Source: a virus. Taken from it: a stretch of DNA of 38,921 nucleotides. Under the pieces are notes generated by a model. The model did not search any database, was not told where the DNA came from, and saw nothing but the letters and a program-made list of their open reading frames with translations. Below, piece after piece: positions 1 through 38,921 of this stretch. A program made the translations under genes and the position numbers. The stretch covers positions 1-38,921 of the IMG/VR virus record IMGVR_UViG_3300048930_000268. The stretch is one strand, 5' to 3'. The stretch's first letter is position 1; each line of letters opens with the position of its first letter.

Positions 1-216
1 ACGCCTCGACGGAGCTGTTTCCCCACGCCACGACGGAGCTGTTTCCCCACGCCACGACGGAGCTGTTTCCCCACGCCACGACGGAGCTGTTTCCCCACGC
101 CACGACGGAGCTGTTTCCCCACGCCACGACGGAGCTGTTGTCCCGCGCCACGACGGAGCTGTTTCCCCACGCCTCGACGGAGCTGTTTCCCCACGCCTCG
201 ACGGAGCTGTTTCCCC
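1..216. repeat. 24-bp tandem repeat array, left part (9 copies)
   Basis: Nine direct copies of a 24-bp unit (acgccacgacggagctgttt plus cccc) run without spacers. Copies differ at a few positions only (cctcg/ccacg, tttcccc/ttgtccc, acgcc/gcgcc). The array lies inside the minus-strand repeat gene and each copy encodes one octapeptide. The right part is at 38687-38921. Near-identity between copies points to recent expansion by slippage or unequal recombination. Confidence 0.95.
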
Positions 217-334
217 ACGCCTTCGAGACGTGAATCTTGGCCCCTTCCGACCTGATCTCGATTCGCGTATATGCTTCAAACTTGTCAGGCAAAGCGTCTA
301 GCTCCGCCTGGGTCTTAATGACGATGACGTTCAT
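1..334 (-). CDS. Octapeptide-repeat protein, N-terminal part (gene runs off the window start)
   Basis: This is the 5' part of a minus-strand gene whose remainder lies at 38091-38921. It starts at ATG 334, after the codons that end the preceding gene. Residues 1-39 form a short non-repeated head (starts MNVIVIKTQAELDAL), followed by nine 8-residue units of the pattern (G/D/E)NSSV(V/E)A(W/R). Such regular units suggest a beta-helix or solenoid. The frame stays open to base 1 and would join the right-hand piece in frame if 5 bases (tcccc), or 5 plus a multiple of 24, are missing between the window ends. Function is unknown. The same architecture, repeats followed by a YRAITGAC-containing C-terminal domain, occurs in my recollection in uncharacterised phage and bacterial proteins. 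Confidence 0.75.
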   Translation of the reverse strand, partial: MNVIVIKTQAELDALPDKFEAYTRIEIRSEGAKIHVSKAWGNSSVEAWGNSSVEAWGNSSVVARDNSSVVAWGNSSVVAWGNSSVVAWGNSSVVAWGNSSVVAWGNSSVEA

Positions 335-341
335 GTATTCC

Positions 342-542
342 TCACTTCTGCGCAATCTCGCGAGCGACAAGGCGCACGAGAAAATTCTTGGAGCTGTCCT
401 CAAGGTCGCTGCCCATCAGATCCTCGAGAACCTGAATCGAATCATGCGACCCGCTGGCGGCTCTAAACTTGGGCATGGCAGCACTCTTCTTGCGACGTTT
501 GCGGCGGGTATAGGTGGGCACCCCCCCCGTAACAGCCGACAA
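342..542 (-). CDS. Basic C-terminal part of a frameshifted resolvase-tail-like protein
   Basis: Read alone this is a 66-residue frame that could open at TTG 542, but it has no convincing ribosome site. It overlaps the end of the HTH-like frame at 416-694. The basic stretch TYTRRKRRKK (near residues 10-19) and the rest of the frame look like a natural continuation of that upstream frame. One extra G in the G8 run (C8 at 521-528 on the plus strand) would fuse the two as RLLRGG-VPTYTRRKRR. It ends 8 bases before the repeat gene begins. It is probably the C-terminal half of one protein separated by a sequencing error, a real mutation or programmed slippage. Confidence 0.45.
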   Translation of the reverse strand: MSAVTGGVPTYTRRKRRKKSAAMPKFRAASGSHDSIQVLEDLMGSDLEDSSKNFLVRLVAREIAQK

Positions 543-694
543 ACAGAATCGCGAGCAAACTCACAACCTTTCTTCGTTCGGTGTCCTAGAGCGTTCAGTT
601 CTTGTGCGATCTCGTCTTGCTTCATGCCCTTCTTTTTCATCGCGTAAGCGGCTTCAAAGGCCCCCATTGCGGCTTTCTTTTGTTCGGTCGTCAT
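416..694 (-). CDS. Small HTH protein, apparently frameshifted at a G8 run
   Basis: It starts at ATG 694 behind a good ribosome site (AAGGGGACCAG-ATG). Residues about 20-56 (KGMKQDEIAQELNALGHRTK onward to DSVCRLLRG) resemble the helix-turn-helix tail of serine recombinases, where an 'EIA..LN..G.RTK.G..F...SV.RLL' pattern binds DNA. No catalytic resolvase domain is present. After the G8 run at 521-528 the frame continues with an unconvincing Pro/Arg-rich tail to 416, while another frame carries the sensible continuation. If fused, the protein would be about 117 residues (342-694). It may be a DNA-binding regulator, but this rests on a short motif. Confidence 0.6.
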   Translation of the reverse strand: MTTEQKKAAMGAFEAAYAMKKKGMKQDEIAQELNALGHRTKKGCEFARDSVCRLLRGGCPPIPAANVARRVLPCPSLEPPAGRMIRFRFSRI

Positions 695-719
695 CTGGTC
701 CCCTTTCCCCTGCGGCCAC

Positions 720-944
720 TCAGACCGCTTCTTGTTCAAGTTTGCAAAGATCCATCGGGCTATCGCCCTTCCATGTCTTCCCGTCGATGCGATGAGAGAA
801 GGCGATTTCCTCGAAGTCGTTCCAAGGCGTCTTGTGAACGACCAGAACGGGCGTGAGCGAGTCCATGATGGCCACCACTCTCGCGGTCCACCCTCCCCGC
901 GTTCTCCACACTTGGCCCACCTCAAAAATGCAGAACCTCTCCAT
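720..944 (-). CDS. Small phage early protein, unknown function
   Basis: About 74 residues. ATG 944 is preferred because GAGG lies 7 bases upstream; an upstream TTG at 956 is also open. The sequence reads FEVGQVWRTRGGWTARVVAI, then PVLVVHKTPWNDFEEIAFSH, then an RIDGKTWKG turn. That is a small beta-rich pattern (VG..W.TRGGW.A.V...H...DG) I associate with many phage early-region hypothetical proteins of unknown role. Its start overlaps the end of the upstream gene by about 23 bases, consistent with translational coupling inside the leftward operon. Confidence 0.7.
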   Translation of the reverse strand: MERFCIFEVGQVWRTRGGWTARVVAIMDSLTPVLVVHKTPWNDFEEIAFSHRIDGKTWKGDSPMDLCKLEQEAV

Positions 945-1116
945 AATCGACCTCAAGCTTGGTTCTGAGTTTGCTCTCTTCCCGCCGAAGTTCGATCAGA
1001 CGAGCTTCGATGGCTTCTTTCTCTTCCTGGCCACAGTCGGCGTGATAGGCGGCGTTGAGGTGACGCGCTTGTCGTCCGATCTGGTCTAGCCGTTCTGCGA
1101 TCTCTCCGATGGTCAT
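922..1116 (-). CDS. Small coiled-coil protein, unknown function
   Basis: 64 residues starting at ATG 1116, which overlaps the stop of the preceding gene (ATGA). The sequence is strongly helical and charged (GEIAERLDQIGRQARHLNAA, then EEKEAIEARLIELRREESKL), so a two-helix coiled coil is likely. Several phage proteins of this shape act as small adaptors or inhibitors, but nothing here identifies a partner. It sits directly downstream of the recombination-module genes. Confidence 0.7.
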   Translation of the reverse strand: MTIGEIAERLDQIGRQARHLNAAYHADCGQEEKEAIEARLIELRREESKLRTKLEVDYGEVLHF

Positions 1117-1718
1117 TGGCGAACCGCCTTTTTCATGACTTCCACGGCTGAGGTCGGATCGCGCTTCTCAAGCAACGCGGAACATATAGCCTCATACTGC
1201 TGAAGGCTCAGGGCCTTGCTCGACTCAACTCCAAAGGCTCCAAGCAAAACGGCCTTCAGCTCCTCGTTGGTCCATTGGGCGTCCCTGGAGAGCGCGAACA
1301 TTCGGCCAAGCTGCTTCTCCGTTACCGGCCCTGTTTGCTTGCTAGGAAATGTACGCTTCGAGGGCGAGTCCACGATGCGTTCACCCTCATCAAGCTCATC
1401 GGCGCAGAACTGAGTCCCATAGCCGACCAGCGCAAGAGCGCGACCAATTGCCCCGGTCTCTGACTTCTCGATGAAATCTCCAAAGCCCTTCACGTCTTCG
1501 ACCTTGTGCGAAGTCGAGATGACTCTTCCGGCTTCGTCTCGAATGGTGGCCTTTGCCATCGCCCAATCTTTCTCCACCCGAAGGATTTCCGTCTCGATGC
1601 TCCAGTTAGGATGATCCTCGCGGAACCACACCACACGATACTTGACCTCAAGGTAGTCCTTCCCGCGAAGGGACAGGATGGGCAAAGATGTGCCCTTGGC
1701 CGTTTTCTGCGTCGTCAT
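1113..1718 (-). CDS. Putative ssDNA-annealing / recombination protein (Rad52-like, tentative)
   Basis: 201 residues, ATG 1718 overlapping the stop of the Gp157-like gene (ATGA). The N-terminal two thirds have a pattern shared by phage annealing-type proteins: a strand-rich start (DYLEVKYRVVWFREDHPNWS), then the conserved helix motif EKSETGAIGRALALVGYGTQ at residues 84-103, then DELDEGERIVDSP. The ETGAIGRAL signature is reminiscent of Rad52/Sak-type proteins. Residues about 130-190 (VTEKQLGRMFALSR...LSLQQYEAICSALLEK) look like the small helical tail found in phage recombination and replication proteins. Its place next to Gp157 supports a DNA-recombination role. A catalytic function is not demonstrable by eye; a profile search would decide. 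Confidence 0.55.
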   Translation of the reverse strand: MTTQKTAKGTSLPILSLRGKDYLEVKYRVVWFREDHPNWSIETEILRVEKDWAMAKATIRDEAGRVISTSHKVEDVKGFGDFIEKSETGAIGRALALVGYGTQFCADELDEGERIVDSPSKRTFPSKQTGPVTEKQLGRMFALSRDAQWTNEELKAVLLGAFGVESSKALSLQQYEAICSALLEKRDPTSAVEVMKKAVRQ

Positions 1719-2224
1719 TTGTCCGCCTTGTTGATGTATTGGCGGACACCAAAAGAAGGAACCACCGTCACGCCAGGGACGCTCGCGCCAGTTTTAATGG
1801 TCTCCTCGATCTTCTCGCGATCAGGCTTCACTTTCGTTTCGATCATCTTGAAGTCGTCGGGCAAAGACGACTCGTCGATGGCGAGTGAGGGACGGCTGCG
1901 TACCATCTTGAACCTGGCATCAACTCCTTTCAGCTCATCCGTTCCCATCTCGTGCATGGCGAGTTTCAGCCGGTCTTTCATGCGCTCGCGAGCTTGGCGG
2001 CAGCCTTTGGCGATGCGATCAAACGCATCGGCTTTTTGCTTCCAGTAGCCTTCCTCAAGATCCAGCCGCTCAAGAACGGCAGCGTAAGAGTCGATTTTGG
2101 CGGGGATCTTTGCATCAAGAGCCAGAAGACCCGCTTCCATCTCCGGAGTAATCTCGCCACCCGACTCCACGAGGGCAGCCGTGATGTCTTTAAGCTGCGC
2201 GACCATCATCATCAGGTTTTCCAT
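1715..2224 (-). CDS. Siphovirus Gp157-like protein
   Basis: 169 residues. ATG 2224 follows a strong ribosome site (AGGAGAAAC). The protein has the layout of the Sipho_Gp157 family (Pfam PF05565): an acidic helical N-terminus (LKDITAALVESGGEITPEME), a helical middle (DSYAAVLERLDLEEGYWKQK, then RIAKGCRQARERMKDRLKLAMHEMG) and a C-terminal strand part with the family-like tract FKMVRSRPSLAIDESSLPDD followed by PGVTVVPSFGVRQYI. The family was first noted in Streptococcus thermophilus phages and is usually encoded beside annealing proteins or SSB. Its biochemical role is not settled. The neighbour at 1113-1718 fits that context. Confidence 0.85.
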   Translation of the reverse strand: MENLMMMVAQLKDITAALVESGGEITPEMEAGLLALDAKIPAKIDSYAAVLERLDLEEGYWKQKADAFDRIAKGCRQARERMKDRLKLAMHEMGTDELKGVDARFKMVRSRPSLAIDESSLPDDFKMIETKVKPDREKIEETIKTGASVPGVTVVPSFGVRQYINKADK

Positions 2225-2336
2225 GTTTCTCCTCTTCCTCGCGCTCCAGCGCGTTCAGCATCGTTTCGATTTCGTCGGGGCTCATCGTGGATTGTTGGTA
2301 AATGGCCTCGTAAAGGTCCTTCTCGTCGTCTCTCAT
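2190..2336 (-). CDS. Small acidic overlapping ORF, 48 aa
   Basis: ATG 2336 overlaps the stop of the 83-residue gene (ATGA), and the frame ends at TAA 2190, 35 bases inside the Gp157-like gene. The product begins MRDDEKDLYEAIYQQSTMSP and is highly acidic and helical (EIETMLNALEREEEEKHG). The end of this ORF carries the AGGAGAAAC ribosome site of the next gene, so its translation would be coupled to Gp157 synthesis. Support is the exact start-stop overlap typical of this operon; function is unknown. Confidence 0.55.
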   Translation of the reverse strand: MRDDEKDLYEAIYQQSTMSPDEIETMLNALEREEEEKHGKPDDDGRAA

Positions 2337-2584
2337 GCGATATCCGCCTCAAACTCGTGGGCGTTCTCATGCGCCCATTCGAGAGCCTGTTCGGTTACGG
2401 ACACGATTTGAGACGGATTCAAGAGGTGCAGCATGGGGCGATCACCGTGGCCCAGAACTTCGAGGAGCTTCACGCCAACGACCTCAAACTGGCCCATGCG
2501 GTAGTCCAGCTCGACTTGAGCTTGCACCAAGGGCAGGAAGTCGAACTCAGGCAGCGTCACTTCGGTCGAGAACTTGCGAAACAT
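2333..2584 (-). CDS. Small early protein, unknown function
   Basis: 83 residues. ATG 2584 is preceded by GGAGACTGACC, a good ribosome site. The product (MFRKFSTEVTLPEFDFLPLV ... QVELDYRMGQFEVVGVKLLE) alternates hydrophobic residues in a strand-like way and ends in a helical acidic tail (EQALEWAHENAHEFEADIA). It is the second gene of the leftward operon. No family was recognised. Confidence 0.7.
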   Translation of the reverse strand: MFRKFSTEVTLPEFDFLPLVQAQVELDYRMGQFEVVGVKLLEVLGHGDRPMLHLLNPSQIVSVTEQALEWAHENAHEFEADIA

Positions 2585-2674
2585 GGTCAGTCTCCGGGCA
2601 ATGAAAATCCTTCACGGTCAGTGATGACTGTGTGGACTTTGTTATTCAGTTCTGGGATCAGTGGTCTGAAGCTC

Positions 2675-2914
2675 TTAGCCCGCTTCCCCTACTCGTTGGC
2701 GCGAGTATTGGCCGGGCGTGATGTCCCGATCTAGGAGACTAAGGAGCTTCTCGGTTTCGGCCTGGCAAATGGACCGCGAATAGCGATTGCCAGCCAACTT
2801 TTCAGCTTTCGAGAGAGAGCATCCCAACTCTTCTAGGATCAGGAGAGCCGCCGCCGTTTTGCTTCCCGCTCGGGCGACGAACTCGTTCATCTTCTTTTTG
2901 CTCAGTTGCTTCAT
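2675..2914 (-). CDS. Cro-position DNA-binding-like protein, first gene of leftward operon
   Basis: 79 residues, basic at the N-terminus (MKQLSKKKMNEFVARAGSKT) with helices AAALLILEELGCSLSKAEKL and RSICQAETEKLLSLLD. It lies divergent from the repressor, across two 19-bp operators, the usual place of Cro or another early regulator. The helices are compatible with a small HTH protein, but I see no diagnostic motif. No Shine-Dalgarno precedes ATG 2914 (11 bases from operator 1), so the mRNA may be nearly leaderless. ATG 2890 is an alternative start. Confidence 0.6.
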   Translation of the reverse strand: MKQLSKKKMNEFVARAGSKTAAALLILEELGCSLSKAEKLAGNRYSRSICQAETEKLLSLLDRDITPGQYSRQRVGEAG

Positions 2915-2925
2915 GCATAAAGAAG

Positions 2926-2944
2926 TACGGCAAGTTGTGCCGTA
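2926..2944. promoter_or_regulatory. Repressor operator 1 (perfect palindrome)
   Basis: TACGGCA-AGTTG-TGCCGTA is a perfect 7+7 inverted repeat with a 5-base centre, placed 11 bases before the leftward gene start. It sits in the divergent region between the repressor and the Cro-position gene. A TTGACC box on the minus strand (2951-2946) abuts it and may be the -35 of the early promoter, although no convincing -10 is visible. Binding here would block leftward transcription. Confidence 0.75.
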
Positions 2945-2958
2945 TGGTCAACACAGAA

Positions 2959-2977
2959 TGCGGCAAATTGTGCCGTA
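2959..2977. promoter_or_regulatory. Repressor operator 2 (near-perfect palindrome)
   Basis: TGCGGCA-AATTG-TGCCGTA has the same 19-bp architecture as operator 1, with one changed position in the left half-site. The centres of the two operators are 33 bp apart, about three helical turns, so two dimers would lie on the same face of DNA and could cooperate. It ends 11-14 bases before the repressor start codons, which suggests autoregulation. Confidence 0.75.
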
Positions 2978-2987
2978 TGCTTATGGC

Positions 2988-3422
2988 ATGATGGGCGGTA
3001 TTCTCGAAGTGTTGGAAAAGTCTCAGGAACTTCTCATAAAAAACCTTCGACGCTTAAAGTCGATTCACGAAGAGACGCTTGAAAAAGCCTCTGCGGGAAT
3101 CGGTGTAAGTCTTCGGACCTATCAAAAGTACCTGGGCGGCAAAGTTTTCCCCTCGAAAGAAACCATCAGCCAGATAGCGAGGCACTACGGGATTGCAGAG
3201 GCTGACCTTTTCTTCGATGAAAGCACGCCGCCACCCGCTCCTCTCACCGTCTCCGACATGACCCCTGAGCAGCTTCTCGCCACAATCTCAAAGGCCACGC
3301 AGTCAGAGACGGCAGAAGAGGCCGAGTTACTGCGCCTTTTTCGCTCGGCGGACGCTCCCCTGAGAGTCGCCATCCTCGAAACTGTCCGGAACCTTGTGGC
3401 TCCCGACAACTCGAAGAGATGA
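2988..3422 (+). CDS. XRE-family phage repressor (CI-like)
   Basis: About 144 residues, starting at one of two adjacent ATGs (2988 or 2991); the frame is open further upstream, but that would place the operators inside the gene. Residues about 28-75 form a helix-turn-helix domain (EKASAGIGVSLRTYQKYLGG, then SKETISQIARHYGIAEADLF), typical of Cro/CI-like proteins. A proline-rich linker (STPPPAP) and a helical C-terminal tail follow. There is no LexA/CI-type self-cleaving serine peptidase domain, so induction would not be by classical RecA-stimulated cleavage. No clear ribosome site is seen. It is the only recognisable lysogeny gene. Confidence 0.8.
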   Translation: MMGGILEVLEKSQELLIKNLRRLKSIHEETLEKASAGIGVSLRTYQKYLGGKVFPSKETISQIARHYGIAEADLFFDESTPPPAPLTVSDMTPEQLLATISKATQSETAEEAELLRLFRSADAPLRVAILETVRNLVAPDNSKR

Positions 3423-3547
3423 CCCACTCCCCTGCACCACTACCCTCTCTTGAGAATTGTCAATCTCAGCGGAAATTTTGATGAGTTCAGACGCGAGTAA
3501 ACGCAACCTTGCCGACAGACTGAGCATGAAAACTGCCTTCTCGCCCA

Positions 3548-3576
3548 TTAACTAAAGTTCTGTACTTCAATATAAC
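3548..3576 (+). promoter_or_regulatory. Candidate sigma70 promoter upstream of lipoprotein genes
   Basis: TTAACT at 3548-3553 (4 of 6 to TTGACA), a 17-base spacer and TATAAC at 3571-3576 (5 of 6 to TATAAT). The AT-rich block stands out from its GC-rich surroundings. It would transcribe rightward through the structured leader into the two lipoprotein genes independently of the repressor gene. Confidence 0.55.
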
Positions 3577-3671
3577 TTATCAGAAAAAGGGATTCTGGCC
3601 GTTCGTTGGGCGAGTCGAGGCCCCTCCCCTACCCTGATCGCTCCTAGGGTAAGCGACATATCTCCAGGACC

Positions 3672-3728
3672 AAAGCCCAAAGGTTGAAGTGTCCCGCAAC
3701 AGGACTGGCACAAAAAGGGCAGGGCTTT
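3672..3728 (+). other. Possible structured leader RNA
   Basis: AAAGCCC (3672-3678) can pair with GGGCTTT (3722-3728), enclosing a smaller hairpin GTCC-cgcaaca-GGAC. This nested arrangement lies in the long untranslated leader downstream of the candidate promoter. It could be a small RNA, a regulatory leader or chance pairing; no known RNA family was recognised. Confidence 0.25.
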
Positions 3729-3823
3729 AGTCGGTAAGACAATCGTCCAAACGCAGGACCCCGTTAGTTTCGCTTATACGCGGACCTTGGGCCTGAAAGC
3801 GGACAAAAAATGTGAGGTCAACC

Positions 3824-4225
3824 ATGCTTCGACTCATCTTTATCGCCCTTGTTCTTTCGCAAGTCGGCTGCGCACAGCTTCGACAGGCGACAAACCAAAA
3901 CATCCTTGGTCCTCGCTCGTCAGCATCCACAAAAGACCGCCTCGAATCCCGCGAAGAGATGCATGACCGCATGGTGGGGCTGACCGAAGATCAGCTCATC
4001 ATGGAAGTCGGAATGCCGACCGCTGTCGAAAATGTCTCCTCATTCAAGGTCTACATCTACGTTTCAGATCGGGGAGCTTCCATCAATGGCGGGGGCATTG
4101 GAACCCCTCTTTACGGCGGAACAACCATCGTCAACACCTCGACCAGCGTCCGCCGACACTTTCAGCAAAGCCGCTTTTATTTCTTGAACGGACGGGTGGT
4201 TAAATGGGATTACGGCCAGCAATGA
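3824..4225 (+). CDS. Small lipoprotein with BamE/SmpA-like region
   Basis: About 133 residues from ATG 3824, 7 bases behind GAGG; an in-frame GTG at 3812 is less likely. The N-terminus MLRLIFIALVLSQVGC is a lipoprotein-like signal peptide, though the residues before Cys (QVG) are not the classic lipobox. The motif GLTEDQLIMEVGMPTAVENV followed by strand-rich sequence recalls the BamE/SmpA fold (two helices then a sheet). It is co-oriented with the repressor and outside the late operon, so it may be made by the lysogen, for example for superinfection exclusion. It overlaps the next gene by ATGA. Confidence 0.65.
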   Translation: MLRLIFIALVLSQVGCAQLRQATNQNILGPRSSASTKDRLESREEMHDRMVGLTEDQLIMEVGMPTAVENVSSFKVYIYVSDRGASINGGGIGTPLYGGTTIVNTSTSVRRHFQQSRFYFLNGRVVKWDYGQQ

Positions 4226-4647
4226 AAGCCATCCTCGTTGCAATTGCTCTTGGCCTCACGGCCTGTGCCTTACCACAAAAGGACCTGGCGCCTGAGGCCA
4301 TCCAAGATCTTCAAGGCCATAAGGTCTCGGACGTTTGTCCAGCCAGGGAAGGGCAGAGAAGGTGTGGCCTGATCTCGCTCCATATCCGACCGCCTAGAAC
4401 CCCAGACCAAGGCACCAAGCTCGTCCAGAGGTTCAGCGCAAGATACCCGTGGTCCACGCTTTCAGAGATCCATGACTACTGCCAAAGGAATAAGCAAAAA
4501 TGCGGCGTCATCATGGACCTGGAGATGATGTTCCTGGAGTCCCACAACCGAAACCTAGAACTCGCCATCGTCGAGATTCGCAAGGCCCCTGAAAAGATGC
4601 GGGGAACCGGCTATGTCGCCGTAGAAGAGGTCTCAGGGCTAGAATGA
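4222..4647 (+). CDS. Small lipoprotein, unknown function
   Basis: 141 residues from ATG 4222, overlapping the upstream stop (ATGA). The N-terminus MKAILVAIALGLTAC has a canonical lipobox (L-T-A-C), giving lipidation at Cys15. The mature part has six further cysteines (VCPAREGQRRCG, DYCQRNKQKCG and others) that could form disulfides in the periplasm. No enzymatic motif was recognised. Paired with the preceding lipoprotein it forms a two-gene unit, candidate lysogenic-conversion cargo. Its last 9 bases overlap the convergent gene at 4639. Confidence 0.65.
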   Translation: MKAILVAIALGLTACALPQKDLAPEAIQDLQGHKVSDVCPAREGQRRCGLISLHIRPPRTPDQGTKLVQRFSARYPWSTLSEIHDYCQRNKQKCGVIMDLEMMFLESHNRNLELAIVEIRKAPEKMRGTGYVAVEEVSGLE

Positions 4648-5205
4648 CGGCCCATCGTCAAAGACGTGTTCCTCTTCCTCAAGTTCCCTTGCTTTTTTCA
4701 TAGGCAATAGACGGCCATCAGGACCTCGTGGACGCCTTTTCTGAGAGATATGCACAAAGGGACGAACCCCGATGATCTTTTCCCGCACCTCGATAGCCTG
4801 AACCCACCAAGGACCCTTGAACACGTCCAGGATCGGCTTTGCGATGGCCTCCATCCGAGCCACCAGCGACCCATGACCAACACCCGCCATGTCGCAGATT
4901 TCAACCGCTCGCCGCCCCCGACTCTCCCGAACCAGACCGCCCAAATCCAAAAAGGCTTGGATTGCGCCCTCAACGGCCCCAGGAACGGTCATTACCCTCA
5001 GCCAGTCATCAGGCATGGCCGTCAAATCGACACGCTCTAAGCGCCTCTCCGCTCGTCTGACAGCGGCCTCCGCATCCTCCAAGTAGGTGATTGCGACCGC
5101 CGCCCAAAGCTGCTCCGCGTTCTCAACGTCCAGACCGATCCCATCCCCACGCCCACGAGACATCCCCTCCGTCACACAGACCTGAACCTGCCCGCGGTCC
5201 TTCAC
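4639..5205 (-). CDS. Unknown leftward protein divergent from the late operon
   Basis: About 188 residues from GTG 5205, with GGGG 7 bases upstream; TTG 5211 is a close alternative. The sequence is mostly helical: ENAEQLWAAVAITYLEDAEA, AVEGAIQAFLDLGGLVRESR, EICDMAGVGHGSLVARMEAI, then a basic stretch (SQKRRPRGPDGRLLPMKKAR) and an acidic tail. The central segment could be a helix-turn-helix. Its position, divergent from the late operon across an inverted repeat, would suit a regulator of late genes, but this is inference from context only. No family was recognised. Confidence 0.6.
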   Translation of the reverse strand: MKDRGQVQVCVTEGMSRGRGDGIGLDVENAEQLWAAVAITYLEDAEAAVRRAERRLERVDLTAMPDDWLRVMTVPGAVEGAIQAFLDLGGLVRESRGRRAVEICDMAGVGHGSLVARMEAIAKPILDVFKGPWWVQAIEVREKIIGVRPFVHISQKRRPRGPDGRLLPMKKARELEEEEHVFDDGPSF

Positions 5206-5218
5206 AGCCAATCCCCCC

Positions 5219-5254
5219 TTGAAAAAATTTCACCCTCAAGCAAATGATGAAATT
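5219..5254 (+). promoter_or_regulatory. Candidate late promoter with overlapping inverted repeat
   Basis: TTGAAA (5219-5224), an 18-base spacer and AATGAT (5243-5248, 4 of 6) form a plausible sigma70 promoter before the first late gene. Overlapping it is a perfect 7-bp inverted repeat, AATTTCA (5226-5232) and TGAAATT (5248-5254), centred between the boxes. Protein binding there could regulate both divergent genes. Confidence 0.45.
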
Positions 5255-5277
5255 ACCTGTCACGGAGGACAAGAAAT

Positions 5278-5649
5278 ATGATGTTTAAATCCCGTAGTCG
5301 CGAGGAGTTGGAGCCATTAGTTGAAGCATACCTTAATGGCTACTACCTCCGGACTGGACTCAACCCAGACCCCGCAGAACTCGCCGAAAGAATCCGAGAA
5401 CTCGCCGTCCAAAAGGAAGCCCAAGCCTTCCATGCCTCATTCGGAACCCTCGGACCCAATGACCTCCAACTCACGGCCAAGATCCTCGAAGAGATGCGCC
5501 AAAAGCCTGAAGAAGAGGTGGAAGTTCAACCTCCCCGCCAATCACTCGCCGTGGAACTGACCTCACATGAACTCGAATCGGGCAAAAAGCCCCGAAAACG
5601 ACGGGCGCGGAATGATACAGGACCCCAAAGCTCCGTCACACAGGAATAA
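5278..5649 (+). CDS. First late-operon gene, hypothetical
   Basis: 123 residues. ATG 5278 (with a second ATG at 5281) lies 8 bases behind a strong GGAGGAC site. The product is helical and charged (REELEPLVEAYLNGYYLRTG, ELAERIRELAVQKEAQAFHA), with an acidic middle and a basic tail (KKPRKRRAR). It precedes the putative small terminase subunit by 8 bases. It may be a packaging or DNA-binding accessory protein; no family was recognised. Confidence 0.7.
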   Translation: MMFKSRSREELEPLVEAYLNGYYLRTGLNPDPAELAERIRELAVQKEAQAFHASFGTLGPNDLQLTAKILEEMRQKPEEEVEVQPPRQSLAVELTSHELESGKKPRKRRARNDTGPQSSVTQE

Positions 5650-5657
5650 GGGTTTTT

Positions 5658-6071
5658 GTGGGCGACTACAGGCGCAAGCCCAACGCCTTCAAGCGCACCT
5701 CGCTCATGGCGATCTCAGACATCGAGCGCCTTGGGCTCAACCCCATCGAGATGCTGGCAGAGGTCTATAACCTTGCGCTGAAGGGCTACAAAGAGGGCAG
5801 AGGGATCTCGGAGAAGGCTGACAACGGGGCTGCATGGCTGGCCGTTGCTCGCCAGGCTGCCGACAACCTCGCGTCCTACAAGTACCCGAAGCTCGCAGCG
5901 ATGGCGGTCAAAGACATGACCGACCCTGCGAACGAGGCGAAGCCGCTGACCACGGCGGAAGCTGTGAAGGTTCTGGAGCAAGACCCGTTCAAGACGGTCT
6001 CCGATGCCCAGGTGATCGATGGGATGCAGTCAAACATTCAAACGCCAATGCTTCCAGGAGGGAAGAAATGA
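5658..6071 (+). CDS. Putative terminase small subunit
   Basis: 137 residues starting at GTG 5658 behind AAGGG. The region ISDIERLGLNPIEMLAEVYN followed by a helical segment (NGAAWLAVARQAADNLASYK, YPKLAAMAVKDM) has the helical composition and length of phage small terminase subunits, which recognise the packaging site and feed DNA to the large subunit. It lies three genes upstream of the large subunit in the same operon. The assignment rests mainly on position and size, since small subunits are poorly conserved. Confidence 0.5.
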   Translation: MGDYRRKPNAFKRTSLMAISDIERLGLNPIEMLAEVYNLALKGYKEGRGISEKADNGAAWLAVARQAADNLASYKYPKLAAMAVKDMTDPANEAKPLTTAEAVKVLEQDPFKTVSDAQVIDGMQSNIQTPMLPGGKK

Positions 6072-6238
6072 GGCGCAAGAATCGCCAGCCACACGGCAAG
6101 TTTGAGTACCGATCATGTAAGTCAAAGAAGCGGTTCAAGTCTGAGTTCGATGCGGCCAAAGCCGGGTCAAGGCTTGGACTTCGAGAGTACGAGTGTCACA
6201 TCTGCAAGGGGTGGCACCTCACGAGTCAGGTGGGGTAA
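6068..6238 (+). CDS. Small zinc-ribbon-like protein, 56 aa
   Basis: ATG 6068 overlaps the stop of the preceding gene (ATGA). The product is very basic (KNRQPHGKFEYRSCKSKKRF) and ends YECHICKGWHLTSQVG. The CHIC...WH arrangement with an upstream Cys matches small phage and bacterial proteins carrying a 'C..C..WHLT' zinc-binding motif. A nucleic-acid-binding role is likely but undetermined. Confidence 0.65.
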   Translation: MRRKNRQPHGKFEYRSCKSKKRFKSEFDAAKAGSRLGLREYECHICKGWHLTSQVG

Positions 6239-6456
6239 TGCAAAAATGGGCCAGAAACATCGTGTGCCATCCTAAAGACTTCCCGATGCTGGCATCTCGT
6301 TACCCAAACAGAATGGTTGAAATCTCCAGCTATTGCAAAGACGGGCAGTTTATTGTGCTACGCCCAGGCCAAAAGGGAGTCATCAGCGTGAGAATATCTG
6401 ACTTCAGCGTATGGGTGCCGGGCGAATTTCCCTACTTTGTGAAGAGAGTTCGATGA
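6238..6456 (+). CDS. Small hypothetical protein between terminase subunits
   Basis: 72 residues from ATG 6238 (TAATG overlap with the upstream stop). The product (NIVCHPKDFPMLASRYPNRM, then FIVLRPGQKGVISVRISDFS and WVPGEFPYFVKRV) looks like a compact beta protein. Its stop overlaps the terminase large subunit start (ATGA). No family was recognised. Confidence 0.6.
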   Translation: MQKWARNIVCHPKDFPMLASRYPNRMVEISSYCKDGQFIVLRPGQKGVISVRISDFSVWVPGEFPYFVKRVR

Positions 6457-7943
6457 CCTACCAACCCCGTGAAGGGGAAGCCCTCATCGAGATCGACGAC
6501 CAAGAGGCGGGAGTCATTGCGCTGGCTGAGTTTCTTCAGAAGCTCCACGGCAAGTGGCAGCCTCACCCAGGCCAGGTCAAGCTCGGCTGGGCACTGTTCT
6601 ATGGCCTCTTCAAGGACATCTTTGCTTGTTGCGGTCGAAACTTCGGAAAGACCGAGTTCATCGCCTATGCCCTGTGGCGCTACGCTTTTGAGCGACCGGA
6701 GTCTGAGAACTATTGCTTCGGCCCCTTGGCAAAGCAGGTCAAAGAGATCCTGTGGGCCTCTCATCGCATCCAGAGCCTAGGACCCGAAGAGTACAAAGAG
6801 GGCGAGAACAACACTGAGATGCGAGTCACGTTCCATAACCGCTCTTTCATCAAGCTCGACGGCTCCGATAACTTCGACGCCTATCGAGGGATCAAGCCCA
6901 AGGGCCTCTCCGTTTACGACGAATACAAAGATATTCGGAAAGAGTTCGTAGACGCCTATGACCCTAACCGAGCAGCGTTCGACTCCCCGGCCATCTACAT
7001 CGGCACCCCGCCTGAGTTTCATAATCACTTTGTTGATACGATGGAAAAGGCCAAGAAGTACCACGGCAAGACTTGGTACTATCTCCATGCTCCGTCTTCA
7101 GCAAACCCGCACATTTCGGCGAGGTGGCTTGCTCAGAAACGCCAAGAGCTGGTTGACGCTGGCGACGAGGAAAGCTGGCAGCGGGAGTATGAGGCTATCT
7201 ATGTAAAGGGCGGTAAGCGCCACATCTTCCCGCAGTTCCTCAAGTACACCTGCCGACCCATCGACGAACTGATGCCAAAGGACTTGAACAAGTGGTGGCT
7301 CGTCACTCACTTTGACCCGGCCACAACCTCCGTCTTTGGCGTCCTCTTCTCCCTGTTCAATCCCTACACCCGAAAGCTGATCCTCGTTGACGAGGTTTAC
7401 CAAGACCTCATGGCTGACATGACCACACGGCGAATCTGGGAGCAGGTAACGCCTATAATCGAAAGATGGCGAGTCCGAGGCGTTCGCAAGTTTGAATACG
7501 GATACGACGAGGCCGCAGCCTGGTTCATGAACGAGTCACAGGCCCTCATGACCGAGCTTAAGGAAAAGGGAGAGCCCGTCCCGCCTGATTGCTGGCTTCA
7601 GCCGACCAAGAAAAACGAGTTCGGGATCGAGACCGGCATCGGCATGGTCAGGGATATTTTCAACCACCGGCTCATTGAGGTCGCATCTCACCTTGAAAAA
7701 TTCCGCTTCGAGATGGAAAACTATATCAAGGACGAGAAGGGCAAGATCCCGAAGAAGGATGACCACCAAGTCAATAACCTTCAATACACCCTTCAGCTCC
7801 TCGGCTACGACTTTGCGGAACAGAACCAGCCGAAGCCAAAAGACCCCGACATTTTACCCCGAGCCCACTCGATTGAAGAGGACTTTGGGGAGAGCTTCGG
7901 CCTCGAAGAGTTTGGATCAGACCTCTATCAAGGAATCTCATGA
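6453..7943 (+). CDS. Terminase large subunit (packaging ATPase-nuclease)
   Basis: 496 residues from ATG 6453 (ATGA overlap). It translocates genomic DNA into the prohead through the portal and cuts it. The ATPase half has Walker A GRNFGKT (residues 61-67), Walker B GLSVYDEY with D156-E157 and a coupling motif YIGTPPE (182-188). The RNase H-like nuclease half has acidic residues in THFDPATT (D288), GYDEAAAW (D352/E353) and PKKDDHQ (D436/D437). Length is normal for the family. It heads the packaging and head module and is followed by four small overlapping genes and the portal. Confidence 0.93.
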   Translation: MTYQPREGEALIEIDDQEAGVIALAEFLQKLHGKWQPHPGQVKLGWALFYGLFKDIFACCGRNFGKTEFIAYALWRYAFERPESENYCFGPLAKQVKEILWASHRIQSLGPEEYKEGENNTEMRVTFHNRSFIKLDGSDNFDAYRGIKPKGLSVYDEYKDIRKEFVDAYDPNRAAFDSPAIYIGTPPEFHNHFVDTMEKAKKYHGKTWYYLHAPSSANPHISARWLAQKRQELVDAGDEESWQREYEAIYVKGGKRHIFPQFLKYTCRPIDELMPKDLNKWWLVTHFDPATTSVFGVLFSLFNPYTRKLILVDEVYQDLMADMTTRRIWEQVTPIIERWRVRGVRKFEYGYDEAAAWFMNESQALMTELKEKGEPVPPDCWLQPTKKNEFGIETGIGMVRDIFNHRLIEVASHLEKFRFEMENYIKDEKGKIPKKDDHQVNNLQYTLQLLGYDFAEQNQPKPKDPDILPRAHSIEEDFGESFGLEEFGSDLYQGIS

Positions 7944-8218
7944 GTACATTCAAAGCGTTTCCGTCATCGTCCACGAAGGATTTCACGAAGCCTGAGGCTT
8001 CCAAGAAGGAAGTCACCGCCAAGCGCACGGCTGACCCCGAGAAGGCCATACAAGAGGCCCTTGGTCGCATGGTCTTGCTTCAGCGAATGAACGAGGACGA
8101 CGTTTCCAACCCTCAGAAGGTCGAAGAGAAGGCCGAGGCGATCATGCCCCAGCTCGACGCCAGGGACAAAGAGGCCGTGCGAGCCTATATGCAAAAGCTA
8201 TTGGAGGAAGGCGAATGA
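7940..8218 (+). CDS. Small hypothetical protein, tandem relative of next gene
   Basis: 92 residues, ATG 7940 overlapping the terminase stop (ATGA). The N-terminus is Ser/Lys-rich and probably flexible. The C-terminal 57 residues (AIQEALGRMVLLQRMNEDDV to EAVRAYMQKLLEEGE) are helical and align without gaps with the C-terminus of the next protein. Possibly a small virion or packaging accessory. Function unknown. Confidence 0.65.
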   Translation: MSTFKAFPSSSTKDFTKPEASKKEVTAKRTADPEKAIQEALGRMVLLQRMNEDDVSNPQKVEEKAEAIMPQLDARDKEAVRAYMQKLLEEGE

Positions 8219-8487
8219 ACTTTTTGAAATGGTTGTCGGGCGATGACTCGGCAAACGACCCCGGCAAGGGCTTTGAAAAGAAGATGGCTGATGAGGCCAA
8301 GCAAAAGAAGGCCCAGCAAGAAGCCGTTGGGCGAATCGTCTTTGAAACCTACTTCCCTGACCGCGATCCCGAGGGTCTGGAGATGGTGTCTGAGAATGAG
8401 ATCGACACCCACCCCGAGATGACAGACAGCGAGAAGCGGGCTTTGCAGCTCTACATCGAGAAGGTCCGATCTGGAGAGGTGGACTAA
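8215..8487 (+). CDS. Small hypothetical protein, tandem relative of previous gene
   Basis: 90 residues, ATG 8215 overlapping the upstream stop (ATGA). The C-terminal part (AQQEAVGRIVFETYF to KRALQLYIEKVRSGEVD) shares the QEA(L/V)GR(M/I)V start and a Y(M/I)xK end with its neighbour in a gapless register, suggesting old tandem duplication. The N-terminus differs (MNFLKWLSGDDSAN). Function unknown. Confidence 0.65.
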   Translation: MNFLKWLSGDDSANDPGKGFEKKMADEAKQKKAQQEAVGRIVFETYFPDRDPEGLEMVSENEIDTHPEMTDSEKRALQLYIEKVRSGEVD

Positions 8488-8795
8488 TGGAAATGGGCAT
8501 CGCTATTGCCGCATTGATCCTCGCAATTCTGAGCCTTCTTTGCCTGATTCCACTGGCGGTGGTGTTCGTGGCGAAGCACTATTTCAGTGAGCACATCATC
8601 CAGCGAGTTCCGCTTGATGAGACCGTTGGGGGGCTGTCAGGGATGACGACGGCGCAAGCCGAGGGCCACGGAAGGCCCGATTTTGCTCCCCCCTTCGACC
8701 CGTTCAAAGAAGTCGGTGCTCCTTTGAGTGAGGACGAGCAAAAATACTTCGCCGAGATGGAACTCATGAAGAAGCCGAGAGTCAGCGCGGGATGA
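8487..8795 (+). CDS. Small single-pass membrane protein
   Basis: 102 residues from ATG 8487 (TAATG overlap). Residues about 4-29 (GIAIAALILAILSLLCLIPL and on) are one long hydrophobic helix, followed by a proline- and acid-rich soluble part. It is located between terminase and portal genes, away from the lysis cassette, so it is not an obvious holin, though an accessory lysis or membrane role cannot be excluded. Confidence 0.65.
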   Translation: MEMGIAIAALILAILSLLCLIPLAVVFVAKHYFSEHIIQRVPLDETVGGLSGMTTAQAEGHGRPDFAPPFDPFKEVGAPLSEDEQKYFAEMELMKKPRVSAG

Positions 8796-9067
8796 GCTAC
8801 TACAAGCGTAAAAAACGCGCAATTCGTCAAGAGCCTATGGGTGGTCACTCCAAAGCCATCGTGACAATCTTCGACGACGGCTCAAAAGAGATTTATCACC
8901 CGCCCTCATCCGATGAGGACTCGGCCATGATGTCGTCAGATCCTTCGCCAGACGTTTATGACCAATGGCTCAAAGGGCTTTCCCAATCACCTCCTGAACC
9001 TCCCGAAGGCGAAACTCTGAACGAAGAGGAGCTTCGTCGCCTAAAGCTCTACCAGCTTTCAAAATAG
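8792..9067 (+). CDS. Small hypothetical protein upstream of portal
   Basis: 91 residues, ATG 8792 overlapping the upstream stop (ATGA). It has a basic N-terminus (MSYYKRKKRAIRQ), a short strand region (AIVTIFDDGSKEIYHPP), an acidic/proline-rich linker and a helical end (NEEELRRLKLYQLSK). No family was recognised. It is the last of four small genes that overlap end to end after the terminase. Confidence 0.6.
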   Translation: MSYYKRKKRAIRQEPMGGHSKAIVTIFDDGSKEIYHPPSSDEDSAMMSSDPSPDVYDQWLKGLSQSPPEPPEGETLNEEELRRLKLYQLSK

Positions 9068-9077
9068 CCACTCCCCT

Positions 9078-9098
9078 GCCGATCTAGGATTGATCGGC
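9078..9098 (+). other. Hairpin upstream of portal gene
   Basis: GCCGATC-taggatt-GATCGGC is a perfect 7-bp stem with a 7-base loop, 25 bases before the portal start. It is not followed by a T tract, so a transcription terminator is unlikely. It may be an RNA-processing or mRNA-stability element separating the packaging and head transcripts. Confidence 0.4.
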
Positions 9099-9123
9099 TT
9101 CATTTCCAAGGAAGGAAAACGCC

Positions 9124-11250
9124 GTGAGCATCCCTGTCACGTTTGAAGACCTCGACCAGCAAGGCCCCGTTGACGCCAAGAAGCCGTTCTTTGCCATCGA
9201 CCTTAACAGCGAAGACGAGATCCTGGCTTGGCTTAAAGACAACCTGAGCCAGCTCCAGGCGAACTCGTGGACTCGCATGGAAAAGGTCAAATGGAACTAC
9301 TACCGCTACAAGGGCCTTCAATACCTCGGTCAGGTATACGTTCCCCGCGATGTTCCCGAGACCCGTAAGCGGTATATGCCGCAGATGGTGATTCCCCTCA
9401 TCAAAGACGCTGTTGATGAGAAGGTGGCCCGACTCCTCGAGAGCAAGCCCACCGTCACGGTGATCCCCAAGGACGATGAGGAGCGCGACAAGGTTGATGC
9501 GAAGATCGCCAAGCGGTTCTTGAGTCACATCGACTACCAAGAGAAGGTCCCGGCGAAGCTCAGAGATTGGCTCAAGAACGCCGAGATTTCCGGCGAGACC
9601 TTTTTGCTGCCCAGGTGGAACCCCGACAAGGGCGAGGTCGTCCCTGAGATGAAGATGGTTGAGCAAACCACCTTCGGCGGAAAGCCAAAGCGCGTCCTAC
9701 ACATGGGCGACATTGAGCTGGTTCAGTTCAATCCCCACTACTTCTTTTACGAGGAACACCCGTCCAAGAAGTTCGAGAACGCAAACTTCATTTTCCTTAT
9801 CGAGTACGAGTACACCGAAGGGCTCAAGCGCGATTACCCGTCAAAGGCTGGGGACATCCACGAGGAGCCTGTCGGGACGGTTTACTTCGACTATGAGGCG
9901 ATGGAAGAAAAGCCTCTTCAGGGATTCACACGCAAGGTCACGTTCTACCACAAAGCCATGAAGTACCTGCCCGAAGGATTTCAGGCGACCTTCGTCAATA
10001 ACGCCATCTTGTCCCATGGACCTTTGCCCGAGGAATACCAAGACGGCCAGCTTCCTCCCGTTCGCCTCATCATGGGCAAGAACGAGGAAGAGATCCATGG
10101 CGAGAGCCCCATTGAAGCTGTTCGAGGCATGGCCGGTCAGGTCAACAACTACGAAAACCTCATCATCAAGCAGTTGTCGCTGACCGCTCACCCCAAGTGG
10201 ATGGTTGAGGCTGATTCGGTGTCTGACCAGCAGCTCAACAACGATACCGGGATTGTGAAGATCAAGCGCGGTGCCGCAAAGCCCATCTTGGCACAGGCAA
10301 ACCCCGTTTCGCCGCAGCTCATGGAGCACTCTCGCCAGCTCCAAGAGAAGTTCTATTCCTTCGCCAAATCGAACTCGGTTGTCCGAGGCGAGCCGCCTCC
10401 TGGTGTGACCGCTTTCGTGGCCCTGCAATACGTTTCTGAGGCCGAGAGCCGACGACTCTCAACCGAGGTCTCGCTATTTTCTGAGGCCGTGGTGAGCCTC
10501 TATCAGAAGATCCTGAAGGTCGCAGCCAAGCGTTACCGCCCCGGCGAAGTCAGAACCATGATGATCGCGGGCAAGGACAACCAGTTCAATCTCAAGAAGT
10601 ACGACCCGGCGACTCTTCAGAAGAACTTCGCCGTGGTCCTTCAGAACTCGTCTGGCCTTCCCGACTCCAGGGCTGCCCGTATTCAGTCGCTCATTGAGAC
10701 CGAGGAACGATGGCCGGGGCTTGTGCCTCGTGAGCAGGTGGCCGAGATGGTTGGCTTTGCTCAGTCCCCTGACAAGCTCTATGACCTGATCGGATCGGCT
10801 GCCCGATCTGCCGAGGCTGAGAACGAACACATCCTGGATGGCCTGGGTACGGTTGAGCCCGCCGAGTGGGAAATGCACATCGTTCATTGGAAAATCCACG
10901 TCTCGAAGATGCAAGAGCCTGGCTTTAAGCAGTTGGCGGCTCCCGAAGTCATCGCGGCGATGGAAGACCACCTTCGGGCGACCGAAATGCTCATGATGCA
11001 AGCGGCTGCACGTTCGCCGTCGTTCGCTCAGATGCTCGCCATCGAATGTCCTCAGTTCCCGATGATTATGGCAATGCCTCTGCCGCCTCCGCCGATGCCT
11101 ATGGACCCGATGGCAGAGCCTCCGATGGCTGAAGGGGATGTCCCTCCTGTTGGGCCTGAGATCATGCCGCAGATGATGGACCAAACCATGAGCGGACAGC
11201 CGACCGATGTCCCTCCAATCCCTCCGCCTGAGGCCCCACAGCCCCTTTAA
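9124..11250 (+). CDS. Portal protein (podovirus type)
   Basis: 708 residues starting at GTG 9124 behind AAGGAAGG. The portal forms the dodecameric DNA channel at the head vertex. The N-terminal third has portal-like features: a helical start (EDEILAWLKDNLSQLQANSW), RYMPQMVIPLIKDAVDEKVA, and IPKDDEERDKVDAKIAKRFL. A central helical region follows (SPIEAVRGMAGQVNNYENLI). The end is a Pro/Met-rich tail (MPLPPPPMPMDPMAEPPMAE). Length and order (terminase, portal, scaffold, capsid) match podoviruses with large portals. No head protease gene is visible nearby. Confidence 0.85.
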   Translation: MSIPVTFEDLDQQGPVDAKKPFFAIDLNSEDEILAWLKDNLSQLQANSWTRMEKVKWNYYRYKGLQYLGQVYVPRDVPETRKRYMPQMVIPLIKDAVDEKVARLLESKPTVTVIPKDDEERDKVDAKIAKRFLSHIDYQEKVPAKLRDWLKNAEISGETFLLPRWNPDKGEVVPEMKMVEQTTFGGKPKRVLHMGDIELVQFNPHYFFYEEHPSKKFENANFIFLIEYEYTEGLKRDYPSKAGDIHEEPVGTVYFDYEAMEEKPLQGFTRKVTFYHKAMKYLPEGFQATFVNNAILSHGPLPEEYQDGQLPPVRLIMGKNEEEIHGESPIEAVRGMAGQVNNYENLIIKQLSLTAHPKWMVEADSVSDQQLNNDTGIVKIKRGAAKPILAQANPVSPQLMEHSRQLQEKFYSFAKSNSVVRGEPPPGVTAFVALQYVSEAESRRLSTEVSLFSEAVVSLYQKILKVAAKRYRPGEVRTMMIAGKDNQFNLKKYDPATLQKNFAVVLQNSSGLPDSRAARIQSLIETEERWPGLVPREQVAEMVGFAQSPDKLYDLIGSAARSAEAENEHILDGLGTVEPAEWEMHIVHWKIHVSKMQEPGFKQLAAPEVIAAMEDHLRATEMLMMQAAARSPSFAQMLAIECPQFPMIMAMPLPPPPMPMDPMAEPPMAEGDVPPVGPEIMPQMMDQTMSGQPTDVPPIPPPEAPQPL

Positions 11251-11290
11251 ATGAGCTGAGAACAACTAAAACATAGCAAGGAGACCTTGA

Positions 11291-12559
11291 ATGTCGGAAA
11301 CCAATCCGAACACGCCTGTTGTTGATGATCTGACCACGACCGAGAGCAACGCCACCGGAGGCGATTCGCTCGACGATGCGGAGCTTGAGAACCTGTTCTT
11401 GAACCCTGAGCATCGCGCCCGCAGCAAAAAGCCCGAAAAGAAGGCTGAGAAGGAAGACACCGCGCCGAAGGCGAAAGACCTGGGGAATCCCAATGTCACG
11501 GACGATGAGAAGCCGCCCAAGGCGGAAGGAAAAGGCAGCGAGAAGCCTGGAAAAGAAAAAGACAAAGACGCTGCCGCCAAAGAGGAGCAAGCGGCAAAAG
11601 AAAAGCTGGCAGAACAGAAGGCCAAAAAAGCCTTCAAGGGCCGAGCTGGAGACAAAGAACTAGAACTGGACGAGGATGCCGAGTTCACCGTCAAGATCGA
11701 CGGCCAGGATGTCACAGTCAAAGCGTCTGATCTTTTCGGAAACTACTCGGGAAAGGTCGCTTGGGACAAACGCTTCAACGAGCTGAACCTGCAAAAGCGG
11801 GCTCATTTGAGCGAGACGAACAAGCTCAACTCCGTGAAGGGTCAGATCCGCGAGATTTTCAGCGAGAAGGACCCCAACCTGCGTCTTTTCAAGATGGCGC
11901 AGCTATCTGGTGTCTCTCCGGTTGATTTCAGAAAGAATTTTTTCGATCAGATGATTCCTGAGGTTGAAAAATATATCGTCATGACTGATGATGAACGCAA
12001 GGCACGCGATCTGGAGTTTGAGAACTCGTTTCTCAAGTACCAAGCGGACGCCGCTCAGAAGTCTCTGACCGACCAGCAAGCCGTCCAGGAACTGGATAAG
12101 AAGGTCAAGACCCTCACCCGACAAGCTGGAATCACCACCGAGCAGTTTCACTCGACTCTTGAGGAACTTGTCTCGTCTACGGACGAGAAAACAAGGGCCA
12201 CTCTGGAGAGAGAGGGAAAGTTCGCTCACGGTTATCCCACGCCCGAGTTCATCGTCGAAATCATTCAAAAAGAGTCCCTGTGGTCTGCTGCTGAAAGCGC
12301 CCTCGAAGGCGTAAAGACGGAGTGGAACCCGCAAGAGAAGAGTCAAAAACTCTTCCAGCTCGTTGAAGACGCCTTCCGTAACGGCATCAAGGCCGACGAC
12401 ATGGCGGAAGTGGTTTCGGAAATCTGGGGCAAAGCACGCGCCAAGCGGATCGTCGAGCGAGTCGAGCGCGAACGCCAAGAGCACTTTGAGGGCAAGAAAC
12501 CCGTCAATCATGGCTCGTTCCAAGGTCACGGCGATGCCTGGTCTTTCGATCAACTTTAA
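11291..12559 (+). CDS. Scaffold protein
   Basis: 422 residues, ATG 11291 after AAGGAGA. The N-terminal 130 residues are a disordered, Lys/Glu-rich low-complexity stretch (for example KEKDKDAAAKEEQAAKEKLA); the rest is helical with coiled-coil segments (RDLEFENSFLKYQADAAQKS, LDKKVKTLTRQAG). It lies between portal and major capsid genes, where the assembly scaffold is normally encoded. Scaffolds direct capsid protein into the prohead shell and then leave. Sequence conservation is low in this class, so the call rests on order and composition. Confidence 0.75.
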   Translation: MSETNPNTPVVDDLTTTESNATGGDSLDDAELENLFLNPEHRARSKKPEKKAEKEDTAPKAKDLGNPNVTDDEKPPKAEGKGSEKPGKEKDKDAAAKEEQAAKEKLAEQKAKKAFKGRAGDKELELDEDAEFTVKIDGQDVTVKASDLFGNYSGKVAWDKRFNELNLQKRAHLSETNKLNSVKGQIREIFSEKDPNLRLFKMAQLSGVSPVDFRKNFFDQMIPEVEKYIVMTDDERKARDLEFENSFLKYQADAAQKSLTDQQAVQELDKKVKTLTRQAGITTEQFHSTLEELVSSTDEKTRATLEREGKFAHGYPTPEFIVEIIQKESLWSAAESALEGVKTEWNPQEKSQKLFQLVEDAFRNGIKADDMAEVVSEIWGKARAKRIVERVERERQEHFEGKKPVNHGSFQGHGDAWSFDQL

Positions 12560-12591
12560 ATAGCCCTGAGTCAATGGATTGGCTCGTGGGC

Positions 12592-12609
12592 AGCTTCATG
12601 GAGGAAGCT
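12592..12609 (+). promoter_or_regulatory. Hairpin enclosing the ribosome site of the capsid gene
   Basis: AGCTTC-atggag-GAAGCT is a perfect 6-bp stem with a 6-base loop that ends one base before the capsid ATG (12611). The Shine-Dalgarno bases GGAGG (12600-12604) lie in the loop and first stem pair. Presenting or masking the site in a loop could tune capsid translation or stabilise the mRNA 5' end. Confidence 0.4.
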
Positions 12610-12610
12610 C

Positions 12611-13810
12611 ATGAGTCAATTCTCAATGTCGAACAGCGCAGCGCTGTTCAAAACCAAGTTCGGAAAGCTCTCGGAGAACGCCTACAACTCGGCGAACTAT
12701 CTCCTGGGAACCTGCAAAAAAACCTACAACTTCGTCGGCGACGAAATGAAGGAAGCGACCCCCACGCAGTTCGCGGGTGGTGTCGGCTCCGGCTCGCTGC
12801 CCACGCCTAACCCTGCCTCGGCGGTGAAGGCCACCATCACCTCGAAAAAGGTCTATGCGACGACCCAGATCGAGCGTGAAGCCATCAAAGCGTCGATGAC
12901 CTCGGAAGGTGCCTTCGTTCAGGGCCTGAAGTGGGTGGCGCAAAAGACGGTCGAGAGCTGGAACCGAAACGCCTCGCGGATCATGTTCTCGGACGGCACG
13001 GGCTCGCTCGGTCAGTTCTCGGGCAACGCCTCGGGAACTGCCACGAACCCCGTCATCACCGTGACGGCTGGAACCTGGGTGGAAGGATATTGGGAAGAGA
13101 ACGACTATGTAAACGTCAACGTCCTGTCTTCGGTCTGGGAAGTGACGGCGGTCAATCCTTCGACGAAAGCCATCACCCTTGAGCGCATCAGTGGCTCGGA
13201 TGACCTTACGACAATCGGCGCGGGAACCCACACGGTCTATATGCAGAACTCCCGCAACAACGACCCCATCGGTCTCAAAGGGATCTGCGATGCCGTGGTT
13301 GGTTCTGACTCGCTCTACGGGGTTCTCACGAACCGTCGCTGGTCGGCCACGAACATTCAGGCTGGCGGCCAGGGTATCTCGGAAGATGCTCTGAACGAGA
13401 TCGTCATGCGTATCCAGTACAAGACCGGCAAGGCTCCGAAAGCTCTTGTTACCTCGTACACGCAGCTTCGCAAGATCAAGAACTTCCTCGAAGACCACAA
13501 AATCTATGAGGTTGAGCCCCGCTCGAACGACCTGAAGGGCAAGATTTCCTTCAAGGGCGTCTCGTATCTCTCGGATGCGGGTGAAATCGGGATCTTCGCG
13601 GATCGTATGTGCGACGACGACCGTCTGTACGCGGTGAACACGGACTTCATCGAAGGCCGCCACCGTCCGGACTTCGGCTGGTTCGACGATGATGGAACGG
13701 TGTTCCTGCGGCTCGCCGATGACGACGCCTACGGCGCTCGCTACGGCGGCTACTACCAGAACTACATCATCCCGTCCTTCCAGGGCGTCATCGACGGACT
13801 GGCGATCTAA
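12611..13810 (+). CDS. Major capsid protein
   Basis: 399 residues from ATG 12611. It is the third gene of the portal-scaffold-capsid series and is followed immediately by an intrinsic terminator, as is usual for this highly expressed gene. The sequence is Gly/Ala/Asn-rich with mixed strands and a spine-helix-like segment (KVYATTQIEREAIKASMTSE), then QGLKWVAQKTVESWNRNASR, and C-terminal strands (GVSYLSDAGEIGIFADRMCD). This is compatible with the HK97-type fold. The sequence between residues about 135 and 210 is probably an inserted beta domain (VITVTAGTWVEGYWEENDYV). No N-terminal delta domain is evident; the scaffold is separate. Confidence 0.85.
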   Translation: MSQFSMSNSAALFKTKFGKLSENAYNSANYLLGTCKKTYNFVGDEMKEATPTQFAGGVGSGSLPTPNPASAVKATITSKKVYATTQIEREAIKASMTSEGAFVQGLKWVAQKTVESWNRNASRIMFSDGTGSLGQFSGNASGTATNPVITVTAGTWVEGYWEENDYVNVNVLSSVWEVTAVNPSTKAITLERISGSDDLTTIGAGTHTVYMQNSRNNDPIGLKGICDAVVGSDSLYGVLTNRRWSATNIQAGGQGISEDALNEIVMRIQYKTGKAPKALVTSYTQLRKIKNFLEDHKIYEVEPRSNDLKGKISFKGVSYLSDAGEIGIFADRMCDDDRLYAVNTDFIEGRHRPDFGWFDDDGTVFLRLADDDAYGARYGGYYQNYIIPSFQGVIDGLAI

Positions 13811-13823
13811 CCAACAAAACGAG

Positions 13824-13858
13824 AGCGGGTGTGGCTGTGAGGCTGCGCCCGCTTTTTT
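13824..13858 (+). terminator. Intrinsic terminator after the major capsid gene
   Basis: AGCGGGTG (13824-13831) pairs with CGCCCGCT (13846-13853) in an 8-bp stem with one G-U pair, followed by six T (13853-13858). It is placed 13 bases after the capsid stop and 16 bases before the next start. It would lower expression of downstream genes relative to capsid. Confidence 0.85.
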
Positions 13859-13874
13859 GTGAAGGAGAACTCTC

Positions 13875-14219
13875 ATGAGTGGAGTTGGAGCATCTCGCCA
13901 GGTCGTTTGTCCGCAGCGAGAAATGCGGATTATGAGCGTGAAGGTGGATGGCACCGGCACGGCGGCCCTTTCGGGGACCTGCGCGAACAACATGACACTG
14001 ACCGATAGCGGAACCGGCGACTACCTGCTGACTTTCAGAATCCCGTATGCGCGGGCTCCTGAGGTCATCGTGACGCCTGTGACCGATAACATCGTGGCAA
14101 AACTCGGAACGGTGGCCGTTGGATCTGTTCAGATCCTCACGGAAAACCTTTCGGGAAGCGCCACCGACGCGGATTTCCACGTCATCATCCTCGGCAGCGA
14201 CACCGCCGACCAAAGCTAA
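13875..14219 (+). CDS. Small beta-rich virion accessory protein
   Basis: 114 residues, ATG 13875 after GAAGGAG. It is almost entirely beta (Gly/Thr/Val-rich). The segment YLLTFRIPYARAPEVIVTPV to FHVIILGSD resembles the C-terminal domain of the next protein (RAPEV, TDN, NLSG, LGSD shared). That pattern also recalls H-type lectin-like repeats (F...F..P.V.V). A capsid decoration or fibre-like role is plausible from its position right after the capsid gene. Confidence 0.6.
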   Translation: MSGVGASRQVVCPQREMRIMSVKVDGTGTAALSGTCANNMTLTDSGTGDYLLTFRIPYARAPEVIVTPVTDNIVAKLGTVAVGSVQILTENLSGSATDADFHVIILGSDTADQS

Positions 14220-14231
14220 GGGAGGTCCATC

Positions 14232-14975
14232 ATGACTTTCACGATGGAAACCTCGGTTCAAACGTACTTCAGCGAATCGCCTCAATATCGTCCTCGGATG
14301 CTTTATTTTGGCGTCACCTCTGGTGCTCGCCAAGTGCAGACCTTGACATTCCCGGCGACCGCTGGCGCGACTCAGGGAGATTTTGTCCTCGTTTACAACG
14401 AAGCGGGGCAGACGGAAGCTCTCTGGCTTGACATCGACGGTGATGGGACTGCTCCCACGGCTGATGAGTATGTGAACGCGGACTTTCAGACGGTGGTCGC
14501 GATCTCGACTGGTGACACGGATGCTCAGGTTGCGGCTGCTGCTGAAGCGGCGAGCCAACTTCCTGACATCACGATTGTCGATAACACCGATGGAACGCTC
14601 ACGGTCACGCAGGACGTGTATGGGCCTACCTCTGAAGCCATCCCTCTCGATGCGGACGGCTCTGGAGCAGGGTCGATCACGGTTGCGGAAGACGTGGCCG
14701 GTCTTTTGCCGGTCGTTGGCAACGGTTCTCCCGATGCCACCATTGAGCAAACGGCGGTCGGGACCTTCGTTGTGACCTTCGCTGAAAATTTCCAGCGAGC
14801 CCCTGAGGTTGGGGCCACAGTGAAGACTGATAACCGCGTGGCTCGGGTCACGGATTCGACGATTTTTGCAGTTACCATTGAGCTTCAGAACCTTTCTGGC
14901 GGCGCTGCCGCTGATGGGAACTTTGCTCTTATCGTTCTTGGCTCTGATGCCAAGGATGCAATCGCACAAATGTAA
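14232..14975 (+). CDS. Two-domain virion accessory protein
   Basis: 247 residues, ATG 14232 after GGGAGG. Residues about 30-150 have a domain seen in many phage accessory virion proteins (FVLVYNEAGQTEALWLDIDG, GTAPTADEYV, ISTGDTDAQVAAAAEAA). Residues about 178-240 repeat the beta domain of the preceding protein (VVTFAENFQRAPEVGATVKT ... LIVLGSDAKD). Probably surface-exposed on the head or tail. It is the product of domain duplication with its neighbour. Confidence 0.6.
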   Translation: MTFTMETSVQTYFSESPQYRPRMLYFGVTSGARQVQTLTFPATAGATQGDFVLVYNEAGQTEALWLDIDGDGTAPTADEYVNADFQTVVAISTGDTDAQVAAAAEAASQLPDITIVDNTDGTLTVTQDVYGPTSEAIPLDADGSGAGSITVAEDVAGLLPVVGNGSPDATIEQTAVGTFVVTFAENFQRAPEVGATVKTDNRVARVTDSTIFAVTIELQNLSGGAAADGNFALIVLGSDAKDAIAQM

Positions 14976-15082
14976 TTCATGAAGCTGGGGCCTGTGGGCG
15001 GTTCTCCGCTCGTCCAACAGGCGCCCGTGGGTCCCGGTTTCGCCACCCGACGAAGATCCTCAAGGAATGAGGGGAGGGGTTT

Positions 15083-15961
15083 ATGAGTAGCATCAAGGGT
15101 TTCCCAACGACTCAAAAAGTCGTGAGCGGCGTTCCCTCATTTCCGGCACAATATCCGACCGTGCAGCCCACAGACGCGGGCCTGAGAGCATTTCTCGATG
15201 CCCCTCGGTTCGCCTACAGGGTTGGATCTGACACGGTGCCTAGGACCGCTGGCGCTCTCACAGGCAATCCCACTGATGGCGGCCCTACCCAGGTGGTCGA
15301 TACTTCCACCCCTGCCCGTGTTGGTGACTTCGTTCGCTTCGAGACTGGCAATGCGGCTTTCCTTGAAATCCCGATTGTTCAGGTTTCCACCAACGCCTTC
15401 CAACTCGCAGCCCGTATTCCTGATGCTTTGGCTCCTGCGGCTGGGAACACGTTCTACATTATGCGCTATGCCACCCAGCGCGTTGATGAAACCGGCTCAC
15501 AGCAGGTCACAGTTGCTTCCGGACCCATCCAGTTCGTTCTCGATGGGAATGACACGGAAGTTGAAGAGGACACGGGCACGCCCGCAAACTCTGTCCCTCT
15601 TCCGGTCAAGGTTCTGAATTCTGGCGGCTCTCCGATCTCCCACCCGCCCTACACGCCGTTTGACCCAACCCTTCTCGATTACGGCTCTACGAGCGTTGAT
15701 GACACGGCATGGGTCCAATTGATCGCTTCCACCTCTGAAGAGTGCGTTGCTCTCTCGCTCTTTGATGGCGGTGGCTTCCCGATGGTCATTGGCCTTGGAG
15801 CTGCTTCGAGCGAAGTCGACTTCCTTTATGTCCCGCCTGGTGGTTTTAACGGCGTTTTGCCAATCTCCATCCCTGCCGGAAGCCGGGTGTCGATCAAATG
15901 CCTTCAAGCATCGACGACCGTCAGTTCTGGGGTGTTCGTTCTCAATCTCATGGAGGATTAA
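15083..15961 (+). CDS. Hypothetical virion protein
   Basis: 292 residues, ATG 15083 after GGGGAGGGG. The product is rich in Ser/Thr/Pro/Gly and beta strands (TPARVGDFVRFETGNAAFLE, SVDDTAWVQLIASTSEECVA, FLYVPPGGFNGVLPISIPAG), consistent with a structural tail or fibre-associated protein. No signal peptide. It is followed after 3 bases by the large fibre gene and ends with the ribosome site of that gene. Confidence 0.6.
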   Translation: MSSIKGFPTTQKVVSGVPSFPAQYPTVQPTDAGLRAFLDAPRFAYRVGSDTVPRTAGALTGNPTDGGPTQVVDTSTPARVGDFVRFETGNAAFLEIPIVQVSTNAFQLAARIPDALAPAAGNTFYIMRYATQRVDETGSQQVTVASGPIQFVLDGNDTEVEEDTGTPANSVPLPVKVLNSGGSPISHPPYTPFDPTLLDYGSTSVDDTAWVQLIASTSEECVALSLFDGGGFPMVIGLGAASSEVDFLYVPPGGFNGVLPISIPAGSRVSIKCLQASTTVSSGVFVLNLMED

Positions 15962-15964
15962 GCC

Positions 15965-18900
15965 ATGATTTTTCTTCGCTTCTTTCTCATTTTCTTGTTC
16001 CCGATCCTGGCTCATGCTGATGCCGTCATCTTTTCCGGGAACGACGTTAAGGCATTGAAGTTTAATCTTGATCTCTTCGGGAGATCGAAGGTCATGGGTC
16101 TCAATGTCGATCCAAGCTCAGGCGGAGGTGTGGCGGCACCCCTTGGGTCTATCGGGATGGACTATCTCACTGGTGAAGTCTACTTCAAGGACAGCGCGCC
16201 AGATAATGGGTGGGTCAACGTCACCGAAGCGATCACCGGAACTCCCAACACCTTCTCAGGTTACGGGTCGAATGGGGTTCTCGGACCGATTACGAACTGG
16301 AGCATCAACACAATCAACGGCGCTGTTGGTGTAGCAAACGCGACAACCTACACGGCCCCAGCCGACAGCGGCTTCGTTATCAATAAAATCCGCGAATGGG
16401 CTCTTTCAATCGTGCCTGATGTCTCGACAAACCAGCAACAGGTAGTCGGCACGCAGTTTGATATCCACGTAGACCGTGGAGAGCTTAACAACGATTTTGA
16501 TGGAAGCGTGTCGGGGACCATAAATGTCGTCACCCATGAAGGTAGCGGCAACATGGGGAACGTGTATGGGTCGCAGATTCAGATGGGCATGGGCACATCT
16601 ACGACCACGGGCACCGTAGACAATGCTTACGCTCTTGATATCAATTCCACGGTCGGGAACCTTCACACGACGAACAACCTCACATTGATGAATGTGAACT
16701 CGTCTGGACCTGGAGGAATTGGGAACTCGACCGCAATCAATATCAACGACCAGGCAGACGTTCAGACAAATAAATCTGGAATCATCTACACGAACTCAGG
16801 AGATGCACCGAACTTCAACGGCCTTATCGTCAACAACAACACCACCGCCAACGGTATTTCAACGCTCGTATCGCTGTCTTCATCTGGGACTGATACCGCG
16901 TTCAGTGGTGTGAACCTTCAGACCCAGAACGACACGACCGGGGACTACAACGGGTATGTCGTCAACCATACCGGCGATGTCTCAAATAACTCAAAGCTGC
17001 TCAATATCAACTCGACTGGTGATGTTGGCAACGACCAGGTGGGGGCTTTTGTAAGCCTCAGCGGGGACGCCGTTACTCGCCAAGTTTTTCAGGGGAACAA
17101 CTCAGGTGATGTGACAGGTGGTTCTCTGAACCTTATCAGCCTGTTCAACTCAGGCAATGTGACGGCATCGACGCAATCTATCAACGGAATTAACCTGTCA
17201 AACCAGGGCGACGCTGATGGGATTTACCTCTTGAATGTAAACTCATCTGGTGATTCTGAAAACGTGGCTGGTCTTGGGGTCAGCATTTCCGGCACCCACT
17301 CGAACAGCCTGACCGGAGTCTCTATCAACGTCGATAGCGCCACCGTGACGCCTTCGTCGGGGAACCCATCTGGCCGCAAGACTGGTCTTTCAATCAATGG
17401 CGGCGTCATTAACTCGAACGCTGCCTTTACAACAGTCAGTTCTTTGCCTCAGCTTGTTGACTCTGGAAACGTCCTCTTCAACCAGTTCATCGTCAACTCT
17501 GGAGACCCGATCAGCGGGACAGATATCCTCGGGAATAATCTGTCCAGTGCCTTGGTTGCTGACGACGATCATAGTCCATCTGCTTTTGGGCTTGGGTGGG
17601 CGGCTGTTGGCCTTGTCGGCCAATTGAGTGTCGCCAGCGGCAAGACTGTGGACACAGGCTCTTTCATGCTAGCCGGTGGTTCGATTCCTTCGACTTCGAC
17701 GGGCGGAACCATCACCGATTTCTCTTTGTATGATGCCCGTGGCTTGGCTCCAGCCGGTGGTACTCTGGTTATTGGGAATATGTACGGCTATCGGTACAAC
17801 AATGTTCTCGGCTTTACTCCAACGAATGAGTGGGGCCTTCACATTTCTGGTGCGTCGGCTGAGAACTACATCGAGAAGTCGCTGGCAATCGGAACATCAT
17901 CGCAGAAAGTCACCAACTCATCGGTGGGACTCGAGATCGGCGGGACGACAAAGGCATTTAGAAACTCAGTTCTAACGACGGCTCAACGTGATGCCCTTAC
18001 ACCGCTCGCTGGAATGCAGGTCTATAACAGCACGCTCAACGCCTTTCAGATCTATGATGGGTCGAGCTGGGTTACTCCTGGCGGTGTTACTTCTTTGGCT
18101 GCTGTTGGATCGTCACCAAACGCCAACGCTGGCACTATCTCAGGCACGACGCTCACGCTTCAACCAGCTGATGGGACGAACCCTGGAGTGATGACCGCCG
18201 GGACGCAGACTCTTGGCGGCGCCAAGACGTGGAACGGAAACCAGAACCTTGTCGGAGCCCTTGAGTTTGATTCTGTCCTTGGACCTGCGACGACAGGAGA
18301 TAACGTCACGCTTGCTCTACCCACAAAGGTCGTCTCCATTCTTGGAGACTCTGCTCTTAATTCTGTGGCTGGCATCACGGGTCCAGGTAATGCTCGAATC
18401 GTCATCTTCGGCAACAAGACCGGGGATGCTGTCATCTGGCGCAACAACTCTGGATCTGCCTCGGTAGGCAATCGCCTGAACACTGGCGGCGCTGACTTTA
18501 CTCAGTACGACGGCACCACGGTCACGTTCGTTTATGACACCGCTAACGCTGTCTGGATCTTAGACCGAGGCGGCATGGCGAACCCCATGACCACTGGTGG
18601 TGAGATCATCTACGGTGGTGCTTCTGGTCTCCCGACATCTCTACCCAACGGGTCAAGCGGCCAATATCTCAAGTCAAACGGTGGCACGAGCGCACCGTCC
18701 TGGCAGTCGTTCACGAATCCCACAGTCCAGCGTTTCACTTCTGGTTCTGGCACATACACGACGCCCGCAGGTGTTCGCTGGATTCGCGTCACCATGGTGG
18801 GCGGTGGTGGTGGTGGTGGTTCTTCTGGCACCGCGAGTTGGGGGACCACGGGAAGCGCGACAGACACGACCTTCGGTTCAAATACCGCTCGCGCAGGTAA

Positions 18901-19342
18901 TGGAGGCGGACAGTCTGGTAACGCAGCTGGCGGGACCGTCACCATTGGGACGGCCACTTACACGATTGCCGCATCTACTGGCGCTTACGGGACTGGCGCT
19001 CAATACACCTCGACGGCTGAAGCCCAGAATTCCGGTGGAGTTGGCGGGTCGACCCCTCTCGGTGGCGGTGGTGGTGGTGGTGCCTATGGAAACGCTGGAG
19101 TATCCGCCGAACCAAACACAGGCGCAGGTGGTGGTGGTGGTGGCATCGCGGCGTTTGTCGGCGCGTATTCTGGAACTGGTGGTGGCGCGGGCGGTTATGC
19201 GCAAGTCATCATTAACAGCCCTGCTGCATCGTACAGCTACGGCGTAGGCTCTGGAGGCACCGGAGCATCTGCCGGAACGAACGGATTTGCCGGAGGAAAC
19301 GGCGGATCTGGCGTCATCATCGTTGAGGAGTTCTACCAATGA
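15965..19342 (+). CDS. Large fibre/adhesin with Sec signal peptide and Gly-rich tip
   Basis: 1125 residues, ATG 15965 behind GGAGG. Residues 1-20 (MIFLRFFLIFLFPILAHADA) have the form of a cleavable Sec signal peptide with an AXA site, which is odd for a tail fibre. Residues about 130-600 contain irregular beta repeats rich in Asn/Ser/Gly (NINSTGDV, NVNSSGDS, SLSGDA, SGDVTGG). Around residue 671 is LTTAQRDALTPLAGMQVYNS...YDGSSW, a short module common in phage fibres and bacterial surface proteins. From about residue 920 a Gly-rich C-terminal domain (PAGVRWIRVTMVGGGGGGG to GGSGVIIVEEFYQ) resembles the glycine-rich receptor-binding tips of phage adhesins. It probably binds the host surface. ATGA overlap with the next gene. 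Confidence 0.75.
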   Translation: MIFLRFFLIFLFPILAHADAVIFSGNDVKALKFNLDLFGRSKVMGLNVDPSSGGGVAAPLGSIGMDYLTGEVYFKDSAPDNGWVNVTEAITGTPNTFSGYGSNGVLGPITNWSINTINGAVGVANATTYTAPADSGFVINKIREWALSIVPDVSTNQQQVVGTQFDIHVDRGELNNDFDGSVSGTINVVTHEGSGNMGNVYGSQIQMGMGTSTTTGTVDNAYALDINSTVGNLHTTNNLTLMNVNSSGPGGIGNSTAININDQADVQTNKSGIIYTNSGDAPNFNGLIVNNNTTANGISTLVSLSSSGTDTAFSGVNLQTQNDTTGDYNGYVVNHTGDVSNNSKLLNINSTGDVGNDQVGAFVSLSGDAVTRQVFQGNNSGDVTGGSLNLISLFNSGNVTASTQSINGINLSNQGDADGIYLLNVNSSGDSENVAGLGVSISGTHSNSLTGVSINVDSATVTPSSGNPSGRKTGLSINGGVINSNAAFTTVSSLPQLVDSGNVLFNQFIVNSGDPISGTDILGNNLSSALVADDDHSPSAFGLGWAAVGLVGQLSVASGKTVDTGSFMLAGGSIPSTSTGGTITDFSLYDARGLAPAGGTLVIGNMYGYRYNNVLGFTPTNEWGLHISGASAENYIEKSLAIGTSSQKVTNSSVGLEIGGTTKAFRNSVLTTAQRDALTPLAGMQVYNSTLNAFQIYDGSSWVTPGGVTSLAAVGSSPNANAGTISGTTLTLQPADGTNPGVMTAGTQTLGGAKTWNGNQNLVGALEFDSVLGPATTGDNVTLALPTKVVSILGDSALNSVAGITGPGNARIVIFGNKTGDAVIWRNNSGSASVGNRLNTGGADFTQYDGTTVTFVYDTANAVWILDRGGMANPMTTGGEIIYGGASGLPTSLPNGSSGQYLKSNGGTSAPSWQSFTNPTVQRFTSGSGTYTTPAGVRWIRVTMVGGGGGGGSSGTASWGTTGSATDTTFGSNTARAGNGGGQSGNAAGGTVTIGTATYTIAASTGAYGTGAQYTSTAEAQNSGGVGGSTPLGGGGGGGAYGNAGVSAEPNTGAGGGGGGIAAFVGAYSGTGGGAGGYAQVIINSPAASYSYGVGSGGTGASAGTNGFAGGNGGSGVIIVEEFYQ

Positions 19343-19533
19343 CCTTCACCGGCTTCAAAGACTGGATCATGCTGGGCCTACTAACCGTTGGTGTTTACTT
19401 CGTCGGGAACCTCGCCAGCGGTGTGAACGACCTCAACCTCAAGATGGCGGTTTTCACCGAGAAGGTCCTCATCCACGACCGACAGCTCGAGAAGCATGAC
19501 AATCGAATCGAACGACTCGAACACAAACGATAA
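19339..19533 (+). CDS. Small membrane protein, possible holin-type (XhlA-like)
   Basis: 64 residues, ATG 19339 overlapping the fibre stop. An N-terminal transmembrane helix (WIMLGLLTVGVYFVGNLAS) is followed by a charged coiled coil (NLKMAVFTEKVLIHDRQLEK ... RIERLEHKR). This N-in, C-coil layout is reminiscent of XhlA-type lysis accessories, and it opens the lysis cassette. Which of this or the next protein is the actual pore-former is not clear. Confidence 0.6.
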   Translation: MTFTGFKDWIMLGLLTVGVYFVGNLASGVNDLNLKMAVFTEKVLIHDRQLEKHDNRIERLEHKR

Positions 19534-19544
19534 GGAGAACTCGC

Positions 19545-19808
19545 ATGGAAGCGCCTGTTTTCGATATTGCCGCTCTGATCCTTCAACTTGCCGAGAAGTA
19601 TCCCGCCGTCATCGCGGTGGTATCCGTCATCGGCATCCTTCGCGTGATCTTTAAGCCGATCATGTCGGTGATTGAGGCTTACATCGCCTACACACCCGAT
19701 AAGGGCGACGATGCGAAGCTCGAAGAGGTGAAGTCCTCGAGGGCCTACAAGGCCGTGGCGTTTGTCCTCGACTGGTTCGCCTCGGTGAAGCTCCCGGTCA
19801 AAAAATGA
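19545..19808 (+). CDS. Putative holin
   Basis: 87 residues, ATG 19545 after AAGGAG. Residues about 20-45 (PAVIAVVSVIGILRVIFKPI) are a transmembrane helix; a second hydrophobic stretch (AYKAVAFVLDWFASVKLPV) near the C-terminus may be a second one, flanked by charged loops. Size and location directly before the spanin-like and amidase genes suggest a holin that permeabilises the inner membrane. ATGA overlap with the next gene. Confidence 0.5.
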   Translation: MEAPVFDIAALILQLAEKYPAVIAVVSVIGILRVIFKPIMSVIEAYIAYTPDKGDDAKLEEVKSSRAYKAVAFVLDWFASVKLPVKK

Positions 19809-20080
19809 GCGTCCTCACGACAATTATCTCGATCCTAAAGGCCATACCGACCTTAAAGGCGTGGTTTGACTGGTTCGTGGCTGAGTACACACGGCGCGAG
19901 ATTGCGACCATGAAGGCAGAGATCCGCGCTGGCATCCGAAAGGCGATTGATGAGCAAGACCAAAGAGACCTTGAAAGGGCTATGGGCTCCACGAAGCCGG
20001 GGAAACCTTCTGGTCTTCCTGGTGCTGTCATTGTTGATGACCTCCCTGGTGTCGTGCCGGGTAACAAGACAAGAGGTTGA
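19805..20080 (+). CDS. Lysis-region protein, possible inner spanin-like partner
   Basis: 91 residues, ATG 19805 (ATGA overlap). It has an amphipathic N-terminus (LTTIISILKAIPTLKAWFDW) followed by a charged helix (REIATMKAEIRAGIRKAIDE, QDQRDLERAMG) and a Gly/Pro-rich tail. The last 131 bases overlap, in another frame, a lipoprotein gene, as in Rz/Rz1 pairs. It lacks a clean transmembrane anchor, so an Rz role is uncertain. Similar 'IP.L..W...REI...K' proteins precede lipoproteins in other phage lysis regions to my knowledge. Confidence 0.6.
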   Translation: MSVLTTIISILKAIPTLKAWFDWFVAEYTRREIATMKAEIRAGIRKAIDEQDQRDLERAMGSTKPGKPSGLPGAVIVDDLPGVVPGNKTRG

Positions 20081-20297
20081 GGCGACTTTGTGGCTGAATA
20101 ACTCGCCGATTCCGGCAGAGGTTTGCCGAAAAGAGCCCGACCTTTGGAAGTACGGATTTTATCGACGCTTGGACTCAGGAAAGTTCGAGTTCGTCTCGTT
20201 CTGCAAGCTCGAGGCTCGCAAGTGGATTGCGATCTATGAGGACGACATGAATCGCCTCTTGGACCGCTTGGCTGAAGGAAATGGAAAGGTGCAATAA
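19950..20297 (+). CDS. Spanin-like lipoprotein embedded in upstream gene (Rz1-position)
   Basis: 115 residues from ATG 19950 (TTG 19947 is also open), beginning 131 bases before the upstream gene ends and read in a different frame. After a basic start (MSKTKETLKGLWAPRSRGN) comes a hydrophobic segment ending in lipobox LVSC, giving lipidation at the Cys. The periplasmic part is 80 residues (EVEATLWLNNSPIPAEVC ... KWIAIYEDDMNRLLDRL). The out-of-frame nested arrangement in a lysis cassette is the hallmark of outer-membrane spanins, though it is longer than typical Rz1. Its stop overlaps the amidase start (AATAATGG). Confidence 0.65.
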   Translation: MSKTKETLKGLWAPRSRGNLLVFLVLSLLMTSLVSCRVTRQEVEATLWLNNSPIPAEVCRKEPDLWKYGFYRRLDSGKFEFVSFCKLEARKWIAIYEDDMNRLLDRLAEGNGKVQ

Positions 20298-21127
20298 TGG
20301 ACACAAAGAAAGCAATGAACGAGCTTTGGACGGCCCGGTGGTATCTCGATAACACGAACCCTATCACCAAAGAGCCGGTCAGAACCCATGTCAGCAACGC
20401 TCTTGCTGCTCTTGGCGATAAGCCCGCTGTCGTCGTGGACGAGTCAGAGCCTGACCGACCGTCGATTGTGATGCCTGATGATTTTGGTCTCACCAAGATC
20501 GAACAGCCTAACTTCGTTGAGGTGAAGGGCGCTCCCTTCGTCAATCGCGGATTTTACAAGACCAAGACCGGGATGTTCTCTGGCCTAGTCGTTCATTACA
20601 CCGTCTCCAATCGCAAGTCTGCCAATGCCAAAGGTGTCCTTAACTGGCTCCACTACGGAGACGGAAAGTACAGCAATGGCGGCCTGATGTGCATGGTCAT
20701 GGATGAAAACGGGGTAATTTATCTCCCCGAAGGGTTCGATCCACTTCGTCATTGGGGCCATCATGCCGGTGTGTCGAAGTGGGGTAATCTGTCGTCTGTA
20801 TCCTCTCACTTTGCCGGTATGGAGATTTGCTGCTGGGGTAAAGACTCCAAGGTCGGTCCTTTCCGCGAAAGCAAGGGCGAGGCTAACATTATCGCAGGAA
20901 AGTATCAGACCTTTACCGAAGCTCAGGAAAAGGCGCTCATTAACTTCATCATGTGGGCCAAGAAGAGCAACCCGGAGTTTTCTTTTGAAAACGTCGTTGG
21001 TCATGATGAGCTTCGCGCTCAGGCCGGGAAGCGTGGCGATAAGCAAGACCCTGGGGCAAGCCTGAGTTGGACCATGCCTGAGTTCCGTGGACTTCTTGAA
21101 CAGGAGTGGAAGCAGGTTGGTGCCTAA
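20297..21127 (+). CDS. Endolysin: N-acetylmuramoyl-L-alanine amidase (Amidase_2)
   Basis: 276 residues, ATG 20297. It cleaves the bond between MurNAc and the stem peptide of peptidoglycan. An N-terminal helical region (residues 1-45) and a linker precede the type-2 amidase fold: GLVVHYTVS with zinc ligand H100, HWGHHAGVSKW (152-162), and VVGHDELRAQAGKRGDKQDPG with H236 and D251 (two likely zinc ligands). No export signal, so a holin is needed. It is the last gene of the lysis cassette and lies in the middle of the late operon, before tail genes. Confidence 0.88.
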   Translation: MDTKKAMNELWTARWYLDNTNPITKEPVRTHVSNALAALGDKPAVVVDESEPDRPSIVMPDDFGLTKIEQPNFVEVKGAPFVNRGFYKTKTGMFSGLVVHYTVSNRKSANAKGVLNWLHYGDGKYSNGGLMCMVMDENGVIYLPEGFDPLRHWGHHAGVSKWGNLSSVSSHFAGMEICCWGKDSKVGPFRESKGEANIIAGKYQTFTEAQEKALINFIMWAKKSNPEFSFENVVGHDELRAQAGKRGDKQDPGASLSWTMPEFRGLLEQEWKQVGA

Positions 21128-21141
21128 CCTCCCATTGAAAA

Positions 21142-21182
21142 ACCGGCTCAGGTCCCGCAAAATGGAAACATCCTGGGCCGGT
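21142..21182 (+). other. Strong hairpin after the endolysin gene
   Basis: ACCGGCTCAGG (21142-21152) pairs with CCTGGGCCGGT (21172-21182) as an 11-bp stem with one G-U pair and a 19-base loop. It begins 15 bases after the amidase stop. No T tract follows, so it may be a Rho-dependent or processing site, or a partial terminator, dividing lysis and tail transcripts. Confidence 0.45.
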
Positions 21183-21238
21183 CATCCGACCGCATCCCGC
21201 CTTTCCGATTCACGCCAAAATCTATCCAAGAGGTTGTC

Positions 21239-21562
21239 ATGAAGACTGCCGGTTTTTCTCAGAGCATCACAGGGATCGGGGCCGTTGCGGTCAACTCAAA
21301 CCCTTTCAATGTCGGCGCTCAAACCACCGTCTTCATGATGGCGAAGGTCACAGGAACGGGCCTCACCGGGACTGTGAAGCTCCAGGTTTCCGCCGATGGC
21401 GTCGAGTGGGCGGATCTTGTCTCTGGATCTCAGTCGATGGGCGCGACCGGCGGCAATCTCTATTGGAACATTGAGCATTTTGGCGGCCTCGCTGTTCGGG
21501 CGCAAGCTGTCGCCTCCGCTGGAACGGCTGCCGTGGTCCTCACCGGGTACGCAAAGGGGTAA
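21239..21562 (+). CDS. Small beta-sandwich virion protein
   Basis: 107 residues, ATG 21239 after AAGAGG. The composition and pattern (QTTVFMMAKVTGTGLTGTVK, LQVSADGVEWADL, LYWNIEHFGGLAVRAQAVAS, VVLTGYAKG) match a small all-beta fold common among phage head or tail accessory proteins, where W..I...G...VR...A.GT alternates. Probably a decoration or tail-associated protein. Function is inferred from fold and location only. Confidence 0.6.
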   Translation: MKTAGFSQSITGIGAVAVNSNPFNVGAQTTVFMMAKVTGTGLTGTVKLQVSADGVEWADLVSGSQSMGATGGNLYWNIEHFGGLAVRAQAVASAGTAAVVLTGYAKG

Positions 21563-21565
21563 GCC

Positions 21566-21874
21566 ATGCGCTATTACAACTATATGTCTGACAACATCGA
21601 AGGCGGCCCCGGTTACGGCTCGAACTACTCGATGAAAAATGGGATGGACCCTGGTGCTGCCGTGGCCTCTGGAGCCTCAGGCTTTGCCGCTGGCGGCCCC
21701 GTGGGTGCAGCCATTGGCGTCGGCGGAAGTTTCCTGTCGCAATACCTGAACCAGCGCCACCAAGAGGAGCAAGCCCGCAAGAAAGCAATGTGGGATGCCG
21801 CTCAATACGAGGGCGACGCCAGAACCGGAGCCCTCAAAACCATGCTTCAAGCCTACGGACAGGCCCTCAGATAA
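21566..21874 (+). CDS. Small Gly/Ala-rich virion protein
   Basis: 102 residues, ATG 21566. It has a Gly-rich start (DNIEGGPGYGSNYSMKNG), a glycine-zipper-like hydrophobic stretch (GASGFAAGGPVGAAIGVGGS) and a charged helical tail (YLNQRHQEEQARKKAMWDAA). Such proteins occur beside podovirus ejection proteins and may insert into membrane or fill the head core. Tentative. Confidence 0.55.
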   Translation: MRYYNYMSDNIEGGPGYGSNYSMKNGMDPGAAVASGASGFAAGGPVGAAIGVGGSFLSQYLNQRHQEEQARKKAMWDAAQYEGDARTGALKTMLQAYGQALR

Positions 21875-21885
21875 GGAGAAATGTC

Positions 21886-22101
21886 ATGGATGACATTCGC
21901 AAACGGATTCAAGGACTCGAATCGGAGCTGGCCTCGCTGAAGGCCGCGACCGGCGTCTCTCGATACACGGACGGCAAAGCCTTCGGGAACCCCGAGCAGG
22001 ACTTTGACGATAAGGACGTGGATCTCGGCGGACAGACCGGACCCGATGGCAAGGTGAAGTCTTTCATCGCGATGATGAAGAAAAAGCACACGGGCGGATA
22101 A
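21886..22101 (+). CDS. Small coiled-coil protein
   Basis: 71 residues, ATG 21886 with AAGGAG upstream. Residues 1-25 (MDDIRKRIQGLESELASLKA) form a short leucine-containing coiled coil; the rest is Asp/Gly-rich (DFDDKDVDLGGQTGPDG) and ends in a basic FIAMMKKKHTGG. Possibly a virion or assembly accessory. No family was recognised. Confidence 0.6.
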   Translation: MDDIRKRIQGLESELASLKAATGVSRYTDGKAFGNPEQDFDDKDVDLGGQTGPDGKVKSFIAMMKKKHTGG

Positions 22102-22104
22102 CCC

Positions 22105-23028
22105 ATGCGCCGTGCTGAACTGCTGATCGACGAGATCAGAGCCATGACGGGCAACGCTCGTGCCGATGATGACTCGGGCGTTTCCCAAAAACAGATGGTT
22201 CGCGTGCTTAAAAACGCGCAGGACAGCCTTTTCAAGAACATCTCGAACGCCAAGACCCGCTTTTTGCTTAAAGAGGTCTTGGTAGATGCGGTCAACAATC
22301 AGGACCTCTACTCCTACCCGTTTGACCTGTACCTTCAGAACATCGAGTCGATGCAATGGAGCCTTCACCCCGGTCAAAACGGCATCGACTATGTGAACAT
22401 GACGGCGGGAATCACCAAAGACCGCCAGTCGAGTGAGAACGGCTACGCTTTTTCCTACATCCTCAGGCACAACGGCTACATCTTGTCGCCGCCGATCTCG
22501 AACGGGAAACTTCGAGTCACCTACCAGCGCCGCTTGCCTGAGATCGAGAAGCGTTCGGGGCAAATTTCCTCGGTGACGTTCGCTTCGCTGAACCTATCGG
22601 CCATGACTCTTGATCCGAGCGAGTCGTCTTTTGACCGCGACTACCTGAACAGCGTGCAGACGATGAGCGTGGTGGGTAAATACGGCGACATCAAGGCTCG
22701 TAACATCGAGATTACCTCGGTCGCCTCCAACGGTGTTGTGACCTTGGCCGCTCAGGATCTTCCCGAGGGCAGCACCATTGCCGTTGGCGACTATGTGACG
22801 GCTGGCCGATACTCGGTGAACGCTTCGGAGCTTCCAGACATCTGCGAAAGCCATATGCTCAAGCACGCGATCTACGAGACTCGCTATGGCGATTACTCGA
22901 ACTGGACCAAGGCTGCAATCGACGACCTGAATATGTCATTGCAGACCATCCTCGACTCGTTCGCGATCCCGACCGCTGATGTCTGCGACGTGCCGATAAC
23001 TTCAACGGATTACCTTTCAATCTTCTGA
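22105..23028 (+). CDS. Head-tail adaptor / tail tubular-A-like protein
   Basis: 307 residues, ATG 22105. It begins with a helical segment (RRAELLIDEIRAMTGNARAD, then GVSQKQMVRVLKNAQDSLFK), then a beta-rich middle (NGYILSPPISNGKLRVTYQR) and a helical end (ESHMLKHAIYETRYGDYSNW). The pattern of an N-terminal adaptor helix bundle with a beta insert, just before a large nozzle-type protein, fits the podovirus adaptor (gp4/gp11-type) that closes the portal after packaging. The call depends on gene order and size. Confidence 0.55.
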   Translation: MRRAELLIDEIRAMTGNARADDDSGVSQKQMVRVLKNAQDSLFKNISNAKTRFLLKEVLVDAVNNQDLYSYPFDLYLQNIESMQWSLHPGQNGIDYVNMTAGITKDRQSSENGYAFSYILRHNGYILSPPISNGKLRVTYQRRLPEIEKRSGQISSVTFASLNLSAMTLDPSESSFDRDYLNSVQTMSVVGKYGDIKARNIEITSVASNGVVTLAAQDLPEGSTIAVGDYVTAGRYSVNASELPDICESHMLKHAIYETRYGDYSNWTKAAIDDLNMSLQTILDSFAIPTADVCDVPITSTDYLSIF

Positions 23029-23037
23029 GGTCCCACA

Positions 23038-25890
23038 ATGCGAAGCTCTGACAAGCATTACAACGACCTTGCGGGGATCGACTCTCGGACCAATCCGCTG
23101 ACACAAAACCCCAAGTATGCACGTGGCGGGACCAACTTCGCCTATTCCTACCGCGACGAGCTGATGAAACGGCATGGGTTTCAAAAGAAGATCCCCGGCA
23201 ATGGCTGTGAAGCCGGGCTCATGGAGTACAAGTTTCGGGACATCAACACCGGGGAATCTCTGACCGAGATCCTTGGCATTGATGCCTCGGGAAATCTCAA
23301 CCGTTTGAAGACTCACCGCCTCGAACTCACGAAGTCTGGCGGGACGGTGGATAATTATTCACTCTTTTACGATGAGACCGGCACTCCGACCTGGAAAATC
23401 GTGTTCTACGATTCTTCGGGGACTTCTCTTGGTTCCGTTTCGTTCCCTGAGACCGACACGCTCCTTGATCTCAAGACGGACATCAACGCTCTAGCCCTCA
23501 CGGGACTCACTGCCGACGTGGTGGATGAGGACGGCGTGACCGTGGTTTCCACGACCTGCCTCGCGTACACCCTGGACACGGTTATTGCCTCCGAGGTTTC
23601 AGGCAGCGTCTACAATCCTGCGTGGTTCTGGGAGCAGGTGCCGACTCCTTCAGCGACTCAAGTCCCCTTCCCTAACGTGGTCTCTGAATCTGCCAACGAG
23701 AATTACGAGGGACCTACCTGGGTGAACCTCAACAATGCCATCTACATCACTGATGGCGGATTCCCGATGAAGTATGACGGCTATGCCGTTTACCGTGCCG
23801 GGATGCCGAAGATTACCAAGACGAACGGTTTTGCGGCCACGAACAACTTGCCCGCTGACAGCTCAGGCGATCTCACTCAGCTCGCCACCTACAAATACGC
23901 AAAGCAGCTTTGCTTCGTTGACCCCAACGGCGTTGAGATTGCTGGCGACTTTGAGCCGCTGGGCTACTACTCCCAGACTCTCGGCGCGACTGATGATGCC
24001 ATCTGGCTTCCGATGTTTCCGGTCGGCAACTCGGACGTAACGAACAACCTTTTCCCGATTTTCTCCTGCGAGGTCAACAACGACCAGACTCTCTCTGGTT
24101 CTGGGACCAAGACCCTCAATGTCACGTCGGGGCACAACATCAAGGTTGGCATGGCGCTTCGGCTGCCAGTGATGAACGCTCCGAATGGAACGACGGTCGA
24201 GGGCGGATTTTCTTGGGCCTACTACGAGGTGACGGCGGTTACTGGAACCACCGTCGAGTTCAACAAGACGCTTGCGGCTCATTATATGCCGATCAACGTA
24301 GCTGCTGGCGTCGATCCTGCGGCACTCATTGTCCTGGACAACACGGACACAGGCCCTAGCTTCGGGAACCTTTTCAAGGGCGGCCTCATCATCAACGCTT
24401 GCTACGTTCCCGATGAATGGCTTGGACAAGTAACGGACCCTTACAATGGTGATGCCTCTGCTGAAATCTCGACGACGGTTTCCAATATGGCGTGGGCTCC
24501 AGCGCCTACCTACGGGGCTTTTTGCCGCATTTATCGCACTGAGGCCAACGGATCGACTCTTTATCGTCTCTTCGATGCTCCCGTTCAGCATCGTGAAACG
24601 TCGGGAACCAACGGATACTACATCCTTGATCGACTCCCTGACTCCGACACGTCTTTTTCTTTCGAGTATGGGCTCACCAACATTGCAGCGGACGAAGACG
24701 CGGCGGCCCCTCTGCCTCGGGCTTGCTCTTATCTGTCTGACTGGCAAGAAACGCTCATCCAAGCCGGTCGCCCGATCTCGCCGCCTTCGATCCTGGGCGA
24801 GCTTTATCCCATGTACGATTGGTCATCGACACCAGCTTATTCCTCGTTCTGGGCAACGGGCCTGGTGGCGAATCCTTGGGAGTACAGCGAAGCAGACCTT
24901 TGCGACTTCCAGAGCATCTTTTGGGCTTCCCAGGATGCGCCAGAGGGCTTTCCTCAAGACGGTCTTCATGAGTTCCTGGTTTCCACGAAGTTCAACGATG
25001 AAATCAGGGGCATGATTGGCAACAAAGACTCGTTCTTCGTTTTCAAGGAACGCTCCACGGGCTACCTGACCGGGACGCTCGCCGACAACGACTTGGCCCT
25101 TGAGATCCTTGAGGCGGACGTGGGAACGGCTTGCCACAAGGTCCTGCAAGAGGTCCAGGGGGCCATCTTCTTCATGGACCAGATCGGTGGCTTCTGGAGT
25201 GTTGTGGCTGGACGCCTCCCCGTCTTCATTGGCTACGGCATCGAGGATGAGTTCAGGGAGAACGCCAGGGGCCTGAACTTCAGAAAAGCAGTCGCCACAA
25301 ACTTCCGCTATGACGACAAATACATCTGCCACGTCCCAGGTGACTCGCCTTGCTTCTTTGCCTTCGATTACGCCTCGAAGCCCGCTGGCGGGTCTCGCTC
25401 GGCGTGGCTTGTTTGGAGCGGTGTGAACGGCAATGGCGGCGTCCTTGCGACGGCAAACGATGAGCTGCTGGTTTCCAGCGGAAACGATGACATCTTGTGG
25501 AAGCAAAAGTTCACTAACACGAAGTACGACTTTTCGGACCACACTTCGGCCATTGCCTTCTTGCATCTGAGCGCCTGGGTCAACTTCGGGGTGCCTGTCA
25601 TCGACAAGGCGTTCCTCAAGGTCTGGCTCAACTCGATTCAGGGCGGATTCAGCATCGCCGTGAACCAGTATATGAACTATCTGCAAAATCTCGTGGCATC
25701 GAAGACGGTGAGCTTCCCCGCTGAAGGGTCGAACAAGCTCGCCGTTAAAGAGTATGTGAACCTCAAGGCCGACAAGGTTTCTGCCATGTCCGTTGGCTTT
25801 GAAAACAACGACATCTATGCCGACGTGAGAATCCAGGGCTGGGAACTTGAATACTCTGGCGCATTCGACGTGAATGAGGCGCGGCAGTAA
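23038..25890 (+). CDS. Tail nozzle / DNA-stabilisation-type protein
   Basis: 950 residues, ATG 23038, 9 bases after the adaptor gene. Long all-beta sequence with repeated aromatic and Gly/Asp turns (GPTWVNLNNAIYITDGGFPM, KYDGYAVYRAGMPKI, FFVFKERSTGYLTGTLADND, FFMDQIGGFWSVVAGRLPVF). This suggests a propeller or multi-domain tube protein like T7 gp12 or P22 gp10, which form the tail tube beneath the adaptor. Length is somewhat above those. It overlaps the next start by one base (TAATGG). Confidence 0.6.
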   Translation: MRSSDKHYNDLAGIDSRTNPLTQNPKYARGGTNFAYSYRDELMKRHGFQKKIPGNGCEAGLMEYKFRDINTGESLTEILGIDASGNLNRLKTHRLELTKSGGTVDNYSLFYDETGTPTWKIVFYDSSGTSLGSVSFPETDTLLDLKTDINALALTGLTADVVDEDGVTVVSTTCLAYTLDTVIASEVSGSVYNPAWFWEQVPTPSATQVPFPNVVSESANENYEGPTWVNLNNAIYITDGGFPMKYDGYAVYRAGMPKITKTNGFAATNNLPADSSGDLTQLATYKYAKQLCFVDPNGVEIAGDFEPLGYYSQTLGATDDAIWLPMFPVGNSDVTNNLFPIFSCEVNNDQTLSGSGTKTLNVTSGHNIKVGMALRLPVMNAPNGTTVEGGFSWAYYEVTAVTGTTVEFNKTLAAHYMPINVAAGVDPAALIVLDNTDTGPSFGNLFKGGLIINACYVPDEWLGQVTDPYNGDASAEISTTVSNMAWAPAPTYGAFCRIYRTEANGSTLYRLFDAPVQHRETSGTNGYYILDRLPDSDTSFSFEYGLTNIAADEDAAAPLPRACSYLSDWQETLIQAGRPISPPSILGELYPMYDWSSTPAYSSFWATGLVANPWEYSEADLCDFQSIFWASQDAPEGFPQDGLHEFLVSTKFNDEIRGMIGNKDSFFVFKERSTGYLTGTLADNDLALEILEADVGTACHKVLQEVQGAIFFMDQIGGFWSVVAGRLPVFIGYGIEDEFRENARGLNFRKAVATNFRYDDKYICHVPGDSPCFFAFDYASKPAGGSRSAWLVWSGVNGNGGVLATANDELLVSSGNDDILWKQKFTNTKYDFSDHTSAIAFLHLSAWVNFGVPVIDKAFLKVWLNSIQGGFSIAVNQYMNYLQNLVASKTVSFPAEGSNKLAVKEYVNLKADKVSAMSVGFENNDIYADVRIQGWELEYSGAFDVNEARQ

Positions 25891-26459
25891 TGGGAAACTC
25901 TCCGCTCAAGCGCCTTAATCGGCTCCGAAAGGCTGGCTCAAAAGACAGCTTGGAAGATTACTTTCGGGTGAACCTGACTCAGAACTGGAAGGCCATCGAG
26001 GACACGTTTTCCGATGCTGACAGACGGCTCAGGAACCAGGCATCAGAGATCGCATCAATTCTTTCGTCCCTCACTGGTCTTTCTGGGCTCGCTGCAATCT
26101 CCTCGGGGTCTGGACTTTATTCGACGACCTCTTCGACTTTTACCGCGCCGACGAATCTCACCATTACCAAGACGACATCGAGGCCCAACATTCTCATCGG
26201 CGTCCTTCCTGGTGACTCAACAGGAACGGCCAACCTTGGCGTGGTTGGCGGCAGCGGTGAAATGAGGTTCACGGTCGATTCAACCCAGCAAGTCCTTATC
26301 ACGAACGCTACAGCGAGCGTGGAGAGGGCAGCGGCCTGGGGACTAATCACCGGGGTTTCGGCGGGCTCCCATAATTTCACCTTTCAGGTCAGAACCACCG
26401 GGGCCGGTACGTTCTTTGTCTACGGTTACAGGATGTTTTTGTTCGAGCTGCCCATCTGA
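25890..26459 (+). CDS. Tail-fibre-like trimeric protein (helix plus beta tip)
   Basis: 189 residues, ATG 25890. The N-terminal 70 residues are helical (LEDYFRVNLTQNWKAIEDTF, SDADRRLRNQASEIASILSS), followed by a beta C-terminal domain (TNLTITKTTSRPNILIGVLP ... FFVYGYRMFLFELPI). A coiled-coil base with a beta tip is typical of small trimeric fibres or tail needles. Placed right after the nozzle gene. Function inferred from layout. Confidence 0.55.
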   Translation: MGNSPLKRLNRLRKAGSKDSLEDYFRVNLTQNWKAIEDTFSDADRRLRNQASEIASILSSLTGLSGLAAISSGSGLYSTTSSTFTAPTNLTITKTTSRPNILIGVLPGDSTGTANLGVVGGSGEMRFTVDSTQQVLITNATASVERAAAWGLITGVSAGSHNFTFQVRTTGAGTFFVYGYRMFLFELPI

Positions 26460-26570
26460 CCCTTGAGAGGTTCGGGGCTTTTGTTATCATTGAGCTGAAC
26501 GCGACCCGCACCCGCTCTGATCTTGAGCGCCGGGGATTCTTCCTACCACTTCATTCCTACGAGGTCGTTT

Positions 26571-27263
26571 ATGTCCGAGCTTGCTCAATATTACCCTGAA
26601 ATCACTCAGCGATACGGAGTTCAGCCACCGAAAAAGGATGATCGTGGTCCTGTCCGTGGGGCAGTTCCGGCCCAGCCGATGTCGTACTGGCAAGCTGCCA
26701 TCAATCAGGGCCGCGAAGAGGGCCGCAGGATCTTCTATGATGACCCTGATATGCAAAACCTGCGTCGTCGGCGGGAAGACCTTTCCCAGGGGTACTCCGG
26801 TCAAGAGCTGGGAGCCCTCCGTGAAGGATCTCGCCGAGAGATCGCGGGCCAGCGCCAAGGCTACATGGGCCAACTTCGCTCCAAGCTCGCCCGGCAAGGA
26901 GTTGGCGGCGCTCGAGGAGCTGCTATCCAAGGGGCCGCAGATCAGCGTTTTGCCCAGACGGGTGCTGATGCCGAACGGAAGATGACCCTCGACTCTGCCC
27001 AGCTCAAAAGACAGGGCGTGAGCGATCTTCAAGACTACCTCTTCCGTCAAAAATACGGGGAGCTTGGAACCGGCATGGGCTACGGTCAAATGGCTATTGG
27101 AGAGCAGACCGCAAACGCCATGCGTGGTGCGGCTGGCTCTGGCGGTGGCGGAGGACTCTTGCCAAACATCGGGTCGATAGGCGAAGCCAAGGACGCATAT
27201 TTCGATATTATCCAGCCCTGGAGAATGCTCGACACTCGGGGATGGAACCCCTTTGGCGGTTAA
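26571..27263 (+). CDS. Internal virion / ejection protein (small)
   Basis: 230 residues from ATG 26571 behind GAGG (the frame is open further upstream without a ribosome site). It is Arg/Gln/Gly/Ala-rich and helical (GQRQGYMGQLRSKLARQGVG, DRGPVRGAV, LDSAQLKRQGVSDLQDYLFR) with a GGGGGLL stretch. It is the first of three consecutive helical proteins in the place where podoviruses encode ejection proteins that leave the head and form a trans-periplasmic conduit. The gap upstream (26460-26570) shows only a weak GCCC/GGGC hairpin followed by TTTTGTT. Confidence 0.55.
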   Translation: MSELAQYYPEITQRYGVQPPKKDDRGPVRGAVPAQPMSYWQAAINQGREEGRRIFYDDPDMQNLRRRREDLSQGYSGQELGALREGSRREIAGQRQGYMGQLRSKLARQGVGGARGAAIQGAADQRFAQTGADAERKMTLDSAQLKRQGVSDLQDYLFRQKYGELGTGMGYGQMAIGEQTANAMRGAAGSGGGGGLLPNIGSIGEAKDAYFDIIQPWRMLDTRGWNPFGG

Positions 27264-27264
27264 C

Positions 27265-28797
27265 ATGAACGAAGCTGAGATCCTTCGCGAACTTCGCCGC
27301 CTGGCCTCCGTCCCCGACGAAGAAAATGTCGTCTATGTCGGGCCTGGAACCTCTCAAGACAACCCCCAGAAGCAAAAAGAAGTGATGATCCAGGCAGCTC
27401 CAGACGCAGCGGCGAAGGTCATCCCGAAGCTCGAGAAAGAGTTCCACGGCGTTGATGCTCCAACGTCTCGCTATGGCGAGGCCATGCGCCAATGGGTCAA
27501 CCCTGCCCTCCAGATGCAGCTCGAGGCTGTGCCGAGCAAGGCCGAGGAAGCTGAGGCAAAGGAGCGCCGAGACTCTTCCAGAGAGAAATTCTTGGACCGA
27601 GCTTCGCAGCCCATCCCTATCTTTTCGGCTGATACCTCCGAGGAAGAATCTGAGCTGCGATCCTTGAAGAACCAGAAGGAAGCGGCTGGCGACTACCCGA
27701 AGCGCGATCTCTGGACCGAGGCTATCTATTCCCTTGGCCCTGGCCTTCTCGGTGCTGTGACCGGCGAGACAGGGCGAGGAGCAGCCCTACCCGCCTACAA
27801 ATCTTCGATGGAATACCGCAACACCATGCGGAAGGAAGACCTCGAGGAGTTCAAAGCTGCCCGAGCGAAGATTGAAGATGCTGAAAAAGCCCTCAATCAA
27901 CGCATCAAGGACAAGAACGACGTGGCCTATAAGCGCACGCGCAATGTCTTGGATTGGGGTAAGGCTCAACTCGATGCGCTTCGATTCGATGCGACCAAGA
28001 CCGCCGAGCAGAAAAGCGAGCTGTCTCAGCTCGTCGCGAAAGCCATTGGAGAGGCTGCCAAAGGAACCACCCAGGCCGCTGAGCGCATCGCCGAGTTTGA
28101 CCAGCGAACGGATGAGTTCGACGAGAATATGCGCCAGAAGGAACTGGATCGAAAGTCTCGTGAGAAGGTCGCAAAAACTCGTCCAAACCCCGGCCAGGGC
28201 ATGACGCCCTTTCAAAAGGGTCTCGAGACGGGGCTTGCAAAGAAGGCATCGGACTACTTCTCGACGACTCGAGACAGCCTCATCAACAACGTGGACAAGG
28301 TTGGATCTGCCGTAGAGCGGCTGCGTGAGTCTTCGACCGGAAAACGGGAAGCCATGTTCGGCGCAGCCAGAGGCATCGCTCCAGATATGCTCCGATCCTT
28401 CACCAACCCCGACGCTGTGGCGACCAAAGAAGCCGTGCAATCGGCGATCACGGACACCCTTCGCCCGACCCTCGGCGCTCAGTTTACCGCCGAGGAAGGG
28501 GCCAGGATCATGAGGCTCGCGATCAATGACCGTCTTTCCGACGCCGAAAACTTGAAGCGGGTTGAACAGCTTCAGAAGGCGATTCAAAAGAAAGTCGATG
28601 CCACGGACGCTCTCTATGCCCACCTTTCGGCAGGTCGGCGCTTTGAAGACTTTGACTTCAAAAAATGGGATATGCGCCCGATGGGTGGCGGCTCCGCTCC
28701 TGGTGGCACCGCGCAAGCGCCAAGCGGCTCCCCTTCCCGCCAAGAAATGCTTCGGAAAGAGCTTGAGCGGCGCCGTGCCGAGAAGGGCAAGAAATGA
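27265..28797 (+). CDS. Internal virion / ejection protein (helical)
   Basis: 510 residues from ATG 27265 (an upstream in-frame TTG lacks a ribosome site). The gene overlaps no neighbour but lies 1 base from the previous stop. It is dominated by long charged helices (RKEDLEEFKAARAKIEDAEK, DKNDVAYKRTRNVLDWGKAQ, QRTDEFDENMRQKELDRKSR), one hydrophobic stretch (AIYSLGPGLLGAVTGETGRG) and a Gly/Ser linker near the C-terminus. Size and position suit the second ejection protein. No lytic transglycosylase motif was seen. Confidence 0.6.
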   Translation: MNEAEILRELRRLASVPDEENVVYVGPGTSQDNPQKQKEVMIQAAPDAAAKVIPKLEKEFHGVDAPTSRYGEAMRQWVNPALQMQLEAVPSKAEEAEAKERRDSSREKFLDRASQPIPIFSADTSEEESELRSLKNQKEAAGDYPKRDLWTEAIYSLGPGLLGAVTGETGRGAALPAYKSSMEYRNTMRKEDLEEFKAARAKIEDAEKALNQRIKDKNDVAYKRTRNVLDWGKAQLDALRFDATKTAEQKSELSQLVAKAIGEAAKGTTQAAERIAEFDQRTDEFDENMRQKELDRKSREKVAKTRPNPGQGMTPFQKGLETGLAKKASDYFSTTRDSLINNVDKVGSAVERLRESSTGKREAMFGAARGIAPDMLRSFTNPDAVATKEAVQSAITDTLRPTLGAQFTAEEGARIMRLAINDRLSDAENLKRVEQLQKAIQKKVDATDALYAHLSAGRRFEDFDFKKWDMRPMGGGSAPGGTAQAPSGSPSRQEMLRKELERRRAEKGKK

Positions 28798-30479
28798 AAA
28801 AGCCCGAAGAAATGACCGAAGAGGAAATCCTTCGGGAGCTGGAAGGCTCTGAAAAAGACCCGTCCGAGATGTCAGACGAGGAGCTAGAAGGTGAACTGAA
28901 AGCCCTCGAAGGTCAGGAAGCCGACCAAAATCCTCCCGGTCCGCTTGAGACCTTTGCCCGCGAAGCCTTCGACACGGCAACCATGAACTATGGCCCGGAA
29001 ATCTTGGCGGCCACCGACATCGACCCCACCAAGAGCTATCAGGAAAAGCTCAAAGGACAGGTTGAGCGAGGTCGCAAGGGAGAGGCAGAAAATCCGATTG
29101 CCTCTTTGCTCGGGACTGGGGCCGGGCTCGTTGGGCCTGGAGGCGCTGGCATGGCCGCCACTAAGGGCGCGACCAAGGCCATAAAAGCAGCCAAATCAGC
29201 CCCGAACGCGATCAAGGCCGCTGCCCCTGTCATCTCTGAAATCCTCGTGAACCTCGGAATGAACTTCGGTCAGAACCCCGGTCATGACGTGACCGGCGAC
29301 GGTGGGGATCTCAACGCGAGGATTGACCAAGCGACTGATCCTCTTGCAGTTGCGGCTTCTGTCGCTGGTCCTGTCGCTGGCAAAGTCCTCGAGAAGACCC
29401 TTGATCCGATTGAGCAGGGCGTTAAGGCGCTTGGATTCCGCAAGGGTGATGTCCGCAATATGCTCCAGCGGTCGGAAGGATCGACTCTTTCGGAAGGCAA
29501 CGTCGTCAACGAAGCCAAGAGAATGAAGATTCTGAAGCCCATGTCTTCGATTGAGGACATTCGAGACCGGGCATCTGAAAAGTCTCGTGAAGTCGGTCAG
29601 AAGATCCGGGCGATCATGACCCAGAACTCCGAGATGATGAACGAGTGGTATTCCTCGCTTCCTGTTCAAACCCGCAGGATGTTTGACGCTGCCATTTCTG
29701 GATCGACGACTGGTAGCCTTGAAGGCCTGGCAAAAGTCAGGAACGCCATCATGGACGAGATGGGTCCTTATGGCGAAGTCGGCGCGACCGCTGCGAAAAG
29801 AGCGATGAGCGTCGTCGAAGCATCTTCTGGCGGCGGCAAGGGAGACCTCGAAGACCTTTGGAATCTCAAAGGAAGACTTCAAAAGCTGGTTTACGGCGAG
29901 AATGAGGCCATCTCGAAGATGGGCGGCTCGACTCTGCAAAAAGAAGCCTACGAAGCGGCCATGCGCAAAGTCGATGAGATGATTGATACCAACATCGGCA
30001 TTCTCGAAAATGGCATCTTGTCGAGCGTCCACGCCACAGGCGTCCACGCCACAGATAAAATCAAGTTCCGCGGCCTTCGGGAGCAATACGAAAAGCTCAA
30101 GAAAGAGTACGCTGTTGCGAGATCCATCGAAAAGTCTGCCACCGACCGAATGGCGGCTGACATCGCGTCTCGTCAAAGCGTCGGGCTTCGTTGGAGCGAC
30201 CTCGGCAAACTTGTGATTCCCTCGGCATCAACCGGATCTTCTATGGGCACGGCGGTCAAGAGACTCAACCGCGCTCCGCTTCTGACCCCCGCGATGATCG
30301 GCTCGAATCAGCCACAGTTCCTTTATGGCGGCTACAAAGACAGCCAGACGCAGGTCATCGACCCCATGCAGATCCCTGCCGCTGAGTCCGAGCTGATGAT
30401 GCTGGACCTGCCCCCGTCCGAAAAAGCCAAGCGCCTGAACCTGCTCAGAAAATATGGCCGGGTGTATGTCGGCCCCTAA
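28794..30479 (+). CDS. Internal virion / ejection (pilot) protein
   Basis: 561 residues, ATG 28794 (ATGA overlap). An acidic N-terminus (MKKPEEMTEEEILRELEGSE) is followed by a Gly/Ala hydrophobic region (ASLLGTGAGLVGPGGAGMAA) and then helical sequence to the end. The hydrophobic stretch could contact the membrane during DNA entry. A 15-bp tandem duplication at 30025-30054 produces the repeated VHATG/VHATD peptide. It completes the three-gene ejection group; the C-terminus is Pro/Leu-rich (LDLPPSEKAKRLNLLRKYGR). Confidence 0.6.
   Translation: MKKPEEMTEEEILRELEGSEKDPSEMSDEELEGELKALEGQEADQNPPGPLETFAREAFDTATMNYGPEILAATDIDPTKSYQEKLKGQVERGRKGEAENPIASLLGTGAGLVGPGGAGMAATKGATKAIKAAKSAPNAIKAAAPVISEILVNLGMNFGQNPGHDVTGDGGDLNARIDQATDPLAVAASVAGPVAGKVLEKTLDPIEQGVKALGFRKGDVRNMLQRSEGSTLSEGNVVNEAKRMKILKPMSSIEDIRDRASEKSREVGQKIRAIMTQNSEMMNEWYSSLPVQTRRMFDAAISGSTTGSLEGLAKVRNAIMDEMGPYGEVGATAAKRAMSVVEASSGGGKGDLEDLWNLKGRLQKLVYGENEAISKMGGSTLQKEAYEAAMRKVDEMIDTNIGILENGILSSVHATGVHATDKIKFRGLREQYEKLKKEYAVARSIEKSATDRMAADIASRQSVGLRWSDLGKLVIPSASTGSSMGTAVKRLNRAPLLTPAMIGSNQPQFLYGGYKDSQTQVIDPMQIPAAESELMMLDLPPSEKAKRLNLLRKYGRVYVGP
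30025..30054. repeat. Perfect 15-bp tandem duplication inside ejection protein gene
   Basis: GCGTCCACGCCACAG occurs twice head to tail (30025-30039 and 30040-30054). It adds five residues (VHATG) in frame. It has the look of a recent slippage event, because the copies are identical. Confidence 0.9.
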
Positions 30480-30502
30480 ACCTCCCAACTGAAAGGCCAA
30501 GG

Positions 30503-31441
30503 ATGGCGGACGCTCATGATCTGATTGTCAGGATCAAGGAACTCGCCATCGAGCTAGGCCGAACGCCGACGAGGGATGAGTTTCAGAAGGTCCTGAGGTC
30601 ACGAAAGGCCGTCGAAGATGCCTTCGGAACCCACGCCGCCCTTGTCCAGGCAGCGGGCCTAGAGCCTCCCAGAGCGCCTAGAATCGACAATCGGATTTTC
30701 GAGAAGGATCTCAGCCAGGTTCTTGAGAAAACCCAGCCACGGGCCTCCTGTGAGCCAATACGCTATGCCCCCACGCTTTGCATCGGGGACACTCACTTCC
30801 CTTTCGTGAATCAGAAGGTCTTAGAGGCCATTTACCGCTTCGCGGAAATTCAAAAGCCCATGCGAATAATCCAGGTTGGCGACCTCTTTGACCTATATGC
30901 ACACTCAAAATTCCCACGCTCGCAGAATATTTATTCGCCGCGCCAGGAAGAGGAACTTGCGGTCAAAGGGGCTCGGGAAATGTGGGCAGAGCTGAAAAGG
31001 CTTTGCCCCGAGGCTGAGTGTGTCCAGATCAAAGGGAACCACGATGTCCGGCCCGTGAAGAGAACCTTGGAATCCGTCCCGTCCCTTGAACACGTCGTTG
31101 AGAAGCACCTGAATGCCATCATGACCTTTGACGGCGTGCGCCTCATTGAAGACCACCGCGAGGAGTACGTTTTTGACGATGTTATAGTTCACCACGGCTA
31201 CCGGCTGCGGCTGGGCGAGCATCGCGATTACCAGCTCACCAATGCCATTGTGGGGCACACTCACAAGGGAGGGGTGGTCTTCCGCAGGGTCCAGGGAAAG
31301 ACGCTCTGGGAGCTAAATGCGGGCTTTACAGGCGACATCGAGTCGAAGGTCTTTTCATACACGTCGCAGCGTATGACCAACGAAACCACGGGCTTTGGCT
31401 TTGTCGATGAATACGGCCCCAGATTCATCCCGGTCGGGTGA
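30503..31441 (+). CDS. Metallophosphoesterase with N-terminal HNH-repeat-like domain
   Basis: 312 residues, ATG 30503. The calcineurin-like phosphoesterase motifs are all present in order: GDTH (95-98), GDLFD (126-130), GNHD (178-181), HHG (230-232) and GHTH (251-254), so a two-metal active site hydrolysing phosphoesters is expected. Residues about 6-54 (LGRTPTRDEFQKV ... AFGTHAALVQAAGLEPPRA) resemble the homing-endonuclease-associated HNH repeat (Pfam PF18780), a small DNA-binding module. A nuclease or nucleotide phosphatase role near DNA is plausible; the substrate is unknown. It is placed at the end of the late operon. Confidence 0.85.
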   Translation: MADAHDLIVRIKELAIELGRTPTRDEFQKVLRSRKAVEDAFGTHAALVQAAGLEPPRAPRIDNRIFEKDLSQVLEKTQPRASCEPIRYAPTLCIGDTHFPFVNQKVLEAIYRFAEIQKPMRIIQVGDLFDLYAHSKFPRSQNIYSPRQEEELAVKGAREMWAELKRLCPEAECVQIKGNHDVRPVKRTLESVPSLEHVVEKHLNAIMTFDGVRLIEDHREEYVFDDVIVHHGYRLRLGEHRDYQLTNAIVGHTHKGGVVFRRVQGKTLWELNAGFTGDIESKVFSYTSQRMTNETTGFGFVDEYGPRFIPVG

Positions 31442-31444
31442 AAT

Positions 31445-31738
31445 ATGCGAATCCCTCGATCAGTGGTCATCAAGGGCCAGAGGTGGCGGATTTCCAAGAG
31501 AAACGTCGTCAAAGACGATGATGGGAACGCCGTTCACGGGCTGTGCATCTGCGAAACCCGCCAGATCCTTCTCGAAAAAAGTATGAATAGGGACATGGAA
31601 GCTCTCGTATTTATACACGAGCTGATTCACGCCGCCATGCATGAACTTCACATCGACCTGGGAGCACAGATGGAAGAAACCCTTACCGATGGGGTCTCCT
31701 CCATCCTTCATTCAATCCTGAAGTTCCAGGTCCGTTAG
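31445..31738 (+). CDS. Small zinc metallopeptidase-like protein (HExxH)
   Basis: 97 residues, ATG 31445. A helix carries HELIH (residues 58-62), the HExxH zinc motif, with acidic residues E77/E78 further on (MEETLTDG), as in short phage SprT/ImmA-type peptidases. The N-terminus is a beta-hairpin region (VVIKGQRWRISKRNV, HGLCICETRQILLEK). Small size suggests a minimal peptidase-fold protein; activity is not certain. It is the last rightward gene; its end overlaps by 4 bases the end of the leftward gene at 31735. Confidence 0.65.
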   Translation: MRIPRSVVIKGQRWRISKRNVVKDDDGNAVHGLCICETRQILLEKSMNRDMEALVFIHELIHAAMHELHIDLGAQMEETLTDGVSSILHSILKFQVR

Positions 31739-31986
31739 TCGGCGACAACCAGCCGTGGGCCCTTGAAAGCCTCGTTTGCCGTGTTCACAGCGGCCACAAA
31801 ATCCCGCCACGTCTCCTCACCTTCGATCACGATGCCAGCCCGACCGATGACATCAGCGCCCTTGATGGGAATCTGGAAGGCGTCGATCTTTCGGCAAAGA
31901 GGGCCGTCAAACTCGATGACGGTGATCCCCTTGTTGTCCTGAATGACCGTGAACTGGTCCTTATAACGGTAGGTCTTGTGCTGCAT
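31735..31986 (-). CDS. Small early protein, unknown function (last gene of leftward operon)
   Basis: 83 residues, ATG 31986. Beta-rich product (YRYKDQFTVIQDNKGITVIE, DAFQIPIKGADVIGRAGIVI) with a helical tail. It lies downstream of RusA in the leftward operon and converges with the late operon, sharing 4 bases. No family was recognised. Confidence 0.6.
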   Translation of the reverse strand: MQHKTYRYKDQFTVIQDNKGITVIEFDGPLCRKIDAFQIPIKGADVIGRAGIVIEGEETWRDFVAAVNTANEAFKGPRLVVAD

Positions 31987-31998
31987 CGCTCGTCCCCT

Positions 31999-32421
31999 TT
32001 AGTTAGGTGTCCCTAAGTTCTCTTTCTCTGAAATCCACACTTCGATGAGTGGCCCGTCTTTCTTTGGGCGGAACTCTTGGTCAACCCGCCAGGGTCCTGT
32101 CATCTTCCAGCAATCGTCTTCGATGATGAGCCCTTTGAGGCCGTCAATGATTGGCTTGAAGATCGAGACGCAGCCGTCAAAGTCGAGCATTCTGTGGCTG
32201 CTTCTTTTGACTGAGATATGGAACTGACCGAGGGCTTTTTCTGGGCGCAGTGCTTCGGAAGACATCGCGACGATCCGTTTCCACTTATCGGCGTTACCTG
32301 CCCGAGTTCGCCAGTGAGCGCCTAAAAGGTTGTTCGCAGTCTTCGGAAGGTCGCCCTCAAACCTGAGATAAAGGCGGTAAGGTGTCTTTGATAGGACCGA
32401 GCCGGACGCTTTGACTCCCAT
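31999..32421 (-). CDS. rusA: RusA-family Holliday junction resolvase
   Basis: 140 residues, ATG 32421. RusA enzymes are homodimeric endonucleases that cut four-way DNA junctions in phage recombination and replication. The catalytic acidic pattern is visible: L-D80-F-D82-G, FKPIIDGLKGLIIEDD with D93 and E101/D102/D103, and a nearby lysine (K89). The N-terminus matches the family's strand region (PYRLYLRFEGDLPKTANNLL). Length is normal (about 120-140). With the Gp157-like and annealing-type genes at the other end of the operon, it completes a recombination set. Confidence 0.85.
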   Translation of the reverse strand: MGVKASGSVLSKTPYRLYLRFEGDLPKTANNLLGAHWRTRAGNADKWKRIVAMSSEALRPEKALGQFHISVKRSSHRMLDFDGCVSIFKPIIDGLKGLIIEDDCWKMTGPWRVDQEFRPKKDGPLIEVWISEKENLGTPN

Positions 32422-32452
32422 GTGGGATTATCGTCGAAGGGGCGCGGGATTT

Positions 32453-32677
32453 TCAAGACCTCTTCTCCATCGTAAAGACAACGGTGTACCTCGGCCCATC
32501 CTGCACCCGTCTTTCAACGAGCTGATACTGGTCAAAGATGGCTTTTGCCGTCTGGACGGTCGCCTCTGGTGGAAGCTTCACAGCAATAAACGCTTTAACG
32601 AAGTTCTCGATGATCTGAGCCCGATTGCGAACAAGCTCATCAAGCTCGAGGCGAATGGCTTCGTTGAGATTATCCAT
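32453..32677 (-). CDS. Small helical protein, unknown function
   Basis: 74 residues, ATG 32677. It is helical (NEAIRLELDELVRNRAQIIE, NFVKAFIAVKLPPEATVQTA) with a strand-like end (PRYTVVFTMEKRS). It begins 3 bases after the previous gene ends and is followed by a 31-base gap before rusA. No family was recognised. Confidence 0.6.
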   Translation of the reverse strand: MDNLNEAIRLELDELVRNRAQIIENFVKAFIAVKLPPEATVQTAKAIFDQYQLVERRVQDGPRYTVVFTMEKRS

Positions 32678-32679
32678 CC

Positions 32680-33042
32680 CTACCCCTCAACCTTCCGCAG
32701 GATCTCGATGCATTTAATGGCTAAAATGATCGAGAACGCTGCCATAGAGTCGTTTCGCGGTGACTCTGGGTCCCCAGGTATTTCTCTTTGAGGCACAATA
32801 CATTGGGGATCAGAAACGTCCCACCATCTTCCAATTTTTTCTAAAGAGGACCTAACTTTCTCCCACTCCTCACGGCTCACGACGACATCTCCAGGAAGTA
32901 CTTCGCGGACGTGTACGTGTTCATCATCGTTATTCACAGAGAACGGACCTTGATCGTACGAGGTCGAATACTCACCATTCCATGTCAGGTTGAACCACCA
33001 CTCGCGCCGCTTGCCCTCGTCCCTTCGCTTCTCCCAGGTCAT
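32680..33042 (-). CDS. Hypothetical early protein
   Basis: 120 residues, ATG 33042 overlapping the preceding stop (ATGA). The first half is charged and Trp-rich (KRRDEGKRREWWFNLTWNGE), then there is an acidic part with His (NNDDEHVHVREVLPGDVVVS) and a helical region with Trp (EEWEKVRSSLEKIGRWWDVS). No motif was recognised. Confidence 0.6.
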   Translation of the reverse strand: MTWEKRRDEGKRREWWFNLTWNGEYSTSYDQGPFSVNNDDEHVHVREVLPGDVVVSREEWEKVRSSLEKIGRWWDVSDPQCIVPQREIPGDPESPRNDSMAAFSIILAIKCIEILRKVEG

Positions 33043-33365
33043 GGCTGTCCTCCGACTCGTTTCCTAATATCAATGTCATCCCTGTATGGGAACTTTTCAG
33101 TTAGATGCGGCTCCAGATCGAACCACTCATCTTGTACGTCATACCATGCTTCAATTCCCGAGTGCCCGCGATGGTGCCACAAGAACCACAGCCCCCGTGA
33201 CTCCCAGTATCCGCCACGGAGTGTGACATCGTTGAATGAGGACTCCTTGCAGTCCACTCCCACAGGAGGCCTTTCACTATCTATCACCATGCTAAAAGCG
33301 TAGGCCTTATGAAGGTCGATATACTCCTTACACTGACGGCAAACGAGGTAGTGCTCAACCCCCAT
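33039..33365 (-). CDS. Small Cys/His-containing early protein
   Basis: 108 residues from ATG 33365, which overlaps the preceding stop (TGATG). A CxxC pair (HYLVCRQCKEYIDLHKAYAF) near the N-terminus and a His/Trp-rich core (GYWESRGLWFLWHHRGHSGI, EAWYDVQDEWFDLEPHLTEK) fit a small zinc-binding phage protein seen in several early regions. The longer open frame upstream of 33365 is probably not translated. Confidence 0.65.
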   Translation of the reverse strand: MGVEHYLVCRQCKEYIDLHKAYAFSMVIDSERPPVGVDCKESSFNDVTLRGGYWESRGLWFLWHHRGHSGIEAWYDVQDEWFDLEPHLTEKFPYRDDIDIRKRVGGQP

Positions 33366-33592
33366 CACCCCTCCCCCTTCATCAGCCGGTGCATCTCGGC
33401 GAGGGCAAGCCACGCAGGAGTCCGTTTTAGAGACTTGCATCCAAGGCCAATCTTTCTGTGAAGATCGATCTCCTGCTCGATGTGTTTCACCGCCACGTCG
33501 AGGGCAGCCAATATATTCAGCGATCTCTCGGATAAGCAATTCTCCCTCAGCCGCTTCGTCTCCTCCAGGATCTCGGTGGTGGGCGGGGTCAT
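33365..33592 (-). CDS. Small helical early protein
   Basis: 75 residues, ATG 33592 overlapping the preceding stop (ATGA). The helix-rich product (EILEETKRLRENCLSERSLN, ILAALDVAVKHIEQEIDLHR) looks like a coiled coil. No family was recognised. It overlaps the next start by 1 base. Confidence 0.6.
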   Translation of the reverse strand: MTPPTTEILEETKRLRENCLSERSLNILAALDVAVKHIEQEIDLHRKIGLGCKSLKRTPAWLALAEMHRLMKGEG

Positions 33593-33936
33593 GAATACCC
33601 CCTGCGCTCAAGAAGCTGCTCCAGCGTGTCGATCCGCCTCTCAAGGTCGCGGATAATTCCGTTTTGCAGATCCTCTTTGAACTGGGAATAAATCGCTTCG
33701 CGCACCATCATCGCCCAGGCCTCTTCAGATGTTGCCGTCTCTTTGACTACGTACTTTTGCTGAAGCTCAATCCGAAGCTGCTCGCGGTAGTTGAGCCAAG
33801 AATCGGTTTCGATATGCGGCATGATGTCCACATAGAGCGAGCAGATGGTTTCTTCGGCGGCCTTCGTGAGCTTTTTCTTGAAATGCTCCACAAGGTCGTT
33901 CGCCTCTTGGATTCCTTTTTCAGACAATTGAGTCAC
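33589..33936 (-). CDS. Small helical early protein
   Basis: 115 residues starting at GTG 33936, which overlaps the preceding stop (GTGA). Largely helical and charged (GIQEANDLVEHFKKKLTKAA, LNYREQLRIELQQKYVVKET, DLERRIDTLEQLLERRGYS), ending in a leucine-zipper-like segment. No family was recognised. Confidence 0.6.
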   Translation of the reverse strand: MTQLSEKGIQEANDLVEHFKKKLTKAAEETICSLYVDIMPHIETDSWLNYREQLRIELQQKYVVKETATSEEAWAMMVREAIYSQFKEDLQNGIIRDLERRIDTLEQLLERRGYS

Positions 33937-34457
33937 TTCCCCTCCTTCTTAAGTTTCTCCAGCACGGCGCGGGCGTCGAGAATTGCGCACGCCTGCTCTT
34001 GCTTCATCGCATTCATGAGTCGGTCGTCCTCGAGAATCAGATACACAGCTTTCGTCAGCGCCTCGTTCTCCGCGCGCAGGCGGGCGAGGTCGGCGGAATG
34101 CCGCTTGAAATCATCTTCTTCTCGCAAGCGGTAGATTCGTTCTTTTTGGTACAGTTGATGTCGAAGTTCGGCGATGTCCTTCTGCGCTTGCTTGTAAAGC
34201 TCAGCCAGAGCCGTGTGTTCTTGCGTGCGCTCAATTTCTTGGTCCACTTTTATGAACATCGGCTTCGATTGCTCCGCCTTCATGCGCTCGAACATCCAGC
34301 GGGCGCCCTTGCGAAAAGCGCGCATATCGCGCGGCGAGTAAGACCAGCCGACGTCAGAACCTGGCTCGATCTTTTCGCCCTTGCAGTCGTGAGTCGCCTG
34401 GACACCGATCAGTCTCGGTCCTTCTGCTTGCAGTTCTTTTTCGGGAAACTCTTTCAT
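33933..34457 (-). CDS. Coiled-coil early protein
   Basis: 174 residues from ATG 34457 behind GGAGGGG. The N-terminal half is mixed (EGPRLIGVQATHDCKGEKIE, SYSPRDMRAFRKGARWMFER). The C-terminal half is a long coiled coil (HTALAELYKQAQKDIAELRH, QLYQKERIYRLREEDDFKRH, DLARLRAENEALTKAVYLIL). A structural or scaffold-like role is possible; nothing identifies the partner. Confidence 0.65.
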   Translation of the reverse strand: MKEFPEKELQAEGPRLIGVQATHDCKGEKIEPGSDVGWSYSPRDMRAFRKGARWMFERMKAEQSKPMFIKVDQEIERTQEHTALAELYKQAQKDIAELRHQLYQKERIYRLREEDDFKRHSADLARLRAENEALTKAVYLILEDDRLMNAMKQEQACAILDARAVLEKLKKEGK

Positions 34458-34496
34458 CGCCCCTCCGCGCGCCAAACGTCCTCGCGCATTTCATCA

Positions 34497-34706
34497 TCAA
34501 GGCTTTCCATTCGCGGCCTCCTCGTCGTCGAAGCTCTCGAGGTAGCCTTTGACGCCCTCGTGAGCGCACGCCTCCTCGTAGGTCCCGAAGAACATCATCT
34601 CGGCCAATGCCCGCCGTGCATCTTCTTTTGTGCCGGTCATGAAAAGGCTGTCGCGCGAGCCGTCGCCGCTTGCTTCGATTATCCACATCTCGCTCTTACC
34701 GCTCAT
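34497..34706 (-). CDS. Small acidic early protein
   Basis: 69 residues from ATG 34706, which overlaps the preceding stop (ATGA). The product (MWIIEASGDGSRDSLFMTGT, KEDARRALAEMMFFGTYEEA) looks like a small alpha/beta fold with an acidic end (FDDEEAANGKP). No family was recognised. A gap of 39 bases separates it from the next gene. Confidence 0.55.
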   Translation of the reverse strand: MSGKSEMWIIEASGDGSRDSLFMTGTKEDARRALAEMMFFGTYEEACAHEGVKGYLESFDDEEAANGKP

Positions 34707-34999
34707 CGGGGGCCTCCGCAATAAACACACTTCCCTAAGTCGCCACCAGCGCCGCGCCAGGGAACACAATCATGCTTTCGCCCTCGTTGATTTTCCTCTT
34801 TTGCGATTGCTGCGCTCAAAATAACTTCTTGAGGAATCCAGTCAGCCATCTGTATTGGCGTCCATCCATTTTTTTGATCTCGGCCCCGATGTACACTTGC
34901 GAGGTGGCAGTATACTTTCCCGTCGTTAAAAGTACCCTCGCCAAGGATACGCCAATCATCGTCTTGCCATCTAATCGTCAGGCCATAATTGCCGCTCAC
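34703..34999 (-). CDS. Small early protein with C-terminal CxxC
   Basis: 98 residues starting at GTG 34999, overlapping the preceding stop (GTGA) with GGAGG upstream. It is beta-rich with an acidic/Trp start (LTIRWQDDDWRILGEGTFND), a helical middle and a C-terminal GKCVYCGGPR knuckle that could bind zinc with an upstream Cys/His (HDCVPW). The longer open frame upstream is unlikely to be used. Function unknown. Confidence 0.6.
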   Translation of the reverse strand: MSGNYGLTIRWQDDDWRILGEGTFNDGKVYCHLASVHRGRDQKNGWTPIQMADWIPQEVILSAAIAKEENQRGRKHDCVPWRGAGGDLGKCVYCGGPR

Positions 35000-35301
35000 T
35001 CCACGGCCTCCGTCGCGACGATGCGCCAGCGTTTGCCGTGAAAACCCAATGTCCCTGACAAAGGGTTTCTGTAGCCCGTCATTCTGCCTGTCGGCAGGAT
35101 GATTGTGTCTAGCTTTGGATCTCGACAATCCAAATCAAACTCCACGACCTGCGGCTCGCGCGGCTTTAGGCGGTATTCGCGATTGGTGTAAACCGCGTGA
35201 CCATCGGCAAGTCGCTCTTGCCTAACCCAAGTTCCTTCGGGATAGCGCCACTCAACCTCTTTCCCCTCTTCGAGCGCCTTCAGGGCTTCCCAGGGTTTCA
35301 T
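34996..35301 (-). CDS. Small early protein, unknown function
   Basis: 101 residues from ATG 35301 (GTG 35307 is also open); the start overlaps the preceding stop (ATGA). The pattern MKPWEALKALEEGKEVEWRY then YTNREYRLKPREPQ is seen, to my knowledge, in many phage early proteins of unknown role with a WEALKALEEGKKV motif. The C-terminal half (FHGKRWRIVATEAVE) is beta-like. Confidence 0.65.
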   Translation of the reverse strand: MKPWEALKALEEGKEVEWRYPEGTWVRQERLADGHAVYTNREYRLKPREPQVVEFDLDCRDPKLDTIILPTGRMTGYRNPLSGTLGFHGKRWRIVATEAVE

Positions 35302-35492
35302 TCGCACACCTGCACTTTCCCGTCGCGTCCGTACTTCACAGACGCCCCGCTTGTGAACTGAAGGTATCCGACGCCATCAACGCACGTTTCGACAGCGCCG
35401 CCACCCCAATAGGCCTTAGCTTTGTCAAAAGCCCCACACCCCGCCGTCAAAAAGCTCGCGGCCAGCACTGCGATCATCGTTAGCGTTTTCAT
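35298..35492 (-). CDS. Tiny lipoprotein, 64 aa
   Basis: It starts at ATG 35492 behind AGAGGTGG. The signal MKTLTMIAVLAASFLTAGC has a canonical lipobox (L-T-A-G-C). The mature part is about 45 residues with two further cysteines (ETCVDGVGYLQFTSGASVKY ... KVQVCE) that may pair. It is encoded among early genes, not lysis genes. A role at the inner or outer membrane, such as superinfection exclusion, is possible but unproven. Confidence 0.65.
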   Translation of the reverse strand: MKTLTMIAVLAASFLTAGCGAFDKAKAYWGGGAVETCVDGVGYLQFTSGASVKYGRDGKVQVCE

Positions 35493-35501
35493 TTCCACCT
35501 C

Positions 35502-35777
35502 TCAATATTTCGGGTAGTTTGACTCTTTCATCTGACCTGACTTGACCGCCTGATGTTCCATGCCTCGGCAAAACGCCACGGCTGAGAAGTAAATCAGGCT
35601 CCAGAATGTATCGGTCGTGAACTGGTTTTCTTCCTGATCCGGGAGGCCATTTGGCAACGACTCGCGATAGCCATCCAGCGCGTTGGCCCACTCTTCGTCG
35701 TTAACAGCGACGAACGGCGGTTTCTGTTTTTTCATCCACTCGATGAATCCATCAATTTTCTTGAAGTCGATTTCCAT
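35502..35777 (-). CDS. Small acidic early protein
   Basis: 91 residues from ATG 35777 behind GGAGAGGGA. It is acidic and helical (KKIDGFIEWMKKQKPPFVAV, EEWANALDGYRESLPNGLPD) with a helix rich in aromatics (TDTFWSLIYFSAVAFCRGME). No family was recognised. Its 5' end overlaps a 34-codon ORF in another frame. Confidence 0.6.
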   Translation of the reverse strand: MEIDFKKIDGFIEWMKKQKPPFVAVNDEEWANALDGYRESLPNGLPDQEENQFTTDTFWSLIYFSAVAFCRGMEHQAVKSGQMKESNYPKY

Positions 35778-35836
35778 TCCCTCTCCTTCGTTTGCTTGGT
35801 TGTTTTCGTGGTTGTGATTTCTTCCATGGTGCTCAC
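35732..35836 (-). CDS. Possible tiny overlapping ORF, 34 aa
   Basis: GTG 35836 overlaps the preceding stop (GTGA) and lies 7 bases behind a perfect AGGAGGT site, the best ribosome site of the area. The product is Thr/Lys-rich (MEEITTTKTTKQTKERE) and ends at 35732 inside the next gene. ATG 35827 in the same frame could be the true start. It may be a leader peptide coupling translation to the 91-residue gene, or a real mini-protein. Low information content keeps confidence low. Confidence 0.35.
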   Translation of the reverse strand: MSTMEEITTTKTTKQTKEREWKSTSRKLMDSSSG

Positions 35837-36051
35837 GAGAAATACCTCCTTCTCTGCCGATACTTCGCGACCAGCTCGGCAAGCTCTGGCATCTCTTGCT
35901 GGAGCTGAAAACGCGCTTCTGAGTTCCAGCCGACCTTCTTGCACGCAAGGCTGATGGACCAACCCTCGTCGAGCAGGGCCTTGAGCCTTGGGATGTCGGC
36001 CTTCATGCGATCCAGGGTCGCCTGGCTGTAGATGAATCGCGGGTGGGTCAT
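35833..36051 (-). CDS. Small HTH DNA-binding protein
   Basis: 72 residues, ATG 36051 overlapping the preceding stop (ATGA). The sequence RLKALLDEGWSISLACKKVG, WNSEARFQLQQEMPELAELV has a clear helix-turn-helix character (LLDEGWSISLACKKVGW) and a basic C-terminus (KYRQRRRYFS). It is directly downstream of the putative replication genes. Probably a transcription regulator or an origin-binding accessory. Confidence 0.65.
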   Translation of the reverse strand: MTHPRFIYSQATLDRMKADIPRLKALLDEGWSISLACKKVGWNSEARFQLQQEMPELAELVAKYRQRRRYFS

Positions 36052-36713
36052 TTCGGGTCCTTGTCCTTTTCACGTTCGCGAAGTAGGCGCATGTAGCCCT
36101 CGTGCGCGGTGAGCGCGTTGTCGCCGCTTCGTCGTTCGATGGACGGCATCGGGATTCTCGTCACGTCGACGCCCTGCTCGGCGAGCGAATAGCTCGACTG
36201 GACTTGGTCTCGGAGCTGGGCCACGAACTGCCCCTCGTCCATTTCGCGTTGTGACGAGATCATTTGCTGCCAGCCGCCGCGTTCGCAGATTGCGTTCCAT
36301 GCGATGGGCCCCAGCTCTGCGATCACGGCTTCCTTGAAGGACTCGAACCTTTGGCGCTTGCCGCCGACGAAGGCTTCCCAGTACCGGCCCTTGACACCGA
36401 GGTAGCCCTCCTCCCAGACGTAGCCGTGGGCGACGAGGGCCTTGTCGATCTTTCGCGCGAGCGTGGTCGCGAGTTCGCGTTTGTCGATGCTGGAGCCGGG
36501 CGTGATCCGGGCCTTGATGTCCGCTGGCATCGGCATTTTGGAGCGCCCTTGTTCGCCGCGAAAGGCCACCATTGCGGACTTCACCGATGACGCGGGAATG
36601 CCAGCGAGCTGGTCGGCCCACGCGCGCAGTTTGACTTCGTTCATTGGCGCATCCCAGTACGCCGCATCTTCAAGAATCAGGGCCTTGATCGCCTGGACGT
36701 TCGTATCGCTCAC
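36048..36713 (-). CDS. Putative replication accessory / helicase-loader-like protein
   Basis: 221 residues starting at GTG 36713 (GTGA overlap with the initiator stop). The N-terminal 80 residues (ALILEDAAYWDAPMNEVKLR, AWADQLAGIPASSVKSAMVA, SKMPMPADIKARITPGSS) resemble the N-terminal helical domain of phage G40P-loader-like proteins. In a leftward replication module directly after an initiator it takes the place of lambda P. No Walker motif is present, so it is a loader or adaptor rather than an ATPase. Confidence 0.5.
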   Translation of the reverse strand: MSDTNVQAIKALILEDAAYWDAPMNEVKLRAWADQLAGIPASSVKSAMVAFRGEQGRSKMPMPADIKARITPGSSIDKRELATTLARKIDKALVAHGYVWEEGYLGVKGRYWEAFVGGKRQRFESFKEAVIAELGPIAWNAICERGGWQQMISSQREMDEGQFVAQLRDQVQSSYSLAEQGVDVTRIPMPSIERRSGDNALTAHEGYMRLLREREKDKDPK

Positions 36714-37555
36714 AGTTCCCCCTTCAGGACACGTTCGTGCATAACCCTTAGGGCGTCCGCGTTTCGCTGCGAAGTCGTCGTGGCGAGGCTGGGAAGCCCT
36801 TTACGGTAGGTTTCAAATCCATTGCTGAGCCAGTTGTTGAAGAAGCGTCCGAAATCCTTCGGAGCTTTTTTCGGATTCGCGGCAATCCATGCCTGCGCGC
36901 GCTTCGCTTCGGTCGCGATCCACTCCGCGGACGGATAGGCCTTCAACCACGCGCGTTGAAGGTCTTGGGTCACGTTCGCGAAAGCTGACGCCATGTCGGG
37001 ATCAAAATCGAAATCGGCTACTGCGCCGCGAACGGCGGCGTCTGCCGCCTGAGCGGATTTTCGCCGCCTCGGCGCAAGAGTATCCGAGAAAGAGAGAGAG
37101 TCAGGAGAATGAGAAAGAGTAGGAGTAGGAGTAGGAGTAGGAGTAGGAGTAGGAGGCTTCGCCCCGCTTGCGTCCGCTTCGTCCCGCTTCGTCCCGCTTC
37201 GCTGCAAGTTACTGATTTCATGTCGCCGCGACTCGCCAGAGGCTTCACCTCCACGAGATCCCGCTTCTTGGCGTTGCACGAGCCATGCGAACTGGATGTC
37301 GCTGCCTTCGGCAAAGTACCCGTTATGATCTGGCTGCCATTTCGCCCACCCGACATCGATCAGCGCCGGGTTCAGTCGTTGCTCATCCCATGCGGACTGT
37401 GGAATTCGGGCACGATTGCGCTTCCAGTATTTTTGAGCAGTCAGCCAAAGCCAGACCAGCGCGCCCATGGCGGATTCGGGCGACTGGAGCCGAATAACGA
37501 GATCTGTCCATCTCCGGTCCTTGAACAAGCTATCCTCAATGTTGATTCGCGCCAT
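36710..37555 (-). CDS. Putative phage replication initiator (lambda O / DnaD type)
   Basis: 281 residues from ATG 37555 (GTG 37564 is also open). The N-terminal winged-helix-like domain reads INIEDSLFKDRRWTDLVIRL, GALVWLWLTAQKYWKRNRAR, IPQSAWDEQRLNPALIDVGW, a pattern of phage replication-initiator N-termini that bind the origin. A Pro-Thr repeat (residues 135-146) links it to a helical C-terminal domain (FANVTQDLQRAWLKAYPSAE ... FGRFFNNWLSNGFETYRKG). As with lambda O, the repetitive DNA inside the gene may include the origin. The GTGA overlap ties it to the loader-like gene. Confidence 0.7.
   Translation of the reverse strand: MARINIEDSLFKDRRWTDLVIRLQSPESAMGALVWLWLTAQKYWKRNRARIPQSAWDEQRLNPALIDVGWAKWQPDHNGYFAEGSDIQFAWLVQRQEAGSRGGEASGESRRHEISNLQRSGTKRDEADASGAKPPTPTPTPTPTPTLSHSPDSLSFSDTLAPRRRKSAQAADAAVRGAVADFDFDPDMASAFANVTQDLQRAWLKAYPSAEWIATEAKRAQAWIAANPKKAPKDFGRFFNNWLSNGFETYRKGLPSLATTTSQRNADALRVMHERVLKGEL
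37117..37155. repeat. Hexanucleotide repeat within initiator gene
   Basis: Six and a half copies of GAGTAG (plus strand) lie in an almost pure purine tract (about 37084-37156). On the coding strand this is CCTACT-type sequence for the Pro-Thr linker. Adjacent at about 37165-37203 are imperfect 10-base repeats of GCTTCGTCCC. Together they resemble the iteron-containing middle of phage initiator genes, a candidate replication origin. Confidence 0.7.
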
Positions 37556-37674
37556 CCTCGGCACCCCCCTGAAAACACCTCAAGCAGACCCCCACTCCCG
37601 GTCCTTTAACAATGCGTCATCACCTCTTCGCACCATGCGGGAGGCAAAGCGTGAGCGGGGATCTGGTTGAAGCG

Positions 37675-37690
37675 GCCCTCCGAAGAGGGC
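37675..37690 (-). other. UUCG-type hairpin after the sponge gene
   Basis: On the minus strand GCCCTC-TTCG-GAGGGC is a perfect 6-bp stem with the unusually stable UUCG tetraloop. It lies 8 bases after the stop of the Acb2-like gene and about 110 bases before the initiator. No T tract follows (CGCTTC), so it is more likely an RNA-stability or attenuation element than a full terminator. The rest of the 37556-37697 gap holds no convincing gene. Confidence 0.5.
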
Positions 37691-37697
37691 TCGCGGG

Positions 37698-38006
37698 TTA
37701 GGAGTTACAGCGGCCTTCTTCCAGTTCAGCGCCACGGGCTGCGACCTGATCATCGCGAATACCCTTGCCGATCCACATATAGACTTCCTCGAGCTTCGTG
37801 AGCGCCAGAGCCTTGGCGCGCGGCGAGCGGATGTTCGCATCAATGTCCGCTTCGATTTCCGTCATAGCCGCTTTGAAAAGCGCCTGTAACTCATTCGCCT
37901 TCTCATCGTATTTCACGTAGTCGAAGCGGCTCGTGGTCGTGGTCGTGCTCTTGCGCTCCCGATACTCCGTTCCGCTACTATCGGTGTCCTTCAATTGCGT
38001 CTCCAT
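37698..38006 (-). CDS. Acb2/Tad1-type cyclic-nucleotide sponge (anti-CBASS/anti-Thoeris)
   Basis: 102 residues, ATG 38006 behind a strong AAGGAGGAGAC site. After a Thr/Ser-rich start, FDYVKYDEKANELQALFKAA and a helix (residues 33-59), then SPRAKALALTKLEEVYMWIG as a second helix (61-80), it matches the helical-hairpin pattern of the Acb2/Tad1 domain (Pfam PF24729): Y...E...LQ.LFK.A......I......R...LALTKLEE..MW. Such proteins form oligomers that bind and sequester immune signalling nucleotides of CBASS or Thoeris. Early-operon location before the replication genes fits immediate anti-defence need. The assignment is by pattern only; which ligand it binds is unknown. Confidence 0.7.
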   Translation of the reverse strand: METQLKDTDSSGTEYRERKSTTTTTSRFDYVKYDEKANELQALFKAAMTEIEADIDANIRSPRAKALALTKLEEVYMWIGKGIRDDQVAARGAELEEGRCNS

Positions 38007-38104
38007 GTCTCCTCCTTGGCTTTCGCCGGTTGATTTAAAAAGCGCCCCGATTGTCCCTCGCGGGTATAGGCTCGGGGCCGGGCCTCAATCTCATGCTCTC
38101 GCAT
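37991..38104 (-). CDS. Possible small ORF, 37 aa
   Basis: It starts at ATG 38104 within the end of the repeat gene (14-base overlap) and ends at 37991, 16 bases inside the Acb2-like gene. The product is charged (MREHEIEARPRAYTREGQSG, then RFLNQPAKAKEETWRRN). It has no strong ribosome site of its own and it crosses a terminator-like hairpin. It may be a coupled mini-gene; the case is weak. Confidence 0.3.
   Translation of the reverse strand: MREHEIEARPRAYTREGQSGRFLNQPAKAKEETWRRN
38037..38078 (-). terminator. Candidate intrinsic terminator between repeat gene and sponge gene
   Basis: On the minus strand GCCCCGA (38078-38072) pairs with TCGGGGC (38050-38044), with a 21-base loop, followed by GCTTTTT (38043-38037). 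It lies just after the repeat-gene stop at 38091. It would end transcripts from the left part of the early operon unless antiterminated, implying a promoter before the sponge gene or a conditional attenuator. Confidence 0.45.
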
Positions 38105-38921
38105 CAAAAAACCTCCGATACTGCTCATTTCCAAACTGACCAAGAGTCCTCTCGATGACCTCAGCGACGGTGATTTCATTAGGCAGCTCAATGCCAGCAC
38201 AGAAATGCTTCGTCCCAAACTCACAGGCTCCAGTGATAGCCCTGTAAGACTGGATGGCGTCGTCAATCGCCACCTTGGTTTTCATCGTCCAAGACTCAAA
38301 GCGAGAGGTGTCCCGGTCGGACAGCTTGAAGCGAAGGTCTTTGATAGCCTCTTCGACGGTCTTGCCGTGAGAGAAAAGGTCTCCCCGGCGAACGACAAAG
38401 CTCTCGTCTTTCTTGGGGAAGTTTTGGACTGTGAAAACTTCCACATCACCCAGGGTTTTTCGAGAGACGAACTTCTGATAAATTCCGTCAGCTAGGACGT
38501 AGCCACGCTCAAGCCAAGTCTCGAAGCTGATATTAAGACCACTCATCGAAGGAGTTTCGACGACCGTAGCGGTTTCATCTTTTTTCAAAATTTCCGGTTT
38601 CACTCCACGCAAAGATGCTACTGCGTAGTCTGCCAGGTGCTTAATAAGAACAGCGGTAGACATGACTGCGATCAAGGCGAACTGGTACGCCACGACGGAG
38701 CTGTTTCCCCGCGCCACGACGGAGCTGTTTTCCCACGCCACGACGGAGCTGTTGTCCCGCGCCACGACGGAGCTGTTTCCCCGCGCCACGACGGAGCTGT
38801 TTTCCCACGCCACGACGGAGCTGTTTTCCCACGCCACGACGGAGCTGTTTCCCCACGCCTCGACGGAGCTGTTTCCCCACGCCTCGACGGAGCTGTTTCC
38901 CCGCGCCACGACGGAGCTGTT
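38091..38921 (-). CDS. Octapeptide-repeat protein, C-terminal part (gene enters from window end)
   Basis: This is the 3' part of the gene begun at 1-334. The frame is open to base 38921 and begins inside a repeat. Nine complete octapeptides, plus a partial one, end at NSSVVAYQFA. Then comes a hydrophobic-ended helix (LIAVMSTAVLIKHLADYAVA), a linker with SMSGLNISFETWLERGYVLA, a beta part (DGIYQKFVSRKTLGDVEVFT), KDESFVVRRGDLFSHGKTVE, DLRFKLSDRDTSRFESW, SYRAITGACEFGTKHFCAGI, and TVAEVIERTLGQFGNEQYRR at the C-terminus. The YRAITGAC-FGT and DRDTS motifs mark a domain I recall from uncharacterised phage and bacterial proteins with similar repeats. Function unknown. Confidence 0.75.
   Translation of the reverse strand, partial: NSSVVARGNSSVEAWGNSSVEAWGNSSVVAWENSSVVAWENSSVVARGNSSVVARDNSSVVAWENSSVVARGNSSVVAYQFALIAVMSTAVLIKHLADYAVASLRGVKPEILKKDETATVVETPSMSGLNISFETWLERGYVLADGIYQKFVSRKTLGDVEVFTVQNFPKKDESFVVRRGDLFSHGKTVEEAIKDLRFKLSDRDTSRFESWTMKTKVAIDDAIQSYRAITGACEFGTKHFCAGIELPNEITVAEVIERTLGQFGNEQYRRFFDARA
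38687..38921. repeat. 24-bp tandem repeat array, right part (9 copies plus 19 bases)
   Basis: Nine full copies of the same 24-bp unit as at 1-216, and a tenth cut after 19 bases. Variants include tttcccc, ttttccc and tgtcccg at the variable end. They encode octapeptides starting G, E or D. The two arrays are not identical in copy order, so they are not a duplicated overlap. Confidence 0.95.

Follow-up and report, generated by a model that had tools for sequence, protein, structure and literature searches.

A phage octapeptide-repeat gene split across the ends of its contig, and the exchange of repeat arrays in front of its conserved C-terminal domain

What kind of protein is encoded by the tandem repeat found at the end of this phage contig, and what could such a repeat be used for? 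The window, that is the whole stretch of DNA analysed here, is a complete IMG/VR virus record (IMGVR_UViG_3300048930_000268) of 38,921 bases, and its minus strand carries a 24-bp tandem array encoding octapeptides of the form (G/D/E)NSSV(V/E)A(W/R/Y). A first-pass annotation had placed an octapeptide-array gene at positions 38091-38921. The array is indeed present, but this interval holds only half of the gene, the start and 9 of the 19 units being located at positions 1-334. Both window ends fall inside the array and a single gene is split across the two contig ends: specifically, it runs on the minus strand from the ATG at 334 to position 1, resumes at 38921 and ends at 38091. The features of the gene and of its surroundings are the following:

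212-334, minus strand: 5' end of the gene, with the start ATG at 334, GAGGA at 343-339 and the N-terminal cap MNVIVIKTQAELDALPDKFEAYTRIEIRSEGAKIHVSKAW
1-211, minus strand: array part 1, 8 complete units followed by one truncated at the contig end (TRF 1-221, 9.2 copies, score 400)
38688-38921, minus strand: array part 2, 9 complete units preceded by one truncated at the contig end (TRF 38687-38921, 9.8 copies, score 393)
38529-38687, minus strand: hydrophobic post-array stretch (YQFALIAVMSTAVLIKHLADYAVASLRG...), with similar hydrophobic caps in relatives
38091-38528, minus strand: conserved C-terminal (YRAITGAC) domain and stop codon
37698-38006, minus strand: gene following the array gene, for a 102-aa protein with an Acb2/Tad1 hairpin domain (PF24729, 34 bits versus a cutoff of 27)
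922-1116, 1113-1718 and 1715-2224, minus strand: early genes upstream of the array gene, the last being Siphovirus Gp157

The ribosome-binding site before the ATG at 334 is a good one, and the post-array stretch is probably a solenoid C-cap plus linker. The two window ends are out of register, with five bases of a unit missing and no exact terminal overlap; therefore, the total of at least 19 units (10 at the 38687-38921 end and 9 at the 1-221 end) represents only a minimum. The adjacency of the two ends in the genome is supported by a related contig (L160), in which homologues of the window genes 1113-1718 and 36710-37564 are found on one strand, about 2.1 kb apart. When gene 36710-37564 was used as a scan query of its own, no relatives were found; within this gene, 6- to 18-bp repeats at positions 37086-37155 encode a Thr-Pro run (PTPTPTPTPTPT). 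As for the units, all the differences among them are amino-acid-changing and affect residues 1 (G/D/E), 6 (V/E) and 8 (W/R, with Y in the last unit), the three positions at which the first-pass annotation had seen the variation concentrated. In addition, the sequence on either side of the array is unique, in line with the ordinary flanks that it had described, and our data support its proposal of a recent expansion of the 24-bp minisatellite.

The genes around the array gene are early ones, the head genes being encoded on the other strand, and these surroundings support the early position attributed to it; the genes of its relatives are found near ERF, RecT or exonuclease genes. The gene immediately downstream (37698-38006) matched Thoeris anti-defense 1 in the PDB at an E value of 0.012 and, judging from its sequence, its product is likely a candidate sponge for defence signals, of either CBASS or Thoeris. 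An anti-defence role had been put forward for the array protein as well, and in that form it was not sustained; this Acb2/Tad1-like protein is its sole anti-defence neighbour and is not conserved beside the relatives. In particular, a single-sequence phmmer search recovered no relative of it in 197 fetched loci, and an anti-defence island at the array gene was rejected.

We then consider the domain that follows the array. The window's own C-terminal domain, used as a direct query, retrieved no viral relatives, and a five-member profile was required; with this profile, 108 relatives were identified in IMG/VR, 80 of which were kept. In an alignment of 71 relatives, with the window protein as row 1, residues H54, G55, T57, E60, A61, K68, T99, G100, C102 and G105 (numbering of the 145-aa stretch) are invariant in all sequences. 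The profile search proposed by the first-pass annotation returned no match of the domain to any Pfam, NCBIfam or PHROG family, an outcome in favour of that annotation. The C-terminal half compared with Pfam at E values up to 1 gave no match either, DUF7666 (PF24703) included, nor did the isolated domain match DUF7666. The AlphaFold2 model of the domain comprises five strands and a helix, followed by further helices (pLDDT 91, pTM 0.57); a new fold is not claimed, because the pTM is only 0.57. Searching the PDB for similar folds with this model produced nothing significant (best Foldseek E value 0.09; VIA Z scores up to 5.6, mostly for kinase N-lobes). Strong purifying selection acts on the domain, as indicated by dN/dS values of 0.03-0.24 in 11 pairs.

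Relatives of the domain occur in metagenome-assembled genomes (MAGs) and isolates assigned to Bacteroidota, Bacillota, Acidobacteriota, Omnitrophota, Patescibacteria and Rickettsiales, as well as in Tetrasphaera and Riemerella phages. Two copies of the domain with arrays, one near each end, are present on a 93-kb contig of a Terriglobia MAG (JAQUPQ010000012.1; L139 and L143). Another relative (L010) belongs to Dulem virus 31 (PP511318.1), which is filed under Microviridae, yet has a 35.8-kb genome with a replisome organizer and YopX; this filing is probably a taxonomy error.

In the window protein and in its relatives, the YRAITGAC domain is preceded by a near-perfect in-frame tandem array, and the kind of array is not constant. 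At least seven kinds were recognised among about 100 relatives, including NSSV octapeptides, CTFKT and STINA octapeptides, SSGDYAKVA nonapeptides, several types of 18-22-residue LRR-like units and GYGDGSG repeats. The domain tree requires at least 11 changes of array kind, compared with a minimum of 7 for 8 kinds, and places the GxG array of L026 among other array types. Therefore, array kinds are mostly inherited and sometimes swapped. The C-terminal domain is exchanged too: the window-type N-cap and octapeptide array are found joined to DUF7666 in mycobacteriophages, in Gordonia phage Spooky and in dozens of IMG/VR contigs. Specifically, the window N-cap precedes octapeptide arrays in mycobacteriophages and in 78 IMG/VR loci, 3 of which carry the YRAITGAC domain and at least 32 DUF7666. 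The PF24703 profile recognises Che8 gp59 and bbp36 and does not recognise the window protein. One contig ends in two different repeat genes, a GxG array with a YRAITGAC-type domain (L095) and, at the opposite end (L122, positions 1-1500), DUF7666 with an ATAGEYGA repeat.

No constant partner emerged among the genes neighbouring the arrays; the exception is the GxG class, which is accompanied by DUF6948 (matched by 11 of the 91 proteins scanned). A small protein precedes the GxG-array genes, usually with a short overlap, in L012, L076, L077, L081, L083, L086, L087, L090, L093, L094 and L096, and the pair formed by the GxG array and DUF6948 looks like a conserved operon. No literature on DUF7666, DUF6948 or PHROG 15773 was found among open-access publications.

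The comparison of copy number in related phages, also suggested by the first-pass annotation, showed that the number is not constant, which is again in favour of that annotation. With the reservation that repeat counts from short-read assemblies can be misjudged, the cultured phages BabeRuth and Raymond7 have 4 and 3 units, with flanks that are 100% identical along 610 bp upstream and 99.8% identical along 1150 bp downstream; in IMG/VR, the length difference between L052 and L053 is exactly 4 x 63 bp, at 99.9% identity over 4.65 kb upstream, and L195 and L196 have about 18 and about 14 units, at 97.7% identity over 5.1 kb. The mycobacteriophages BabeRuth and Rebel show a within-unit difference between identical flanks, while the arrays of L081 and L082 do not differ. 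Through these pairs of relatives, in-frame arrays differing in copy number between close relatives are documented, and the predicted change in length without loss of frame was found as the gain or loss of whole units. The companion idea of a contingency locus, taken in the on/off sense, was rejected: the 24-bp unit corresponds to 8 whole codons and the frame is kept at every length. A diversity-generating retroelement target was rejected as well on the basis of the window's units, whose differences, GTG/GAG and TGG/CGG among them, are not adenine-directed. Frame-broken DUF7666 array genes are present in mycobacteriophages EleanorGeorge and Soul22 (L129 1593-2336 and L133 1627-2210), where gene annotation lists them as short hypothetical proteins; the frame annotated in Soul22 is not that of the array. 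These broken copies in two mycobacteriophages indicate that the gene can be dispensable.

The split observed in the window is a recurrent one. Of the 80 related contigs, 41 end within the reading frame, at a point upstream of the C-terminal domain that nearly always falls inside the array; the opposite end was fetched for 28 broken contigs, and in 9 it contains the missing half of the gene, in which the repeat is the same. Chance would be expected, by a rough estimate rather than a calculation, to bring a few per cent of contigs of about 35 kb to an end inside a target as large as this one. The same break was found in an isolate genome, that of Arachidicoccus rhizosphaerae. These observations suggest that, of the unresolvable repeats in these genomes, the array is the longest; breakage alone is no demonstration of variation within a population. 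Metagenomic phage genomes commonly break in these array genes, and many that are near-complete have probably been entered as linear fragments, with their array lengths lost.

To which residues do the units change? Counting single-base changes only and keeping fewer related arrays, synonymous and nonsynonymous differences between units were 10:117 in GxG arrays (36 synonymous expected; P 8e-9), 12:58 in octapeptide and nonapeptide arrays (19 synonymous expected; P 0.03) and 65:100 in LRR-like arrays (P 1, with no amino-acid-changing excess), all P values being rough, as the arrays are not independent samples. For the octapeptide arrays, the P value of 3.5e-6 obtained with a more generous count of unit differences is superseded by the value of 0.03 under the stricter count. 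In all three classes, the new residues belong to a polar set (D, S, Y, N, R, E, W, G, H, K, Q) in excess of the mutational expectation, with similarly rough P values of 5e-19 for GxG, 2e-5 for LRR-like and 0.02 for octapeptide and nonapeptide arrays. When all arrays are considered, D, S and Y account for 51% of the residue types in variable columns versus 15% in invariant columns; the residue-specific variation noticed at first reading is supported, with a skewed alphabet at the variable positions. Variable residues occupy alternating positions of the strand in LRR-like arrays, for example in GG[SYD]L[DY]L[RE]G.

The structure prediction envisaged for the repeat was carried out on L019, an uninterrupted relative 53% identical to the window protein over the domain. 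In the AlphaFold2 model of L019 the array forms a beta-solenoid to which each octapeptide contributes one strand of four residues (array pLDDT 81-87), and this model resembles parallel beta-helices generally, with Z scores up to 10.6. From the alternation along the strand, the Val and Ala of the unit are predicted to point inward and the variable residues outward. Profiles of the T4 gp5 C-terminal trimer gave weak, sub-threshold matches only, for the window protein as for its relatives, and a match to Prion_octapep (E value 0.002, below the cutoff) was discounted as compositional.

Taken together, the reading that we favour, and to which we would give an even chance, is that of an early, cytoplasmic, accessory phage protein in which a repeat beta-solenoid provides a fast-changing binding surface joined to a conserved C-terminal domain. 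The protein is modular: a short N-cap is followed by octapeptide repeats, predicted to form a beta-solenoid, by a probable hydrophobic cap and by the C-terminal domain, some 140 residues long. The solenoid would be continually reshaped as units slip and recombine and as selection acts on the outward residues; the variable surface may bind a component of the host or of a rival element, itself variable, and the C-terminal domain, with its invariant His, Thr, Glu, Lys, Thr and Cys, would act on that target or recruit something to it. Counter-defence would be the likeliest use, given the early position, the accessory character and the patchy occurrence of the gene; this use is plausible and a reasonable guess, right perhaps one time in three.

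The evidence has to be weighed against other explanations. The array could be a neutral coding minisatellite, either a spacer within a real protein or a side product of replication, with a length and a surface that are unimportant. Freely varying copy number, the broken genes of EleanorGeorge and Soul22, the neutral synonymous to nonsynonymous proportions of the LRR-like arrays and the report that Bordetella bbp36 is non-essential (cited in PMC2884959) would all fit; however, neutrality does not account for one polar alphabet recurring in unrelated scaffolds above the mutational expectation, for the strong nonsynonymous excess of the GxG arrays or for the strong purifying selection on the C-terminal domain, and we consider it unlikely, though by no means negligible. 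A scaffold that oligomerises, with repeats stacking or intertwining as in the octapeptide triple beta-helix of T4 gp5 and thereby multimerising the C-terminal domain, would make array type and length matter little, and many unrelated repeat types could all do. The octapeptide period, the gp5-type matches and the generic beta-helix match are in its favour, yet those gp5 matches fall under the cutoffs, the monomer is already modelled as a confident solenoid, and the restricted polar alphabet and the amino-acid-changing excess are left unexplained; we regard it as quite improbable. Least probable of all, with only a slight chance of being correct, is a virion or tail component that touches the host surface and is diversified for receptor binding, as proposed for CL31 clg55 (PMC8002715). 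A phage minor tail protein with hypervariable repeats has been described (PMC8002715) and the solenoid is similar to adhesins and tailspikes, whereas the location among early replication and recombination genes, opposite in strand to the window's head genes, the proximity of relatives to ERF, RecT or exonuclease genes, and an N-terminus consisting of a plain cap with no obvious signal peptide all speak against it.

If the array is a variable binding surface, the scaffold-independent shuffling of repeats would constitute a cheap diversification system inside the cell, and natural variants would point to the target. On a wider scale, we propose tentatively, and with more doubt than confidence, that phages of many bacterial phyla may share convergent intracellular variable receptors, in which conserved effector domains (YRAITGAC, DUF7666) are combined with interchangeable scaffolds bearing an antibody-like outward alphabet (Asp, Ser, Tyr, Asn, Arg, Trp), and in which the gain, loss and substitution of units track host defences or rival elements without a dedicated mutagenic enzyme.

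How does this gene compare with known systems? The first-pass annotation had considered the protein a candidate for an undescribed one. This appears to be true of the YRAITGAC end-domain family and of its scaffold swapping, but not wholly of the kind of gene, phage coding minisatellites being already known, with bbp36 variable region 2 and Tweety gp54 as published coding repeats (PMC2884959); no published description of the C-terminal family, of its scaffold swapping or of an alphabet shared across scaffolds was found in the open-access literature. In Bordetella phage BPP-1/BMP-1, bbp36 variable region 2 has a 24-bp unit whose copy number is reported to range from 9 to 20 between isolates (PMC2884959, citing Liu et al. 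2004). Like the window gene, bbp36 has an in-frame 24-bp unit encoding octapeptide repeats and maps to the early region, close to an exonuclease gene; unlike the window protein, its array reads GTATAGYR/GTATAGES, DUF7666 is at its N-terminus (E value 1.7e-10) and the YRAITGAC domain is absent. It is, in other words, a DUF7666 protein with an octapeptide array, and DUF7666 is common to bbp36 and to carriers of the window-type octapeptide array.

Among the latter, Che8 gp59, ThetaBob gp59 and BabeRuth gp45 (PHROG 15773) share with the window protein the kind of N-cap, a (G/D)SxxV(V/E)A(W/R) array, the early position and a variable number of units, whereas their C-terminal domain is DUF7666, for which no sequence relation to the window's C-terminal domain is detectable. 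Tweety gp54 and Che8 gp57 also carry in-frame repeats with restricted residues (in their case G/W/Q and S/Y) and a copy number that differs between phages, but the repeat is an Ala-rich tetrapeptide and the flanking domains are others; Che8 gp57 has no Pfam match. In these genes the changes between repeats occur almost only at first and second codon positions, and the authors suggest 'selection for variation' (PMC2884959). In corynephage CL31, clg55 contains a coding minisatellite whose copy number differs from plaque to plaque and which defeats short-read assembly (PMC8002715). It is comparable to the YRAITGAC and DUF7666 array genes as a coding minisatellite of variable copy number, while its 42-bp unit and its putative minor tail protein product set it apart from the window gene.

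Finally, leucine-rich-repeat receptors combine conserved framework residues with variable residues at alternating positions of the strand. The likeness between these receptors and the array protein would be one of working principle, and is drawn here as an analogy only.
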